Source of the DNA: Clostridia bacterium
GTDB lineage: Bacteria > Bacillota > Clostridia > Oscillospirales > CAG-272
Reading direction: 5' to 3'
Assembly: GCA_017537175.1 (NCBI GenBank)
Contig: JAFYLH010000029.1
Coordinates: forward strand, 1 to 64,000
Length of the DNA: 64,000 bases
The notes beneath the pieces were generated by a model. That model was given only the letters and a program-made list of their open reading frames with translations. It did no database searches and was not told where the DNA came from. Shown here piece after piece: positions 1-64,000 of the stretch (positions within the stretch are counted from its first letter, which is position 1; every line of letters starts with the position of its first letter). The translations under genes were made by a program, and so were the position numbers.

Positions 1-365
1 AAGATGTGTTTCATTCATGCCGTACCAGCTGTTTACAACAGCCTTCTTGGAAGAAGTAAATAAGTAATAGCTGCCGTCGGTATCCTGTACAAGACCCTTT
101 GCTACAGGATAGCCGTTTTCGTAATAGCATATATTACCGTTCTTCTCACGGTATATGCCTTCCTTGACCTGCATTCTACCGTCTTCATAGAACCAGTAGA
201 TACCTGTTGCAAGAGAATAGCCGTTAAGATGTGTTTCGTTCATACCGTACCAGCAATTCTTAACTGCCTTCAAGGTGGAAGTAATCAAATAGTAATTGCC
301 ATCCGAAGCCTGTACAAGACCCTTTGCTACGGGATAGCCGTTTTCTACGTAGTAAACCTCGCCGT
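1..365 (-). repeat. Tandem 225-bp coding repeat in the wall-binding region
   Basis: Bases 1-140 and 226-365 are close copies offset by exactly 225 bp (75 codons). Each copy encodes the block with NxWYGMNETHLNGYSLA and ENGYPVAKGLVQ. More degenerate units with WYG and DGKYY continue to about 1100. The frame is kept, so copy number could vary without breaking the gene. Confidence 0.8.
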
Positions 366-3300
366 CGGCAAATACAAGACCTGTTAACTCACCGACAAGA
401 TCTACTGTGCAGGTATCTGCTACCTTGTTGGTATTCTTAACGAATACATACTCACCGTTAGCATATGCAAGGCGGAGCTCTCTTACCTGCCAGCCGTTTT
501 CAAAGTACATATCCTCTGCAACACCTGTATAGAGCTGACCCTTACCGTCGGTGCCGCAATCGTATGCAAAGTACTCAAATCTGTTGGACTCATGGGATAC
601 TACAACACCCTTCTGCATACAGCCTGCGCTGTTGAAGAAGTAGATATCGCCGTCGATCTCAACCATGAGATACTTAACGTTCTTGGAGGTGTTGTAATAG
701 TAGGAAGGACCGTACCAGCATCTCTTGAAGGAGTACCAGTCTTCCCATACAACCGACTGTACCTTACCATCAACAAAGTCGAAGGTAATGCCGTTATCAG
801 CGGTAACGCTGCCCTCGGCTGCCTCAAGGGTCTCGGGAAGGAAGTAATACCACGCACCGTCGATATCAAACCAGCCTGCGGTAAGAGTACCGAGCTTAGC
901 ATAGTAATACTTGCCGTCGATCTCAACGAGACCTGTGTACTTGCCCTTGGAAACGCCGTCATCACCGAAGTTGTAGTATACACCGTCAACTGCAGCGATA
1001 CCTGTAAGAGCTACGCCGTCAGCATAGTACTTACCGTCTACCCAGCCGGAGAGCATTACACCGTCAACATAGGTCTTGCCGTCGGTATAAACACCGTTGA
1101 ACACTTCGCCGCACTCACACTTGAGTACACCGTCGGTAACAGCATAGTCATGACCTGCTGCGGCAATTGTGGTACCCCAATCAACTACCGAGTTACAAGC
1201 CGCACAGAAGGTTCTGCCGGTATAACCTGCAGTTGTACATGTAGCAGCTACGTCTGCAACTGCTTCTGCGGTGTGATAGTGACCCTTGTCCCAGCTGTTG
1301 TAGTAATCAGCTGCGCCTGCTACGTTACCCTTGTGAGTACCGCAGAACCACATTTCTGTGTCGCACTTAACACCGTCGCCGGAGAAGGAGTCGATTGTAT
1401 CGTCAACTCTTACGAGAACACCGCGGTCAATGTCAGCTATAACAGCCATGCCCCAGTACTCGTTAAGAGAGGTTGTGAACTGACGAAGTGTGTAAGCCTG
1501 CGCGCCTGCCTTTGTACCGTTGGGATATACGTAACCCTCCTTGAGAGTCCATACACGAACAGGCATAGAAACGAGAGCTGCCTCACCGGTAGCATCTACA
1601 TCACCTGTCTTGGTAACGGTAACTGTAGCAACATTGAATCTTTCGTCAACAGTATAGGAAGCCTCAAAGCCTGTCGCTACGGTCATATGGTCAAGCTGCC
1701 ATGTGCTGTTGTTGTCAAGGTCGATTGTAGCCTCAACAGACTTAACTGTCTGGATATCTGTAGCTACAAGATCCATCCAGTAGATAGAGCCGAGCTTGGG
1801 ATATGTAAGGTCTGCATCGTGAGGTACGAGCTTAACTGTGCTGCCGGAATCATCTGCTGCAACAGTGATGTAACCGAATGCGGATGCATAGTTACCCATC
1901 TTATCCTCTGCTGCAAACTTAACCTGGTGCTTGCCGTTGTCAAGACCGGTAACATCTGCGGTAACAACACCGCCTGTATATGTACATTTGGTCTCTATAC
2001 CGTCGATATAAGCCTTAACGCTGTCAGCATTGATGCCGGTAGCGTTTGTAAGAGTTGTATTATCTGCAAGCTTAGCAGCAAAAGTAACCTTACCTGTATT
2101 TACAGTCTGGTTGTTAAGAGCTGCTGCATCGGGCATACCCTCTACCGCGTATGTAACACCGCCGAAGATGGGAGCCTCTCTGTCGTCTACTGCAGAGGAG
2201 TAGTCAACAGTAATATCGTCAAAGTAGAACTGGTATGTAGCAGGAATGTTTCTGTTTTCCCTTGATACATAGTTAAACGCAGAACCGTCACGGTCGGACA
2301 GATAGAACTGCATCATAGCGGAGTTAGCCTTCCAGCCTACTGCTTCATATGCAGAAACATCTGCCCAGAGGTAGTGCCAGCCGGGCTCAGTGAAGCTGGA
2401 TACAACACCTGTACCGCCAACTGTGTTATCCATGTTGTTCGAGTTGATGGAGCTGCCGAATACGGGATTGCCGTTAGCATCAAAGGTTACAGACTGGAGA
2501 GTCCAACGAGCCCAGAGACCGTCAAACTCATCGTCGATATAAATCCAGATACCGACCTTCTTTGCATTCTTGAACACTCTCTGCTCAGTTGAATACATAG
2601 AGGTCTTCATATAACCCGACTCAAGGGAGTTGGAATAATCTACAACACCGCTGAGAGCGTAGTTGCCGCTGTGAACCTCACCTGTGGTTGCGTCAACGAT
2701 CTCCTGTGTGGTCTCGGGCCATACATAGTTGTACTTTGTACCGGGAGTTTCGTCGAAAACAACAACACTGGTGCCGTCCTCGAAGTCATATACTACCTCA
2801 GAGCCCTTACCGAGAATAATCTTTGCGTTAGCTGTAAGCTCTGTTCCGTTAAGTACAGCACTTATATCACTTTCGGTAACTGCAGGATCCTCTGCGCAAG
2901 CAGTAAAATTAAAGCCGTCGATAGTACCAACTGCTGAATTGGAAAGAGCAAATGTAAAGTCGGATGCCTTTATAGCAACCTCCTTAACTCCGTAGGTAGC
3001 ATCGATGCCGAGAGCTACGGTCTTGCCGTAAGGAACTGTCATTTCAGCAGAGCTGAATGCGATAGCATCGGGAAGCACTACGTTGAGAGTAACGCTGCCA
3101 ACCGCCTGACCGTTATACATAGCTGTGATAGTAGCATCACCTACTGCATCACCTGCGGTGAATACACCGTCAGCATATGTACCGTTGTCAACAACATAGG
3201 TAATATCCGCAGGAACATCTGCCGCGTTACCTGTAGAGGAAACACCGCTTACTGCTACATTAACAGATGTGCCGGGGGTCATATAGTCGTTTTCTACCTC

Positions 3301-4251
3301 ATATGCAACATGGTCAAATGTGTAGGAAGCAACTGCTGTGGAAACGATAATGAAACCGTTGGAGATAGAACGCTCGGAACCGTCGGAGGGGGAGTTGGTG
3401 ATAACGAAATCATCCTGACCCTCAGGCTTACAAGCATAAGTACCGGATCCGCCGCCATCGAGGTGAAGTGCCTCAACACAACCGAGGTCAACCATTACCT
3501 GAGCCTGCTCAAGAAGGGTAAGACCGATAGACTTGGGAGCCTGGTTACCGTCTGCCATCATAAGGATAACATCACCTTCAGCGGTGATACCGATGGTCTG
3601 ACGGGGATACTTCTGGGGATTGGTCTTGGACCAGTAACCGTCCTCGTATACCTGACCGTCCTTTACAATATGAAAGTAACCGCCGATAGCCTCTTTGATC
3701 TGGCCCTTATATGATGAATACTCACCCTTACCGCCGATCATAACGCTGCCGTCATTGAGAACAGCAAAGAAGGAACGGGAGTTACCCTCAGCCTCGTTGG
3801 TAACGTCGATGCCGTTCATAACGAAAGTACCTGTAGGCTTACCTGTGGTCATGTTGTAGTAAGAGGAGTTGATACCTGCTACTACTGTACCCTGATAATA
3901 GGGGTCGCCTGCTGCTGCCTTATTGTTAAATGCAGCAACCTGCTCGGTAAGCTTGGACATACCGTAAACGGTAGGGTCCATGTTCTTATAGGAGGCAAAG
4001 AGCTTGACTGTGTCAACGCTCATGTCTGCCTTGGTGACAAACATTCTTACCTGGTCACCGTTCTTATCGTACACTGTATAGTCGTTCAGCGTAACACCGG
4101 GAGCCAAGGTAGATTCCTTGTCGATTGCGACAGAAAGCTGTGAATTAGTAAACTCAGCACTTGCAGCAAATGTGCTGAATGGTATCACACCAATAAGCAT
4201 AAGTACTGTTATAACCGCAGCTGTCCATCTCTTGAAATTGAAAGTTCTCAT
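1..4251 (-). CDS. Secreted phosphodiester glycosidase (NAGPA/DUF2233-like) with C-terminal wall-binding-type repeats, partial
   Basis: The reading frame is open from an ATG at 4251 to the window edge, giving 1417 codons without a stop; the C-terminus lies outside. AGGAG precedes the ATG. Residues 1-30 form a signal peptide (MRTFNFKRW then a hydrophobic run to TFAASA). Residues about 55-330 match the phosphodiester glycosidase family: RQTIGITAEGDVILMMADG, then LHLDGGGSGTYA, the family's DGGGS signature. A middle part has bacterial Ig-like segments and beta-rich modules. A Cys/His module (CGTHKG, then CTTAGYTG, then FCAACN) sits near residue 1010. The end is rich in WYG, DGKYY and ENGYPVAKGLV units, like choline- or glucan-binding repeats. 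It probably removes or transfers sugar phosphodiesters at the cell surface. It lies just downstream of the polysaccharide operon but has its own leader. The precise substrate is unknown. Confidence 0.85.
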   Translation of the reverse strand, partial: MRTFNFKRWTAAVITVLMLIGVIPFSTFAASAEFTNSQLSVAIDKESTLAPGVTLNDYTVYDKNGDQVRMFVTKADMSVDTVKLFASYKNMDPTVYGMSKLTEQVAAFNNKAAAGDPYYQGTVVAGINSSYYNMTTGKPTGTFVMNGIDVTNEAEGNSRSFFAVLNDGSVMIGGKGEYSSYKGQIKEAIGGYFHIVKDGQVYEDGYWSKTNPQKYPRQTIGITAEGDVILMMADGNQAPKSIGLTLLEQAQVMVDLGCVEALHLDGGGSGTYACKPEGQDDFVITNSPSDGSERSISNGFIIVSTAVASYTFDHVAYEVENDYMTPGTSVNVAVSGVSSTGNAADVPADITYVVDNGTYADGVFTAGDAVGDATITAMYNGQAVGSVTLNVVLPDAIAFSSAEMTVPYGKTVALGIDATYGVKEVAIKASDFTFALSNSAVGTIDGFNFTACAEDPAVTESDISAVLNGTELTANAKIILGKGSEVVYDFEDGTSVVVFDETPGTKYNYVWPETTQEIVDATTGEVHSGNYALSGVVDYSNSLESGYMKTSMYSTEQRVFKNAKKVGIWIYIDDEFDGLWARWTLQSVTFDANGNPVFGSSINSNNMDNTVGGTGVVSSFTEPGWHYLWADVSAYEAVGWKANSAMMQFYLSDRDGSAFNYVSRENRNIPATYQFYFDDITVDYSSAVDDREAPIFGGVTYAVEGMPDAAALNNQTVNTGKVTFAAKLADNTTLTNATGINADSVKAYIDGIETKCTYTGGVVTADVTGLDNGKHQVKFAAEDKMGNYASAFGYITVAADDSGSTVKLVPHDADLTYPKLGSIYWMDLVATDIQTVKSVEATIDLDNNSTWQLDHMTVATGFEASYTVDERFNVATVTVTKTGDVDATGEAALVSMPVRVWTLKEGYVYPNGTKAGAQAYTLRQFTTSLNEYWGMAVIADIDRGVLVRVDDTIDSFSGDGVKCDTEMWFCGTHKGNVAGAADYYNSWDKGHYHTAEAVADVAATCTTAGYTGRTFCAACNSVVDWGTTIAAAGHDYAVTDGVLKCECGEVFNGVYTDGKTYVDGVMLSGWVDGKYYADGVALTGIAAVDGVYYNFGDDGVSKGKYTGLVEIDGKYYYAKLGTLTAGWFDIDGAWYYFLPETLEAAEGSVTADNGITFDFVDGKVQSVVWEDWYSFKRCWYGPSYYYNTSKNVKYLMVEIDGDIYFFNSAGCMQKGVVVSHESNRFEYFAYDCGTDGKGQLYTGVAEDMYFENGWQVRELRLAYANGEYVFVKNTNKVADTCTVDLVGELTGLVFADGEVYYVENGYPVAKGLVQASDGNYYLITSTLKAVKNCWYGMNETHLNGYSLATGIYWFYEDGRMQVKEGIYREKNGNICYYENGYPVAKGLVQDTDGSYYLFTSSKKAVVNSWYGMNETHL

Positions 4252-4375
4252 GGGGTCTAACTCCTTTTTAATTTATTTATATATTGCCGTGTGGCTTTAT
4301 ATATCATTGTTTTTTCTGCGGGCAGGCTTGTCTGTCCGCGAGCTTTTAAAGTTATAGATATGACGGGATAGCTTT

Positions 4376-5587
4376 TTACATCGAGCAAAGCTCCCGATAC
4401 AAGCTTATATAGTCCTTTATCCGGTCATTTTTGTTAAAATTCTCTTCTGCGTATGCTCTGCAGACCACAGAAATTTCGGATTTATCCTTATTGCACAAAT
4501 CTTTGATTGCTGACGATACCGCTTGGATATCGCCCACATCCACAACTCTACCGCAACCGTCACCTACAAGCTCGGGATTTGCGGTAGAATCATAGCAAAT
4601 AATCGGTGTTCCGCAGGCCAGTGCCTCGGCAGAAACCTTACCGAAGCTCTCCTCACGGGAAAGGGTAACGAAAACATCCGCCATACTGTAATACTGCGCC
4701 AGCTCGTTCACCGAATCGGTCACCGGTATATGCTTCACATTTTTACTTAATTCCACCTCAGGACTCAGCTTGCCGATAAGAAGAATAACATATTCATCCG
4801 ACAAAAGCTCTGAAAGTCTGATAAAATCACCAAGGCCCTTGGAATCATCCCAGAATGAGGATACTCCCAGTATAACCTTTTTATTTTTCAAGCCCATACG
4901 CTCTCTTACCGCAACTGCTTCGTTGCGAGGGTAAAAAACATCTATATCTATCCAATTATATATGCGTCTGAGTATTGCGGCACAGGATAAATAGGATTTT
5001 TGAGCCTCAGAGGTTATCCAATCCGACACGCCCACCACCGCCAAACGCGGGATTTTTTCAAACAGCTCTTTCTTTTTTCTCCACATCGATGGGGTAGCAT
5101 CTATAAACCAGCTCTTGTTATCCTTTTTGAGTCTGGGACATTTGTAACAACCATCCTTCCATCTGTAGCAGCCGTCTACAGTATAGTGACAGCATTTACC
5201 GGTATAGAACCAGCAATCATGAAGTGTAAGAACAGTAGGAATATCTTTGTCGGCAAGATATTTCAAAAGAATCGGATAACTGATGTAATTACCATGCATA
5301 TTTCTTAATTGAACCACATCAGGCTTCAGTTTATCAATATAGCTTATAAGTCTTTTGGTTGAAGCTACAGAAAAATAACCTTGTTTTCCGGACAGTCTTG
5401 ACATAAATCCGTGAAATCTGATATCCAAAGAAGAACTCATACGGTGAGTATTTTTGTCATCGGTGGAGCCGTAAGCGTAAACTGTATAACAGCTATCCTC
5501 GGTACCGTTGATATAATCGGACAGTTCTTTACAGGTCCTGCCCGTACTACCCTTGCGGTATACGGCATTGATCTGAAGTATCTTCAT
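4376..5587 (-). CDS. GT4-family glycosyltransferase
   Basis: 403 aa; likely transfers a nucleotide-activated sugar to a lipid-linked glycan at the inner membrane face. It opens with MKILQINAVYRKGSTGR, the N-terminal Rossmann strand and donor/acceptor loop of GT4 enzymes. The C-terminal half has VILGVSSFWDDSKGLGDF and the EX7E-type donor site around LSREESFGKVSAEALACG. The ribosome-binding site GGGAGG overlaps the end of the preceding EpsG-like gene (stop at 5591), so translation is probably coupled. It is the last gene of the polysaccharide operon. A Cys-rich stretch (CHYTVDGCYRWKDGCYKCP) in the middle recurs in some wall-polysaccharide GT4 enzymes. Acceptor specificity cannot be read from the sequence. 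Confidence 0.9.
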   Translation of the reverse strand: MKILQINAVYRKGSTGRTCKELSDYINGTEDSCYTVYAYGSTDDKNTHRMSSSLDIRFHGFMSRLSGKQGYFSVASTKRLISYIDKLKPDVVQLRNMHGNYISYPILLKYLADKDIPTVLTLHDCWFYTGKCCHYTVDGCYRWKDGCYKCPRLKKDNKSWFIDATPSMWRKKKELFEKIPRLAVVGVSDWITSEAQKSYLSCAAILRRIYNWIDIDVFYPRNEAVAVRERMGLKNKKVILGVSSFWDDSKGLGDFIRLSELLSDEYVILLIGKLSPEVELSKNVKHIPVTDSVNELAQYYSMADVFVTLSREESFGKVSAEALACGTPIICYDSTANPELVGDGCGRVVDVGDIQAVSSAIKDLCNKDKSEISVVCRAYAEENFNKNDRIKDYISLYRELCSM

Positions 5588-5590
5588 TCA

Positions 5591-6649
5591 TCATACCTCC
5601 CAGAAAAACTTATAGGGGAATGTATCAAGTATGTTACCCGACGGTGCGTGATCAAAGAAATAGAAAAGAAAATACAAGGTCATTATATATCTTGATATCA
5701 CAACTATCTTATCCCACTGGGGCGCGCGGTACTTTATGATCTTGGGTATGAGCAACGGAATGAACATAAGGTAATAGTAGTTCATTCTCATTGCCAATGC
5801 ATGTAATGGCGCGAACATCTGAAGTGCTACCGACAGTAGCAAAAAGTTCCTCAGTCCTATTGTCTCGGCATCCATCCGGCTTTCGTCCACTACAGCAAAG
5901 GAGTATATGGCAAACATAACAAACAGCACCAGCATCATATAAGCACCGGTGTTTGATATTTCTCCCTCATACATACTTGCCAATACTCTGTTCAGAAATG
6001 TAAATATGGGACGGTTAAACAGGAATATTATCAACATAGCGGGTACTACCGCATACAGCCATTTTCTTGTAATCTTTGCGTGAAACAGCGGATACATTAT
6101 AAACAGCATAAATGCCGACTTATGAAACAGCATAGCAAGAATACAAACAAGTATGAAAAATACAAGCTTCTTTTTCTTGACAAATTCATATGCGACAAAG
6201 CCCAATGCGATGGATATAGCCTGTCGCAATCCCGAAAACACCATTACAAATGTAGGCATAATGAGAAACAGTGATATAGTCAGAGGAACATCCTCTATTG
6301 TTTTTGAGTATGTATACCATATAGGCAATATCGACAGCAAGCCGGTTATAACTATTACCCACTGGAACTCGGTTGTAAACAAACCGACAAACTGGTTCAG
6401 CAGGATATATCCCTGTTCAACTCCGGACTTGGATGCATTGGCAAAAGAAGTCCTTATATAACTGTTAAACAAACTGTAATATCCGGCAAGATCTCGCCCT
6501 ATAGTCATATGCCGTAACACAAGCATCAAAGTCAGGATAAGAAAGAATACGCCTATAACATTTCTTCTGCGCTTTTCTTCTGGCTGATTCTCTATACGGA
6601 ATACATTAAGTATTATCGGCAAAAAGATCAAAGCATAATACGGTATCAA
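5591..6649 (-). CDS. EpsG-like polysaccharide polymerase, membrane protein
   Basis: 352 aa, almost entirely hydrophobic, with about ten predicted membrane segments starting at IPYYALIFLPIILNVF. The motif RHMTIGRDLAGYYSLF near residue 67 resembles the conserved R-x5-D-x2-Y loop of EpsG/Wzy-type polymerases, which join repeat units at the outer membrane face. The start is a TTG at 6649: it sits 8 bases after a strong GGGAGG site, and no ATG is available nearby. That ribosome-binding site lies in the last codons of the GT2 gene upstream, so the two are translationally coupled. No Wzx flippase or Wzz chain-length regulator is visible in the cluster. Polymerase is preferred over O-antigen ligase because of length and motif, but this is not certain. 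Confidence 0.75.
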   Translation of the reverse strand: MIPYYALIFLPIILNVFRIENQPEEKRRRNVIGVFFLILTLMLVLRHMTIGRDLAGYYSLFNSYIRTSFANASKSGVEQGYILLNQFVGLFTTEFQWVIVITGLLSILPIWYTYSKTIEDVPLTISLFLIMPTFVMVFSGLRQAISIALGFVAYEFVKKKKLVFFILVCILAMLFHKSAFMLFIMYPLFHAKITRKWLYAVVPAMLIIFLFNRPIFTFLNRVLASMYEGEISNTGAYMMLVLFVMFAIYSFAVVDESRMDAETIGLRNFLLLSVALQMFAPLHALAMRMNYYYLMFIPLLIPKIIKYRAPQWDKIVVISRYIMTLYFLFYFFDHAPSGNILDTFPYKFFWEV

Positions 6650-6652
6650 AGC

Positions 6653-7603
6653 TTATCCTCCCTTAACCTTGATCTTTCTGAACAGCGAATAGTATATCTT
6701 TCTCGCCACACTTCTCATATCTCCGTACACCATATACATACGGACCTTAAGACTTTCCTTTGAGGTAAATACCTTCATTTTTAAAAGTCTTTTTACTATC
6801 TTTTTGTTCTGATATTTGGCATTATGCAGAGCATAGTGGAATATCAGCCTGTTTTCATCTGTGGTCACCCTTGTAAGCTCGGGAATAAGAAATTCCGCCA
6901 TCGCCTCGCTGTCGCTGTGGAACAGCGCCACACCGGAACGGGTAAGCTGACCGCCGTGTATACGGCTTTTAACACCTATATGGGGACAGATCAGCATAGA
7001 AAAACCCTTGAGAAAGATCTTTGACCACATAAAGCCGTCCTGGTTGAAGCGAAGACGCTCATCAAAGCCTCCGCATTTCTCAAACACATCTCTGTGTATC
7101 AAAAGAGTACAGCCGTTATATGATCCAACACTATACATTCTTTTAAGCGCCTTGTCCCAGGTAAGTATGCTTGCCTCGGTAGGTACGGAGGAGGGCTTTT
7201 TGCTGTTTATGGGTTGGGAATCGGGTCCGATAAACTCGGTAGAGGATTTGACTATCATTCTCTTATCCTCGTATTCCGAGAGGAGACGAATCTGCTTTTC
7301 CACCTTGTCGGGGGTATAAGCATCATCATGGGAAAGCCAGGAGAAATATTCTCCCTTCATATTACGGATACCCTCGTTGAGCGCGGTGGAAACACCACCG
7401 TTTTCTTTGTGTATATATCTTATCTTATCGCCGTAGGAACGGGCAACACGATCAGTCTCACCCTCATCTCTTGATCCGTCGTTTACAACGATGACCTCGA
7501 TATTTTTATAGGTCTGACCAAGCGCGCTGTCTATAGCCTCCCGCATATAGTTGGCTCCGTTATATACAGGAATTATTATTGATACCAAGGGTTCAAAGCT
7601 CAT
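6653..7603 (-). CDS. GT2-family glycosyltransferase
   Basis: 316 aa. The N-terminus FEPLVSIIIPVYNGANYM and the following VIVVNDGSRDEG are the classical GT-A nucleotide-binding core. SWLSHDDAYTPDKVEKQ carries a DxD-like HDDA metal site near residue 95, and FNQDGFMWSKIFLKG is the acceptor-side ED/QD region. I place the start at the ATG at 7603, 7 bases after GAGGA, rather than at the TTG four codons upstream, which has no ribosome-binding site. The start overlaps the end of the upstream GT4 gene by 11 bases. It acts in the polysaccharide operon; donor and linkage are unknown. Confidence 0.9.
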   Translation of the reverse strand: MSFEPLVSIIIPVYNGANYMREAIDSALGQTYKNIEVIVVNDGSRDEGETDRVARSYGDKIRYIHKENGGVSTALNEGIRNMKGEYFSWLSHDDAYTPDKVEKQIRLLSEYEDKRMIVKSSTEFIGPDSQPINSKKPSSVPTEASILTWDKALKRMYSVGSYNGCTLLIHRDVFEKCGGFDERLRFNQDGFMWSKIFLKGFSMLICPHIGVKSRIHGGQLTRSGVALFHSDSEAMAEFLIPELTRVTTDENRLIFHYALHNAKYQNKKIVKRLLKMKVFTSKESLKVRMYMVYGDMRSVARKIYYSLFRKIKVKGG

Positions 7604-8714
7604 ATATTTCCTCAAGTTCTTTCTTTACACTTTCATATCCGTACTGTCTTGAAAATTCAAGAGCATTCTTAGAAAACTCTTCTGCCTTTGCCGGATCCGA
7701 CAGTAAGGTAAGTATCGATTCTGCCATAGCACCGTAATCGTTTATATTAACGAGATAACCGTTTTTACCGCCGTCAATAAGCTCGCGGTGGCCTCTGTTG
7801 TCTGTCAGTACACAGGGATTACCCGACATCTGTGCCTCAATAACGTTCAGCCCCAGACCCTCACGCTTACTGCATGCCACAAGAATATCGCTTATATGCT
7901 GATAATCCTGAAGATTGGTAACATAACCGAGCATCGTAATGCTCTTTTCCAGTCCCAGGGAAGCGATAAGCGCTTCAAGATTTTCCTTTTCGGGTCCGTT
8001 ACCTGCCAAAAGCAATTTTGTATCCGGATACTTTTTCAGTATCTCCGGCATTACCCTTATTATCATCTGCTGGTTTTTGTTGGGCAGCAGCTCTCCGATA
8101 CAGAGAAGGATTTTTTCATTTTCGCCAAAGCCCATCTCACAGCGGAGCTTCTTTTTTTCATTGGGTGTGGCGGGAGTATATCTTGCTTCGTCTACACCCA
8201 CGCCGTGAATACGGTAAACGGGACAGCCGAACTTTTTCTTTGCTGTTTCGTAGTCCTCGCCCACTATTGTAATAAGCTTATCGGTCTTATGAGCAAAGAG
8301 CCTTTCGATGGGGTAGTATATCATCCAGTTCTTTTTTGAAGCTCCCTTGTAAAAGTGGAAGCCGTGAGCTGTATAAAAGACCTTTGTCCCCTTTTTTCTC
8401 GACTTCTTTGCCGCAAGACGGGTAACGATACCGCCCATAGGGGTATTACAGTGGATTACCTCATATTCTTCCTCAGCAAGGATTTTTTTAAGACCGCGAA
8501 AGGCTTTGATATTATCAGGACTCTTTGGTGATCTTGAAAATGGCAGATCAAAGACCTTTTCCGCAAAATCCAGTTGCAGACCGTTTTTCTCGGCTAAATT
8601 GTTTCTTGCGGCAACATGTATCTCGTACCCTTTGCTGTGGAGAAGCTGTGCAAGGGGTCTGTGAAACTGACATATATGGCTTTGTACCGTTGCTACCAGA
8701 AGTACCTTTTTCAT
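7593..8714 (-). CDS. GT4-family glycosyltransferase (EpsD/PelF-like)
   Basis: 373 aa. The N-terminus MKKVLLVATVQSHICQFHRP and GYEIHVAARNN are typical of EpsD-like enzymes. VIHCNTPMGGIVTRLAAKK and FYTAHGFHFYKGA form the acceptor-side domain, and ILLCIGELLPNKNQQMIIR begins the GT-B donor domain. The donor site contains VACSKREGLGLNVIEAQMSG with the two conserved glutamates. It is probably an N-acetylhexosamine-type transferase by resemblance to EpsD, but that substrate is inference. It lies between the PP-loop enzyme and the GT2 gene in the operon. Confidence 0.9.
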   Translation of the reverse strand: MKKVLLVATVQSHICQFHRPLAQLLHSKGYEIHVAARNNLAEKNGLQLDFAEKVFDLPFSRSPKSPDNIKAFRGLKKILAEEEYEVIHCNTPMGGIVTRLAAKKSRKKGTKVFYTAHGFHFYKGASKKNWMIYYPIERLFAHKTDKLITIVGEDYETAKKKFGCPVYRIHGVGVDEARYTPATPNEKKKLRCEMGFGENEKILLCIGELLPNKNQQMIIRVMPEILKKYPDTKLLLAGNGPEKENLEALIASLGLEKSITMLGYVTNLQDYQHISDILVACSKREGLGLNVIEAQMSGNPCVLTDNRGHRELIDGGKNGYLVNINDYGAMAESILTLLSDPAKAEEFSKNALEFSRQYGYESVKKELEEIYEL

Positions 8715-8736
8715 ATTCCCCTTTACATCCTTTCTC

Positions 8737-10314
8737 TTAGGGTAATAACCTGTTGACTATGTAATAGAGCTCCTCTTTTTTGGCACGGGAGCCTGTGTGG
8801 TTTACATCCACTATCGCCTCGGTTGCGGCATCTATACGACTGTCGAGCTTTTGACGCATCAGGGTATAGACCCTGTCATTTACCCTGTCCTCTTCGGGAA
8901 CCGCCAGTAAAAGCTCAAGCACCTTTCTGTTGTTGTAAGGAACCGTGATATCATCCGAGAACATATGCTCACAGGTGAGGCATACTCCGTCACGGCTGGG
9001 CCAATGCCATTCCCAGTAGAACTGATCCTGCCAGGGAATGGGATTTTGATTTGCGGATTCAAAATATTTCTCTATGTACTCCTTGAACTGCTTATCGCAG
9101 TATCTTACCGCACCGCGGTGGGTAAGAAGGAATTTATAAAAGGTGGTGCAGGTTCTGGGCGAGGGCTTGGAGCCAAAATTTCTCCTGCCGTTATATCTCT
9201 TGGTATAACGGGCTCTGCCTACCTCAGAGGACCAGGATTTGATCTCGACATCATAGTCATTTATGCCGTCAAGATAGATCCTCTTTCTTACATCATTGGG
9301 ATTGTTGTATCTTACATTTCCGCAGTTCCAGAGCATTACGGCGCGTACACCCTCAATATTTTCAAACGCAGAATCCTCATAGGGAATCTTATAGAAAATA
9401 TGCTCTTGTCCGATAGCCTTACAGATCTCCCCTGCCGCCTCGGCATCCGGACGCTCATTGTCCTGAGAATCATAGCTGTAATATTTATATCTGTCGTATA
9501 TGTGGGATGCAGAAGCAAGGGTGGTCTTACTGTCACAACCACCTGTAAGAGAGATTGCAGGTGTTGTCCACTTGTCAGCTATCTGCTCCATTGTTTTCTG
9601 CATCAGAGGAATAAGCCGGTCGCAGGCTTCTTCAACACTTAGGTTCAGGGAATGAGGCCAGTAAAATCTTGTCTGCTCAATATCGCCTTTTACAGTTCTT
9701 GCTATATGGTTGGGATTAAGCCTTTTTACCTCGATAAAGGGTGTGATATTACCGGGTAGCTGATTGCCGAAATATTTAAATGTCTTACGGGTCTTTAATT
9801 TTGTTACCTTGGGATCCTCGGTAAGCCCGAGAATATCGCCTATAAGATTGACATGGGTGCTGACATAGCTGTGTCCGCCCTTCGAGGAATAAAACACGCA
9901 AAGAAGTCCCACCGTATCACAGAGAAAGCTCAGCTTATCCTTGTCGGCAACAAAGATACAGAAAACACCGGTCAAAGTATTTATCCTGTCAAAGAACGCC
10001 TTTTCGTCACCGTATACCGATGCAAGTCCTTCAAGTATCTCTGCCTCTGTCAAAATATCCTTTACAGGGTCATAGGCATGTCCCACAAGACCTATGCTCA
10101 ATTCGTCATTGACCTTTTTAACGGAACAGGTGGCATCGGGATGAGTATACAGAGAGTATTTTTCATTAAGCCCTATGCTTGTCCATCTGCCGAAAAAGGG
10201 ATATGCAGCTGTGTCGATATCCTTATCATCGGTTATGAGAAAGCCTCTGCAAAAAAGCTTTGATCTGAGATATTCGTCGTTAAGTGTTAACTGCTTTACT
10301 GTTTCTCTGTTCAT
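8737..10314 (-). CDS. Asparagine-synthase-like PP-loop amidotransferase of polysaccharide operon
   Basis: 525 aa. Residues about 1-190 look like the glutaminase-fold half of class B asparagine synthetases, but there is no Cys at position 2, so glutamine hydrolysis is unlikely. Residues from about 215 contain AISLTGGCDSKTTLASA, the SGGxDS ATP-pyrophosphatase loop with Thr in place of the first Ser. It should adenylate a carboxylate and join it to an amine or ammonia. It starts in a TAATG overlap with the stop of the dehydrogenase gene. The aldolase and dehydrogenase directly upstream could supply a hydroxy or keto acid that this enzyme attaches to an amino sugar as an amide; that is inference from context. 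Confidence 0.8.
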   Translation of the reverse strand: MNRETVKQLTLNDEYLRSKLFCRGFLITDDKDIDTAAYPFFGRWTSIGLNEKYSLYTHPDATCSVKKVNDELSIGLVGHAYDPVKDILTEAEILEGLASVYGDEKAFFDRINTLTGVFCIFVADKDKLSFLCDTVGLLCVFYSSKGGHSYVSTHVNLIGDILGLTEDPKVTKLKTRKTFKYFGNQLPGNITPFIEVKRLNPNHIARTVKGDIEQTRFYWPHSLNLSVEEACDRLIPLMQKTMEQIADKWTTPAISLTGGCDSKTTLASASHIYDRYKYYSYDSQDNERPDAEAAGEICKAIGQEHIFYKIPYEDSAFENIEGVRAVMLWNCGNVRYNNPNDVRKRIYLDGINDYDVEIKSWSSEVGRARYTKRYNGRRNFGSKPSPRTCTTFYKFLLTHRGAVRYCDKQFKEYIEKYFESANQNPIPWQDQFYWEWHWPSRDGVCLTCEHMFSDDITVPYNNRKVLELLLAVPEEDRVNDRVYTLMRQKLDSRIDAATEAIVDVNHTGSRAKKEELYYIVNRLLP

Positions 10315-11210
10315 TAAACCAAGCTCTCCAAATTTCTTTTGATAACACCAAGTAATCTGTCATTATTGTTCTCTCCCACAAAGGAATTGTGGGGAGTGAT
10401 AATTACATTATCCATATTCCAAAGAGGACTGTCAGGTAATAACGGCTCCTCTTCAAAGACATCAAGCACCGCACCGTAAAGACGGGGCAGCTCATTTATG
10501 AGCGCGTCGGTATCCACCACCGCACCTCTTGCTATATTGACAAGCACTGCCGAGTCGGAAAGAAGGGCAAGCCTGTCCGCATTTATAATATGACGGGTAG
10601 CTTCGCTCAAGGGAAGGGTCAGCACCAACACATCGCAATCGGGTATTACACCGTCAAGAGCGTCAAAGGGATATATCTTTTCATAGCTTTCATCCTCCCG
10701 GGGATAGAGATCTACTCCCACCACCCTTGCACCGAAAGCCTTAAATCTCTTTGCACACTCAGTACCCACGCTGCCGCAGCCTAAGATACAGACTGTTTTT
10801 CCATACAGCTCTCTGAGTCCTCTGTGCTTTGTCCAGCTTTGGTTTTTTTGGTTATCCCAAAAGAACCGCGACTGCTTATAAAGCTCCAGCACTCCCGCAA
10901 GGGCAAACTCTGCCATAGGGATACTGTACACCCCGCCTGCATTGAATATGCCAATGCCCTTATCACGGATATAGTTCATATCAACACGGTCATAGCCCGC
11001 AGAGGTGAGCTGGATATATTTAAGATTAACAAAATCCTCTATGGGATGATGCAGAAAAAGTCCGTTGCAGATAACACCCTCATAGCAGTCGGCAACACTC
11101 GGCAGAGCATCCTTTTCGTTCTGCAAAAAATCAACACTATGCCCCAGACCGGTCAATATATCCGCACACTCGCAATGTGCCTGTAATGCTCCCGTGATCA
11201 GTATCCTCAT
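10314..11210 (-). CDS. D-2-hydroxyacid dehydrogenase family protein
   Basis: 298 aa from the ATG at 11210, which follows AAGGA by 8 bases and begins MRILITGALQAHCE; the frame is open further upstream but that part runs into the aldolase gene and has no ribosome-binding site. VCILGCGSVGTECAKRF near residue 135 is the NAD-binding glycine loop. VLVNIARGAVVDTDAL carries the catalytic Arg, VFEEEPLLPDSPLW the Glu region and VIITPHNS the catalytic His. It should interconvert a 2-keto acid and a D-2-hydroxy acid with NAD(P)H. It is unusual as a member of a glycosyltransferase operon and probably makes or uses the product of the neighbouring aldolase. Confidence 0.88.
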   Translation of the reverse strand: MRILITGALQAHCECADILTGLGHSVDFLQNEKDALPSVADCYEGVICNGLFLHHPIEDFVNLKYIQLTSAGYDRVDMNYIRDKGIGIFNAGGVYSIPMAEFALAGVLELYKQSRFFWDNQKNQSWTKHRGLRELYGKTVCILGCGSVGTECAKRFKAFGARVVGVDLYPREDESYEKIYPFDALDGVIPDCDVLVLTLPLSEATRHIINADRLALLSDSAVLVNIARGAVVDTDALINELPRLYGAVLDVFEEEPLLPDSPLWNMDNVIITPHNSFVGENNNDRLLGVIKRNLESLV

Positions 11211-11221
11211 AAACTCTGTCC

Positions 11222-12061
11222 TTATTTTTTCTGACCCTGTGCTATACCAAGGATCTTTTCTGCAGTCTGTACTCTGTTTGCTTCCCATTCCTCGGGATGA
11301 CAAGCACAGTAAGCTTCGTACTCTCGTATTTCCTTTAAGCCTGTTTCAAAAATTCTTTTGATCTCACCGATATCGGTAACGATATCACAGTTACAGAAGC
11401 TGCGGGAAAGTATTGCTCTTTGTGAGCCCAGACGATAATGCTCCATTATCACATGCTCGCAGGGCAGCATTCCCTTGCCAAGAGCCGCAATACCGCCAAA
11501 GCCGTAAGTTATACCCTTATCCCTGCATTTACGGCAGATGCGCTCCACCGTACCGTCACAAAGCAGCTCAAACATAAATTTTTTACCCAATGCAAGGCTC
11601 ATATCATTGAGACCTATGTGGATCTCGTCTATACCGTCGATCTCAAGTATCGCGTCAAGACACTCTGCCGCCTCGGGAGTTTCAACCAACAAAAATACCG
11701 TTGCTCTGCCCCCGACACAATCTGTAAATCTTTTGACCTCTGCCGCTGTCTTGAAATACGGCAACATCACCACATCCGCACCCGCATCGATAACAGCATC
11801 TATCTCTTCTTCGCTAGAGGAATACCGATCGGTTGCATTATGAATGGGATTGACACGAACCATAAGCTCGCTTTTTGTGATATGACCTCTCAGCTCTGCC
11901 ACATCCTCTACGGTATGGCGGCACTGAACGGTGTTCATTCCGCCCTGACGGTCAGACTTGCCGATATATTCCATATCCACAAAGATTCTGTCCACTCCCG
12001 CTTCCTGTGCAATACAGGCTATCTCAGGGCGGTTTGTTATGTACATCAGCTTTAATGCCAT
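11222..12061 (-). CDS. HpcH/HpaI-type aldolase (citrate lyase beta-like) of polysaccharide operon
   Basis: 279 aa, a TIM-barrel of the class II pyruvate/phosphoenolpyruvate aldolase family. Seen are DRIFVDMEYIGKSDR (substrate-binding), ELMVRVNPI with the conserved Arg, VFLLVETPEAAECLD with the metal-binding Glu, and IHIGLNDMSLALG with the metal-binding Asp. Such enzymes condense pyruvate with an aldehyde or split the product. It lies 12 bases before the dehydrogenase and just after the sugar transferase that opens the operon. Substrates are unknown; a role in making a non-sugar acyl decoration for the exported glycan is inferred from the neighbours. Confidence 0.82.
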   Translation of the reverse strand: MALKLMYITNRPEIACIAQEAGVDRIFVDMEYIGKSDRQGGMNTVQCRHTVEDVAELRGHITKSELMVRVNPIHNATDRYSSSEEEIDAVIDAGADVVMLPYFKTAAEVKRFTDCVGGRATVFLLVETPEAAECLDAILEIDGIDEIHIGLNDMSLALGKKFMFELLCDGTVERICRKCRDKGITYGFGGIAALGKGMLPCEHVIMEHYRLGSQRAILSRSFCNCDIVTDIGEIKRIFETGLKEIREYEAYCACHPEEWEANRVQTAEKILGIAQGQKK

Positions 12062-12073
12062 ATTCTCTACCTG

Positions 12074-12727
12074 TTACTGACCTACCTTATCGGTCTCCTC
12101 TGCTTTTGCCTGTGATTCGGACTCCTGCTTTACTGTAGCCTCGGTGTTTTCGTTATCCTCGTTTGCAAAAACCTTCCACACCGTCAAAAACATGATCTTT
12201 ATGTCAAGCCACAGGCTCATATGGTCAACATACCAAACACTTAGCTTGATACGGGAATTCCACTCCACCGATTTGCGGCCGTTTATCTGTGCCCAGCCTG
12301 TAATTCCGGGACGGACCTCGAACATTCTGAACTGCTCTTCGGTATACTGATCTACGGGCCAGGGATGGTATGTAAGCGGGGGACGGGGGCCTACAAAGCT
12401 CATATCGCCCTTGAGGATATTTATAAACTGCGGCAGCTCATCAATGCTTGTTGCACGGATTATCTTACCCACACGGGTAATACGACTGTCATTCTTGCCA
12501 GAATAAACGCCCGAGCCTGTATGCTCGGAATTAACCTTCATGCTGCGGAATTTGTATATACTGAACTCCTTGCCGCCAAGACCCAGTCTGGTCTGCTTGA
12601 ATATGACCGGTCCGGGAGAATCCAGCTTTATGATAAGTGCAACTATAAGCATGGGAATACCTGCTATGATAAGTCCCGTAAGTGCCAGAACAAAGTCAAT
12701 GACTCTTTTAAGAAATTTCTTGTACAT
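12074..12727 (-). CDS. Polyprenyl-phosphate sugar-1-phosphate transferase (initiating enzyme)
   Basis: 217 aa monotopic membrane enzyme that puts the first sugar phosphate on undecaprenyl phosphate. [20 protein letters not shown] is the N-terminal membrane hairpin, followed by [43 protein letters not shown] and FVGPRPPL, all family signatures. The chosen ATG at 12727 ([12 protein letters not shown]) lies 41 bases after the expected transcription start and after GGGGA. The alternative ATG at 12760 is only about 8 bases from that start and has no ribosome-binding site. The C-terminal tail (after [10 protein letters not shown]) is a low-complexity Glu/Lys extension. It is the first gene of the eight-gene operon. 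Confidence 0.92.
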
Positions 12728-12774
12728 CTTGATTTTCCCCACATTGGTATTTTTGCGCATAATGATACAGGGTT

Positions 12775-12803
12775 ATTATATCATACAATATCTTATAAAT
12801 CAA
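12775..12803 (-). promoter_or_regulatory. Sigma-A promoter of the polysaccharide operon
   Basis: On the minus strand TTGATT (12803-12798), a 17-base spacer and TATAAT (12780-12775). It places the start of transcription near 12768. The surrounding 12804-12900 is very AT-rich with no gene. Confidence 0.8.
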
Positions 12804-12997
12804 TAGTATACCTATTATATCACTATAATTTTCCAAAATTAATTTACAGTAATTGTAATTTTTGCAGAAAATGTTTATAATTTGTTTACAGATATTTTAC
12901 ACTTTATCGGTCAAATATCCGATCTAACGATGCATTTTGATTCTCTGTCACAAAGAAAAACCGTGTGTTTTTTCCACGCAAAACGCAATCCTCTACA

Positions 12998-13019
12998 TAA
13001 AAAAGCGGCGAGTCGCCGC
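12998..13019 (-). terminator. Second rho-independent terminator-like hairpin
   Basis: On the minus strand GCGGC-GACTC-GCCGC followed directly by six T. It lies 76 bases beyond the first terminator of the 13147 gene, so it is either a backup or the end of an unidentified short transcript. Confidence 0.6.
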
Positions 13020-13094
13020 ACCCAAACTGCGCTCTGAGGCTCAAAAAACACCATTTATTCATCACACGCCACAACGAAATTTCCTATACATTAA

Positions 13095-13131
13095 AAAATG
13101 ATCCGTTGCGTGTTAAACAACGGATCATTTT
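13095..13131 (-). terminator. Terminator of the SLH-DUF4838 gene ending at 13147
   Basis: A 14-bp perfect stem (AAAATGATCCGTTG with its complement) and a 9-base loop, followed on the minus strand by a T run. Confidence 0.85.
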
Positions 13132-13146
13132 ATGCCTTAATATATC

Positions 13147-15567
13147 TTACTTTGAATCGTTATCCCAATCCTTGGGGTCCTTACCGAGATCCCAGTTACC
13201 GGGAGCTCTGTAGTTGTCATCTTCAAGGGTTCCGAGGTAATCGAAGTATGCAAGTGCTGTTTCGTTGTACTTGTCAAGATCAGCCTGATCGCCGGAGGCT
13301 CTGTAATCCTCGTATGCAAGACAAACCTCAATATACTTCATCTGTGCGGCACTGCGGCGTACACGGAGCTTCTGCTCGTCGGTAGAAGCAAGCTCAAGAG
13401 CCTTGTCAAAGAGACCCATAAGATAGTCATAGTTCTCTCTGTACTGTGCTTCGGTAATGACATCATCCCAGTCACAATTGGTCCAGATATGCCATTCGTT
13501 TTTGCTCTGGAGCTCGTAGGTCGCTTCAATATACTCACGGATATAGCTCCAGCCGTCGCCGTAGAACTCGTAAAGGAAGGTGTCAACATAGTTCCAGTAC
13601 TCAGCCTCTGTCATATCAGCCTCCCAAACAAGCTTGGAGGTAAGATATACCTTAAGCTCAGAGAAGGGAGCGCAGTTGATGTTATCACCTAAAACGATGA
13701 TGCCCGAAACTCCTCTCTTATGGAAGTCCTGATACTTTCTGTACATCTGGTGGATCACAGGGAAGGGTGCGTCACCGTAGGTGGTGTCGCTGGTGTAGTC
13801 CCATACCCATACATTATGGGAGAACTCAAACCATGCATCAAGTATCTGAGAATATTTTTCTGCATTGTTGGACTTGTTGGTACAGCCTGTCTGTGTATGA
13901 TCGTGGTTACCGCAGGCGGTATCGGTACAAGCACAAACTATAACATTTTCGTTAATATCTTCTTTGTTAAAGTTCTTGGGCATATTCCAGGTATACTTGT
14001 AGGCAAGACCTACAACATAATAACCGGGAAATTCCTCTGCAATAGCATCGCCTACAACATCAAGGATGTTGAAATATGTAGAGGTTCTGCCGTGCTCACG
14101 GTAGAAATCGGAGCAATCGTTACAACGACAGTAGTAGACCTGGTCGGACATTGCAACCCATACAAATCTGTTGTGAGGAGCGGATCTGAGCTGAGTCAAT
14201 ACATTTGTGATAATATTATTCTGGATCTCGGGATCCATGAGACAGCCGTCCTTTTCCATGTGCCATTTGGTATAATAACCCCAGCTGGGCTGGAAATCTG
14301 AGGGGGGCTGACAGAGTGCGGGCAGAGAGTGATAGAAGTTACCCTGAGAGAAGTAACCGCCGTTGTCTCTGAGCTTTTCTCCTACATTGGGAAGATCACC
14401 CTTACCGAAGATATAGTCACGCCAACGCATACCTGTGGTCTCTGTGTGACGAAGATCTGCGGGAACACTGTAGCAGTTCTTGGATGTAAATGTTTCGATA
14501 ACACCCATAAAGCTTACACCTGCATAGGTTTCAAGGAACTCATATACCGCATACTGTGTTGCAGAATAAAGCTCGTCGGAGGCAAGGATAAGATATCCGT
14601 TCTGAACCTCTATAAGCAGAGTGTCGGGGTCAAAGTCGGTACGGTCAACATTTACAACAACACCCTCACGATTTGTCTTACCGATAAGGATCTCCTTCTG
14701 ACCGATCTCGCGGTCGGTATCCTTGTAGATGGGAAGCTGGAAGCCTGTTACCTTTGCAATATAAGAATGAAGCTCGTTTGCACAGGTCTGGGCGCTGTTG
14801 CCGGACTTTGCCGCAGTAGTACCGTAGATGATAGTGTACTCTGAGATAGAGGTGTCACCTATCATAATGTCACCAACAGGAGTTTCAGCATTATAGCGAA
14901 GCTCCTTGTAGCTCATAAGTATCTGAGCCGCCTGAGCACGGGTAGCGGTACCGTTGGGATTAAGGATAGGAGCTCCGTCCTCTGTACCCATACCGTTGAT
15001 AAGGCCTGTGGTGGACATCCAGGTAATACCTTCCTTTGCCCAGTCCTGAACCTTGTCTGCATCACCGAACTTGTCAAATGCGGTAGGTCTTACATCGGTA
15101 AGATCATAGCTGTCCTCCCCTGCTGCATAGAGGGCAAGGATACGCGCCATCTGGCTTCTTGTGATACTGCCGTTGGGGTTGAATGTGGTAGCAGACATAC
15201 CTGCTACATAGTTCTTTTCGTTTGCCCACTGTACAGCCTTTGCATACCACTGGGTTACCGGTACATCTGTAAATACAGTCTCGCCTGTATAGGTTGTCTG
15301 GTCAACGCCGGACAGTCTGAACAGAACTGTTACGAACATAGCTCTGGTCATAGATGCATTAGGCGCAAAAAGGTCGCCTGCCGCATTATTTGCAGAGAAG
15401 ATACCTGCATCATAGGTATACTTTACCGCATCATAGAACCAATGGGTGGTTTTGACATCGCGAAAAGGCATGCCTGTTTCGGGGTTTACCTCTGCTGCGG
15501 ATGCTGTCACAGGTATACAAGCAACCAATGTCAGTACCGCTAAAAGCATTGCGATAAATCTCTTCAT
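13147..15567 (-). CDS. SLH-domain DUF4838 surface protein (paralogue 1)
   Basis: 806 aa. Residues 1-24 are a signal peptide (MKRFIAMLLAVLTLVACIPV, then SAAE). Three S-layer homology domains fill about 30-215 (FRDVKTTHWFYDAV, FTDVPVTQWYAKAV, FGDADKVQDWAKEGI, each followed by a TRA or TRS motif) and anchor the protein to wall polysaccharide. Residues about 225-370 resemble the GH67/GH20-type N-terminal beta-alpha domain (EILIGKTNREG, YLILASDE, YAVYEFLETYAGVSFMG). The rest is DUF4838, a predicted TIM-barrel glycosidase, with a CRCNDC cluster near residue 480 and LAYKYTWNMPKNF. It is the most diverged of the four at the signal peptide. AAGGAGG precedes the ATG. Catalytic activity is inferred from fold, not shown. 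Confidence 0.88.
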   Translation of the reverse strand: MKRFIAMLLAVLTLVACIPVTASAAEVNPETGMPFRDVKTTHWFYDAVKYTYDAGIFSANNAAGDLFAPNASMTRAMFVTVLFRLSGVDQTTYTGETVFTDVPVTQWYAKAVQWANEKNYVAGMSATTFNPNGSITRSQMARILALYAAGEDSYDLTDVRPTAFDKFGDADKVQDWAKEGITWMSTTGLINGMGTEDGAPILNPNGTATRAQAAQILMSYKELRYNAETPVGDIMIGDTSISEYTIIYGTTAAKSGNSAQTCANELHSYIAKVTGFQLPIYKDTDREIGQKEILIGKTNREGVVVNVDRTDFDPDTLLIEVQNGYLILASDELYSATQYAVYEFLETYAGVSFMGVIETFTSKNCYSVPADLRHTETTGMRWRDYIFGKGDLPNVGEKLRDNGGYFSQGNFYHSLPALCQPPSDFQPSWGYYTKWHMEKDGCLMDPEIQNNIITNVLTQLRSAPHNRFVWVAMSDQVYYCRCNDCSDFYREHGRTSTYFNILDVVGDAIAEEFPGYYVVGLAYKYTWNMPKNFNKEDINENVIVCACTDTACGNHDHTQTGCTNKSNNAEKYSQILDAWFEFSHNVWVWDYTSDTTYGDAPFPVIHQMYRKYQDFHKRGVSGIIVLGDNINCAPFSELKVYLTSKLVWEADMTEAEYWNYVDTFLYEFYGDGWSYIREYIEATYELQSKNEWHIWTNCDWDDVITEAQYRENYDYLMGLFDKALELASTDEQKLRVRRSAAQMKYIEVCLAYEDYRASGDQADLDKYNETALAYFDYLGTLEDDNYRAPGNWDLGKDPKDWDNDSK

Positions 15568-15598
15568 AAAGGTCCTCCTTGAATTTTCTTATGTTGTA

Positions 15599-15635
15599 AT
15601 TATACAAAAAAGGCCTGCAAAATGCAAGCCTTTTT
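15599..15635 (-). promoter_or_regulatory. Fused terminator-promoter cassette A
   Basis: The minus strand forms a hairpin (AAAAAGGCTTGC with GCAGGCCTTTTT, one G-T wobble) that ends the 15651-18179 gene. Inside the hairpin, TTGCAT (15627-15622) is spaced 17 bases from TATAAT (15604-15599), which starts right after the T tract and should serve the 13147-15567 gene. Cassettes B and C have the same design. Confidence 0.75.
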
Positions 15636-15650
15636 CACATTTTTGTTATA

Positions 15651-18179
15651 TTAGCCACAGGTACAGCCGCTTACAGGCTTGCCGTTTTCGTCAACCTCTC
15701 TGCAGGGACATACAGTACCCTGAGAGCTGTCGCCGCCGTCCCAGCAGTCCTTGGAGTTGTTAACCCAAAGCTTGGGATCGCTGTCTACTCTCCAGTTATA
15801 GGGGAGCTTGAAGCGGCAGTGACCGAGAGTATCAAGGTATTCGCCGTAAGCGATGTTGATAGCCTTGAATGCTTCAAGATCTGCTTCAGAACCTGAACGC
15901 TCCCAGGTCTCGTATGCAAGACATACCTCGATATACTTCATCTGGGTTGCAGAGCGTCTTACACGGAGCTTCTGCTCATCGGTGTAAGCCAGAGCCTCAG
16001 CCTTTTCCCAGAGACCCATAAGGTAGTCAAAGTTCTCTGTGTACTGTTCGTATGTGATGATGGCATCCCAGTATTCCATAGACCAAATATGCCACTCGTT
16101 TTCATACTGGAGCTCGTACATATAGTCGATGTACTCTCTGAGGTAGGTCCAGCCGTCGCCGTAGTAGTCACGAAGGAAGTTGTCGACGTAGGTCCAGTAC
16201 TGAGCCTCAGTCATATCGGTCTCCCAAACAAGCTTGGAGGTAAGGTAAGCCTTAAGCTCTGTGAAGGGAGCACAGTCACTGCCCTCACCCAGAACGAGGA
16301 TACCGGAAACGCCTCTGTCATGGAAGTCCTGATAGTTCTTGTACATCTGATGGATTATCGGGAAGGGAGCGTCTGCCTGATATGTACCGCTGGTGTAATC
16401 CCAAACCCATACGTTGGGAACAAGGCGGCACCACTCGTCAAAGATCTCGGCATACTTAACGCTGTTGAATGCACCCTTACCTACACAGTTGGTCTCTGTA
16501 TGGTCGTGGGTAGCACAAGCGTTATCTGTACATACGCAAACGATAACGTTGTCGCTGGTATCTGCGGGATCAAAGTTCTTGGGAAGATTCCATGTATACT
16601 TATAAGCCAAGCTTACTACGTACATATCGGGATATTCTTCCTTAATAGCCTTACCTACAAGGTTAAGGATATTGAAGTAGGTAGAGGTTCTGCCGTGCTC
16701 ACGGTAGAACTCGTCACACTGACACTTAGCACCGCCCTTACAGTAGTAAACAGAGTCGGACATCGCAACCCATACAAAGCTGTTTGCACGACGGCCCTTA
16801 AGCTGAGTCTTAACGTTTGTGATGATATTCTGCTGAACCTGAGGATCGGTCAGACAGGGGTCATCGTCCATATGATGGTTTGCATAGTAGCCCCAGTTGG
16901 GCTGGAAGTCTGCGGGATCCTGACCAAGCGCGGGCATAGAGTGATAGAAGCTGGACTGAGAGAAGGAGCCTACGCCCTGTCTGAGCTTCTGGTCACCGTA
17001 AGAATATGTGCCCTTGCTGAAGATATAGTCACGGTAGTTGATTGTGGTAGTCTCGGTATAACGCAGATCTGCGGGAACGGTATAAACGTTCTTGGGAGCA
17101 TAGGTCTCAAGGAAGCCGTAGAAGGTCACACCTGCATACTGCTCAAGGAACTCGTATACTGCGTAATGTGTACCGGAATGCTCCTCGTTTGAAGCAAGGA
17201 TAAGATTGCCGTTCTGTACTTCAATAAGAAGAGTATCGTAGTTGAAACCTGTACGATCAACGTTTACTGTAACGCCCTCACGGTTTGTCTTACCGATAAG
17301 GATCTCCTTTTCGCCGATCTCACGTGCTGTGTCCTTGTAGATAGGCAGGTCAAAGCCTGTTACCTTCTTAACATAGGACTGAAGCTCGTTTGCACAAACC
17401 GAAGCGTTCTGACCTGAAATGGTAGCTGTTGTACCGTATACGATGGTGTACTCGGAGATAGAGGTATCACCGATCATAATATCGCCTACAGCGGTCTCTG
17501 CATTATAGCGAAGCTCCTTGTAGCTCATAAGGATCTGAGCTGCCTGAGCTCTTGTTGCGTTACCGTTGGGATTGAGGATGGGTGCGCCGTTCTCGGTACC
17601 CATACCGTTGATAAGTCCTGTGGTGGACATCCAGGTAATGCCTTCCTTTGCCCAGTCCTGAACCTTAGAAGCATCGCCGAACTTGTCAAATGCGGTTGCT
17701 CTTACGTCGGTAAGATCATAGTTATCCTCACCTGCTGCATAGAGGGAAAGGATACGTGCCATCTGTGCTCTGGTAATGCTGCCGTTGGGGTTGAAGGTAG
17801 TTTCTGTCATACCTGCAACGTAATTCTTTTCGTTTGCCCACTGAACAGCCTTTGCGTACCACTGGTTTACGGGTACGTCGGTAAATGCAGTCTTGCCTGT
17901 ATAGGTAGACTGGTCAACACCCGAGAGTCTGAACAGAACTGTTACAAACATTGCTCTGGTCATAGATGCGTTGGGGGCAAACATATCTCCTGCGGAGTTG
18001 TTTGCAGAGAAGATACCTGCGTCGTAGGTATACTTAACCGCATTGTAGAACCAATGATTTGCTTTTACATCCTTGAAGGGCATACCTGTCTCGGGGTTTA
18101 CCTCTGCCGCTGCCGCGGAAAAGGGGATAGCCGCTACGAGAGTAAGCACTACAAGAAGCATTGCGATAAATCTCTTCAT
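15651..18179 (-). CDS. SLH-domain DUF4838 surface protein (paralogue 2) with Cys-rich tail
   Basis: 842 aa from the ATG at 18179, which follows AAGGAG by about 7 bases; ten further upstream codons are open but lack a ribosome-binding site. The signal peptide ends at about SAAAAE (residue 24). Three SLH domains cover about 30-215 and are nearly identical to those of paralogue 3. Then come the GH67-N-like domain (EILIGKTNREG, LILASNEEHSG) and DUF4838, with CKGGAKCQC near residue 483 and LAYKYTWNLPKNF. Unlike its paralogues it continues past the usual end (DPKLWVNNSKD) into a 30-residue tail with six Cys (VCPCREVDENGKPVSGCTCG). It is transcribed from cassette B and terminated by cassette A. Confidence 0.88.
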   Translation of the reverse strand: MKRFIAMLLVVLTLVAAIPFSAAAAEVNPETGMPFKDVKANHWFYNAVKYTYDAGIFSANNSAGDMFAPNASMTRAMFVTVLFRLSGVDQSTYTGKTAFTDVPVNQWYAKAVQWANEKNYVAGMTETTFNPNGSITRAQMARILSLYAAGEDNYDLTDVRATAFDKFGDASKVQDWAKEGITWMSTTGLINGMGTENGAPILNPNGNATRAQAAQILMSYKELRYNAETAVGDIMIGDTSISEYTIVYGTTATISGQNASVCANELQSYVKKVTGFDLPIYKDTAREIGEKEILIGKTNREGVTVNVDRTGFNYDTLLIEVQNGNLILASNEEHSGTHYAVYEFLEQYAGVTFYGFLETYAPKNVYTVPADLRYTETTTINYRDYIFSKGTYSYGDQKLRQGVGSFSQSSFYHSMPALGQDPADFQPNWGYYANHHMDDDPCLTDPQVQQNIITNVKTQLKGRRANSFVWVAMSDSVYYCKGGAKCQCDEFYREHGRTSTYFNILNLVGKAIKEEYPDMYVVSLAYKYTWNLPKNFDPADTSDNVIVCVCTDNACATHDHTETNCVGKGAFNSVKYAEIFDEWCRLVPNVWVWDYTSGTYQADAPFPIIHQMYKNYQDFHDRGVSGILVLGEGSDCAPFTELKAYLTSKLVWETDMTEAQYWTYVDNFLRDYYGDGWTYLREYIDYMYELQYENEWHIWSMEYWDAIITYEQYTENFDYLMGLWEKAEALAYTDEQKLRVRRSATQMKYIEVCLAYETWERSGSEADLEAFKAINIAYGEYLDTLGHCRFKLPYNWRVDSDPKLWVNNSKDCWDGGDSSQGTVCPCREVDENGKPVSGCTCG

Positions 18180-18239
18180 AGATTTTCTCCTTAAATATTT
18201 TTGCGACACCCCGTCAAAGGGGCATCATAACCTATTGTA

Positions 18240-18275
18240 ATTATACAAAAAAGACCTGCAAAATGCAAGTCTTTT
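18240..18275 (-). promoter_or_regulatory. Fused terminator-promoter cassette B
   Basis: The minus strand has a hairpin (AAAAAGACTTGC with GCAGGTCTTTTT) that ends the 18299-20788 gene. TTGCAT (18268-18263) lies in it, 17 bases before TATAAT (18245-18240), which should drive the 15651-18179 gene. A further stem CCCCTTTGACGGGG lies in the leader (18209-18222). Confidence 0.75.
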
Positions 18276-18298
18276 TTTATATTTGTTATACCCGCCTC

Positions 18299-20788
18299 TT
18301 ATTTGGCGTCGTTCTTCCAAGCGTTGGGATCACCGTCGATGGTCCAGTTAGAGGGAAGCTTGTAATTATCGTTTGCAAGAGTAGCAAGATAATCGCCGTA
18401 AGCCTGATTTATAACCTTGAATGCCTCAAGATCGGCATCAGAACCTGAGCGGCGGTAGGTCTCGTATGCCACGCAAACCTCGATATACTTGATCTGTGTT
18501 GCAGAGCGTCTTACGTTGAGCTTCTGCTCCTCGGTGCAAGCCAGCTCCTCTGCCTTTTCCCAGAGGTAAACAAGGTTGTCAAGGTTTTCAAGGTACTGCT
18601 CGTAGCTGATGATCTGATCCCAGCGGTTCTGAGTCCAGATATGCCACTCGTTCTCGGCACCAAGCTCGTGGGTAATATCGATATACTCACGGATATAGCT
18701 CCAGCCGTCGCCGTAGAAGGCTTCAAGGAAGGACTCAACATAGCCCCAGTACTCTGCCTCGGTCATATCCTTTTCCCACATAAGCTTGGAGGTAAGATAG
18801 GTCTTGAGCTCGGGGAAGGATGCGTTATGCGAGCAGTCGCCGAGGGTATAGATGCCCCATACGCCTTCATCCTGGAAGAACTTATAGTTCTCGTACATCT
18901 GATGGATGATCGGGAAGGGAGAGTCAGCATAAATGTCACCGCCGATATAATCCCATACAAAGAGGTTGTCGCAAACTGCCTTGTAGCTCTCGTAAACCTC
19001 TAAGAACTTAACGTTGTTGTTATGGTTGTTCTTGCAGTTGGGGTCTGTGATAGCATGTGCAGAGCAAGCGCTGTCTGTACAGATACAGATAATAACGTTA
19101 TCGGAGATCTCGTCCCAGCTCTCGGTGTTCTTGAGCTTGACCCAAGTATACTTGTATGCAAGACCGATGATCTGATAATCTGCAAAATATGCGTGCTCGG
19201 GGTTGGTCTCGGCCTCCTTCTTGATAGCCTCGCCTACCTTGTCAAGGAGTACAACATAGTTACTGTATCTGCCGTGATCACGGTAGAAGGTTGCACAGGT
19301 ACAGCCTGCGGCTATATCCTCTGCGTTTCTGCCGTTACAGCCTGCCTCGCCGTCTGCCTGAGTAACCCACATAAGCTTGTCGTGAGGCTTTTCGGAAAGA
19401 TAGGTTATAACATTGTCAATAACGTTCTGCACGTGGTCGGGACGGGTCAGGCAGGGGTCGGGACTGAGGTACTGGGATACGTGGTAGCTCCAGTCTGTTC
19501 TGTAGACCTCGGGATCTGCCGCAAGTCCGGGAAGAGTGTGAACGATGTTAGCAAATGTATAGTAGTTGATATCGTTACGGAGATTGATATCTGTTTCCTT
19601 GTTGTAGTCTCTGGTGTGGTTCATACGGTAGTGAACCTGAGTACCCTCGGTATACTTATAGTCAGCGGGGATCTCTACAACGTTCTTGGAAGCGATGGTC
19701 TCAAGGGCACCGAAGAAGGTGTAACCGAGGAACTCCTCGCAGAACTCAAGAACTGCATATGCAGTACCCGAGTATTCCTCGCTTGAAGCAAGGATAAGGT
19801 AGTTGCCCTGAACCTCGATAAGAAGGGTGTCACCGTCAAAGCCTGTACGGTCGATATTTACCACAGCATTTTCACGGTTGGTACGGCCGATAAGGATCTC
19901 CTTTGCACCGACATCATGCTCGGTGTCCTTATATACAGAAAGCTCGATGCCTGTAGCGGTAGCGATATACTTTCTTAACTGCTCCGCACACTGTGCAGCA
20001 GTCCATGTATCCTCTTCGTTTTTGTTAAGGGTAGCGGTCTCACCGTATACGATGGTGTACTCGGAAAGAGCGTTGTCTGCGATATAGAACTCACCGATAG
20101 GAGTTTCCTTGCCGTAGCGAAGCTCCTTGTAGCTCATAAGGATCTGAGCTGCCTGAGCTCTTGTTGCAGTTCCGTTAGGGTTAAGGATGGGAGCGCCGTT
20201 CTCGGTACCCATACCGTTGATAAGACCTGTGGTGGACATCCAGGTAATACCTTCCTTTGCCCAATCCTGAACCTTTGCCGCATCACCGAACTTGTCAAAT
20301 GCGGTAGTTCTTACGTCGGTAAGGTCATAGTTATCCTCACCTGCTGCATAGAGGGAAAGGATACGTGCCATCTGAGCTCTGGTAATGCTGCCGTTGGGGT
20401 TAAATGTAGTCTCGGTCATACCTGCTACATAGTTCTTTTCGTTTGCCCACTGAACAGCCTTTGCGTACCACTGGTTTACGCCTACGTCGGTAAATGCAGT
20501 CTTGCCTGTATAGGCAGACTGGTCAACACCCGACAGTCTGAACAGAACTGTTACAAACATTGCTCTGGTCATAGATGCGTTGGGGGCAAACATATCTCCT
20601 GCGGAGTTGTTTGCAGAGAAGATACCTGCGTCGTAGGTATACTTAACTGCATTGTAGAACCAATGATTTGCTTTTACATCCTTAAAGGGCATACCTGTCT
20701 CGGGGTTTACCTCTGCCGCTGCTGCGGAAAAGGGGATAGCCGCTACGAGAGTAAGCACTACAAGAAGCATTGCGATAAATCTCTTCAT
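18299..20788 (-). CDS. SLH-domain DUF4838 surface protein (paralogue 3)
   Basis: 829 aa; signal peptide identical to that of paralogue 2, three SLH domains in about 30-215, GH67-N-like domain in about 225-380 (EILIGRTNRENAVVNIDRTG, YLILASSEEYSGTAYAV) and DUF4838 thereafter (LMWVTQADGE, GCTCATFYRDHGR near residue 496, LAYKYTWVKLKN). The first Cys pair of the C-x-C-x2-C cluster differs from paralogues 1 and 2, so metal binding may not be conserved. The SLH region matches paralogue 2 almost base for base, while the barrel is clearly diverged. It is the first gene of this run and has its own strong promoter. A cell-surface glycan hydrolase role is inferred. Confidence 0.88.
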   Translation of the reverse strand: MKRFIAMLLVVLTLVAAIPFSAAAAEVNPETGMPFKDVKANHWFYNAVKYTYDAGIFSANNSAGDMFAPNASMTRAMFVTVLFRLSGVDQSAYTGKTAFTDVGVNQWYAKAVQWANEKNYVAGMTETTFNPNGSITRAQMARILSLYAAGEDNYDLTDVRTTAFDKFGDAAKVQDWAKEGITWMSTTGLINGMGTENGAPILNPNGTATRAQAAQILMSYKELRYGKETPIGEFYIADNALSEYTIVYGETATLNKNEEDTWTAAQCAEQLRKYIATATGIELSVYKDTEHDVGAKEILIGRTNRENAVVNIDRTGFDGDTLLIEVQGNYLILASSEEYSGTAYAVLEFCEEFLGYTFFGALETIASKNVVEIPADYKYTEGTQVHYRMNHTRDYNKETDINLRNDINYYTFANIVHTLPGLAADPEVYRTDWSYHVSQYLSPDPCLTRPDHVQNVIDNVITYLSEKPHDKLMWVTQADGEAGCNGRNAEDIAAGCTCATFYRDHGRYSNYVVLLDKVGEAIKKEAETNPEHAYFADYQIIGLAYKYTWVKLKNTESWDEISDNVIICICTDSACSAHAITDPNCKNNHNNNVKFLEVYESYKAVCDNLFVWDYIGGDIYADSPFPIIHQMYENYKFFQDEGVWGIYTLGDCSHNASFPELKTYLTSKLMWEKDMTEAEYWGYVESFLEAFYGDGWSYIREYIDITHELGAENEWHIWTQNRWDQIISYEQYLENLDNLVYLWEKAEELACTEEQKLNVRRSATQIKYIEVCVAYETYRRSGSDADLEAFKVINQAYGDYLATLANDNYKLPSNWTIDGDPNAWKNDAK

Positions 20789-20819
20789 AATTTATCTCCT
20801 TACATATATTAATGGAATT

Positions 20820-20848
20820 ATTTTATCATTTTTTAGCCGTTTTGTCAA
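20820..20848 (-). promoter_or_regulatory. Promoter of SLH-DUF4838 paralogue 3
   Basis: Minus strand TTGACA (20848-20843), 17-base spacer, TAAAAT (20825-20820), then AAGGAG 7-8 bases before the ATG at 20788. Confidence 0.8.
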
Positions 20849-20966
20849 CTCATTTCCGAAATAATCAATTCTATTGGCGTTGGTATCTTTCTTTTGGAAT
20901 GTGTATGCGTATCATAACATAATCTATACTATTAGTGTGGATAATATACTGATAGGTGGTGTAAGT

Positions 20967-21287
20967 ATGGATCTTAAAACAATAGGTAAAAATATACGCA
21001 AATACAGAGTGATGAAAAAGCTCCGTCAGGAAGACCTTGCTGAAAGAGCTGATTTGAGCGTCAATTACGTAGGAGCGATAGAACGCGGCGAGAAGATACC
21101 CGCCCTTGAGACCCTGCTGACTATCATCAATGTTCTTGAAGTGTCGGCGGATATGGTGCTTTGCGACGTTCTGAATACAGGCTATATGGTCAAGAACTCT
21201 ATGTTAACCGAAAAATTAGAAAAGCTTTCTCCCGAGGAGCGTTCAAGGATATACGACGTCATAGACGCAATGATACGTCATTCATAA
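20967..21287 (+). CDS. XRE-family helix-turn-helix transcriptional regulator
   Basis: 106 aa from the ATG at 20967 (MDLKTIGKNIRKYR), preceded by AGGTGG. The frame is open upstream to 20874, but that part has no ribosome-binding site. Residues about 5-62 form a complete Cro/C1-type HTH: KLRQEDLAERADLSVNYVGA and IERGEKIPALETLLTIINVL. The C-terminus (LEKLSPEERSRIYDVIDAM) is a short helix often seen in Clostridia single-domain XRE proteins and may dimerise. It is the only plus-strand gene within the DUF4838 cluster and is divergent from paralogue 3, so local control of the cluster is plausible but not shown. Confidence 0.88.
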   Translation: MDLKTIGKNIRKYRVMKKLRQEDLAERADLSVNYVGAIERGEKIPALETLLTIINVLEVSADMVLCDVLNTGYMVKNSMLTEKLEKLSPEERSRIYDVIDAMIRHS

Positions 21288-21301
21288 TATATAATAAAAT
21301 C

Positions 21302-21325
21302 AAGATCCGCCATAGCGGATCTTTT
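21302..21325 (+). terminator. Terminator of the XRE regulator
   Basis: Stem AAGATCCGC / GCGGATCTT with loop CATA, followed by TT. The T tract is short. Confidence 0.75.
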
Positions 21326-21332
21326 CCTTAAC

Positions 21333-21411
21333 GACACCGCAGGTGTCATTTCATGGCAAAGCCATTTCACGACCGAAGGTCATTTCACGAAAGCCAAAGG
21401 CTTTCATTTCA
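21333..21411. repeat. Hairpin array with ATTTCA spacers
   Basis: Four different mini-palindromes follow one another: GACACC-GCA-GGTGTC, TGGC-AAA-GCCA, GACC-GAA-GGTC and GAAAGCC-AAA-GGCTTTC. They are separated by a constant ATTTCA or ATTTCAC. There is no open frame. The palindrome sequences differ while the spacer is kept, which is the opposite of a CRISPR. Confidence 0.8.
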
Positions 21412-21424
21412 TTATCAATAAAAC

Positions 21425-21456
21425 AAAGGCTTTTGACCAAAGGGTCAAAAGCCTTT
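21425..21456 (-). terminator. Terminator of the cytoplasmic DUF4838 gene ending at 21466
   Basis: A perfect 14-bp stem (AAAGGCTTTTGACC and its complement) with a 4-base loop. It is symmetric and could also stop plus-strand transcription, where it ends in a T run. Confidence 0.8.
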
Positions 21457-21465
21457 TTATACTGA

Positions 21466-23250
21466 TTAAAGCTCCCACTCACGGGTGATAAGACGTCTGT
21501 CTGCTGCCTCTGTGAAGATCCAGTCAAACTCTACGCCTGTACCGTAGAAGTGATGATGCGCCCACTCGATGGGAGGACGGCGGAAGTTGAGCTTGGGAGG
21601 CCAAGCGTAGCCTTCCTTCCAGCAGCTGTTGTACTTAACGGTATCGTTGTAGAAGTTCTGGTTCTCAACAACGTACCAGAGCTGAGTATCTCTGTCGCCC
21701 TTTACGAAGCGGTCGTTATACTCGAGACAGAGCTTAACGAATCTCCACTGAATGGAGGAACGGTGAACGCGGTCAACAAGATCCTTGTCGCCTGTTTCCT
21801 TAGCCATGTTCTCGGCATCTTCCCACCACTTCTTGCAATCCTCGTATCTTGCCTTGTAGTCCTCAAGCTTGATAACCTCAAAGGGATCGGAGAAGAGGTC
21901 GCAGTGGTTCTTGGAAGCTGCTTCGCTTGTGAAGTCGATCCAGTTAAGGATGTTCTTCCAGCCGGGACCGTAGTATGCTTCCATGAACTCGTGCATGTGA
22001 GCATAGTACTCTTCCTCGGACATATAGGGATTCCACATAAGCTTAGCGTGGAGGTAGGAACGAAGCTCTGCGAACTCGCAGTGGTTAGAAATATAGTTAG
22101 CCTCGGGATAATAACCCTTAACGTTGTTTTCCGCAAACCATCTCATATTCTTGTGCATGATCTTGAGGTTGGGGAAGGGACAGTGGAACCAGGAGTAGTT
22201 TACAGAGTAGTCCCAAACGTAGATCTTCTCTGCCTTTTCGTTCCAGCCCTCAAGGTCGCGCTTGAAGTCGGAGTTCTGCCAGCAGGAATCATCGTTGAAT
22301 GCGTGGTTGGGACACATCTCCATGGGACAGAGCTTGATAACAATGTTATCACGGCACTTGGTCTTGGGAGGCTTACGTGTATACTGGTAAGCAAATGTCT
22401 GAAGCTTAAGCTTGGGGAACTTCTCGCGCAGACCGTCGGAAAGAGCGTTCATAAAGCGGATGGTAGTACCGGCTCTGGAGCCCTCCTCCTCGTTGATCTT
22501 CTTACATCTCTCACACTGACAGTCGTTCTGGTTGTCATTCTGGGAGATCTCAAAGAGCTCGATCCAAGGCTTCTCTTCCATTTCCTCTTCGATCTTCTTG
22601 ATTACAAGCGCAATATTATCGGGATCGGACAGACAGGGCTGCTTGTCGCGGGTATCCTCAAAATAGTGGCTCATAGAGTGGATAGCGCCGCCCCAACGGA
22701 GCTCTCCACCGTACTCGGGACCGAAGTCACGGTAGTTACCGTTGATATGAGCCTTAACAGCCCATTCCTTGGGTCTTGCACATACCCAGTCAAGCTCACG
22801 GTACTCAAATACGGGTGTGTAGCTTTCGTTGATCTCGCCTACCTCGATTACCTCGGGAGCCTTGCACATCTCAAGATCCTTGGTGAAGAATCTCCAGCCC
22901 ATATATCTCTCGATGAACTCGTATACACCGTACATACCGCCTCTGCGGCTGCCGCCTGCGATAAGCAGCTTGGTGCCCTCGGTACGGATAACGTAGCCGT
23001 CCTCTTCAAGAGGCTCACGGTCGAATGCAAGAGCGTTAACCTCGCGGTCGCTCTTACCTACGATGATCTCACGGTCAGCCTTAGCTGTGCCGTCAACGAT
23101 ATCAAGCTTTGCACCTGTGGTGAGCTCAATATATTTCTTAAGCTCCTTTGCTCCTGTCTTCTCAGCGGGAAGACTCTCTTCCATGCTGACGATAACGTAC
23201 TCGGAAATATCAGCGCCGAGGAGCTTCATTGTTCTTTTGGTCATTTCCAT
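21466..23250 (-). CDS. Cytoplasmic DUF4838 protein (putative glycosidase)
   Basis: 594 aa with no signal peptide and no SLH domains. The start ATG at 23250 follows AAGGAG by about 8 bases. Residues about 10-130 are the GH67-N-like domain (YVIVSMEESLPAEKTGAKEL, EIIVGKSDREV, YGVYEFIERYMGWRFFT). The DUF4838 barrel follows, with ISQNDNQNDCQCERCKK near residue 243, QTFAYQYTRKPPK and VIKLCPMEMCP, then NVKGYYPEANY and ELRSYLHAKLMWNPYMSEEE. The C-x-C-x2-C cluster suggests bound metal. It sits downstream of an SLH paralogue, separated by cassette C. Being intracellular, it may process imported oligosaccharides released by the surface paralogues; this is inference. Confidence 0.88.
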   Translation of the reverse strand: MEMTKRTMKLLGADISEYVIVSMEESLPAEKTGAKELKKYIELTTGAKLDIVDGTAKADREIIVGKSDREVNALAFDREPLEEDGYVIRTEGTKLLIAGGSRRGGMYGVYEFIERYMGWRFFTKDLEMCKAPEVIEVGEINESYTPVFEYRELDWVCARPKEWAVKAHINGNYRDFGPEYGGELRWGGAIHSMSHYFEDTRDKQPCLSDPDNIALVIKKIEEEMEEKPWIELFEISQNDNQNDCQCERCKKINEEEGSRAGTTIRFMNALSDGLREKFPKLKLQTFAYQYTRKPPKTKCRDNIVIKLCPMEMCPNHAFNDDSCWQNSDFKRDLEGWNEKAEKIYVWDYSVNYSWFHCPFPNLKIMHKNMRWFAENNVKGYYPEANYISNHCEFAELRSYLHAKLMWNPYMSEEEYYAHMHEFMEAYYGPGWKNILNWIDFTSEAASKNHCDLFSDPFEVIKLEDYKARYEDCKKWWEDAENMAKETGDKDLVDRVHRSSIQWRFVKLCLEYNDRFVKGDRDTQLWYVVENQNFYNDTVKYNSCWKEGYAWPPKLNFRRPPIEWAHHHFYGTGVEFDWIFTEAADRRLITREWEL

Positions 23251-23285
23251 AGTTCTTTCTCCTTACGGGGATTGTAGTTATGTTT

Positions 23286-23322
23286 ATTATACAAAAAAGG
23301 CTCGCAAAAAGCAAGCCTTTTA
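23286..23322 (-). promoter_or_regulatory. Fused terminator-promoter cassette C
   Basis: Minus-strand hairpin AAAAGGCTTGC / GCGAGCCTTTT with T tract ends the 23353-25821 gene. TTGCTT (23314-23309) in it is 17 bases from TATAAT (23291-23286), which should drive the 21466-23250 gene. Confidence 0.72.
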
Positions 23323-23352
23323 TGGTATTTTATATGTTAATAATATTGTTTA

Positions 23353-25821
23353 TTAACTCTCGTCCGGCATCCAATCATCGGGGTTGCCGTCTACCGTCCA
23401 GTTGGAGGGAAGGCTGAACTGATGATGCTCGAGAGTAGAGATATAGTCGGCATATGCAAGGTTCAGCTCCTTGAACGCCTCAAAGTCTGCTTCGTTTCCC
23501 GAAAGCGCATACTTTCTGTATGCCATACATACCTCAACGTATCTCATCTGCAGAGCGCCGCGGCGGACGTTGAGTCTCTCGGTATCGTTGCTTGCCAGAG
23601 CCTCAGCCTTGTCCCAGAGGGATCTGAGATAATCATAATTTTCAAGGTACTGTTCATAGGTGATTACCTGATCCCAGCGGTTCTGAGTCCAGATATGCCA
23701 TTCGTTCTCATAGGCAAGATCGTGAGTAACCTCGATATATTCACGGATATAGGTCCAACCGTCACCGTAGAAGCCGCGCAGGAAGGTGTCAACGTGATTC
23801 CAGTATTCGGTCTCGGTCATATCGGTCTCCCACTGGAGCTTACCTGTAAGGTAGGTCTTAAGCTCGGGGAAGGATGCGTTGTGTGTACAGTCGCCCATTA
23901 CGTATGTGCCCCATACTCCGGTATCGTTATAGAGCTTGAAATTCTCATACATCTGATGGATAACAGGGAAAGGAAGGTCGGAGTAGTTACCGCCGATATA
24001 ATCCCATACAAAGAGGTTGGGACAGATAGCGGCATACGCCTTGTAAACGTTGTAGAACTCAATGTTACTGTTAGACTTGTTCTTACAGTTGGGATCGGTG
24101 ATTGCGTGTGCCGAGCATGCGTTGTCGGTACAGATACACATAATGATATTTTCGTTAATATCCCAAGACTCGGTGTTCTTTGGAGCAACACAGGTGTACT
24201 TGTATACCATGCCTACAATATAGTAATCGGCAAGATATTCCCAGCCCTCTTCCTTTGAGGCCTCCTGCACCGCATCCGCAACCATATCAAGGATGTTGAG
24301 GTAAGTGGAACAACGTCCGTACTGACGGTAAAAGTCACCGCAGACACAACCGTTACGAACATCCTCGGGGGTTCTGCCGTTACAGTAATAGTCACGGTCT
24401 GACTGGCATACCCATACCATATTGTTATTCGGCTTATTCTTGATACGTGTGATAACGTTTGCCACTATGTTAGCCTGAATATCGGGACGGGTAAGACAGG
24501 GATCGTTTGTCAGATAATAGTCGTCGTGGATACCGCTGCCGGTACCGTACTCCTCGGGGGAGATGGCAAACTCGGGCATGGTGTGCATCAGGTTGGCAAA
24601 AGAATACGCCGTATCCTCCTGAGCGCGAAGCTGTGCGGTCTGCTCGTATCTCTTGTTATAGTTCATACGGTACTTCATGTCGGTGGTCTCGGTATAGTAA
24701 AGATCAGCGGGGATCTTGACCGAGTTCTTGGGTGTGATCATCTCGATGGTCACAAGGAACTCGTAACCCAGATAGTTCTCACAGAACTCATATACCGCGT
24801 TATAGGTACCTGCATATTTTTCGTTGGAGGCAAGGATAAGATAGTTGCCCTGCACCTCTATGATAAGAGCATCGGAATCGTCTTCAAACTTAGCTCTGTC
24901 TATATTTACAAGTCCTCCGTCCTCACGGTTGGTCTTGCCTATGAGGATCTCCTTGTCGTTTGCTTCTATAGCTCTGGGCTCGGTGTCAGCCACAACAGGC
25001 AGATCAAGTCCGGTTGCCTGCTTGATATATTTATGAAGCTCGCTTGCAGCCTCTTTGCCGCTGTAGATCTCGCCCTCGGTGCCTGTAACACCGTAAACTA
25101 TGGTGTATTCGGACAGGTTATTTTCACCGATAAGCACCTCGCCTATGGGATACTCGGCATTATAGCGAAGCTCGCAGTAGCTCATAAGTATCTGAGCCGC
25201 CTGAGCTCTGGTCGCATTGCCGTTGGGATTGAGGATGGGAGCGCCCTTTTCTGTACCCATACCGTTGATCAATCCTGTGGTGGACATCCAGGTAATACCT
25301 TCCTTTGCCCAGGACTGAACCTTGTCCGCATCGGCAAACTTATTAAAAGCAGATTCCCTTACGTCGGTGATGTCGTAGCTATCCTCGCCTGCCGCATAGA
25401 GGGAAAGGATACGCGCCATCTGAGCTCTGGTGATCTTGCCGTTGGGATTAAAGGTAGTTTCGGTCATACCCGCAACGTAGTTCTTTTTGTTTGCCCATTC
25501 TACAGCCTTGGCATACCACTGGTTTACCGGAACATCGGTAAATACGGTCTTGCCTGTGTAGGCAGACTGGTCTGTACCCGACAGTCTGAACAGAACCGTT
25601 ACGAACATAGCTCTGGTCATGGTGGTATTAGGCGCAAAAAGGTCGCCTGCCGCGTTATTGGCAGAGAAAATGCCCTTTTCGTAGGTGTATTTTACCGCAT
25701 TATAGAACCAGTGGCTCTCCTTTACGTCCTTAAAGGGAAAAGCCTCGTCGGCAGACACCGACACGGGTATAATGCTCATCAGTGTGAATATCACAAGAAG
25801 TAATGAAATAAGTCTTTTCAT
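23353..25821 (-). CDS. SLH-domain DUF4838 surface protein (paralogue 4)
   Basis: 822 aa. The signal peptide (MKRLISLLLVIFTLMSIIPV, then SADE) differs from the other three paralogues, but the three SLH domains (about 25-205: FKDVKESHWFYNAV, FTDVPVNQWYAKAV, FADADKVQSWAKEGI) are very similar. The GH67-N-like domain has EILIGKTNREDGGLVNIDR and YLILASNEKYAGTYNAVYEF. The barrel is closest to paralogue 3 (NPNCKNKSNSN, VWDYIGGN) and has GCVCGDFYRQYGR near residue 493. It has its own consensus promoter, divergent from the uronate operon. AAAGGAG precedes the ATG. Confidence 0.88.
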   Translation of the reverse strand: MKRLISLLLVIFTLMSIIPVSVSADEAFPFKDVKESHWFYNAVKYTYEKGIFSANNAAGDLFAPNTTMTRAMFVTVLFRLSGTDQSAYTGKTVFTDVPVNQWYAKAVEWANKKNYVAGMTETTFNPNGKITRAQMARILSLYAAGEDSYDITDVRESAFNKFADADKVQSWAKEGITWMSTTGLINGMGTEKGAPILNPNGNATRAQAAQILMSYCELRYNAEYPIGEVLIGENNLSEYTIVYGVTGTEGEIYSGKEAASELHKYIKQATGLDLPVVADTEPRAIEANDKEILIGKTNREDGGLVNIDRAKFEDDSDALIIEVQGNYLILASNEKYAGTYNAVYEFCENYLGYEFLVTIEMITPKNSVKIPADLYYTETTDMKYRMNYNKRYEQTAQLRAQEDTAYSFANLMHTMPEFAISPEEYGTGSGIHDDYYLTNDPCLTRPDIQANIVANVITRIKNKPNNNMVWVCQSDRDYYCNGRTPEDVRNGCVCGDFYRQYGRCSTYLNILDMVADAVQEASKEEGWEYLADYYIVGMVYKYTCVAPKNTESWDINENIIMCICTDNACSAHAITDPNCKNKSNSNIEFYNVYKAYAAICPNLFVWDYIGGNYSDLPFPVIHQMYENFKLYNDTGVWGTYVMGDCTHNASFPELKTYLTGKLQWETDMTETEYWNHVDTFLRGFYGDGWTYIREYIEVTHDLAYENEWHIWTQNRWDQVITYEQYLENYDYLRSLWDKAEALASNDTERLNVRRGALQMRYVEVCMAYRKYALSGNEADFEAFKELNLAYADYISTLEHHQFSLPSNWTVDGNPDDWMPDES

Positions 25822-25850
25822 AGAGCCTGCTCCTTTTGATTTATGGGATA

Positions 25851-25879
25851 ATTATACCTTAAAATTATATACTTGTCAA
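25851..25879 (-). promoter_or_regulatory. Consensus promoter of SLH-DUF4838 paralogue 4
   Basis: Minus strand TTGACA (25879-25874), 17-base spacer, TATAAT (25856-25851). Confidence 0.85.
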
Positions 25880-25903
25880 TAATGATGAATTTTCTCAATT
25901 TCA

Positions 25904-25932
25904 TTGACATTGAACCTTGCTTTTGGTATAAT
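25904..25932 (+). promoter_or_regulatory. Consensus promoter of the uronate-isomerase-like operon
   Basis: TTGACA (25904-25909), 17-base spacer, TATAAT (25927-25932). It is back to back with the promoter of paralogue 4, with 24 bases between the two -35 boxes, so one regulator could act on both. Confidence 0.88.
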
Positions 25933-25975
25933 TACGGTGAATTATAATGCTATTTATTTAAAGGAGAATATAAAA

Positions 25976-27319
25976 ATGGCAAACAGAGAACTTGTAAAAA
26001 AGCTGTATGACGACATTTGGGATATGCCCCTTGTTGACCTTCATACACATCTTGACGCAGACCATCTTGCAGCAAGAGGTCTCCACGACATCCTTCTGTA
26101 TCATATGGTTATTTCCGACCTTTATGCAGCAGGCTGTCCCGACGGCGAAAGACTCTCCGAGGAGCCTACCGAGGAGGAAGCACTCTACCGTCTTGAGAGA
26201 GCTATCCCCTATGTTAAGCATATCCGCGGCACCAGCTGCTACTGGGGCGTTCGTATAATCCTTGAGGACCTCTACGGCTGGACCGAAGAGCTCAACGAGG
26301 ATAACTGGAGAGAGTGCCACGAGCTCATTAAGTCTAAGGGCTGCGGCGCAGACAGAGCTAAGGAAATTGCTAAGATGGCTAAGATCGAAAAGTCCTCCAC
26401 AGAGCTTTGGAGAGCTAAGGGCCACAAGCACGACGATATGCTTATGTACTCTCTTGAGTGGGCGTTCTTCTGCCGTGACCAGTGGGGCATCAACGATGCA
26501 GCACTTCTCGAGCTTGAGCACGCTTGGAACGAGGATATCCCCGGTCCGCCCCTTCCCATCGGTATCGACCCCGCAGTAGACTGCGCATATGAGAAGAAGA
26601 TCAAGACAGTTGATGATGTTAAGGCTGCCGTTCAGCACTATGTTGACCACATCGACTACGATAAGGTATTCTCCAACGCATCCCACTTCTCCACCACTCT
26701 TAACTACCACGATGTAACCGAAGAGGATATGGTAAAGGCTCTTGCTAACCGTGAGAACGCAGGCACCTGGGAGCGCGACGTTTACGCAAACTACATCAAC
26801 ACAATGTTCCTTGACAAGGTTCAGGAGATCAAGAGAACCACAGGTAAGGAAATTATCATTCAGTACTCTCTCGGTGCAGAGCCCCTGCCTCACGAGACAG
26901 GCTCCTACATGAGACCCGAGACCATCTTTGAGCTTGCAAACATCATCCACAAGTACAGCGATCTTAAGTTCGAGATCCACGTTGCTTCCCTGCATGCAGA
27001 CCAGGCTTGGTGTACTCTCTGCCGTGAGCTTCCTAACCTCAAGCTTGACGGTTTCTGGTGGCACAACTTCTTCCCCACCCATATCCGCCGCATCATCTCC
27101 GAAAGAATGGATATGCTTCCCTCCAACAATATCGTTGGCTTCTTCACCGATGCTTACTGTATGGACTGGTGCTATGCTAAGGCTAAGATGATCACAGTTC
27201 AGTACGCTGAGGTCGTTGCTCAGAAGATCGAAATGGGTCAGTTCGACTATGACACCGCTATCGGTATCGTTCGTGCTACTCTCGATGTAGACAGAAAGTT
27301 CTTCAGACTTGATGACTAA
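25976..27319 (+). CDS. Uronate-isomerase-like amidohydrolase-superfamily protein
   Basis: 447 aa from the ATG at 25976, which follows AAGGAG; the upstream open stretch from 25904 is the promoter. MPLVDLHTHLDADH carries the HxH metal site (His23, His25) of the amidohydrolase barrel. FEIHVASLHADQAW and LKLDGFWWHNFFP give further barrel positions, and the C-terminal NNIVGFFTDAYCMDWCYAKA has the catalytic TD as in uronate isomerase (UxaC). Length is close to UxaC (about 470). It would convert glucuronate or a similar uronate to the ketose. A PfkB kinase follows with an 8-base overlap, fitting a uronate pathway. A different amidohydrolase activity is possible, since sequence match to UxaC is partial. 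Confidence 0.72.
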   Translation: MANRELVKKLYDDIWDMPLVDLHTHLDADHLAARGLHDILLYHMVISDLYAAGCPDGERLSEEPTEEEALYRLERAIPYVKHIRGTSCYWGVRIILEDLYGWTEELNEDNWRECHELIKSKGCGADRAKEIAKMAKIEKSSTELWRAKGHKHDDMLMYSLEWAFFCRDQWGINDAALLELEHAWNEDIPGPPLPIGIDPAVDCAYEKKIKTVDDVKAAVQHYVDHIDYDKVFSNASHFSTTLNYHDVTEEDMVKALANRENAGTWERDVYANYINTMFLDKVQEIKRTTGKEIIIQYSLGAEPLPHETGSYMRPETIFELANIIHKYSDLKFEIHVASLHADQAWCTLCRELPNLKLDGFWWHNFFPTHIRRIISERMDMLPSNNIVGFFTDAYCMDWCYAKAKMITVQYAEVVAQKIEMGQFDYDTAIGIVRATLDVDRKFFRLDD

Positions 27320-28274
27320 TCAAATAATGAACAGAAAATTTGACATACTTTCCGCAGGACTGATGGTATACGATATGCTTGTCGGTCCTGTGGATGAAAG
27401 TGTATTCAGTGTAGATACCCTCCACCTTGACTCTGTAAACTACAAGACAGGCGGCGATGCGCTCAACGTAGCTCTTGATGCCGCAAAGCTTGGCATTAAT
27501 GTTTGCATGGGCGGTGTTGTAGGTAACGATATGCCCGGCAGATTCTTAAAGGAAGAAGCCGAAAGGGCAGGAGTAGACACCTCCGGTGTTGTGACCTCCA
27601 AGGAAAATATGACCTCTATCAGCGTTGTCCTCTGCGGCAACGACGGAAAGCGTAACTTTGCTTACTACGGTAAGGCAAATAACGAGTTTGACGGCAAGGG
27701 CATCTCTGACGAGCTGCTGGCCGACACCAAGCTCTTACATATCGGCAGTATGATGAGCCTGAGAGGTATGGAGGGTGAGCCCCTTTATGATCTCTTTAAG
27801 CGTGCAAAGGCACAGGGATGTATGACCGCAATGGACACCACCTGGCCCAAGGACGGCATCTGGCTGCCCAAGCTGGAAAAGGCTCTGCCCTACACCGATA
27901 TTTTTGTCCCCAGCATCTACGAGGCAAAGGAGCTCTGCGGTACCGAAAAGCCGGAAGAGATCGTCAAGTTCCTCCACGATAAGGGCGTTAAGATAGCAGG
28001 TGTTAAGCTGGGCAAGGACGGTATGTTTGTAGAGGACTTCTATCTGCCCGCATTTAACTGCGAAAAGGTAGTTGACACTACAGGTGCGGGAGATGCATTT
28101 ATCGGCGGCTTCCTCACAGGTATCGTTATGGGCAAGTCGGTATATGATGCCGCACTTCTCGGTTCTGCCGTTTCAAACATCTGTATCCGCGAGATCGGTG
28201 CCGTAGCTTCCGACCTCTCTATGGAAAAAGCAGAAAAGACAATAGAAATGTTCAAAGCAGGAACGTTAAAATAA
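27312..28274 (+). CDS. PfkB-family sugar kinase (possible 2-keto-3-deoxygluconate kinase)
   Basis: About 320 aa. The start is placed at the ATG at 27312, overlapping the isomerase stop by 8 bases; an ATG at 27327 is an alternative and neither has a clear ribosome-binding site, so coupling is likely. FDILSAGLMVYDML, YKTGGDALNVALDAAKLG (family GG motif, residues about 36-53) and the ATP/anion-hole motif VVDTTGAGDAFIGGFLTG near residue 253 define PfkB. Kinases next to uronate isomerases often phosphorylate KDG, which is the suggested role; ribokinase-like or other specificities are not excluded. A heptad repeat begins at its stop codon. Confidence 0.85.
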   Translation: MTNQIMNRKFDILSAGLMVYDMLVGPVDESVFSVDTLHLDSVNYKTGGDALNVALDAAKLGINVCMGGVVGNDMPGRFLKEEAERAGVDTSGVVTSKENMTSISVVLCGNDGKRNFAYYGKANNEFDGKGISDELLADTKLLHIGSMMSLRGMEGEPLYDLFKRAKAQGCMTAMDTTWPKDGIWLPKLEKALPYTDIFVPSIYEAKELCGTEKPEEIVKFLHDKGVKIAGVKLGKDGMFVEDFYLPAFNCEKVVDTTGAGDAFIGGFLTGIVMGKSVYDAALLGSAVSNICIREIGAVASDLSMEKAEKTIEMFKAGTLK

Positions 28275-28331
28275 TGCGGAGTGCGGAATGCGGAATGCGG
28301 AATTAAGGTTGATTTTCGCATTGCGAAAATC
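28272..28331 (+). repeat. Stop-codon heptad element plus hairpin (PfkB kinase)
   Basis: Directly after TAA (28272-28274): TGCGGAG, then TGCGGAA three times (28275-28302), TTAAGG (28303-28308) and the perfect hairpin GATTTTCGC-ATT-GCGAAAATC (28311-28331). The same module occurs in reverse near 49679-49707. Confidence 0.88.
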
Positions 28332-28355
28332 CTCACTTCATTAGGAGAATAAATA

Positions 28356-29825
28356 ATGATTAATATAGGTAACAGAAGAGAGTTGTTTGTTGACAACTTT
28401 CTTATCGACGAAGAAAAGACTACCGCCTCTGCCGTAGTTCACAAGCCTGTTAAGCGTGACGTAGCATTCACCCACGACGCACAGTGGGAGACTCTGGGTG
28501 CTGCATATCACAACATCGTCGTTACCCCCGAGGGCAAGAGATACATGTACTACAAGTCAATGCATCAGGACGTTAAGCCCGACGGCTGCGACGGTACAAT
28601 GCGCCGTATCTGTGTTATCCAGAGCGACGACGGTCTTAACTGGACACGTCCCGAATACGTTATCACACCCATCTTCGGCAGACGTATCGATGCTCCCGTA
28701 ACTAACGTAATCTCCGGTCTCTATGACTACTACGACAATATGTTCGTATTCTACGATACCAACCCCAACTGTCCCGAGGACGAGCGCTTCAAGGCTGTTT
28801 ACGGCGAGTGGGGTACAGGTATGTTCGGTTACGTAAGTGCTGACGGTATCAACTTCAGATTCCATCCCGGCGAAAACATCCATGAGATGATGCACAACTC
28901 TCTCATGATCTCCGGCAAGGATTCCGGCTGCTACTTTGACTCTCTTAACACAGTTTACTACAACCACGAGCTGGGCAAGTACGTTGCTTTCGTTCGCGGC
29001 TTCCACGTAGGTGACGATTACTATCCTCCGGATCCCGACGTTGACGATGCAGTTCGTGATATCCGTTACACAGTAAGTGACGATTTCTGGCACTGGAGCT
29101 ATCCTCAGGTATTCAAGTACAACGACGAGTACGATTATCAGCTCTATGCTAACGCAATCGCTCCCTACTACCGTGCTCCTCACATCTACTGTGCAACTCC
29201 CACCAGATACGTTGCATGGCCTGAGTGGAACGACTCCTTCGAGAAGCTCCCCAACGCAGAGGAGAGACGTCACAGACACAGAGGTAAGTCTATGAACGAC
29301 GCTATCTTTATGTCATCCCGTGACGGTCAGAACTGGTTCAGATACGGTGAAGCTTTCATGACCGCAGGTCCTGAGCATCACAGCAACTGGAAGTACGGTG
29401 ACTGCTATCCCTGTGTTGGCTTTACCGAAACTCCCGGTGAGATCAAGGGTACAGACCCCTACCTCTCTATGTTCTGTAAGGAAGACCATGAGGGCGAGCC
29501 CACCAAGCTCTACAGATATTCTCTGCGACTTGACGGCTTTGTTTCCAGAACAGCTACCCTCAAGCCTCAGATGCTTGTAACCAAGCCCTTCGTATATGAG
29601 GGTAAGGAGCTTGAGATCAACTTTGAGACCTCAGCGCTTGGCTATATGAAGTTCAAGCTTCGCGCAAACGACGGCACCGAGCTTTATTCCAAAGAAGTTA
29701 TGGGTAACAAGGTAGACCGTATCGTAGGCTTTGAAAACGGAACTCCTGCAGATCTCGCAGGCAAAGAGGTTGTCATGGAGATCGAAATGAGCGATGCTTC
29801 TATCTACTCATTCAAATTTAACTGA
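28356..29825 (+). CDS. Putative beta-propeller glycoside hydrolase
   Basis: 489 aa, no signal peptide. TTAGGAG precedes the ATG by 9 bases. It opens with the NRRELFVDNFLIDEEKT pattern of a poorly characterised family of five-bladed propeller proteins related in fold to GH32/GH43. Repeating blade motifs are visible: YMYYKS, CVIQSDDGLNWTRPEY, MFGYVSADGINFRFHP, YTVSDDFWHWSYPQ and FMSSRDGQNWFRYGEA. Acidic residues in these blades (for example RRIDAPVTNV) could be catalytic. A C-terminal beta-sandwich (about 410-489) follows. It is third in the uronate operon, so it may release the sugar the first two genes use. Activity is inferred. Confidence 0.75.
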   Translation: MINIGNRRELFVDNFLIDEEKTTASAVVHKPVKRDVAFTHDAQWETLGAAYHNIVVTPEGKRYMYYKSMHQDVKPDGCDGTMRRICVIQSDDGLNWTRPEYVITPIFGRRIDAPVTNVISGLYDYYDNMFVFYDTNPNCPEDERFKAVYGEWGTGMFGYVSADGINFRFHPGENIHEMMHNSLMISGKDSGCYFDSLNTVYYNHELGKYVAFVRGFHVGDDYYPPDPDVDDAVRDIRYTVSDDFWHWSYPQVFKYNDEYDYQLYANAIAPYYRAPHIYCATPTRYVAWPEWNDSFEKLPNAEERRHRHRGKSMNDAIFMSSRDGQNWFRYGEAFMTAGPEHHSNWKYGDCYPCVGFTETPGEIKGTDPYLSMFCKEDHEGEPTKLYRYSLRLDGFVSRTATLKPQMLVTKPFVYEGKELEINFETSALGYMKFKLRANDGTELYSKEVMGNKVDRIVGFENGTPADLAGKEVVMEIEMSDASIYSFKFN

Positions 29826-29846
29826 TTTAAACACAATAATTCAGTG

Positions 29847-29881
29847 AAAGGCATTTGACCGTATTGGTCAAATGCCTTTTT
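29847..29881 (+). terminator. Terminator of the uronate operon
   Basis: Stem AAAGGCATTTGACC with its perfect complement, loop GTATT, ending in five T. Confidence 0.9.
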
Positions 29882-29901
29882 CAGATGTGTTCAGCATATT
29901 C

Positions 29902-29930
29902 TTTACTTTATATATTATTTGTGATATAAT
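29902..29930 (+). promoter_or_regulatory. Promoter of hypothetical gene 29951
   Basis: TTTACT (29902-29907), 17-base spacer, TATAAT (29925-29930). Confidence 0.7.
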
Positions 29931-29950
29931 TTAATAAAGGCGGTGATTTG

Positions 29951-30634
29951 ATGATTATAAAGATTGCTCAAACTGCATCAAATATTAAACAAACCTATGA
30001 TGTTGAGGGAGAAAATTTTTATTATACCGGTAATGCAGGTAGTATCAGCAGCATGCAGCCTATAACACTTTCAAATAAAGAAAATACAATAAAAGGTGTT
30101 TATAATACTTCTAAGTGGATAAATTATATCCCTTTACGGTATTTGTTCGGTTATGCAAATCTGACAAGAATCTTTCTTATTTACGAAAACGATAATATAT
30201 ACGGAAGCATTGTGTTTTCAAAACACGGTTTTCTTAAAAATTGTTATATCATATCATTAGATAGCGGAGAAATCTTCCATTGTTACTGTTTATCACGCGG
30301 ATCTTTTGACTATGTTTCCATATACCAAGGTGACACTCAGATCGCCTTGATCGAAACTTACCTTTCGGTAAACGATCTTAAATATACTCATAAGCTCTAT
30401 ATCTTAAATGAATATGATCGATTTGCTGATACACTTTCATTTTTCGTTTTGTATTATGCAAGCTATAATTTTACCGAAAGAATGCATATGTCCTCGGGGT
30501 CAACTTATACTAAAGCCTGGAGTTTTTCAAAATATGCCGACAGATATGACCCCAAATGGCGAGAAACACATTTTCCAGACGAAAACTATTTCGGCAAAAC
30601 GAGTCTTATAAATAATTCATATGGAGATATTTAA
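29951..30634 (+). CDS. Hypothetical protein, possibly tubby/LURP-one-like beta-barrel
   Basis: 227 aa, not recognised with certainty. No signal peptide or membrane segment is visible. The pattern of alternating beta strands around YDVEGENFYYTGNAGS, IFLIYENDNIYGSIVFSKH and CYIISLDSGEIFHCYCLSR resembles tubby-C-terminal/LURP-one-like proteins, but this is weak. AAAGGCGGTG precedes the ATG. It is flanked by its own promoter and terminator, so it is a single-gene unit. It is more AT-rich than the genes on either side and uses AT-rich codons, which could mean later acquisition. Confidence 0.7.
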   Translation: MIIKIAQTASNIKQTYDVEGENFYYTGNAGSISSMQPITLSNKENTIKGVYNTSKWINYIPLRYLFGYANLTRIFLIYENDNIYGSIVFSKHGFLKNCYIISLDSGEIFHCYCLSRGSFDYVSIYQGDTQIALIETYLSVNDLKYTHKLYILNEYDRFADTLSFFVLYYASYNFTERMHMSSGSTYTKAWSFSKYADRYDPKWRETHFPDENYFGKTSLINNSYGDI

Positions 30635-30660
30635 AGCGAGGTGAAATCACCTCGCTTTTT
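30633..30660 (+). terminator. Terminator of hypothetical gene 29951
   Basis: Stem AAAGCGAGGTGA with its complement, minimal loop, then T tract. Confidence 0.85.
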
Positions 30661-30691
30661 GTTATTAAATTCCATTATCGGCAAAAAGAAA

Positions 30692-30717
30692 ATGCCATCT
30701 GCTTTCGCAGATGGCAT
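30692..30717 (-). terminator. Terminator of the opp operon
   Basis: Minus strand ATGCCATCTGC-GAAA-GCAGATGGCAT followed by TTTC and TTTTT. The GAAA tetraloop is typical of strong terminators. Confidence 0.88.
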
Positions 30718-30738
30718 TGTGTTATTAAAGCTTAGCGA

Positions 30739-32571
30739 TTATGCATCAACTTCGCAGTACATGAAGTACTTGTAACCGAGGGGGTTAGCGAAGAAGCCGG
30801 ATACAGAGTCATCTACCATGTAGATGTCGGTGTAGTAGTAGAGAGGAGTGATGGCACCGGTAGCCATAAGCATATCCTCAGCTACGTGCATAAGAGCATA
30901 ACGGGTATCGTTATCTGTGCAAGCCTTGATCTCAGCGATGAGAACATCATAGGTCTGTGCCCATGTGCCGTCCTCAACCTTTACATCATAGCCGTAAGCT
31001 GTGAGGTCGAGATCGTACATAGCGAGATCCTTGTGAGCATCCTTACCGAACTGAACGTCGTTGTTACCGGAAACAGAGGTCCACATATCGAGGAAGCAGA
31101 TCGGATCGTTGTAGTCAGCGAGCCAGCCGTTACGTGCTACAGTGTAGCCGCCTTCCTTACGTGTGTTAAGGAATGTAGCCCACTCCTGGTTCTCGAGCTG
31201 CATGTTGATACCAACTACAGAGAGAGCGGACTGGAGGTACTCACCGATAAGCTTGTGAGAATCGGAAGTGTTGTAGAGATAAGTGATGGTGGGGAAGTTT
31301 GTGAACTTCTCGCCGTCCCAGTTGTAGTACTTCTTGAGGATCTCAATAGCCTTGTCAAAGTTAGACTCGGTAGCTGCCTCGGATACATCATAGTAACCGT
31401 CGTACTCTTCGCTTGTGCCTGCGTTCTTGTAGAACTCAGAACCGTCAGCGTCAGTCATACCCATTGCAACGAATGCGGGAGCGGGAACCTGACCAGCCTG
31501 ACCGATCTCTTCTACGATGTAGTTACGGTCGTAGAGAAGGCCGATAGCAGTTCTGATCTCCTGCATAGCCTCTTCAGCCTCAACACCGGTAAGGGTGCTG
31601 TCTGCAGGAAGGATGTTCTCGTTTACGTTCCAGTTTACATAGTATGTACCGATCTGACCTGCTACTACGAACTCATCGGGATACTCTTCCTTAAGAGTAG
31701 CGATCTCGGTTGTAGGAACATCATCGATAAGGAGCCAAGCGCCGTTCTTGAAGTTAGCGAGCATGTTGCTGGAGTCATCGGAGAGGAAGAACTCGATCTT
31801 GTCCATCTTAACGGAAGCTGCATCGTGGTAGTTCTCGTTCTTCTCGAGAACGATCTTAGAGTCGTGGTTCCACTCAGTGATCTTGTATGCACCGTTACAA
31901 ACGTAGGTGGAGGGATCGGTTGCCCAGCTCTCGTTTGCAACTACGTCCTCACGTACGGGGAAGTAGGTGGGGAATGCGAGAAGCTCGTTCCAGTATGCAA
32001 CAGCGTTTGCAAGAGTAACCTCGAGGGTCTTTTCGTCAACTGCTACAACATTGAGCTTTGCATCGGGATTGGTGAAGTTGCCAGCATCATCGGTTGCCCA
32101 GATGTCAGCATAGCCGTCAACTACCTCGAACATGTAGCCGTAGTCAGCTGCAAGAGTGGTAGAAGCTGCACGCTGCCATGCGAATGCATAGTCAGCTGCG
32201 GTAACTGCCTGACCGTCGGACCACTTAACGCCGTCCTTAAGGGTGTAGGTGTAGGTTACGGTACCGTCATCGTTTACAACGCCTTCAACGAGCTCTTCAG
32301 CCGCGTCAGCTACGATAACGAGCTTGCCATCATCATCCTGAGCCCACTTAGCGAGGCCGGAGAAGAGATGGGAAACCATGGTTGCGCCGTCAACTGCGGA
32401 GTTGAGGGCAGGGTCGATAGTGTCGGGCTCGGAGGAGAGACAAACGGCCATAGAAGAGGGGCCCTTTGCTACATCATCGCCGTTGTTATCGGTGGTTGTA
32501 GAACCGCCGCCACAAGCCGCGAGAGAGAGGAGCATAACACTTGCAAGGAGGAGTGCTAAAAACTTTTTCAT
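30739..32571 (-). CDS. oppA: Oligopeptide ABC transporter substrate-binding lipoprotein
   Basis: 610 aa, SBP family 5. The signal MKKFLALLLASVMLLSLAAC ends in a lipobox (LAAC), so the mature protein is lipid-anchored outside the membrane. SMAVCLSSEPDTIDPALNSA and VTYTYTLKDGVKWSDGQAVT are the family hallmarks near residues 41 and 125. It captures peptides and hands them to OppBC. It is last in the operon, 62 bases after oppF. That gap holds a small hairpin (TTAGGCC-GTAA-GGCTTAA on the minus strand) that might protect or separate a more abundant oppA transcript. Peptide is the likely ligand given OppDF-type ATPases, but nickel or glycan-derived peptides are possible in this family. Confidence 0.92.
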   Translation of the reverse strand: MKKFLALLLASVMLLSLAACGGGSTTTDNNGDDVAKGPSSMAVCLSSEPDTIDPALNSAVDGATMVSHLFSGLAKWAQDDDGKLVIVADAAEELVEGVVNDDGTVTYTYTLKDGVKWSDGQAVTAADYAFAWQRAASTTLAADYGYMFEVVDGYADIWATDDAGNFTNPDAKLNVVAVDEKTLEVTLANAVAYWNELLAFPTYFPVREDVVANESWATDPSTYVCNGAYKITEWNHDSKIVLEKNENYHDAASVKMDKIEFFLSDDSSNMLANFKNGAWLLIDDVPTTEIATLKEEYPDEFVVAGQIGTYYVNWNVNENILPADSTLTGVEAEEAMQEIRTAIGLLYDRNYIVEEIGQAGQVPAPAFVAMGMTDADGSEFYKNAGTSEEYDGYYDVSEAATESNFDKAIEILKKYYNWDGEKFTNFPTITYLYNTSDSHKLIGEYLQSALSVVGINMQLENQEWATFLNTRKEGGYTVARNGWLADYNDPICFLDMWTSVSGNNDVQFGKDAHKDLAMYDLDLTAYGYDVKVEDGTWAQTYDVLIAEIKACTDNDTRYALMHVAEDMLMATGAITPLYYYTDIYMVDDSVSGFFANPLGYKYFMYCEVDA

Positions 32572-32633
32572 GAGTTTTCTTTCCTTTCTTAAAAAAATTT
32601 TTTCGTTTTTATCTTAAGCCTTACGGCCTAAAA

Positions 32634-33626
32634 TCAATCATTTGCCTTGTCGATATTGTGACAGGCTACATAATGTCCCTTGGATACCTCCTTGAACTCG
32701 GGCATCTCACAGGCGCACTGCTCTGTCGCATAGCGGCAGCGAGTACGGAAGGGACAACCGGAGGGGGCATTGAGGGGACTGGGGATATCGCCCTCAAGAG
32801 CGATACGCTGATTTGCTCTTGCTATCTTGGGATCCGGAATCGGAACTGCCGAAAGCAGAGACTTGGAATAGGGATGAAGAGGTCTGTTGTAGATCTCGTC
32901 GGCATCTGCAAGCTCAACCATCTTACCCAGATACATAACCGCAATACGGTCACTTATGTGACGGACAACAAGAAGGTCGTGAGCAATAAAGAGATAGGTA
33001 AGATCCTTTTTTTCCTGCAGCTCGTCGAACATATTGATGACCTGCGCCTGAATAGAAACATCAAGGGCAGAAACAGGCTCGTCACATACAATAAAGTCGG
33101 GGTCCAGTGCAAGAGCACGGGCAATACCGATACGCTGACGCTGACCGCCCGAGAACTCGTGAGCATATCTGGAGGCATGCTCGGAGTTAAGACCAACCTC
33201 AGACATAAGCTCGAGGATGCGCTCTTCTCTTTCCTTTTTGTTGGCATACATCTTATGGATATCAAGGGGCTCACCGATAATATCGGATACTGTCATTCTG
33301 GGATTAAGAGAAGAATAGGGATCCTGGAAAACCATAGTGGCCTTCTTACGGAAGTTCTTGACCTGTCTGCTTGTCTCAATAAGCTCACCGTTATAATAAA
33401 CCTCACCTGCAGTGGGCTTATAAAGGTGAAGAAGTGTTCTGCCTACTGTGGTCTTACCGCAGCCGGACTCACCAACCAGACCGAGGGTCTCACCCTTTTT
33501 GATAGCAAAGGAAACATCGTCAACCGCCTTTAAGGGCTTGGTCTTGAATGCACCAACGCTGATGTTAAAATACTGCTTTAAATTCTTGACCTCTATAAGC
33601 GGAGTCTCAAATTTCTTATCTGCCAT
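32634..33626 (-). CDS. oppF: Oligopeptide ABC transporter ATP-binding protein
   Basis: 330 aa. Walker [13 protein letters not shown] (about residue 53), signature [16 protein letters not shown], Walker [14 protein letters not shown] and the H-loop [13 protein letters not shown] are all intact. The C-terminal oligo_HPY zone ([20 protein letters not shown]) has the Cys cluster that can bind an iron-sulphur centre. The ATG overlaps the oppD stop in TAATG, so translation is coupled. It pairs with OppD on the cytoplasmic side of OppBC. Confidence 0.94.
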
Positions 33627-34648
33627 TATTCTTCTCCGCCTTTCTCGGCTTCATAGACAGGCTCGATCTCGCCTGACTCGATACCGTTCTTTACATTCAT
33701 CCAGCACTTTGCTGCGTGATCATCATTGATGACCATAAAGGGTGCTGTATGGTGTATACAAACCTTCATTGCCGCATCGCATCTGGGAGCAAAGGGACAG
33801 CCCTTGGGCATATTGAGAAGGTCGATAGGTGTACCGGTGATGGGATGAAGCTTCTTACCCGCTGTGTTCTGGGTGGGGATAGAACGCATAAGTCCCTTTG
33901 TATACTCGTGACGGGGATTGTAGAATATCTCATCCGCTGTACCCTGCTCACATATGGAGCCGGCATACATAACTATGACCTCGTCACACATCTGAGCTAC
34001 GACACCAAGGTCGTGGGTGATCATAATGATCGCCATACCCAGCTCCTTCTGCAAGGACTGCATAAGCTCAAGTATCTGTGCCTGAATGGTAACGTCAAGA
34101 GCTGTGGTAGGCTCGTCCGCTATGAGGATATCAGGCTCGCAGGCAAGTGCCATTGCGATCATAACTCTCTGACGCATACCGCCGGAAAGCTCATAGGGAT
34201 ACTGCTTCATACGCTTGAGAGGCTCGTTTACATTAACAAGCTCAAGCATTTCAACGGCTCTGTCATAGGCCTGCTTTTTGTTTCTGTCGGTATGGAGGGT
34301 AATTGCCTCCATAAGCTGATGACCTATAGTATATGTGGGGTTAAGGCTGGTCATAGGATCCTGGAAGATAATAGATATCTTGTTACCTCTGACAGTCTTC
34401 ATAACCGATTCACCTGCACCTACAAGCTCCTGACCGTTCAGCTTGATAGAGCCGCCTACGATCTTACCTGTACTTGCAAGGATCTGCATAATGGAATAAG
34501 CGGTTACAGACTTACCCGAGCCTGACTCACCAACTATTCCCAGCACCTTTCCTCTGTCAAGGAAGAAGGATACACCGTTTACCGCTTTCACTTCACCTGC
34601 AGGGGTGAAGAAGGAGGTTCTTAAATCTTTTACTTCAAGAAGTGACAT
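33626..34648 (-). CDS. oppD: Oligopeptide ABC transporter ATP-binding protein
   Basis: 340 aa. Walker [17 protein letters not shown]-loop [10 protein letters not shown], signature [17 protein letters not shown], Walker [14 protein letters not shown] and H-loop [11 protein letters not shown] are complete. The oligo_HPY end has [25 protein letters not shown] precedes the ATG. It lies between oppC and oppF in the usual BCDF order. Confidence 0.94.
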
Positions 34649-34660
34649 TGTGCTACCTCC

Positions 34661-36148
34661 TTAATTTTTAAGCTTGGGGTCAAATGCATCGCGCAGACCG
34701 TCGCCGAAAAGGTTGAGGGAAAGAACGATAAGAGAAATGACCACAGCAGGGATGAAGAGAAGATGCGGATAAGTATCGATACATTCTCTTGCCGCGGATG
34801 CGAGAGAGCCGAGAGAGGGCATAGGTGCGTTAACACCGAGACCGAGGAAGGAAAGGTAGCTCTCTGTAAAGATAGCACTGGGGATCTGAAGTGCTGTAGA
34901 AATTACGATAACGCTGATACAGTTGGGCAGAAGATGCTTTGTGATGATCCAGAAGCCCTTTGCTCCTGTAGCACGTGCGGAAAGCACGTACTCCTGCTCA
35001 CGCAGAGACAGGATCTGTCCGCGGATAAGACGTGACATGGATACCCAGTAGAGAAGAGCAAATACTATAAACAAGCTTATGATGTTAGCACCCATCTTCT
35101 CTAAAACAGTACCTGCAATTATTCCCTTCAGAGCGTCTCCGAATACAGCCGCAAGGAGTATGACCATAAGCATATCCGGCAGAGAGTAGATGATATCAAC
35201 TATTCTCATGATAACAAGGTCGACCTTGCCTCCGCAGTAACCGGAAACAGAGCCTACGGTTACACCGATAATAAGCACGATGATGCTTGCAAAGAAGCCT
35301 ACCATAAGAGAAATTCTGGTTCCGTATACCACACGGATGAAATAATCACGACCTGAACTGTCTGTTCCGAAAAGGTGAGGGAACACCTTCTCTGTTTCAC
35401 CGGTATAGGAGTCAAGACGTATAATAAAAGCACCGTCATTTGTGGTGAAATCATTATCCTCAAAGTTTACGACAAGAGTATCACCGGAAACTCGCTTACC
35501 CTCACCGAACATATTTACATCCCAAACCCAATGATAAACATATTCTCTTTTCTTGGAAGAGGATTTCTTTTTGTCAGAATCCTTCTTTTCCTCTTTGTCT
35601 ACATCAAGGTCATAGGATTTTTTAAGAGCCTTATATTCCTTATATCCAATTTCACTTTTTTCGGTATATTCAAAGCCCTCGGGAAGAACATTCTCAAGTG
35701 CCTTGAAGTCCTCAGCGGTCATATTTGCGGAAACATTTTCCTTGATGAACTCATCAAATTCCTTTTCGTTACCTTTATATGCTGAAGAAGGAATGAAAAA
35801 CTCCTGTACATTTGCCATGCCGAGAAGCTTTACACGCTCAGCTCCGCCATACTCAAAGGGAGCAAGCTCGTTATATGAGCCGTCGGAACCGCCCTTTTTA
35901 CCTATACCCAAAGCCTGATCGTAAGCATAAGGCCAAAACATAGGAATAAAAATCGATGAAAGGGTGATCACAACTATAACAATAAAGCTCAGAGTTGCTA
36001 TCTTGTTTTTCAAAAGACGCTTTATACCGTCCTTAAAGAATGTAGATGAGGGTCTCATCTGCACCATATATTCCTTTTCCGCATCAGAAGCGGGAAGGAA
36101 GGAGTCCATCTTTACATGGAAACTGAAAGGCATTTTAAATTTCTTCAT
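34661..36148 (-). CDS. oppC: Oligopeptide ABC transporter permease with large external insertion
   Basis: 495 aa, clearly longer than the usual OppC of about 300. After the first membrane segment (ATLSFIVIVVITLSSIFIPM) there is an insertion of roughly 180 residues, predicted outside the cell, with a Lys/Ser-rich stretch (KKDSDKKKSSSKK). The permease core follows (LMVGFFASIIVLIIGVTVGS), and the EAA-loop region is around VLSARATGAKGFWII. It forms the channel with OppB. The insertion could contact OppA or the wall; similar extensions occur in some Clostridia, from general knowledge. Confidence 0.92.
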   Translation of the reverse strand: MKKFKMPFSFHVKMDSFLPASDAEKEYMVQMRPSSTFFKDGIKRLLKNKIATLSFIVIVVITLSSIFIPMFWPYAYDQALGIGKKGGSDGSYNELAPFEYGGAERVKLLGMANVQEFFIPSSAYKGNEKEFDEFIKENVSANMTAEDFKALENVLPEGFEYTEKSEIGYKEYKALKKSYDLDVDKEEKKDSDKKKSSSKKREYVYHWVWDVNMFGEGKRVSGDTLVVNFEDNDFTTNDGAFIIRLDSYTGETEKVFPHLFGTDSSGRDYFIRVVYGTRISLMVGFFASIIVLIIGVTVGSVSGYCGGKVDLVIMRIVDIIYSLPDMLMVILLAAVFGDALKGIIAGTVLEKMGANIISLFIVFALLYWVSMSRLIRGQILSLREQEYVLSARATGAKGFWIITKHLLPNCISVIVISTALQIPSAIFTESYLSFLGLGVNAPMPSLGSLASAARECIDTYPHLLFIPAVVISLIVLSLNLFGDGLRDAFDPKLKN

Positions 36149-36170
36149 TATATACTGTACAACTCCTTTC

Positions 36171-37100
36171 TTATTCCAGTGTGATTCTGGGGTCTACTAC
36201 CTTGTAGAGGATATCGCTGACAAGGTTCATTACAACAATAAGTGTAGCAAGGACAATTGTTGTACCCATAATAAGGGTATAGTCACGACCTGTAATACTG
36301 TTTACAAATGCTCTTCCGACACCGGGAACATTGAAGATCTGCTCAACAACGAGGGAGCCGGTGGTGATATAGGCAAGCATAGGACCAAAGTAGGTGATAA
36401 CAGGGATAAGAGAGTTCTTAAGAGCATGTCCGAAGATTATCTTAAACTTAGATACACCCTTTGCCTTAGCGGTTCTGATGTAGTCCTGACCCAATACATC
36501 AAGCATTGAGGAACGGGTGAGACGGGTAATGTATGCCATAGGATAAAGTGCAAGGGTTATGACAGGCAGAACATAACCGGCAGCCGTATCTCCGTTAGCC
36601 GGGAACCACCGCAGCTGCACCGAAAACCAATACAGCAATATCGATCCTATAACAAAGGACGGCATAGATACGAATGCTGTAGTGATGACCATTATGATAC
36701 GGTCAATAAGCTTATTTCTGTTCAGTGCCGCAACAGAGCCAAGTATCGTTCCCGACACAAGTGCAGCAAAAGCAGCTGTCAAGCCAAGCTTGACGGATGT
36801 CTTCATACCGTCGGTAATTATATCTATAACCATACGTCCGTCCTTTTTGAGGGAGGGACCGAAATCGAATTTTGTCGTTACATCCAATAAGTAGTTGAAA
36901 TACTGCTCGTGTACGGGCTTGTCAAGACCGTATTTTTCCTCCAGCTGCTGTTTCGCTACCTCGGGAAGACTCTTTTCAGCCAAAAAGGGGTCGCCGGGTA
37001 CAAGACGTGTAGCAAAAAAGGTTACGGTTATAACCACCCATACGGTAAGCAGAGCAAGGAGTATTCTCTTTGCAATATAAAGTAAGGTTTTTGTGTTCAT
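36171..37100 (-). CDS. oppB: Oligopeptide ABC transporter permease
   Basis: 309 aa, normal length for the family. The N-terminal segment ILLALLTVWVVITVTFFAT is followed by RLVPGDPF, typical of OppB/DppB. The EAA loop is around IRTAKAKGVSKFKIIFGHAL. It is the first gene of the operon, with an 83-base leader. AGGCGG precedes the ATG. Confidence 0.94.
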   Translation of the reverse strand: MNTKTLLYIAKRILLALLTVWVVITVTFFATRLVPGDPFLAEKSLPEVAKQQLEEKYGLDKPVHEQYFNYLLDVTTKFDFGPSLKKDGRMVIDIITDGMKTSVKLGLTAAFAALVSGTILGSVAALNRNKLIDRIIMVITTAFVSMPSFVIGSILLYWFSVQLRWFPANGDTAAGYVLPVITLALYPMAYITRLTRSSMLDVLGQDYIRTAKAKGVSKFKIIFGHALKNSLIPVITYFGPMLAYITTGSLVVEQIFNVPGVGRAFVNSITGRDYTLIMGTTIVLATLIVVMNLVSDILYKVVDPRITLE

Positions 37101-37189
37101 CAGTAATACCGCCTATATTGTTTGTTAACAAAGCTCGCTGCCCTGTCTATACTCATTTGACTTATGTTACATGAGAGTATGTTTAGAAT

Positions 37190-37218
37190 ATTATAATACA
37201 CTTTAAAACAAAAATCAA
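37190..37218 (-). promoter_or_regulatory. Promoter of the opp operon
   Basis: Minus strand TTGATT (37218-37213), 17-base spacer, TATAAT (37195-37190). Confidence 0.78.
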
Positions 37219-37321
37219 TATAATTTTAAACAAAAGTTGTCTTAATGCTATAGAATATATTTCCGACAGTACAAAAAAAGGAATATATTCCCCTGCTCCG
37301 AGGGTATAATATACATAAATA

Positions 37322-37349
37322 TTGCAATTTTCTCGGTCTATGCTATAAT
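37322..37349 (+). promoter_or_regulatory. Promoter of the nucleoside-kinase-like gene
   Basis: TTGCAA (37322-37327), 16-base spacer, TATAAT (37344-37349). It is followed by a full TAGGAGGTG ribosome-binding site before the ATG at 37372. Confidence 0.75.
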
Positions 37350-37371
37350 ATATATAATAGGAGGTGTTTTT

Positions 37372-38364
37372 ATGGCAAGAATAGATGACTGTCTTCTTGA
37401 ATACCGCGAATGGTGCAGTAAATTGGAAATTGTAAACATTTCTGACATCAACCGAATAATATCGCAGGGACGGGTAAACTGGCTCATAAATGTCAGCGAG
37501 ATATGGCAGGAGCAGAAGATATCCGAAATTGCAAGACAGATAAAGGACAATATCCAAAGCAAAAAAATCATTATGATATCCGGCCCCTCCTCCTCGGGCA
37601 AGACCTCATTTGCCAACAGACTGGCTCTGCACCTCAGGGTGCTGGGAGTAAGCTCCTGCGCCATCAGCCTGGATGACTACTATATGTCCCGGGAGCGTAT
37701 GCCCCTTGACGAAAACGGCAAGCCCGACCTTGAGACCATAGAGGCTCTTGACTATGAGCTGTTCAATAAAAATGTTTATGATCTCATTGAGGGCAAGCAG
37801 GCACAGCTTCCCATATTCGATTTCAGGACCTCAGCCCCCAGACCCGAGACCAGAGCTCTTACCCTGTCGGACAACGAGGTAATAATAGTTGAGGGTATAC
37901 ACGGTCTTAATCCCAAGCTGACCTCAAACATACCTGCGGACAACAAGTACCGTATATACTGTACCGCCCTTACGGCTCTGCGCCGTGACGACGGTACAAA
38001 GATAAGATCACGCACCACCCGTCTTATCCGCAGACTTATCCGTGACTACAATTTCCGCAGTACCGATGTGGAGCGTACCCTTAAGCAATGGCCCTTAGTG
38101 GAAAAGGGAGCAGAAAAATATATCTTCCCCTATACCGACTCCGCAGATATTATCTTCAATTCATCCATACTTTATGAGCATTGCGTATACAAAATATACC
38201 TCAATGAGCTTCTCTTCGGTGTTACAGAGGGTACAAGCGGCTATGAAACGGTGCAGGACCTCACCGATCTTGTTAACTGCTTTAAGCTTATAGACCGCGA
38301 GTTTGTACCCAAGACCTCGCTGGTGCGTGAATTTGTAGGCGGAAGCACATTGATAGAGCAATAA
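37372..38364 (+). CDS. Uridine-kinase-like P-loop nucleoside kinase
   Basis: 330 aa cytoplasmic protein. Walker A is GPSSSGKTSFANRLA at about residue 70, followed by ISLDDYYMSRERMPLDENG, the DDYY substrate-site motif of phosphoribulokinase/uridine kinases. VIIVEGIHGLNP is the Walker-B-like strand and RRLIRDYNFRSTDVERTL the lid. It is the short form of the TGS-kinase fusions common in Clostridia, lacking the N-terminal TGS/ThrRS-like domains. It would phosphorylate uridine/cytidine or a related nucleoside. Its last codons and stop lie in a 35-bp palindrome. Confidence 0.85.
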   Translation: MARIDDCLLEYREWCSKLEIVNISDINRIISQGRVNWLINVSEIWQEQKISEIARQIKDNIQSKKIIMISGPSSSGKTSFANRLALHLRVLGVSSCAISLDDYYMSRERMPLDENGKPDLETIEALDYELFNKNVYDLIEGKQAQLPIFDFRTSAPRPETRALTLSDNEVIIVEGIHGLNPKLTSNIPADNKYRIYCTALTALRRDDGTKIRSRTTRLIRRLIRDYNFRSTDVERTLKQWPLVEKGAEKYIFPYTDSADIIFNSSILYEHCVYKIYLNELLFGVTEGTSGYETVQDLTDLVNCFKLIDREFVPKTSLVREFVGGSTLIEQ

Positions 38365-38382
38365 ATTATTGCTCTATCAATG
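38348..38382 (+). repeat. Palindrome spanning the kinase stop codon
   Basis: The last 17 coding bases including TAA (38348-38364) are repeated as a perfect inverted copy at 38366-38382 with a one-base centre. No T tract follows, so it is not a standard terminator. Confidence 0.9.
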
Positions 38383-38446
38383 AATAATGAATGATGAATA
38401 ATAAATAATTAAGGTAGAAAACAGTTTGCTTTGCAAACTGTTTTCT
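38381..38446 (+). repeat. Heptad element plus hairpin downstream of the kinase
   Basis: TGAATAA, TGAATGA, TGAATAA, TAAATAA (38381-38408), TTAAGG (38409-38414), then a 14-bp stem hairpin with TTT loop (38416-38446). Confidence 0.85.
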
Positions 38447-38471
38447 TCATTAAAATGTAAAAACTTGTTAT

Positions 38472-38500
38472 TTGACAGATAATTTGGGATGTGGTATAAT
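38472..38500 (+). promoter_or_regulatory. Perfect consensus promoter of the SLH multidomain protein
   Basis: TTGACA (38472-38477), 17-base spacer, TATAAT (38495-38500). The next ATG is at 38507, at the position expected for +1, implying a leaderless message. Confidence 0.8.
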
Positions 38501-38506
38501 GGTCGT

Positions 38507-41071
38507 ATGTTTATGTTTAAAAATCACTTCAAAAAATTAACATCCTTAATACTTGTCTGTATCATGCTTATGGGCATACTGCCTCTTGGTGTCAGCGCAA
38601 TAAACACCGACCAGGTAACTGCGTCTATGACCAATCTTAAGAACACGGTATTCCCCGACGGCTGGTACTGGTGCGGCGGAGATCCCTCAAAGGCTATCCC
38701 CTCAAGCGGCTGCGGCAGCAGATATAACTGCATGTGCAACAACTTTAACTACTCCTACCAATGTCACGGCTTTGCCCTGTATGTGGCCAACCTCGTTACA
38801 GGCTCTTATCCTGCGGTAAGACTTGCGGGATACAAAAACGGTCTTGTCAGCGGCAGCTGGAAATGCTATACCGTATCCGGCATCGGTAAGACCGCCCTAT
38901 GTGGTCTGGGACTCCGTCCCGGCGACATAATAAGAGCCGCCTCCGGTGCGGATTATGCGGACGGCCATACCGTCATAGTATGGAAGGTAGAGGGAACCAC
39001 CGTATACTTCGCCGAGGCCTGGGGCTCTGTATATTCCAAGATAAACTGGGGCGGCTTTAATGCAGAGTTCACCTCTATGGAGCAAATATGCAATGCATAT
39101 ACCTATGTTGCCCTCTGGCGCAACAATGCAATAACCCCCGGTACGGGAGAGTGTCCCCACAGCTATAAGGAGGGCGTTGAGACAGCCCATCCCCACCGTA
39201 AGTATACCGCCTGCATATACTGTCAGAAGACCGAGTATACAGGCAAATTTGAAGTACTGTCCGACTGTGTATGCTGCAGCGGCATTCACAGCTATGAGCT
39301 TTCAAACGAGGAGATGCATCCTCATAAGCAGATAAGGACCTGCAGCTCCTGCGGTCAGTTTGATTATACGGGTAACACCACGGTAATTCCCGCCTGCTCC
39401 CTCTGTCAGGGCCTGCCCTATGACCTCAATGCAGGCTTTGAAAAGGATATATGTAATATCGGTGAAACGGTAAGCCTTGCTTTTTCGGGTGAAAATACCG
39501 TAAGGCTCAAGGCTGTTATCCGTAAGGATGGAATAAAGTATACCGAGTATGACTGCCCCGTGGGTACCTCTATATCCTTTGTACCCCATGAGGTGGGTAA
39601 TTATATCGCCACGGTAACTGCATATTCAGAGGAGGGCAAGAGTGCCTCTGTGACCACAGCGCCCCTGTCTGTCAGAGCTCCCATTACATCGGTTGCTATC
39701 GATGATTCAAGATACTATATCACATACGGACTCAGCCTTGCATATGAGGATGCCCTTACATTCAGCGAATCCCGCGGACTTATACTGACCGAGTATACCG
39801 ATAACGGCTTTACCGCGTTCTTTGATGCGGTAGAGGGGCTTAAGAGCGAGTATAAGGAAGAAAGCATCTATACCTATTTCCCTCTGCCCCTGTCCTATTA
39901 TGAGGCGGCTGATTTTGCAAGACATACCGACGGAGTCTTAGCCTCTGCCGAGGATGCCGAGACAGAGCAGCTTTTGGTCAAGCTTTGTCAAAGGACAGAT
40001 TCCGACGGTATCATCACAGGCTCAAGCGATGCCGCTGAAGAGGGTGTGTGGATAAGTGAAGAGGGCGAGGTTCTGAGCTACTTTAACTGGAATCTCTCTT
40101 ACACCGGAGAATATGACCGCTACAAGAGCTGTCTCTTTATGTTCCCCGGCGGAAGCTTTACCGACAGCTATGTCCTGCCCGGTGATTATCACGGCTTTGT
40201 TGTCAAGAGCCAAAGCGACTTTGAATATACCGACAACGGTGACGAAACACTTACCCTCATCCGTGTAGCGGCAATAGAAAGCTCGGCCTTGTCCATACCC
40301 GCAGAGCATAAGGGTATGCCTGTAACCGCCATCGGTGCAAGTGCCTTTGCCAACGGTGTATACGGTGAGATATACATTCCCCCGTCGGTGATCCATATAG
40401 AGCCGGGTGTGTTTGCGGATGTAAACATCGGCAGTATCCTTGTGGACAGAGATTCAGAGATACATAGACTGCTTATCGAATATAACATAGATGAAGAAAT
40501 AGACATCCGCTTCCGTTTCCCCTTTACCGATGTGGCACAGAGTGCGTGGTACTATGAGGGTATAGATTACTGCTATCAGAGCTCATATATATCCGGTACA
40601 TCAGCCACCACATTTTCCCCTAACAGCAATGTAACAAGAGAACAGTTCGTTATGATGCTTGCCAATATTGCAGGAGCAGATCTTACGGCATATGCCGATG
40701 CCGAAACCGGTATGAGCGATGTGCCTATGGGCAGATGGTATTCATCTGCCGTTGCCTGGGCAGTAAGCGAGGGATATGTGTCGGGTGTAGGTGAGGGCGT
40801 GTTCGGACTCGGTCAGAACATAACCCGTGAGCAGCTGGCAAGACTTATATTCCTCTATACCGAAAAGCAGGGCGGAGATATCCAAGCAAGAGCAGATCTT
40901 ACTGTATATACCGACGAGGCTGCTGTTTCGTCATGGGCATATGACAATGTAAGCTGGGCTGTTGCCAAGGGACTTATCAGCGGTATGAGTGCCACAACTT
41001 TGGGCGCAAGAAGCACCGCAACCCGCGCACAGGCAGCAAGAATATTTATGCTGTTTGACAGTATGGAATAA
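38507..41071 (+). CDS. SLH-anchored multidomain surface protein: Cys-protease/amidase-like, lectin-like, LRR
   Basis: 854 aa from the ATG at 38507; the ATG at 38489 lies inside the promoter and is rejected. Signal peptide: KKLTSLILVCIMLMGILPLG. Residues about 45-200 look like a papain-like amidase/peptidase (CHAP or C39 type): SYQCHGFALYV with Cys86, DGHTVIVWK with His154, and FAEAWG. Two Cys/His modules follow (HPHRKYTACIYC; HPHKQIRTCSSC), then an Ig-like segment. About 455-560 resembles a C-type lectin domain (SYYEAADFARHTDG, GVWISEEG). About 590-660 is a BspA-type leucine-rich repeat (AIGASAFANG, IHIEPGVFADV). Three SLH domains end the protein (FTDVAQSAWYYEGID onward). A wall-associated peptidoglycan- or peptide-cleaving adhesin is inferred. 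Confidence 0.82.
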   Translation: MFMFKNHFKKLTSLILVCIMLMGILPLGVSAINTDQVTASMTNLKNTVFPDGWYWCGGDPSKAIPSSGCGSRYNCMCNNFNYSYQCHGFALYVANLVTGSYPAVRLAGYKNGLVSGSWKCYTVSGIGKTALCGLGLRPGDIIRAASGADYADGHTVIVWKVEGTTVYFAEAWGSVYSKINWGGFNAEFTSMEQICNAYTYVALWRNNAITPGTGECPHSYKEGVETAHPHRKYTACIYCQKTEYTGKFEVLSDCVCCSGIHSYELSNEEMHPHKQIRTCSSCGQFDYTGNTTVIPACSLCQGLPYDLNAGFEKDICNIGETVSLAFSGENTVRLKAVIRKDGIKYTEYDCPVGTSISFVPHEVGNYIATVTAYSEEGKSASVTTAPLSVRAPITSVAIDDSRYYITYGLSLAYEDALTFSESRGLILTEYTDNGFTAFFDAVEGLKSEYKEESIYTYFPLPLSYYEAADFARHTDGVLASAEDAETEQLLVKLCQRTDSDGIITGSSDAAEEGVWISEEGEVLSYFNWNLSYTGEYDRYKSCLFMFPGGSFTDSYVLPGDYHGFVVKSQSDFEYTDNGDETLTLIRVAAIESSALSIPAEHKGMPVTAIGASAFANGVYGEIYIPPSVIHIEPGVFADVNIGSILVDRDSEIHRLLIEYNIDEEIDIRFRFPFTDVAQSAWYYEGIDYCYQSSYISGTSATTFSPNSNVTREQFVMMLANIAGADLTAYADAETGMSDVPMGRWYSSAVAWAVSEGYVSGVGEGVFGLGQNITREQLARLIFLYTEKQGGDIQARADLTVYTDEAAVSSWAYDNVSWAVAKGLISGMSATTLGARSTATRAQAARIFMLFDSME

Positions 41072-41074
41072 TAC

Positions 41075-41269
41075 TTTTGCATAGCAAAAACTTCACTTAC
41101 CGAAAGGTAAACTTCACTTGCCAAAAGGCAAACTTCACCAACTGTAAGTTATATCAAATTTTAAGTTGGTGAAGTTCAGGCAGAAGCCTGAGTGAAGTTG
41201 TGATTAACATCACAGTGAAGTTTTTATTTTTTATAAAAATAAAAGTGAAGCTTTCACCTGCGGCGAAAG
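41075..41269. repeat. Mirror-organised hairpin array with AACTTCAC/GTGAAGTT spacers
   Basis: Eight different mini-palindromes are separated by ACTTCAC at 41090, 41111 and 41132, then by its complement GTGAAGT at 41169, 41192, 41215 and 41245 (last copy ends GC). Palindromes include TTACC-GAAA-GGTAA, TTGCC-AAAA-GGCAA, CAGGC-AGAA-GCCTG and GTGAT-TAAC-ATCAC. At the centre ACTTCACCAACT pairs with AGTTGGTGAAGT as a 12-bp stem. It lies between the SLH protein and polA and has no open frame. Confidence 0.85.
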
Positions 41270-41280
41270 TAAATTAATTA

Positions 41281-41309
41281 TTTACAATACTTTATTTTTG
41301 GTGTATAAT
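41281..41309 (+). promoter_or_regulatory. Promoter of polA
   Basis: TTTACA (41281-41286), 17-base spacer, TATAAT (41304-41309). AAGGAAG lies 5-6 bases before the ATG at 41343. Confidence 0.8.
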
Positions 41310-41342
41310 AAATTATATATAACTAAATTTAAGGAAGCTGTT

Positions 41343-43841
41343 ATGAAAAAATTACTTGTTATCGACGGAAACTCCATACTCAACCGTGCCTTTTACGGTA
41401 TAAGGCCCTTATCCACCAAGGAGGGACTGCCTACCAATGCGGTATACGGTATGACAAATATCCTGTGGGGAAAGTTAGAGCAGTATAAGCCGGACTATGC
41501 GGCAGTTGCCTTTGACCTCAAAGCCCCTACCTTCCGTCATAAAGAGTATGACCAATATAAAGCCAACCGCCACGGTATGCCCGACGAGCTTGCACAGCAG
41601 TTACCCTATGCAAAGCAGATGTGCGCAGCGCTGGGTATGGCGGTATTATCCCTTGAGGGCTACGAGGCCGACGATATCCTTGGTACGCTTGCCGATGCGG
41701 CATCAAAGCAGGGTGACTTTGCATATGTTCTTACAGGTGACCGCGACTCGCTGCAGCTTATAGGGGACAATGTAAATGTCCTCCTTGCCACAAACAACGA
41801 TACCCTGACCTTTGACACCTCCGCTTTTGTAGAAAAATACGGTGTTACTCCCGATACATTTGTAGATGTCAAGGCTCTTATGGGTGACTCCTCGGATAAT
41901 ATCCCCGGTGTCCCCGGCATCGGAGAAAAGACCGCACTTAAGCTTATTTCCGAGTATCACGATCTTGATAATCTTTACGAAAAATTTGAGGACTCCGACC
42001 TTACAAAGGGTGTTAAAAATAAGCTCCGCGAGGGTCGTGATTCTGCATACCTCTCCCGTTTTTTAGCTAAAATAAACTGTGAGGTCCCCCTTGGCATAGC
42101 CCTTGACGATATAGCCTACGAGGGCTTTAAAGCAGAGGAGCTGAGCGAGCTTCTGACAAAGCTTGAATTTTCCAATATGCTCTCAAAATTAAATGTCAAG
42201 CCAAAGACGGTGGAGATAGAATGCAAGGCAGAGGATATTTGCGACATTAACTCTGTTTGTTCTGCAGGCAAGTGGGCAGTCACCCTTGATGACGAGCATA
42301 TATATGCCTCCGACGGCGAAAGGGTTTATTTTTCAGTTTATAATAAAGAGAGCCTTGAAAAACTGTTTTCAAGTGATTGCGAGATCGCGGTATTTGACTC
42401 AAAATCCACCCGTCATATGCTGTATGATATGGGTATAAATGCCACTAATATCGCTTTTGACATTATGCTTGCGGCATACGTGCTCAATGCCTCCGACCGT
42501 GTATATAAGGCAGAGGATGTGGCAATTGCCTATTTAGGTGCCGCCTTTGAGGACAAGCAGAGCGAGGCAATGGCTCTTTATAAATTATGGGTTGAGCTTG
42601 ACCAAAGGCTCACCGATAAGGAAAGAGAATTATATTTTACAATAGAGCTTCCCCTTGCAAAGGTGCTTTGCGATATGGAGCGTCAAGGCTTTAAGGTTGA
42701 CCTTGAGGGACTTAAAAAATACAACCAAATGCTTACCGAAAAGGCAAAGGAGCTCGAAGAGGATATATATGAGCTTGCAACACGCAGCTTTAATATCAAT
42801 TCGCCCAAGCAGTTGGGAGAGATACTCTTTGATGTTCTGGGACTTCCCGCCTTTAAAAAGACCAAGAGCGGCTACTCTACCAATGCCGAGGTACTTGATA
42901 AGCTCAGACCCTATCATCCCATAATCGACAAGATCCTTGAATACAGACAGATAACAAAATTAAATTCCACCTATGCGGTAGGACTTTTGAATGTTGCCGA
43001 CGAAAACGGCAAGATTCACACCACCTTTAACCAGACCATAACCGCAACAGGCAGACTCTCCTCCACCGAGCCAAATCTTCAGAACATTCCTGTCAGAACA
43101 GAGCTTGGCAGAGAGCTGAGAAGATATTTTATTCCCACCGACACAAATCATGTTCTTATAGATGCCGACTATTCACAGATAGAGCTGAGGCTCCTTGCGG
43201 CAATATCGGGAGACGATACAATGACCGAGGCGTTTAAGTTAGGCATTGACATCCATACCCTTACCGCTTCACAGGTGTTCCGCATATTCCCCGAGGCTGT
43301 TACCCCTGAGCTTCGTAAAAGAGCAAAGGCGGTGAACTTTGGTATAGTTTACGGCATCGGAGACTACTCCCTTGCTATGGATATCGGTGTTACCAAGCGA
43401 CAGGCGGCTGACTATATAAGAGGCTATCTTGACACCTATCCGGGTATAGACAGCTATCTTAAAAATATAGTCGAGGAGGCTCACGAAAAGGGCTATGTAA
43501 CCACCCTGCTCGGCAGAAGAAGATATATCCCCGAGCTTTCCTCCTCCAAAAAGCCTATGGTAAAATTCGGTGAGCGAGTAGCCATGAACAGCCCCATACA
43601 GGGAACTGCCGCCGATATAATAAAGTTGGCAATGATAAACACAGCCTCCCGTCTTGAAGCGCAATTACCCGAAGCAAGGCTGATACTTCAGGTACACGAC
43701 GAGCTTATAGTAGAAGCCCCCGTCGAAAAAGCACAAAAGGCTATGGAAATTCTCATCCACGAAATGGAGAACGCATACAATTGCTCTGTTCCCCTTGAGG
43801 TAGAGGCCAATATGGGAGCGTGCTGGTATGACGCAAAATAA
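41343..43841 (+). CDS. polA: DNA polymerase I
   Basis: 832 aa from the ATG at 41343 (MKKLLVIDGNSILNRAFYG); the frame is open 15 codons further but that stretch is promoter and leader. The 5'-3' exonuclease domain (1-290) has its metal Asp residues (VIDGNS, YEADDILGTLA, TGDRDSLQL, MGDSSDNIPGVPGIGEK). The middle 3'-5' exonuclease fold lacks the usual DxE motif (WAVTLDDEHIY), so proofreading is probably lost, as in many Firmicutes. The polymerase domain has motif A DADYSQIELRLLA, motif B RKRAKAVNFGIVYGIGDYS and motif C LILQVHDELIVE. It fills gaps in repair and removes Okazaki primers. Its 3' end is part of a palindrome. Confidence 0.97.
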   Translation: MKKLLVIDGNSILNRAFYGIRPLSTKEGLPTNAVYGMTNILWGKLEQYKPDYAAVAFDLKAPTFRHKEYDQYKANRHGMPDELAQQLPYAKQMCAALGMAVLSLEGYEADDILGTLADAASKQGDFAYVLTGDRDSLQLIGDNVNVLLATNNDTLTFDTSAFVEKYGVTPDTFVDVKALMGDSSDNIPGVPGIGEKTALKLISEYHDLDNLYEKFEDSDLTKGVKNKLREGRDSAYLSRFLAKINCEVPLGIALDDIAYEGFKAEELSELLTKLEFSNMLSKLNVKPKTVEIECKAEDICDINSVCSAGKWAVTLDDEHIYASDGERVYFSVYNKESLEKLFSSDCEIAVFDSKSTRHMLYDMGINATNIAFDIMLAAYVLNASDRVYKAEDVAIAYLGAAFEDKQSEAMALYKLWVELDQRLTDKERELYFTIELPLAKVLCDMERQGFKVDLEGLKKYNQMLTEKAKELEEDIYELATRSFNINSPKQLGEILFDVLGLPAFKKTKSGYSTNAEVLDKLRPYHPIIDKILEYRQITKLNSTYAVGLLNVADENGKIHTTFNQTITATGRLSSTEPNLQNIPVRTELGRELRRYFIPTDTNHVLIDADYSQIELRLLAAISGDDTMTEAFKLGIDIHTLTASQVFRIFPEAVTPELRKRAKAVNFGIVYGIGDYSLAMDIGVTKRQAADYIRGYLDTYPGIDSYLKNIVEEAHEKGYVTTLLGRRRYIPELSSSKKPMVKFGERVAMNSPIQGTAADIIKLAMINTASRLEAQLPEARLILQVHDELIVEAPVEKAQKAMEILIHEMENAYNCSVPLEVEANMGACWYDAK

Positions 43842-43856
43842 AATTTTGCGTCATAC
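43826..43856 (+). repeat. Palindrome spanning the polA stop codon
   Basis: The last coding bases GTATGACGCAAAAT (43826-43839) are repeated inverted at 43843-43856 around a 3-base centre; the TAA is within it. The encoded C-terminus is therefore YDAK. Confidence 0.88.
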
Positions 43857-43924
43857 TAATTCTCAATTATTAATTCTCAATTCGTAATTGAAGGAAGAAA
43901 ACTGTTGCATAATGCAACAGTTTT
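43857..43924 (+). repeat. Heptad element plus hairpin downstream of polA
   Basis: TTCTCAA, TTATTAA, TTCTCAA, TTCGTAA (43860-43887), TTGAAGGAAG (43888-43897), then a 13-bp stem hairpin AAAACTGTTGCAT/ATGCAACAGTTTT (43898-43924). Confidence 0.87.
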
Positions 43925-43935
43925 CAACCGATTAT

Positions 43936-44172
43936 TCATTCTTCACAATTAGTTTTATGGCATCTGCACTTTTTCATCACATAGCAGACCATAGCTACGG
44001 TTGCCGTAGTGCCTGCAACCACCAACGCCACCTGCCACAGGGGCGTGGAGCAGCTTTGGTGTACAGAAACAGCCTTTATGGTACTTCCGTTTTTTGATAT
44101 ACCCATACGGGCAGTTACCGAGCGGTCAAGCTCATAGCATGCCGCTTCGTTTATCATATCCTTAATACACAT
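43936..44172 (-). CDS. Small single-pass membrane protein, unknown function
   Basis: 78 aa, read opposite to polA and recG. A clear GAGGTGAT ribosome-binding site lies 2-3 bases before the ATG, which supports it as a real gene despite its size. The N-terminal half is soluble (MCIKDMINEAACYELDRSVT); residues about 44-65 (LWQVALVVAGTTATVAMVCY) form one membrane helix; the tail KKCRCHKTNCEE is basic and has three Cys. Six Cys in 78 residues is high. I do not recognise the family. It ends next to the polA hairpin, which may end both transcripts. Confidence 0.6.
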   Translation of the reverse strand: MCIKDMINEAACYELDRSVTARMGISKNGSTIKAVSVHQSCSTPLWQVALVVAGTTATVAMVCYVMKKCRCHKTNCEE

Positions 44173-44238
44173 ATCATCACCTCAATATATATTTTGAGTT
44201 CAACGCAAAAAATTATTCGGAAGGGAGACGGACAAAAT

Positions 44239-46356
44239 ATGGGCAGCGTAAGCTTTGACACCTCTGTCAGATATCTTGCGGGCGTAGGCGAAAAACGCGC
44301 CGAGACCCTTGCCAATATGGGCATATATACCATCAGAGATCTTCTCTATCATTTTCCCAGGGCGTACCAGCACCGCGGCAATGTCCGTTTTGTGACCGAG
44401 GTGGAGGACGGCGAGACCGCATCTCTTATTATGACTGTGGCAAGCCAGCCTCATACCGCAATGCTAAAGGGTCGTATGACCATGACAAAATTCTCTGCCT
44501 TTGACGGCACGGGAAAATGCAATCTCACCTTTTTTAATCAAAATTATGTTTCAAAAATTTTTACGGTAGGCGCAACCTTCCGCTTCTACGGAAAAGTACA
44601 GCGCAAGGGCAGAGCCGTCAGTATGGCATCCCCCTCCTTTGAGCCATATACCGAGGGAATAGCTCTGCCCGAGTTTTTCCCCGTATATCCTCTTTCGGGC
44701 AGTCTTACCCAAAAATATATGGGTAAGATAATATCCTCGGCCTTGAGTATGCTCAATGAAAAAGAGATAGAGGACATCCTGCCCGAAAAATTAGTTAAAG
44801 AAAATCATCTGCCCTCCCTTGGCTGGGCGCTTAACGCAATACACAATCCTATGAGCTATGAGCATATGGAAAAGGCAAGAAAGCGCTTTGTATGGGAGGA
44901 GCTGTATGTCTTTGCCCTTGCTATCTCTCTTTCAAAGAAAAAGGCAAAGAGCGGAAATGCGCCTGTTTTCAACCCTTCGGATATGGATAGGTTCTATTCG
45001 GTGTTCCCCTTTTCTCCCACAGATGCTCAGCACAGGGTAATAAATGAGATAGAAGCGGATATGACCGACAAAAAAGCCATTGGAATGTCAAGGCTTGTCT
45101 GCGGTGATGTAGGCAGCGGTAAGACCATGTGTGCCGCGGCCGCTATGTATATGGCGGTATCAAACGGCTATCAGGCGGCGCTTATGGCACCCACCGAGAT
45201 ACTTGCCACCCAGCATTATAACGATCTGGGAGTTATCTTTGCAAAGCTTGACATCCGCTGTGAGCTGCTCTGCGGCTCTACCCCCGCATCAAAAAAGAAG
45301 ATCGTAAAAAAAGGCCTTATTGACGGCAGTATAGACTGTGTTATAGGCACTCACGCCCTTTTGACAGGGGATGTTGAGTTTAAAAACGCGGCACTTATAG
45401 TCACCGACGAGCAGCACCGCTTTGGTGTAATGCAGCGCTCTGCCTTAGGTGATAAGACAAGGGGCGGACATATGCTGGTTATGAGCGCCACACCCATCCC
45501 CCGTACCCTTGCACTTATTATGTACGGAGACCTGTCCCTTTCATACATCGATCAGATGCCTCCCGGCAGAAAAAAGGTCTCTACATTTTTAGTAGACGAA
45601 AGCTACCGTGAACGCATGAACGGCTTTATAGAAAAGCAGGCAACGGAGGGACGGCAGGTATATATAGTATGTCCCGCAATAGAGGGTGAGGAGGACGAGG
45701 GTCTTGTAGGCTTTGACTACCGTCCCGAGGATAACCGTCCCAAGCTTAAAAACGCCACCCAATATGCCGAACAGCTGCAAAAAAAGCTACCCGCAATCCG
45801 TGTCGCTCTTATGCACGGAAAAATGAAGGCTGCCGAAAAGGACAAGGTAATGTCCGCCTTTGCGGCAGGCGAAATAGATGTACTTGTTTCCACCACCGTA
45901 ATAGAGGTGGGTGTAAATGTACCAAATGCAACTCTTATGATAGTAGAGAACGCCGAGCGCTTTGGTCTTTCCCAGCTGCATCAGCTCAGAGGCCGTGTGG
46001 GCAGAGGCCAGCATAAATCCTGGTGTATCCTTGTGTCGGACGCCAAGGGGACAGAGGCAAAGAGCCGACTGGAGGCAATGACCGAGACCAACGACGGTCT
46101 TGAGATAGCCAAAAAGGACCTTGCGATCCGAGGCCCCGGTGACTTTATCCCGGACAGAAACGGCTCTGCACGGCAGCACGGCGGTGTGGCATTTAAAGCG
46201 GTATCCCTCTGTGACAATACAGCCGACCTGGAGGCGGCGTTTGGCTATGCGGGTGAGGTTTTGGCACAGGACCCCAGGCTTGACAGAGAAGAGAACCAAG
46301 CCGCCGCAAAATATGTTGAGGAATATTTCGGCAGTATCCGTTCCTCGGTAAATTAA
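44239..46356 (+). CDS. recG: ATP-dependent DNA helicase RecG
   Basis: 705 aa from the ATG at 44239 (MGSVSFDTSVRYLAGVGEKR); the TTG at 44194 has no ribosome-binding site. The N-terminal wedge/OB domain contains GVGEKRAETLANMGIYT and RDLLYHFPRAYQHR. The helicase core has Walker A GDVGSGKTMCA (about residue 290), motif II VTDEQHRFGVMQR, motif III VMSATPIPRTLAL, and the C-terminal TRG-type end VGRGQHKSWCIL. It remodels stalled replication forks and branch-migrates Holliday junctions. It is unlinked to other repair genes except polA upstream. Confidence 0.96.
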   Translation: MGSVSFDTSVRYLAGVGEKRAETLANMGIYTIRDLLYHFPRAYQHRGNVRFVTEVEDGETASLIMTVASQPHTAMLKGRMTMTKFSAFDGTGKCNLTFFNQNYVSKIFTVGATFRFYGKVQRKGRAVSMASPSFEPYTEGIALPEFFPVYPLSGSLTQKYMGKIISSALSMLNEKEIEDILPEKLVKENHLPSLGWALNAIHNPMSYEHMEKARKRFVWEELYVFALAISLSKKKAKSGNAPVFNPSDMDRFYSVFPFSPTDAQHRVINEIEADMTDKKAIGMSRLVCGDVGSGKTMCAAAAMYMAVSNGYQAALMAPTEILATQHYNDLGVIFAKLDIRCELLCGSTPASKKKIVKKGLIDGSIDCVIGTHALLTGDVEFKNAALIVTDEQHRFGVMQRSALGDKTRGGHMLVMSATPIPRTLALIMYGDLSLSYIDQMPPGRKKVSTFLVDESYRERMNGFIEKQATEGRQVYIVCPAIEGEEDEGLVGFDYRPEDNRPKLKNATQYAEQLQKKLPAIRVALMHGKMKAAEKDKVMSAFAAGEIDVLVSTTVIEVGVNVPNATLMIVENAERFGLSQLHQLRGRVGRGQHKSWCILVSDAKGTEAKSRLEAMTETNDGLEIAKKDLAIRGPGDFIPDRNGSARQHGGVAFKAVSLCDNTADLEAAFGYAGEVLAQDPRLDREENQAAAKYVEEYFGSIRSSVN

Positions 46357-46361
46357 ATCAA

Positions 46362-46390
46362 TTGACAACAACACCTAACCGTGATATAAT
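46362..46390 (+). promoter_or_regulatory. Perfect consensus promoter of the lipoprotein gene
   Basis: TTGACA (46362-46367), 17-base spacer, TATAAT (46385-46390), beginning 5 bases after the recG stop. Confidence 0.88.
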
Positions 46391-46421
46391 TATACTTATC
46401 TTATTTACAAAGGGGCAAATT

Positions 46422-47120
46422 ATGAAAAAGCTTATCCCCATATTATTTATTTTGGCAATACTCCTGTGCTCCTGCACAAATGAAGCTACCCCCAAGCTTG
46501 GCGGCTTTCAGTCGGAAAACGGCTACTGGTATCTGGATTTTGAAGATCCTACCGTAGAGGTAAAACAAGAGGTCAAGGTAACTCTTTCCGACGGCACCAA
46601 GGACACAGCATATATCTGCCGTCCCATAGTCAATGTTGACAATGACGGTGCAAATACTGTAAGCAAGTCTATCAAGACCTATCTTGACGAAAAATACGGC
46701 AGCTACTTCAAAAAGCCTGATGACAGAATAGTTAAGGTAGACTACGAGAGCTATGCCAACAATGATATACTGACTATTGTTATTACAGAAAATATCACCA
46801 CTCCCGACGGTACAAGCTCCTATGCCACCTGCTTCTATTACGATGACCTTGCGGGCAGCGAGCTTAATATGATGGAATACTCCAATACCAACGGTGCACA
46901 GCTGTCTACGGTTTACGAGGCTGTAATTGAGTCCGACTGGGCAGCTGAATACGAAAAGACCTCGGGCAATCCTCCCTATGAGGATGTTATAACCGGAATG
47001 GTATGCCACGGTGATCTTAAATTTGATGTTTACTGCATAGAGCCTGACGGAATAAACGTAACAAAGCTTGAGCTGCAGGTTGAGGATGTACCTCTCCAGT
47101 TACCCGAGCTGTCATACTGA
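46422..47120 (+). CDS. Hypothetical lipoprotein
   Basis: 232 aa from the ATG at 46422, after AAAGGGG; the upstream open stretch is the promoter. The signal MKKLIPILFILAILLCSC ends in lipobox LLCSC, so the mature protein starts at Cys18 and is membrane-anchored outside. The mature part has alternating beta strands (YWYLDFEDPTVEVKQEVKVT; DILTIVITENITTPDG) and resembles DUF3298/RsiV-like exported domains only loosely. I do not assign a function. A multi-pass membrane protein follows in the same direction 23 bases later, so they probably form a pair. Confidence 0.8.
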   Translation: MKKLIPILFILAILLCSCTNEATPKLGGFQSENGYWYLDFEDPTVEVKQEVKVTLSDGTKDTAYICRPIVNVDNDGANTVSKSIKTYLDEKYGSYFKKPDDRIVKVDYESYANNDILTIVITENITTPDGTSSYATCFYYDDLAGSELNMMEYSNTNGAQLSTVYEAVIESDWAAEYEKTSGNPPYEDVITGMVCHGDLKFDVYCIEPDGINVTKLELQVEDVPLQLPELSY

Positions 47121-47143
47121 TCCCACAGAAAGTGAGCCTTAAA

Positions 47144-48034
47144 ATGAAAAACAAAAAGCTTCTCAAATTCAATAAAAAACTGACCTGGGTCCTGATGGCA
47201 TGCCCCATAGTATTTGCGGCATTGCAGACGGTACTCTTGACCTGCTTTTATGATGCACCCATGCGCCTGTATGCCCACAGCGGTACTGCTTTTGCACTTA
47301 TATACAATGTTCTGCTCTTTGTTTTTGTAATAGGCGCTCTGGCTCTGTATTATTTTACCGACTGTGATCATATATCCGGTAAGGTGGCGAATACCACAAT
47401 ATTTACCCGTATATTCGGTATACTTTCATCCGTGTCCCTTTTGGCAAAGGGTGTATTTGATCTTATACCCTTTATCAAGGATTACACTCAAACCTATAAA
47501 ATGCTTGGTCTTAAGGAATATATAGAGCAGGTATTTGCCTCCAAGCAGCAAAGATTTTTGCTTCTGTCCGCCATTGTGTGCTTTGTGGCATTTGTTTACC
47601 TTGCCTTGGTGTCTATTATGCCCAAGGGTCAGAATCAGCTCAAGACCTGGCTTGGATGTGTAACCATAGTTTGGCATATACTCTATCTGCTGGCAACATA
47701 TTTTGATATGACAGGACCTCTCAACGATCCCATAAGACTTATCAATCAGTTTGCTCTTGTGGGTATGATGATGTTTTTGACCGTGGAGATAAGATTCCTT
47801 TGCGAGATACCCAAAAAGGGATTATATATCGGCATATCAATAGGCGCGTTTACTCTGCTCCTTTGCTCCTCGGTTGCAACTATTGTTTATATGATAGCTT
47901 CAAACAGCATTACAAGCAATATCGTACTTAACATCTATCAGCTTGTATCTGCGGGTTATGTGTTCACAAGACTTATGGCACAGCTTAAGAGCTTTGAAAT
48001 AAAAGCACCTGAAACACCTGTAGTAAACAAATAA
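47144..48034 (+). CDS. Hypothetical multi-pass membrane protein
   Basis: 296 aa with about seven membrane segments (including WVLMACPIVFAALQTVLLTC, ALIYNVLLFVFVIGALALYY, FLLLSAIVCFVAFVYLALVS and IGISIGAFTLLLCSSVATIV). The start ATG at 47144 follows a weak AGAAAGTGAG; a GTG at 47132 is possible. No transport or catalytic motif was recognised. It is co-transcribed with the lipoprotein from 46362-46390 and ends at a strong hairpin. Confidence 0.8.
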   Translation: MKNKKLLKFNKKLTWVLMACPIVFAALQTVLLTCFYDAPMRLYAHSGTAFALIYNVLLFVFVIGALALYYFTDCDHISGKVANTTIFTRIFGILSSVSLLAKGVFDLIPFIKDYTQTYKMLGLKEYIEQVFASKQQRFLLLSAIVCFVAFVYLALVSIMPKGQNQLKTWLGCVTIVWHILYLLATYFDMTGPLNDPIRLINQFALVGMMMFLTVEIRFLCEIPKKGLYIGISIGAFTLLLCSSVATIVYMIASNSITSNIVLNIYQLVSAGYVFTRLMAQLKSFEIKAPETPVVNK

Positions 48035-48064
48035 AAAAATTCCACCGAAAGGGTGGAATTTTTT
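48034..48064. terminator. Bidirectional terminator between membrane protein and GH32 gene
   Basis: Stem AAAATTCCACC with its complement and a GAAA loop, with A/T tracts on both sides, between two converging genes. Confidence 0.88.
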
Positions 48065-48071
48065 ATTGCTG

Positions 48072-49655
48072 TTATTTACCTAACTTATAGATCTCAAGCT
48101 TGCCCTCGCCCTCAAGCTTTGCCTCGATACCCTTGTATCTTGCATCAGGCTTAAGAGGAAGATAAAGCTCGCCCTGGTCGCAGAAGAACTCTGCCATCAT
48201 AATGTCAAAGATACCTCTGATTCGAACCTTGTCCTCTGTCAGAACATAGGGAACATCAAACCTGACCTTATCGGGAGGAAGCACCCAAAGCTTGTTTTCT
48301 GCCTTGTCAAAGGTGAACTCATAGCCGCGTACAGTAAGCTTACCCTCGGGGTCAAACTCCATTATGGCATCAAAGGCATCTCCTGCTCCGTATACTACCT
48401 CTATATCCTTACCCTCTGCCCTTCTGCATTCGACTCTGTAAGCATCAAGCTCCTTTACAGGCTGATAGCAGAGGCGCACACCGAGACCTGTTTCTTTGAG
48501 ACACATCTCGGTGGGAATGGTCATACCCTGGTTAAAGGGCATACCGTGTCTTGCATAGGCTATGGGATACCAGGCAATACGGATCTTGCGGTCATCGGGA
48601 GCATTGTCAAAGTTCTGATGAGCATAAGCGGTAAAGCGCTCCCACTCGTCGGTATGCATATAGTTGGTGTAGGAGCCGTTGTACTTGTTACAGAAGGTCT
48701 CGGTGACCTTCATTATGTATCTGTACTTATCCACACGGTCCTCGGGAATGGGATCTGGAGTAAACACATGACCGTCAAAGTCACCTATCTGATATGCTCC
48801 GTCACCGCCGTTAAGTATCCACTTCCAGGTATCTGTTCCCTCGATGCGGTACTTAACAAAGTCGGGACATTCTCTGAAGCCCTCTATATCGCTTTCGTGA
48901 GTCCAGTTTACAAGGTCGGGAGAGGATGATATGGTATAGGATGTAATATCACGCAGGGTGATGGAAAAATACTTTTGGAACTCGTCTATCCACAGGATCT
49001 TGGGGTCACCGTTACCTGCGGTGTTGACACTCTTGAAGGTGTAGTGATAGCCGCCGTCATCGCTTTCATAGATAAGGTAGCCGTGAGTGATACATACCTT
49101 GCCGTTTTCGCGGTTGATAAAGCCTGTTCCGGAGGCCGCATGGGGGTAACGAAGTATAGGCTCTGCCTCATGCCATGTGATAAGGTCTTTTGACCAGGCG
49201 TGTCCCCAATGGTTATTGTCCCACATACCCTCTATCGCACCGGGACAGTGCTGATAGTAGAGGTGGTATACACCGTCAAAGTATATACAGCCGTTGGGGT
49301 CGTTTACCCAGCCGCGCTGTGTGGTAAAGTGAACTATGGGTCTCAGACTGTCGTTATCGTGATCTGTATCGTAGCTGTCCTCACAGCGGATGAACTTTCT
49401 TCTGAACTCAAGCTTTTCCTCGGACAGATCAGCACCCTCGGGAGATCTTCTCCAAGGGGACTTACAGTTTTCAAGGGTTACGCGAAGCTCCTTGCCCATA
49501 TACTCCTGCATATCAACAAAGTACTTGGGTCCGCCCTCACCCAAATGGGTAAACACCTGCTCTACCAGATCATCTCCGTCCCAGAAGTTAACTGTGATAC
49601 AGTTGTTATGCTTGTTATCGGTTTCAAATGTTATATATCTTTTATCTATTAACAT
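48072..49655 (-). CDS. GH32-family glycoside hydrolase (fructan/sucrose hydrolase-like)
   Basis: 527 aa, no signal peptide, so cytoplasmic. After an N-terminal beta domain (about 1-100), the five-bladed propeller has the GH32 nucleophile motif RGWVNDPNGCIYFDG (about residue 114), the RDP-like region TLRDITSYTISSSPDLVNW and the acid/base ECPDFVKY. A C-terminal beta-sandwich follows. GGAGAT precedes the ATG. It would release fructose from beta-fructosides; the RDP motif appears as LRDI, so substrate may differ from sucrose. It lies downstream of a DUF4838 gene, separated by a repeat-rich spacer. Confidence 0.88.
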   Translation of the reverse strand: MLIDKRYITFETDNKHNNCITVNFWDGDDLVEQVFTHLGEGGPKYFVDMQEYMGKELRVTLENCKSPWRRSPEGADLSEEKLEFRRKFIRCEDSYDTDHDNDSLRPIVHFTTQRGWVNDPNGCIYFDGVYHLYYQHCPGAIEGMWDNNHWGHAWSKDLITWHEAEPILRYPHAASGTGFINRENGKVCITHGYLIYESDDGGYHYTFKSVNTAGNGDPKILWIDEFQKYFSITLRDITSYTISSSPDLVNWTHESDIEGFRECPDFVKYRIEGTDTWKWILNGGDGAYQIGDFDGHVFTPDPIPEDRVDKYRYIMKVTETFCNKYNGSYTNYMHTDEWERFTAYAHQNFDNAPDDRKIRIAWYPIAYARHGMPFNQGMTIPTEMCLKETGLGVRLCYQPVKELDAYRVECRRAEGKDIEVVYGAGDAFDAIMEFDPEGKLTVRGYEFTFDKAENKLWVLPPDKVRFDVPYVLTEDKVRIRGIFDIMMAEFFCDQGELYLPLKPDARYKGIEAKLEGEGKLEIYKLGK

Positions 49656-49678
49656 AACTTTATCTCCATTTCAGTGAA

Positions 49679-49847
49679 GATTTTCGCTATGCGAAAATCA
49701 TCCTTAATTCCTCTCATTGACACCGGCAATTCCCGCTTCGCTCCTAAAGTCGCTTGCGCTCATTGGGTGTCGGCTGTCCTCGCAGACTTACTTCTTCTGC
49801 CACCGGCAGCGCAAGTCTGTTCGGCATTCCGCATTCCGAATTCCGCA
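49679..49847 (-). repeat. Repeat-rich spacer: heptads, nested hairpins and TTAAGG hairpin module
   Basis: Read on the minus strand: heptads TGCGGAA, TTCGGAA, TGCGGAA, TGCCGAA (49847-49820); a hairpin closing with CAGACTT/AAGTCTG; a larger stem GACACC/GGTGTC enclosing AGCGCAAGCG and AGCGAAGCG; GGAATTAAGG; then GATTTTCGC-ATA-GCGAAAATC (49699-49679). The last part matches the element at 28303-28331. No gene is visible. Confidence 0.82.
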
Positions 49848-49850
49848 TTT

Positions 49851-49878
49851 AAGATATATTGGCTCACCAATATATCTT
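49851..49878 (-). repeat. Palindrome spanning the stop codon of DUF4838 gene 49864
   Basis: AAGATATATTGG and its exact complement flank a 4-base centre; one arm encodes the last residues KIYW and the stop TGA lies at the centre. Confidence 0.88.
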
Positions 49879-51591
49879 AACTCCTGCGTTTTGTGTAAAA
49901 TCTGTGATCTCGGGAAGCTTGGACTGCCAGCCGCGGGGTTCGATATTATTCTTTTCAAGACCGCGGTAGAAGGCTTCGTTTCTTGCAATAAGAGCCTGCT
50001 TTTCTTCCTCTGTCTTTGCATCCTTCATACGGTGGTCAAAGGTATAGAGAAGGCTGGAATAGATATAACCCAGCTGTGAGCGCTCAAGATGCTCGCGCTG
50101 AAGATCGGTCTCGCAAAGCTCGGCAGCCTTTTCCCAAAGCTCGTTCATCTTATCATCGTTTGCAAGTATATATTCGCAGTTAAAGAGGTGCCCGGGATTC
50201 TGATAGCAATGCAGATGACGGGGATTACCCTCGTTGTCGATCCTTACCGCTTCGGTAAGCATAGCTATATATTCCTTGATATACTTACCGCCGGGACCGT
50301 AGTAGCCCTCAAGAAATTCATCCATATGAAGATCAAACTCCTCCTCTGACATATCCGGATCCCAAAGCAGCTTTGAGAGCAGGTAGGCACGCAGCTCCAC
50401 CATATCGGTTATATGATCGTCATAGTAGTTATCACCCTCGCAGAACATACCGCGGACATTGTGATGATAGTAATACTGTATATTTTTACGCAGAGTATGG
50501 AAATCGGGAAAATGAGGAACGGTAAAGGAAAAGTTTGCGTTATAGTCCCAAAGATATATGGTCTTTGCCACCTTGCCCCATTTACGGAAGTTAGCAAGGA
50601 ACTTCTGATTGATCTCACAGTTTTCGTCATAAACGGGATGGTTATAGCAAAGCTCCATGGGAGCAAACTCGATGATGACATTGTCACGGGGCTTGGTTAT
50701 CTTGGGACAGTCGGTGGTATGCAGATAAGCCAATGTCATTATCTTTACCTTGGGGTACTCGTCCTTTATAGCATCGGCAACCGCATTGACAAAGCGAAGC
50801 AGGCTTCCTGCGTGAGAGCCCTCCTCCTCGTCTATCTTACGGCATTTTTCGCACTTACAGAAATTCTCTGCACCAATCTCGTTATCGTTCTGGGATACAG
50901 AAATGATCCTTGCCTCGGGATAGCCGCGGCAAAGCTTTTTTACATTCTCGATACACTTTGCAAGATTAGCCTCATCCGAAAAACAGGGCTGCTGATGCTG
51001 GGGAACATCCAAGAGACTCTCCATAGTATGGATAAAACGGCCGGGATAAAGGAAGCTTCCGCCCATTTCATCGGTAAAGGGTCTCTGATAGCTGGAGTTT
51101 ATCTTGCGCTTTGCGGAGATATCGCACTTCATATATGCGGGGATAGCCACATCACGCCATTCAAGTCTGGGGAACTGCTCCTCAAAAATACCCTCATCAA
51201 GGGTAACGTCACCCTCAAGAAGCAGCTCGGTATCCTGTGTAAAGAATCTCCAGCCGCAGAACTCTTCAAGGAAGGTATATACACCGTAGAGCGTACCTCT
51301 CTTTTCGTTACCGGTAATAAAGAGACAGCTGTCAAATACCGAGATAACAAAGCCCTCCTCACCGTACTTGGAGAAATTTACCTGCTTTGCGGTCTTAAAG
51401 CATCTGCCGATATAAATTATGTTTCTGCCGTGCTCCTCGGACTCCTTTAATATTTTAAGCTCGGTTCCCACGGTAAGCTTGATATATTTAACAAGCTCTT
51501 TTGCCGAATATGCCTCGCACTCGGTTGCGTTGTCGGGGATAAGAACGGTATAATCCGCAATATTGTTTTTTACGATAAAAATATTTTTCAT
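49864..51591 (-). CDS. Cytoplasmic DUF4838 protein (putative glycosidase)
   Basis: 575 aa, no signal peptide. The GH67-N-like domain (about 15-120) has CEAYSAKELVKYIKLTVG, IIYIGRCFKTAK and YGVYTFLEEFCGWRFFTQD. The DUF4838 barrel has ISVSQNDNEIGAENFCKCEK with C-x-C-x2-C near residue 246, LAYLHTTDCPKITK, VIIEFAPMELCYNHPVYDEN and ELRAYLLSKLLWDPDMSEEE. It is closely similar in architecture to the 21466-23250 protein and differs from the SLH forms. AAAGGA lies about 11 bases before the ATG. It probably cleaves an imported acidic oligosaccharide; partners are the GH32 gene downstream and, elsewhere, the uronate operon. Confidence 0.88.
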   Translation of the reverse strand: MKNIFIVKNNIADYTVLIPDNATECEAYSAKELVKYIKLTVGTELKILKESEEHGRNIIYIGRCFKTAKQVNFSKYGEEGFVISVFDSCLFITGNEKRGTLYGVYTFLEEFCGWRFFTQDTELLLEGDVTLDEGIFEEQFPRLEWRDVAIPAYMKCDISAKRKINSSYQRPFTDEMGGSFLYPGRFIHTMESLLDVPQHQQPCFSDEANLAKCIENVKKLCRGYPEARIISVSQNDNEIGAENFCKCEKCRKIDEEEGSHAGSLLRFVNAVADAIKDEYPKVKIMTLAYLHTTDCPKITKPRDNVIIEFAPMELCYNHPVYDENCEINQKFLANFRKWGKVAKTIYLWDYNANFSFTVPHFPDFHTLRKNIQYYYHHNVRGMFCEGDNYYDDHITDMVELRAYLLSKLLWDPDMSEEEFDLHMDEFLEGYYGPGGKYIKEYIAMLTEAVRIDNEGNPRHLHCYQNPGHLFNCEYILANDDKMNELWEKAAELCETDLQREHLERSQLGYIYSSLLYTFDHRMKDAKTEEEKQALIARNEAFYRGLEKNNIEPRGWQSKLPEITDFTQNAGVKIYW

Positions 51592-51660
51592 AAGCGTTCA
51601 TTCCTTTATTTTGTTATATATAGAATACCAAATTTCTGTGGGGTCTGTCAACAGTTATAT

Positions 51661-51692
51661 AAAAAGAAGGCTGAAAATTCAGCCTTCTTTTT
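51661..51692 (-). terminator. Terminator of the subtilase gene
   Basis: Near-perfect 15-bp stem AAAAAGAAGGCTGAA with its complement; overlaps the stop codon at 51691 and carries a T tract on the minus strand. Confidence 0.85.
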
Positions 51693-54600
51693 ACTGTTCT
51701 ATTTCGTCGATGACGCGTTTTCCTATCGTATTTATTGCATCTACGCTTACAACAAAGTTAACATCATCTATAACCGTTTCAACAGATTTACTTGCAAAGA
51801 TCCTTCCTGCATTGGCAGAATAATATCCGTTTTCTGCAGTAATATCTCCACTTAAGCTGCAGTTTTTAAATATTGCACTAGAACCACAGCTGCCTATAAA
51901 TCCGCCTGCATATGATATATTTCCGACCGTATCACTAGTTTTTGCTTTAACAGTACCCTCATATTCACAACCTGTGACGGTAATTACATATCCGTTTTCG
52001 TTAAGTCCAAAGGTATATCCCATCATACCTCCCGCATATACAGCACTGCATCCGTCTGCCGTAACATCTGCCGTAATACTGCAATCTGAGATATTTATAA
52101 CATTATCATATGTAAAGTGACCGCTTCCGTAATCATGACTGTCTTCACCGATAAGACCGCCTGCGTGAGCTGTAGCACCGTAGAACAGTGTCACCGAGTT
52201 GGAGGTTCTCTTTGAACCGTAGCTTGTTTCTGCAACAACACTTCCCTTTACAACAGCTCTGCTTATTATCAGCTCCTCAGATGAGCTTGATTTACCGATA
52301 AGACCTCCTGCATCGCTATAACCGTATTCAGCCTTACCGCTATGTGTACACTTGACATTTCCTTCAAAAAGCACATCCTTTATTTTAATATCACCCGCAG
52401 AACAACCGATTAATCCTCCGGCTGTGCCATAGGCAGTCAAGCTTTGAGAAAGACTGTATTCTGCTTTGACATTTGAGGTAACATTTGCATATACCGTTAC
52501 ATATTCTATAACAGTCTGTCCCATCATGTCACTTGCAAACAAGCCTCCCGCATCTGATTTTGAAGAGATATCATCACAAATAACATAACAGTTGTACACA
52601 GTTCCGTTACCAAAAACCGCAATTACTGCCGCATCCGTACTTCCGGATATCTTTATTGCCTCGATACCTAAATTCTTTACCGTTGCGTTATCAATCCTGC
52701 CAAACAGTCCTGCATTGTCTGTATCGTAGCAATTTAAATTTTCGATGGTATAGCCCTGACCGTCCAGAGTACCGGTAAACCTATTGTCATAGTTATCGCA
52801 CAATGGTACCCATCTTCCGTTGTTGTATGTACTCAGATCAATATCACATTTAAGCACAAAGCTGCCGTCAGGGTCAGCATTTATCTTTTCGTACAGCTCA
52901 CGGGCAGTGGATATTTCTGTAGCCGCAGGATCAGCGGGAGAAATGTCGGTCATAAACATATTATTTTCAGGCTTCATTTTTATCCAGTCGCCTAAATAGT
53001 TAATACCGTTGTTCTGTACATCAACAGGCTCTGAAAGTACATATTGCCTGTATCCCTCTGCGCTAACGGTCAGGTTATATCTGCCCTTGGGAACAAACAG
53101 CTCAAAATGTCCCATAGCATCGGTAGTTGTACTATACTGCTCATTGGTAGATGTATTTGTTACAGTAACGGTTGCATCGGCGATCTTGAAATCAACATCC
53201 TCTGCCGAAACCACCCAGCACAGTATACCGCCGTTTTTGGGCTCTTCACCGCTTTCAGAGGTCTTCATATGTGCTGCCTGCTGAACCGCCATATATGCAT
53301 CAACCATATCGCATGAATTACACCTGAAGCTGGAGTTTGAGCATACTATCTCTTTAACCTGAGCGCCGGTAAGATCATTATTTACCGACCAGACCGATGC
53401 CGCCACTCCCGCAACATGGGGGGACGCCATAGATGTACCTCTCCAGTTTTTGCTGCTGTACTTGCTGTTGGGTACGGTGGAGTAAATATTTTCACCGGGA
53501 GCATAAATATCTACTCTGTCTCCGCCATTGGAAAAATTACAGATTTCATAATTTGAATCTACTGCACCTACTACGATAATCCTGTTATAAACATCAGGAT
53601 AATCCTCTTCACTGATCACCGTTGTCCAAAAATTATATTTGCAGTCATATATAATATTATTTTTTCTGTCTGAATTATTACCGGCAGAGTTAACCAAAAC
53701 AAAATCATAACCCTTATTCAATAAACGGTTTAAAAAATCGCCCAAAATATATGAATTTGATTCTAAATAATCTACCATATCATCCCATTCGGGATCAGTA
53801 TATTTCAAACCGCTTTCTTTATATTTGTATCCCCAGCTTGTATTAATAACCTTTACATCTCTTAAAATCAGCTCTGAATATGCAATTTTAAGACTCATAG
53901 AGGTTACAATATTTTCTGTATATGATTCAACACCGTCAAAGGATACACCGTACAAATTACCTTCGCCGTAAGGATAAACACCGCAAATACCTTCCTTGTT
54001 ATCGGTTTTGGCTGCCATTGTTCCGGCTACATGTGTTCCATGATCACGACGGTTAACATTATTGTAAAAAACCTCGGCAAAGCCCAGATCCTTATGATCG
54101 GTATCAAAACCGCAATCTATCAAACCTACCTTAACAGGATCTACATTCTTTTTATTGGCATTCAGTATATCCCAGGATGCCAATACCTCTATAGCCTCTA
54201 TACCCCAGCTTTTTCCCTTACAGTCATTGAAATTTTGAAGATCCTTTTTCCATTTATCTCCAAAATAAAAACCGTTGCGTTCCTCATTAACATCAACATC
54301 TACATAACAAACATAATTTATATAAGCAGACTCTACAAGCGGACTGTTATTTAAGGTCTCTAACAGCTCTTCAAGCTCTTCTTGACTACTGATATTATTA
54401 AATTTCAACTGATAGTCACCGGTTATTTCAATATAACCTGCTATTTCGGCACCGTGCTTTTTTGCAAGTGACTTAATATCTGCAAATCTTGTACCGTCTG
54501 CCGCTACCAACAGTATCTCATTGTCCGCATACATATTACCCTTATCATCTTCGGCAATATGCTCCTTTTCGATCTGGCTGTAATATATCTCTCCTGTTTC

Positions 54601-54861
54601 ATTTTTATCCGAGGTCTTACCTGACTTAAACAGAGAGCCATCAAAAAATATAAGATTTATGCCGCCAATAAGACATACAAGCATCAAGGGTAAAACAACT
54701 ACGCAAAATATAAGTATTAAAGCTATGATCGAAAGAATCAGTTTTTTCTTCGATTTTTTCGGCTTTTTTATTTTAGCGGGAGCAGCGGGTATTTCTGCTT
54801 TTGTTCCGCATAACGGACAGTATTTTCCTTCAAATTCTTTTCCGCAATTTTTACAAAACAT
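51691..54861 (-). CDS. Zinc-ribbon/transmembrane/subtilisin-like protease with GLUG repeats
   Basis: 1056 aa from the ATG at 54861 (MFCKNCGKEFEGKYC), after AGAGGA; the longer frame starts in the promoter. Residues 3-18 are a CxxC-x9-CxxC zinc ribbon. A Pro/Lys linker and one membrane helix (IIALILIFCVVVLPLMLVCL, about 45-70) follow. An inhibitor-like region (about 110-200) precedes the S8 protease: VGLIDCGFDTDH (Asp), RRDHGTHVAGTMAA (His), VLVNSAGNN (oxyanion Asn) and RGTSMASPHVAG (Ser), at about 249, 274, 390 and 477. Then a carboxypeptidase-regulatory-like domain (TTTDAMGHFELFVPKGRYNL) and at least six GLUG-type units (AGGLIGCS, AGGLIGKS, AGGLIGED, AGGFIGSC). The ribbon is cytoplasmic and the protease external if topology is type II. 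Confidence 0.88.
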   Translation of the reverse strand: MFCKNCGKEFEGKYCPLCGTKAEIPAAPAKIKKPKKSKKKLILSIIALILIFCVVVLPLMLVCLIGGINLIFFDGSLFKSGKTSDKNETGEIYYSQIEKEHIAEDDKGNMYADNEILLVAADGTRFADIKSLAKKHGAEIAGYIEITGDYQLKFNNISSQEELEELLETLNNSPLVESAYINYVCYVDVDVNEERNGFYFGDKWKKDLQNFNDCKGKSWGIEAIEVLASWDILNANKKNVDPVKVGLIDCGFDTDHKDLGFAEVFYNNVNRRDHGTHVAGTMAAKTDNKEGICGVYPYGEGNLYGVSFDGVESYTENIVTSMSLKIAYSELILRDVKVINTSWGYKYKESGLKYTDPEWDDMVDYLESNSYILGDFLNRLLNKGYDFVLVNSAGNNSDRKNNIIYDCKYNFWTTVISEEDYPDVYNRIIVVGAVDSNYEICNFSNGGDRVDIYAPGENIYSTVPNSKYSSKNWRGTSMASPHVAGVAASVWSVNNDLTGAQVKEIVCSNSSFRCNSCDMVDAYMAVQQAAHMKTSESGEEPKNGGILCWVVSAEDVDFKIADATVTVTNTSTNEQYSTTTDAMGHFELFVPKGRYNLTVSAEGYRQYVLSEPVDVQNNGINYLGDWIKMKPENNMFMTDISPADPAATEISTARELYEKINADPDGSFVLKCDIDLSTYNNGRWVPLCDNYDNRFTGTLDGQGYTIENLNCYDTDNAGLFGRIDNATVKNLGIEAIKISGSTDAAVIAVFGNGTVYNCYVICDDISSKSDAGGLFASDMMGQTVIEYVTVYANVTSNVKAEYSLSQSLTAYGTAGGLIGCSAGDIKIKDVLFEGNVKCTHSGKAEYGYSDAGGLIGKSSSSEELIISRAVVKGSVVAETSYGSKRTSNSVTLFYGATAHAGGLIGEDSHDYGSGHFTYDNVINISDCSITADVTADGCSAVYAGGMMGYTFGLNENGYVITVTGCEYEGTVKAKTSDTVGNISYAGGFIGSCGSSAIFKNCSLSGDITAENGYYSANAGRIFASKSVETVIDDVNFVVSVDAINTIGKRVIDEIEQ

Positions 54862-54904
54862 AGTATTTCCTCTTTCAAGACGGTAATAATATTCAGTCAG
54901 GATT

Positions 54905-54933
54905 ATTTTATCAACTGCAAATCCTTTTGTCAA
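54905..54933 (-). promoter_or_regulatory. Promoter of the subtilase gene
   Basis: Minus strand TTGACA (54933-54928), 17-base spacer, TAAAAT (54910-54905). Confidence 0.82.
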
Positions 54934-54972
54934 TATATCAGAATAACACTGACTTCAATTATCATCCTTACC

Positions 54973-55001
54973 TTGTCAAATCGCAAATAAAATGATATAA
55001 T
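54973..55001 (+). promoter_or_regulatory. Promoter of the nitroreductase gene
   Basis: TTGTCA (54973-54978), 17-base spacer, TATAAT (54996-55001). It rules out the ATG at 55000 as a start. Confidence 0.8.
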
Positions 55002-55032
55002 GAATAATCAAACCTATGAAAGGGCAAATATC

Positions 55033-55758
55033 ATGAATCCTGTTATCAAACAACTGAAAGAAAGAAAATCTGTACGGGTGTTTACCGACAGACCTATAAC
55101 AGAAGAGGAAAAATACGCCATACTTGAAGCGGCGGTCAATGCTCCTACTGCAGGCTGTCAGCAGCTGTATACCATAATAGATGTAACCGATCAAAAATTA
55201 AAGGATGCTCTTGTCGAAACCTGCGACCACCAGCCCTTTATAGCCACAGCTCCCCTTGTACTGGTGTTCTGTGCAGACTGCCGTAAGTGGTACAATGCCT
55301 TTAAAGAATACGGATGTGAGCCAAGAGACCCCGGGGTGGGAGATCTTATGCTTGCGGTAAGCGACACCAACATTGCCGCACAGAACGCAGTTGTCGCTGC
55401 CCACAGCCTCGGTATAGGCTCCTGCTATATCGGTGACATTATGGAAAATGCAGAAGAGCAAAGAAAGCTCCTTTGTCTGCCCGAATTTGTTTTCCCCTGT
55501 GCTATGCTGGTATTCGGCTATCCCACCGAGCAGCAGCTTAACCGACAAAAGCCAAGCAGAGCAGAGATGAAGCATATAGTCCACCAAAACGGCTACCGTG
55601 ATATGGATAAGGATGAGCTTAAGGATACTCTGTCGGCAAACTTAGGTGAAAAATGCTTTGAGGATTGGATAAAAGCATTCTGTAACCGTAAATATAACTC
55701 CGACTTTTCAAGAGAAATGACAAGATCGGTCAAGGTATTTCTTGAGGATTTTGAATAA
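55033..55758 (+). CDS. Nitroreductase-family FMN oxidoreductase
   Basis: 241 aa from the ATG at 55033 (MNPVIKQLKERKSVRVF), after AAAGGG. KERKSVRVFTDRPITEEEKY and LEAAVNAPTAGCQQLYTI form the FMN-binding N-terminus (R-S-x-R). DTNIAAQNAVVAAHSLGIGS and LLCLPEFVFPCAMLVFGYP complete the fold. The enzyme would use NAD(P)H to reduce nitro, quinone or flavin substrates; true substrate unknown. A C-terminal extension (after about 190) with KCFEDWIKAFCNRKYNSDFS is typical of a Clostridia subgroup. It is a single-gene unit. Confidence 0.9.
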   Translation: MNPVIKQLKERKSVRVFTDRPITEEEKYAILEAAVNAPTAGCQQLYTIIDVTDQKLKDALVETCDHQPFIATAPLVLVFCADCRKWYNAFKEYGCEPRDPGVGDLMLAVSDTNIAAQNAVVAAHSLGIGSCYIGDIMENAEEQRKLLCLPEFVFPCAMLVFGYPTEQQLNRQKPSRAEMKHIVHQNGYRDMDKDELKDTLSANLGEKCFEDWIKAFCNRKYNSDFSREMTRSVKVFLEDFE

Positions 55759-55762
55759 ACAC

Positions 55763-55797
55763 AAAAAACTGTCACGAAAAAATCGTGACAGTTTTTT
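55763..55797. terminator. Bidirectional terminator after the nitroreductase gene
   Basis: Stem AAAACTGTCACGA with its complement and an A-rich loop, T tracts on both strands, between converging genes. Confidence 0.88.
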
Positions 55798-55805
55798 ACC
55801 TTTAA

Positions 55806-55829
55806 TTCCGCACTCCGCACTCCGCATTA
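55806..55829 (-). repeat. Stop-codon heptad element (SDR gene)
   Basis: On the minus strand, directly after the TAA of the SDR gene (55829-55827): TGCGGAG, TGCGGAG, TGCGGAA, then TTAAAGG. Same form as the element after the PfkB kinase. Confidence 0.85.
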
Positions 55830-56531
55830 CATAAACGGTTCCTTAGTCTCTCTGTGCAGCTCGATCTCGTCGGCAACACAGGCGCAGTTACGCATCTTAA
55901 GCAGATATAATACTGTCTCGGCAATATCCTCGGCAAGTATCATACCCTCGCTTGAAAGGTCGGGGCGGGAGATCTTTACCATATCGGTAAAAACTCCGCC
56001 GGGGCTGATTACATGAGCGCGGACACCTCGCTTATAATATTCCTTACTCAATGCCTTGGTAAAGCCAAGCAGAGCGTGCTTTGATGCGGCATAAACGCTC
56101 TGAAGAGCATAGCCCTTATGGGCGGTAACCGAGGCTATATTTATAACAGTTCCGCAGCCTGTCTTTTCAAGGTAGGGCAAAGCCTCTTTACAGAGCAGAA
56201 AGGGCGCACGGACATTTGTGTTCATTATCTTATCGTACTCTTCCATTGTAATGTCACAGAATTCCTGCGACTGAGCCACACCTGCGTTGTTTATAACAAG
56301 ATCGATGCTGCCGTAGGTCTCTACCGTTTTTGCAACAACCGATCTTACATATTCATCGTCACATATGTCCCCCGCAAGGATAAGGCAGTCCCTGTCCTTT
56401 GCGGTCTTTTTTATTTTTTCTTCGTTTCGTCCCATAAGAACGAGCTTATAACCAAGCCCGAACAGGGCCTCGGCAATGGCAGAGCCTATGCCGCCGCCTG
56501 CACCGGTAATGATACAAACCTTATTTTTCAT
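55827..56531 (-). CDS. SDR-family oxidoreductase
   Basis: 234 aa classical short-chain dehydrogenase. The N-terminal nucleotide site is IITGAGGGIGSAIAEAL, followed by LVINNAGVAQ (NNAG), the catalytic Ser in NIASVTAHKG and the YAASKHA motif (Y-x3-K). The C-terminal PGGVFTDMVK loop is the cofactor/substrate lid. It reduces or oxidises a carbonyl/hydroxyl with NAD(P)(H); substrate is not predictable. AAAAGGGG precedes the ATG. Confidence 0.9.
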   Translation of the reverse strand: MKNKVCIITGAGGGIGSAIAEALFGLGYKLVLMGRNEEKIKKTAKDRDCLILAGDICDDEYVRSVVAKTVETYGSIDLVINNAGVAQSQEFCDITMEEYDKIMNTNVRAPFLLCKEALPYLEKTGCGTVINIASVTAHKGYALQSVYAASKHALLGFTKALSKEYYKRGVRAHVISPGGVFTDMVKISRPDLSSEGMILAEDIAETVLYLLKMRNCACVADEIELHRETKEPFM

Positions 56532-56590
56532 TATTATACCCCTTTTTGAATAAATCAGAGGTCAGTATTAAACCGCTGATCGATTAGTTT

Positions 56591-57034
56591 TTAATAGTTA
56601 GTCTCTGTTATTTGTTCCAATGTTACAGGAAATAATAAACGGTTATTTTTTAAAAAATCATACTTTTGATAATCCGGTTGCAAGGTTCCGATAAATACAA
56701 CATCAAAAGAAACCTTTTCGTTTGACGGAATATTGAAATATTCCGAGCTTTCATCATTAATTGCACAAAGAGTTGTTTCTTTTATAATTCCTGTGTCATA
56801 TTCCTCCTTTAGGTCTCCAATAAGCTTTACCGTTACATTTTTATCGCTTGTATTCTTGACTGTAACATAACAAGAATAATAAATTGAATTATTCTTTATA
56901 TAAACATCACTTAACCAGCTTTCGTCTTCTATCAGCCTGCAACAATTGGCTGTTTTTGCTTCAATATTTGAACAGGATATAAAAGATGACAGGATAAAAA
57001 TTATACACAATATTTCTATAAATATTTTTTTCAT
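56591..57034 (-). CDS. Hypothetical lipoprotein
   Basis: 147 aa. The signal peptide MKKIFIEILCIIFILSSFISC ends in a lipobox (FISC). The mature part is a small beta-sandwich with SCYVTVKNTSDKNVTVKLIG and IPSNEKVSFDVVFIGTLQP, a pattern like FxLYD/DUF4352-type exported domains. AAAGGAG lies 14 bases before the ATG, rather far. It is AT-rich compared with its neighbours. I do not assign a function. Confidence 0.75.
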   Translation of the reverse strand: MKKIFIEILCIIFILSSFISCSNIEAKTANCCRLIEDESWLSDVYIKNNSIYYSCYVTVKNTSDKNVTVKLIGDLKEEYDTGIIKETTLCAINDESSEYFNIPSNEKVSFDVVFIGTLQPDYQKYDFLKNNRLLFPVTLEQITETNY

Positions 57035-57237
57035 GTGTTTTTAAACCGCTCCTTTTATCTTATGTGTACGATTATATCAAAAACCGCTTTAACTGTCAAT
57101 CAGAGAGTCAAATCAGCCGTTCTTTGTAAAATTTTTGTTAATATATAATTAATATTATTTATTTATATATTAGTTTATATTATAATAATCTATAATTAAC
57201 ATAGTGTTGAAAACTTTTTTTGAAAGGATGTATACAG

Positions 57238-58617
57238 ATGCAAACATTTGACGATGTATGGGCCGTCATATGCGAGGCCATGAACGAAGAATTTTCAAAA
57301 CCCTTTATCGCGGTGTGGTTTGCCAATCTCAAGCTTGCCTTTCTTGACGAAAAAATTGCGGTATTTATAGCAAAATCAGAATTTTTCCGCAAGGGAATAG
57401 AAGAAAAGCATAAGGATAAGATCAAAAAATACCTCATCAATACCTTAGGTTACGATGTAGAAATAGTTGTACTTAACGACGAGGAGGGTCCCCACGACCT
57501 GTCGGTATACACAGAGGGTGCTGCAACCGTACAGACTGCCGAAAGAACAGAGGAAGCAGTATCCGATATCAAGACCGTTGTTCCTCAGGCTGTACAGAAC
57601 CACAGCTACACCTTTGATAACTTTATAGTCGGCGCTTCAAACAAGTTTGCCCACGCGGCATCCCTGGCTGTGGCAAACAACCCCATAGACAACGAGTACA
57701 ATCCTCTGTTTATTCACGGTCCCTCGGGTCTGGGCAAGACACATCTGCTCAACGCAATAATGAACCGTATGAGAGAGCTTAACCCGGATGTCAAGATAGT
57801 TTATGTCAAGGGTGACGATTTTACCAACAAGCTTATCGAGGCTATCACCAACAAAACAACGGCTCAGTTCCGCAACACCTTCCGTACCGTGGATGCACTT
57901 CTCATAGATGATGTTCAGTTTATTGCAGGTAAGGAATCCACACAGGAGGAGTTCTTCCACACCTTTAATACCATATACGAGGAGGGCGGGCAGATCATCC
58001 TTGCTTCCGACCGTCCCCCCAGAGAAATGGCAACCCTGGAGGACAGATTGCAGAACCGCTTTGAGTCGGGTATTCTTGCAGATATCCAGCCCCCCAACCT
58101 TGAGCTCAGAATAGCCATAATGAAGGACAAGGCGGCAAAAAAGGGTGTCAGCATCTCCTACGAGATACTCAATTACTTAGCCGAAAATCTTACCTCAAAT
58201 GTAAGACAGCTTGAGGGTGCCATCAACAAGATCTGCGCACAGAGCTTTCTTATCAATACACCCATCACCCTCGAAATGGCAAAGACCGCCGTTGCGGATA
58301 TGATATCCACCAAGGAAAGCGCCAATGTTTCTCCCGATCTTATCATAGAAACCGTGGCACGTCGTGACGGTGTATCGGTTGACGATATCAAGAGCCGCAA
58401 GCGCACAAGCTCTATCGCCTTTACCAGACATAAGTGCATCTATCTTATACATAAGCTCACCGGTATGAGCTACGGCAGGATAGGCGAGATATTCAAGCGC
58501 GACCGCACCACCATGATGTCCTCTGTTGACACGGTCAAGGAGGAGATCAAGATAAACTCCATCTACGAAGAGGAGATAAACTCACTTATCAGAGAGATAA
58601 AGGGCGAGGAAGTATAA
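57238..58617 (+). CDS. dnaA: Chromosomal replication initiator protein DnaA
   Basis: 459 aa from the ATG at 57238, after GAAAGGA; the TTG at 57220 overlaps that site. Domain I is residues 1-85 (FDDVWAVICEAMNEEFSKPF), domain II a variable linker (about 86-120). Domain III, the AAA+ ATPase, has YTFDNFIVGASNKFAHAAS, Walker A GPSGLGKTHLLNAI, Walker B ALLIDDVQFIAGKES and sensor II VRQLEGAINK. Domain IV has the DNA-binding helices KCIYLIHKLTGMSYGRIG and RDRTTMMSS. It opens the origin just downstream. Transcription is probably from the AT-rich stretch 57120-57200, but I see no strong -35 box there. Confidence 0.97.
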   Translation: MQTFDDVWAVICEAMNEEFSKPFIAVWFANLKLAFLDEKIAVFIAKSEFFRKGIEEKHKDKIKKYLINTLGYDVEIVVLNDEEGPHDLSVYTEGAATVQTAERTEEAVSDIKTVVPQAVQNHSYTFDNFIVGASNKFAHAASLAVANNPIDNEYNPLFIHGPSGLGKTHLLNAIMNRMRELNPDVKIVYVKGDDFTNKLIEAITNKTTAQFRNTFRTVDALLIDDVQFIAGKESTQEEFFHTFNTIYEEGGQIILASDRPPREMATLEDRLQNRFESGILADIQPPNLELRIAIMKDKAAKKGVSISYEILNYLAENLTSNVRQLEGAINKICAQSFLINTPITLEMAKTAVADMISTKESANVSPDLIIETVARRDGVSVDDIKSRKRTSSIAFTRHKCIYLIHKLTGMSYGRIGEIFKRDRTTMMSSVDTVKEEIKINSIYEEEINSLIREIKGEEV

Positions 58618-58897
58618 TACCTTAATGTCATTAACTTAAAATGTGATATTCATAAGTTTTCCACACCTTTTCCACATGTTATTAACTTGTTTTCCGACGG
58701 AAAATGTGGATAAGTAAAATGCCAGAAACAGAGCTGTTGATTTTCTTCTCTGTTTTCCGACATTTGGTGAGGAGGCATAAAATACCATACCGTAAGGGTA
58801 TACCGTACTTTTCCACACTTTCCCACCCCCCTACTACCACTGTTACTAATTTCTTTTATATATTTATTTTTATTTATTTTAAAAGGACGAAAAAAAG
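58618..58897 (+). other. Replication origin region (oriC) between dnaA and dnaN
   Basis: 280 bp with no gene. DnaA boxes: TTTTCCACA at 58657-58665, 58668-58676 and 58809-58817, and the full consensus TTATCCACA on the minus strand at 58705-58713. After the last box there is a C-rich stretch (58818-58830), then CTA-CTA-CCA-CTG-TTA-CTA (58831-58848), which matches the DnaA-trio pattern known from Bacillus subtilis, then about 33 bases of A/T (58849-58881) as the likely unwinding element. Several TTTTCCGAC repeats lie between the boxes. Confidence 0.85.
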
Positions 58898-60046
58898 ATG
58901 AAAACGATTTTTGAAAAAAGCATACTGCTTGATGCTATCCTTCCCGCTTTAGGCTCTGTATCCGCAAAGAATACCATACCCGCAATAGAGGGTATCAACC
59001 TTAACTGTACAGAGGACGGCAAATGTGTCATTACCGCGTACGACCTTGAAAAGGGCTACAGAACCGAGATATCCTGCGATGTGGTAAGACCGGGTAACTA
59101 TATCATCAATGCACAGAAGTTTGCACAGATCATCCGTGCAATGCCCTCCGGCTTTATTACCATAGATATAGATTCCAGTAATATTGCAAAGATAGTAAGC
59201 GGTAAGAGTGAGTTCGAGATCTATGCCATGAACGGTGCCGACTTTCCTCAGCTTCCCGCCCTTCGCGGTGACCACGGCTTTGTTATCAAGCAGGGTATAC
59301 TGCGTAACATGATAACAAAGACACAGTTTGCCGTTGCCGCAAACGATATGCGTCCCGAGCTTAACGGTGCCTTCTTTAAGATAGAGGGCAACAAGCTTAC
59401 CGTTGTATCCTGCGACGGCTCAAAGATGGCTATCAAGGAGCAGATCACCGATATAGAAAACAAAAACGATGACCAAAGCGAGCTTGATATGCAGTTTATC
59501 ATTCCCGCAAAAACTCTTATCGAGATAATGAAGCTTCTCTCGGATAATGACGAAACCGTTTCAATAAGACTTACCAGAAAATATGTTATCCTCTTTATAG
59601 GCAGCGTTATATTCTTCTCCAGACTTATAGAGAACGAGTATATAGATTATAACCGTTTTCTGCCCAAGGCACCCAAGACCTTTGTAAAGATCGACTGTGA
59701 GGCATTTTTAGGGGCTTTAGAGCGCGCTTCCCTTGTTACCGAGGATAAGACTATGGGTCAGGCTAAATCTATCCTCAGATGCAATTTTGAGGACAATATG
59801 CTCAAAATATCCTCTGTTTCGGTATCGGGTAAGGTATATGACGAGGTATTTACCGAAAAACAGGGCGATGATATTGTTATAGGCTTTAACTGCCGTTACC
59901 TGCTGGATGCTCTCAGAGCCTGCGACAGCGAAAAGCTCAAGCTCAGTCTTACAAGCCAGCTTATGGGTATGACCCTGCAGCCTGCAGAGGAGGGCGAGGA
60001 CGGAACATTTACCTTCCTTGTGCTTCCGGTAAAGATCAAGGAATAA
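58898..60046 (+). CDS. dnaN: DNA polymerase III beta subunit (sliding clamp)
   Basis: 382 aa, the normal length, with three clamp domains. KTIFEKSILLDAILPALGSV opens domain 1; KSEFEIYAMNGADFPQLPAL is the conserved NADDYPxLP-like linker strand; FAVAANDMRPELNGAFFKIE is domain 2, and LVLPVKIKE is the conserved clamp C-terminus near the hydrophobic pocket. AAAAGGA precedes the ATG. It encircles DNA and tethers polymerase. recF follows after a heptad element; the small S4-domain gene (yaaA) often found here is absent. Confidence 0.97.
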   Translation: MKTIFEKSILLDAILPALGSVSAKNTIPAIEGINLNCTEDGKCVITAYDLEKGYRTEISCDVVRPGNYIINAQKFAQIIRAMPSGFITIDIDSSNIAKIVSGKSEFEIYAMNGADFPQLPALRGDHGFVIKQGILRNMITKTQFAVAANDMRPELNGAFFKIEGNKLTVVSCDGSKMAIKEQITDIENKNDDQSELDMQFIIPAKTLIEIMKLLSDNDETVSIRLTRKYVILFIGSVIFFSRLIENEYIDYNRFLPKAPKTFVKIDCEAFLGALERASLVTEDKTMGQAKSILRCNFEDNMLKISSVSVSGKVYDEVFTEKQGDDIVIGFNCRYLLDALRACDSEKLKLSLTSQLMGMTLQPAEEGEDGTFTFLVLPVKIKE

Positions 60047-60084
60047 TTCTCAATTCGCAATTCTCAATTCGCAATTGAAGGAAG
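60044..60084 (+). repeat. Stop-codon heptad element (dnaN)
   Basis: Directly after TAA: TTCTCAA, TTCGCAA, TTCTCAA, TTCGCAA (60047-60074), then TTGAAGGAAG (60075-60084). Here the AAGGAAG end is also the likely ribosome-binding site of recF; no hairpin follows. Confidence 0.88.
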
Positions 60085-60094
60085 ATAAATAATA

Positions 60095-61177
60095 TTGTTT
60101 TGTAAAAAGATAATATACAAGGATTTCAGAAATATAGAAAGGGCGGAGCTTGAGTTTTGCCCGGGGACAAATATTTTTATAGGCTCAAATGCCGAGGGAA
60201 AGACCTCTGCGGTAGAGGGTATATACCTCTTTGCCAGAGGAAAGAGCTTTCGCAGTCAGCATGATACCGATATGATCCGCTTTGACTGTGACTATGCAAG
60301 CGTAGATATGGAGTTTGATGATATACGCAATCATAAGATGCGCATTGCCTACAGCCGCGACGGCAGAAGACTGTGTAAGCATAACGGTGTGGATATCAAA
60401 AAGCTCTCCGAGTTTATAGGCCATTTCAGAGCCGTGATATTCTGTCCCAATCACCTGTCTCTTGTAAAGGACGGACCAAGTGTCAGAAGATCATTTATTG
60501 ATACTGCAATATCACAGATTCAGCCCTCTTATGTGGGACTTTTACAAAAGTATAACAGCATACTTTCTCAAAGAAATGCTCTTATAAAAAATGCATACTT
60601 TCAGAGAGATGTTTTTGATGCTACCGTAGAATACTGGTCGGAGCAATTAGCGGCAGAGGCCGAAAAAATAAGCAGTAAAAGAGCAAGATATACAAAGATG
60701 CTCTCAGATTCTGCAAACGAGCTTATAGGTGATATGACAGGCGGCAGGGAGCAGCTGAGTATTACCTACCGTCATCAAAAGACCAAGGAAGAATACTTTG
60801 CCGAGCTTTTCTCAAATCACGAAAGAGAGATAAAATACGGCTCTACCCTTTACGGAGTTCACAAGGATGACCTTGATATTATGCTCTGCGGCCACGATGC
60901 AAGGAGCTTTGCCTCCCAGGGTCAGCAGAGAAGCATTGCCCTGGCTCTTAAGCTCAGCGAGGGTGAGATATCAAAGAAGGAATGCGGCAGCTATCCGGTA
61001 TTTTTGCTGGATGATGTCTTAAGCGAGCTCGATGCAGGAAGAAGAGAATATGTTCTGTCCGGTTTATCGGACAGGCAAACCTTTATAACTTCTTGTAACG
61101 AGGAAGATTTCAAAGGTATAGGCGATGCTGTTACTTACACAGTAAAACAAGGAGAATTCGAAATTCGGAATTCGTAA
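60095..61177 (+). CDS. recF: DNA replication and repair protein RecF
   Basis: 360 aa. The start is a TTG at 60095, about 11 bases after AAGGAAG; it is needed to include the conserved first strand (MFCKKIIYKDFRNIERAEL). Walker A is FIGSNAEGKTSAVEG, the signature is SQGQQRSIALALKLSEG and Walker B is VFLLDDVLSELDAGRREYVL. It loads RecA at gapped DNA with RecO and RecR. The last residues EFEIRNS are encoded by a heptad repeat that contains the stop codon, so the native C-terminus was probably replaced. Confidence 0.96.
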   Translation: MFCKKIIYKDFRNIERAELEFCPGTNIFIGSNAEGKTSAVEGIYLFARGKSFRSQHDTDMIRFDCDYASVDMEFDDIRNHKMRIAYSRDGRRLCKHNGVDIKKLSEFIGHFRAVIFCPNHLSLVKDGPSVRRSFIDTAISQIQPSYVGLLQKYNSILSQRNALIKNAYFQRDVFDATVEYWSEQLAAEAEKISSKRARYTKMLSDSANELIGDMTGGREQLSITYRHQKTKEEYFAELFSNHEREIKYGSTLYGVHKDDLDIMLCGHDARSFASQGQQRSIALALKLSEGEISKKECGSYPVFLLDDVLSELDAGRREYVLSGLSDRQTFITSCNEEDFKGIGDAVTYTVKQGEFEIRNS

Positions 61178-61252
61178 TTCGGAATTGAAGGAAGATTTTT
61201 GCTGATGGCAAAAATCCACAATTAATTCCGCATTCCGCACTCCGCATTCCGA
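61157..61252 (+). repeat. Double heptad element engulfing the recF stop codon
   Basis: TTCGAAA, TTCGGAA, TTCGTAA (with the stop TAA), TTCGGAA (61157-61184), TTGAAGGAAG, hairpin GATTTTTGC/GCAAAAATC (61194-61216), then an inverted array TTCCGCA, TTCCGCA, CTCCGCA, TTCCGAC (61226-61252). It fills the space between recF and remB. Confidence 0.88.
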
Positions 61253-61295
61253 CCGAAGGGAGTGCCAAGAGGCTTTGCCTCAGGCCGCATTAAGT

Positions 61296-61547
61296 ATGTA
61301 TATTCATTTGGGAAATAACGCAGTTTTGCGAAAGAAAAAGATAATAGGTATCTTTGATATGGACACCTCCACCAGAGCCCCCGAAACAAGGGTATATCTC
61401 AGGCGCTGTGAAAAAGAGGGCAGAAGTAAATATGTAAATTATGAGATACCGAAATCCTTTGTGGTAACAGAGGATAATGCTGTGATCCTGACACAGCTTT
61501 CCCCTGCTGCACTTGCGGGAAGAATGAAAAATATAAAACACGATTAA
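61296..61547 (+). CDS. remB: RemB/YaaB-like DUF370 protein
   Basis: 83 aa from the ATG at 61296. MYIHLGNNAVLRKKKIIGIF is the start of DUF370 proteins, whose founding members RemA and RemB regulate matrix genes in Bacillus subtilis; FDMDTSTRAPETRVYL and AVILTQLSPAALAGRM complete the domain. The position between recF and gyrB is the classical one for yaaB/remB. No good ribosome-binding site is seen: the 30 bases upstream belong to a repeat with an AGAGGC-TTT-GCCTC hairpin, which may have displaced it. Confidence 0.9.
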   Translation: MYIHLGNNAVLRKKKIIGIFDMDTSTRAPETRVYLRRCEKEGRSKYVNYEIPKSFVVTEDNAVILTQLSPAALAGRMKNIKHD

Positions 61548-61562
61548 ATTACCCCGTAATAA

Positions 61563-64000
<2,438 letters not shown>

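Follow-up and report, generated by a model that had tools for sequence, protein, structure and literature searches.

A mirror-symmetric hairpin array between an SLH-domain gene and polA in a Clostridia genome, and its relatives with constant spacer words around the Gut-1 RNA

The analysed window is a stretch of 64,000 nucleotides from an uncultured gut Clostridia bacterium (assembly GCA_017537175.1, contig JAFYLH010000029.1). The gap between the stop codon of a gene encoding an SLH-domain protein and the predicted polA promoter contains an array of about 200 bases, starting with TAC, ending with GTAA and consisting of eight hairpins and seven spacers. Below, this array (41072-41272) is called the target, the genome of the window G000, and loci fetched for comparison have L-numbers. 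The features are as follows; the G004 copy is the second full copy, described below.

38489-41071, plus strand: upstream gene encoding an SLH-domain protein (860 aa); its stop codon TAA (41069-41071) is 3 nt ahead of hairpin 1
41072-41074, plus strand: left terminus TAC, which with GTAA at the right end marks the outer limit of likeness to the G004 copy
41075-41089, plus strand: hairpin 1, TTTTGC-ATA-GCAAAA
41090-41096, minus strand: spacer word, rung 1 (GTGAAGT on the minus strand)
41097-41110, plus strand: hairpin 2, TTACC-GAAA-GGTAA; other sequence in the G004 copy
41111-41117, minus strand: spacer word, rung 2
41118-41131, plus strand: hairpin 3, TTGCC-AAAA-GGCAA; other sequence in the G004 copy
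41132-41138, minus strand: spacer word, innermost on the left
41139-41168, plus strand: central hairpin (4), part of a 12-bp perfect stem together with the two inner spacers
41169-41175, plus strand: spacer word GTGAAGT, innermost on the right
41176-41191, plus strand: hairpin 5, TCAGGC-AGAA-GCCTGA; conserved in the G004 copy
41192-41198, plus strand: spacer word GTGAAGT; GTGAGGT in the G004 copy
41199-41214, plus strand: hairpin 6, TGTGAT-TAAC-ATCACA; identical in the G004 copy
41215-41221, plus strand: spacer word GTGAAGT
41222-41244, plus strand: hairpin 7, TTTTATTTTT..AAAAATAAAA; conserved in the G004 copy
41245-41251, plus strand: fourth right spacer, imperfect, GTGAAGC; GTGAAGT in the G004 copy
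41252-41268, plus strand: hairpin 8, TTTCACC-TGC-GGCGAAA, followed by the right terminus GTAA (41269-41272)
41269-41285, plus strand: outer palindrome GTAAATTAATTATTTAC, overlapping the -35 box of the polA promoter
41281-41309, plus strand: predicted polA promoter, TTTACA-17-TATAAT, 11 of 12 consensus matches
41343-43841, plus strand: polA (DNA polymerase I)
21343-21414, minus strand: second member of the superfamily in the window, one-directional, with the word GTGAAAT; 53.6 bits with the Gut-1 model, above the cut-off

The left spacers of the target are AACTTCAC and the right spacers are GTGAAGTT. The left words ACTTCAC start at 41090, 41111 and 41132 with a period of 21, and the right words GTGAAGT at 41169, 41192 and 41215 with a period of 23; the imperfect fourth word GTGAAGC starts at 41245, 30 bases beyond the previous one. 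The centre is a 12-bp perfect stem formed by the inner spacer pair and CAACT/AGTTG. The coordinates and the form of the array (eight hairpins, 12-bp central stem) given in a preliminary description hold on inspection of the sequence, as do its periods of 21 on the left and 23-30 on the right; however, one of the four right spacers that it took to be identical carries a mismatch.

The RNA fold of 41070-41285 has an energy of -79.4 kcal/mol (z -10.05), and none of 200 shuffled sequences folds as well. The minus strand of the target folded as DNA gives z -10.03. In the predicted minimum-energy structure, nested rungs form between the three left spacers and the three right GTGAAGT words, the hairpins standing flush against these rungs, and thus each level is predicted to be a four-way junction. 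A multibranched fold with paired spacers and with palindromes as side arms had been proposed earlier, and it coincides with this predicted structure. Other arrays fold at z from -3.8 to -8. The target is predicted to fold as a ladder of hairpins. Only one terminator-like site is predicted within it, on the minus strand.

The left half of the target on the minus strand is aligned end to end by the Rfam model of Gut-1 (RF01706) with 36.9 bits (E 4.8e-6), below the curated cut-off of 50 bits. The architecture is the same over all 77 model positions, the word being UGAAGU and not UGAAAU. Despite the score, the target is plainly related to Gut-1. Weinberg et al. 2010 (PMC2864571) presented Gut-1 as a non-coding RNA from uncultured bacteria of the human gut and graded it as certainly an RNA. 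It consists of three hairpins separated by a UGAAAU-type word, and the left half of the target aligns to this layout. On the other hand, the target has the word GTGAAGT, is mirror-symmetric and contains eight hairpins, and the elements to which it belongs are multicopy and use many spacer words. Gut-1 appears to be a fragment of these larger elements. Among open-licence papers, literature searches for the spacer word, RF01706 and hairpin repeats returned only the original Gut-1 paper.

The one-directional array at 21343-21414 is the only Rfam match at the gathering level across the whole window. G000 as a whole contains 42 Gut-1 matches at E<=1, ten of them above the cut-off, and matches above the cut-off were found in 24 of 39 relatives; in 14 control genomes there was no such match. 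The pattern of three GTGAAGT words occurs in 10 of the 39 genomes, compared with none for the same pattern read backwards. The lack of a similar array elsewhere in the genome, which the preliminary description named as evidence against itself, is not what is seen, since G000 contains dozens. In an even sample of the phylum (299 genomes, stricter filters) a strong Gut-1 match was present in only three genomes, including G000, which leaves a narrow known range.

Within an array the spacer word is constant, and the hairpins between its copies are different. The words observed among the Gut-1 matches are GTGAAAT, GTGAAGT, ATGATAT, GCGATAT, TCGATAT, AGCTAAATT and TGATGATATAC; genome G015 additionally has GTGATAT, ATGAATT and ATGATGT. 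The Gut-1 model catches several families of one architecture. Two layouts are observed. In one-directional arrays a hairpin is followed by about four word-hairpin units and then by RTTAAGG and a terminator-like hairpin. In mirror arrays three word-hairpin units, a centre and three complementary word-hairpin units follow each other. In the target, which is of the mirror type, the words point outward, as is otherwise seen only in the G004 copy. The word TGATGATATAC is used by the arrays at L043, L046 and L049. At L049 the array is part of roughly 1 kb of additional DNA that the orthologous locus of the sister species G003 lacks, and it adjoins what appears by eye to be the end of a serine recombinase gene.

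A simple array detector yielded 110 distinct arrays in the fetched loci, a count that covers stretches around Gut-1 matches, excludes arrays missed by the Gut-1 model and may include a few ordinary repeats. They contain 278 hairpins, of which 262 are different. Stems of at least 4 bp are present in about 75% of segments, a value biased upward by the detector's own requirement for hairpins, versus about 11% of shuffled segments. In the window a detector of repeated words with hairpins reported four places, and none in ten Markov-shuffled windows. Two of these places (3875-3944 and 6083-6131) consist of short repeated words and are possibly coding repeats. Since G000 is a draft in 39 contigs, a chance pattern or an assembly artefact had to be considered. 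It is hardly conceivable: arrays of the same kind occur in independent assemblies of several genera and in IMG/VR contigs, neither the shuffled windows nor the backwards pattern produced any match, and the independent copies refute it.

The arrays are located preferentially at gene 3' ends. Both neighbours could be called for 50 arrays of G000 and G003; of these, 48 are in gaps with at least one gene 3' end, and only two are in divergent gaps, compared with 16 of 56 control gaps (p=0.0007); these counts are based on simple longest-ORF gene calls and on loci chosen by Gut-1 matches. For most arrays the distance from a stop codon to the array start is no more than about 60 nt. In many genera, a good number of the mirror arrays with the words GTGAAAT and GTGAAGT directly follow tRNA or tmRNA genes and their terminators. 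Genome G005 contains a tRNA-Trp gene followed by four arrays (L051:1392-2480) with the words GTGAAAT, ATGATAT, GTGAAAT and ATGATAT in alternation; immediately ahead of each array stands a hairpin with a T-tract. The L051 locus also contains a 260-nt unit repeated at 99% identity, 513 bases apart. Mirror arrays adjoin tmRNA genes at L053 and L055 in two genomes, and others adjoin tRNA genes for Trp, Gln, Ser, Arg, Thr, Leu and His.

A single further full copy of the target type is present among the 196 genomes of the family, in G004 (RGIG1815). It is about 83% identical to the target and is situated at a different locus, behind a rubrerythrin gene. At the copy site G004 is identical to JAFQHD010000090.1, a Clostridia bacterium from goat cecum; an exact scan of GTDB contigs with TGTGATTAACATCACAGTGAAGT retrieved only this contig, the one of the G004 copy. 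Hairpins 5-7 are conserved between the two copies, whereas two left hairpins and the outermost ones differ in sequence and are still hairpins. In G003 the SLH gene and polA are in the same order, with only a plain terminator between them, and behind the rubrerythrin gene both G000 and G003 have only a terminator-like hairpin. With an array in one genome and a terminator alone in relatives, each of the two sites has seen a gain or a loss of the element. Copies at non-homologous loci and empty orthologous sites, both observed here, are traits of mobile elements. The ends TAC...GTAA are visible in the two full copies of the target type, with no clear target-site duplication. An 8-bp repeat AATACTTT flanking the target was considered as such a duplication and rejected because the G004 copy has only the left one.

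In the handful of orthologous pairs examined, the spacers keep their sequence and the hairpins keep only their structure. At L044/L141 all spacers are unchanged and the stems are altered on both sides, with compensation; the 3-kb locus is 85% identical overall. Even the first hairpin, which overlaps the stop codon, has changed there (TAA/TGA with TTA/TCA). L015/L117 shows an A/G difference in one word and an entirely different sequence in one hairpin. The L032/L115 arrays match in their last hairpin, in GTTAAGG and in the terminator hairpin, but the word is ATGATAT in one species and GTGAAAT in the other; this is suggestive, at most, of a switch of the word at an orthologous locus, the G000 array being partly degenerate. 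Finally, at L041/L132 the same site carries arrays of different words with no resemblance. The preliminary description stated that spacers and palindrome form are kept and palindrome sequence is lost. For the superfamily this agrees both with the hairpin counts and with the orthologous pairs, but it holds only in part for the closest copy, that in G004, where hairpins 5, 6 and 7 are nearly identical and the left-hand and outermost ones differ.

One possibility is that the array is a structured RNA serving the host, either as the 3' UTR of the SLH mRNA or as a separate small RNA that would protect or process the transcript end, with the words as protein-binding sites. The grading of Gut-1 as an RNA, the position of arrays at 3' ends, the RNA fold at z -10 and the retention of spacer and fold by orthologous arrays after speciation are all consistent with this. 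However, the closest species has no array at the SLH-polA locus, the second copy lies behind an unrelated gene, and some orthologous sites carry an array of another word family (L041/L132). Moreover, many mirror arrays follow tRNA terminators, where little transcript is expected. We consider this explanation rather unlikely.

Neutral growth of palindromes would need neither recognition nor function: DNA polymerase template switching at hairpins (quasi-palindrome correction) would keep hairpins perfect and homogenise the complementary spacers of an array. It accounts for the use of one word per array, for perfect stems of free sequence and for long perfect palindromes that reach into coding sequence, as at L041 and in the array-free rubrerythrin terminator of G000. 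It does not fit the recurrence of the same words at dozens of loci in many genera while the hairpins differ, nor the near-identical mirror elements behind different tRNA genes, and one-directional arrays, which lack complementary words, also keep the word. This makes it an unlikely origin of the arrays. At L041 (2440-2700) the terminator palindrome extends about 16 bases back into the coding end of the neighbouring gene, and an inverted copy of the gene end is flush with the array. The idea that hairpin 1 arose by snap-back copying of the gene end was dropped, since terminators without an array in these genomes likewise reach back to or into coding sequence.

The reading to which we assign roughly even chances is that the array is one copy of a dispersed, miniature palindromic element, non-coding and non-autonomous, which inserts at hairpins of gene 3' ends or just behind them and is recognised via its word. 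Its fixed part would be the spacer word of 7-9 nt repeated through the element, and its variable part the hairpins between the words. We infer that a partner recognises the word, most likely a protein that binds DNA or RNA and comes from a mobile system or from the host. In single-stranded DNA or RNA the hairpins would present the words by forming the ladder of four-way junctions, and the spread may proceed, as in REPIN and BIME elements, by copying into hairpin sites at terminators. On this reading the target would fill the stretch from the SLH stop codon to the polA promoter, which in the sister species contains a plain terminator, and once in place it probably acts as an RNA-end or insulator structure.

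REP elements are located at gene 3' ends, as are the arrays. Like REP, BIME and REPIN elements, the arrays are multicopy, dispersed, intergenic short palindromes of alternating orientation, often in inverted pairs (PMC2817692, PMC3116915). A REP/BIME or REPIN system mobilised by a RAYT (Y1) transposase, or the target of a retroelement, would explain dispersed palindromes at gene 3' ends and head-to-head pairs, and several word families per genome are comparable to several REP classes. However, in G000, which is 93% complete, there is no match to Y1_Tnp or to RVT_1. Across 39 genomes the number of arrays correlates neither with Y1_Tnp (Spearman 0.17, p 0.30) nor with RVT_1 (Spearman 0.01, p 0.96). 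As a driver, a RAYT/Y1 transposase was rejected since it is absent from G000, G018, G026 and G034, which carry 29-43 matches, and a reverse transcriptase since it is absent from most array-rich genomes. The retroelement or recombinase link proposed initially thus finds no counterpart in these searches. Furthermore, in REP, BIME and REPIN elements the palindrome sequence is conserved, whereas here the spacer word is conserved and the palindromes vary, with stems being replaced. Mobilisation of this type is very unlikely. The elements are best read as REPIN/BIME-like in behaviour and as lying outside that family, since neither palindrome conservation nor RAYT presence applies to them.

Group IIC introns are retroelements that target terminators and attC sites. 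Their landing site directly behind terminator hairpins is similar to that of the arrays; unlike in these introns, no reverse transcriptase match exists in G000. Rfam searches of the window and of nine array loci yielded no intron match. The main text of a human-microbiome survey reports 250 candidate RNAs on both strands, most of which it suggests to be terminators or REPs (PMC8040213). That main text does not name Gut-1, and its passages compared here do not describe arrays with a shared spacer word.

If the arrays are elements recognised via the word, the Rfam family Gut-1 is recast as a fragment of a large multi-word tribe of dispersed palindromic elements, so far only partly described, at the 3' ends of genes and tRNAs in animal-gut Clostridia. 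The rule of a constant linker and a free hairpin reverses the REP pattern and points to a recogniser. A further step, which is possible but for which we have considerable doubt, is that they form a new class of elements, spacer-coded hairpin arrays, where the repeated word would be the recognised identity and the hairpins free-sequence scaffolds, with one cognate protein per word and with words that can change at a locus. Bacteria of this order and IMG/VR contigs would then contain a larger alphabet, with Gut-1 as one of its words. As not all arrays use the same word, and a switch of word seems to have occurred at one orthologous locus, a cognate partner for each word is a testable idea.

One GTGAAAT mirror element had no blastn match in phage and plasmid collections. 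IMG/VR contigs contain arrays, most raw pattern matches there being ordinary coding or tandem repeats. The IMG/VR contig L358 contains two GTGAAGT mirror arrays (3837-8058), whose centres of about 60 nt are inverted copies of each other. One of them starts 7 nt past a stop codon, and the first word of the other supplies the stop codon of the upstream frame.
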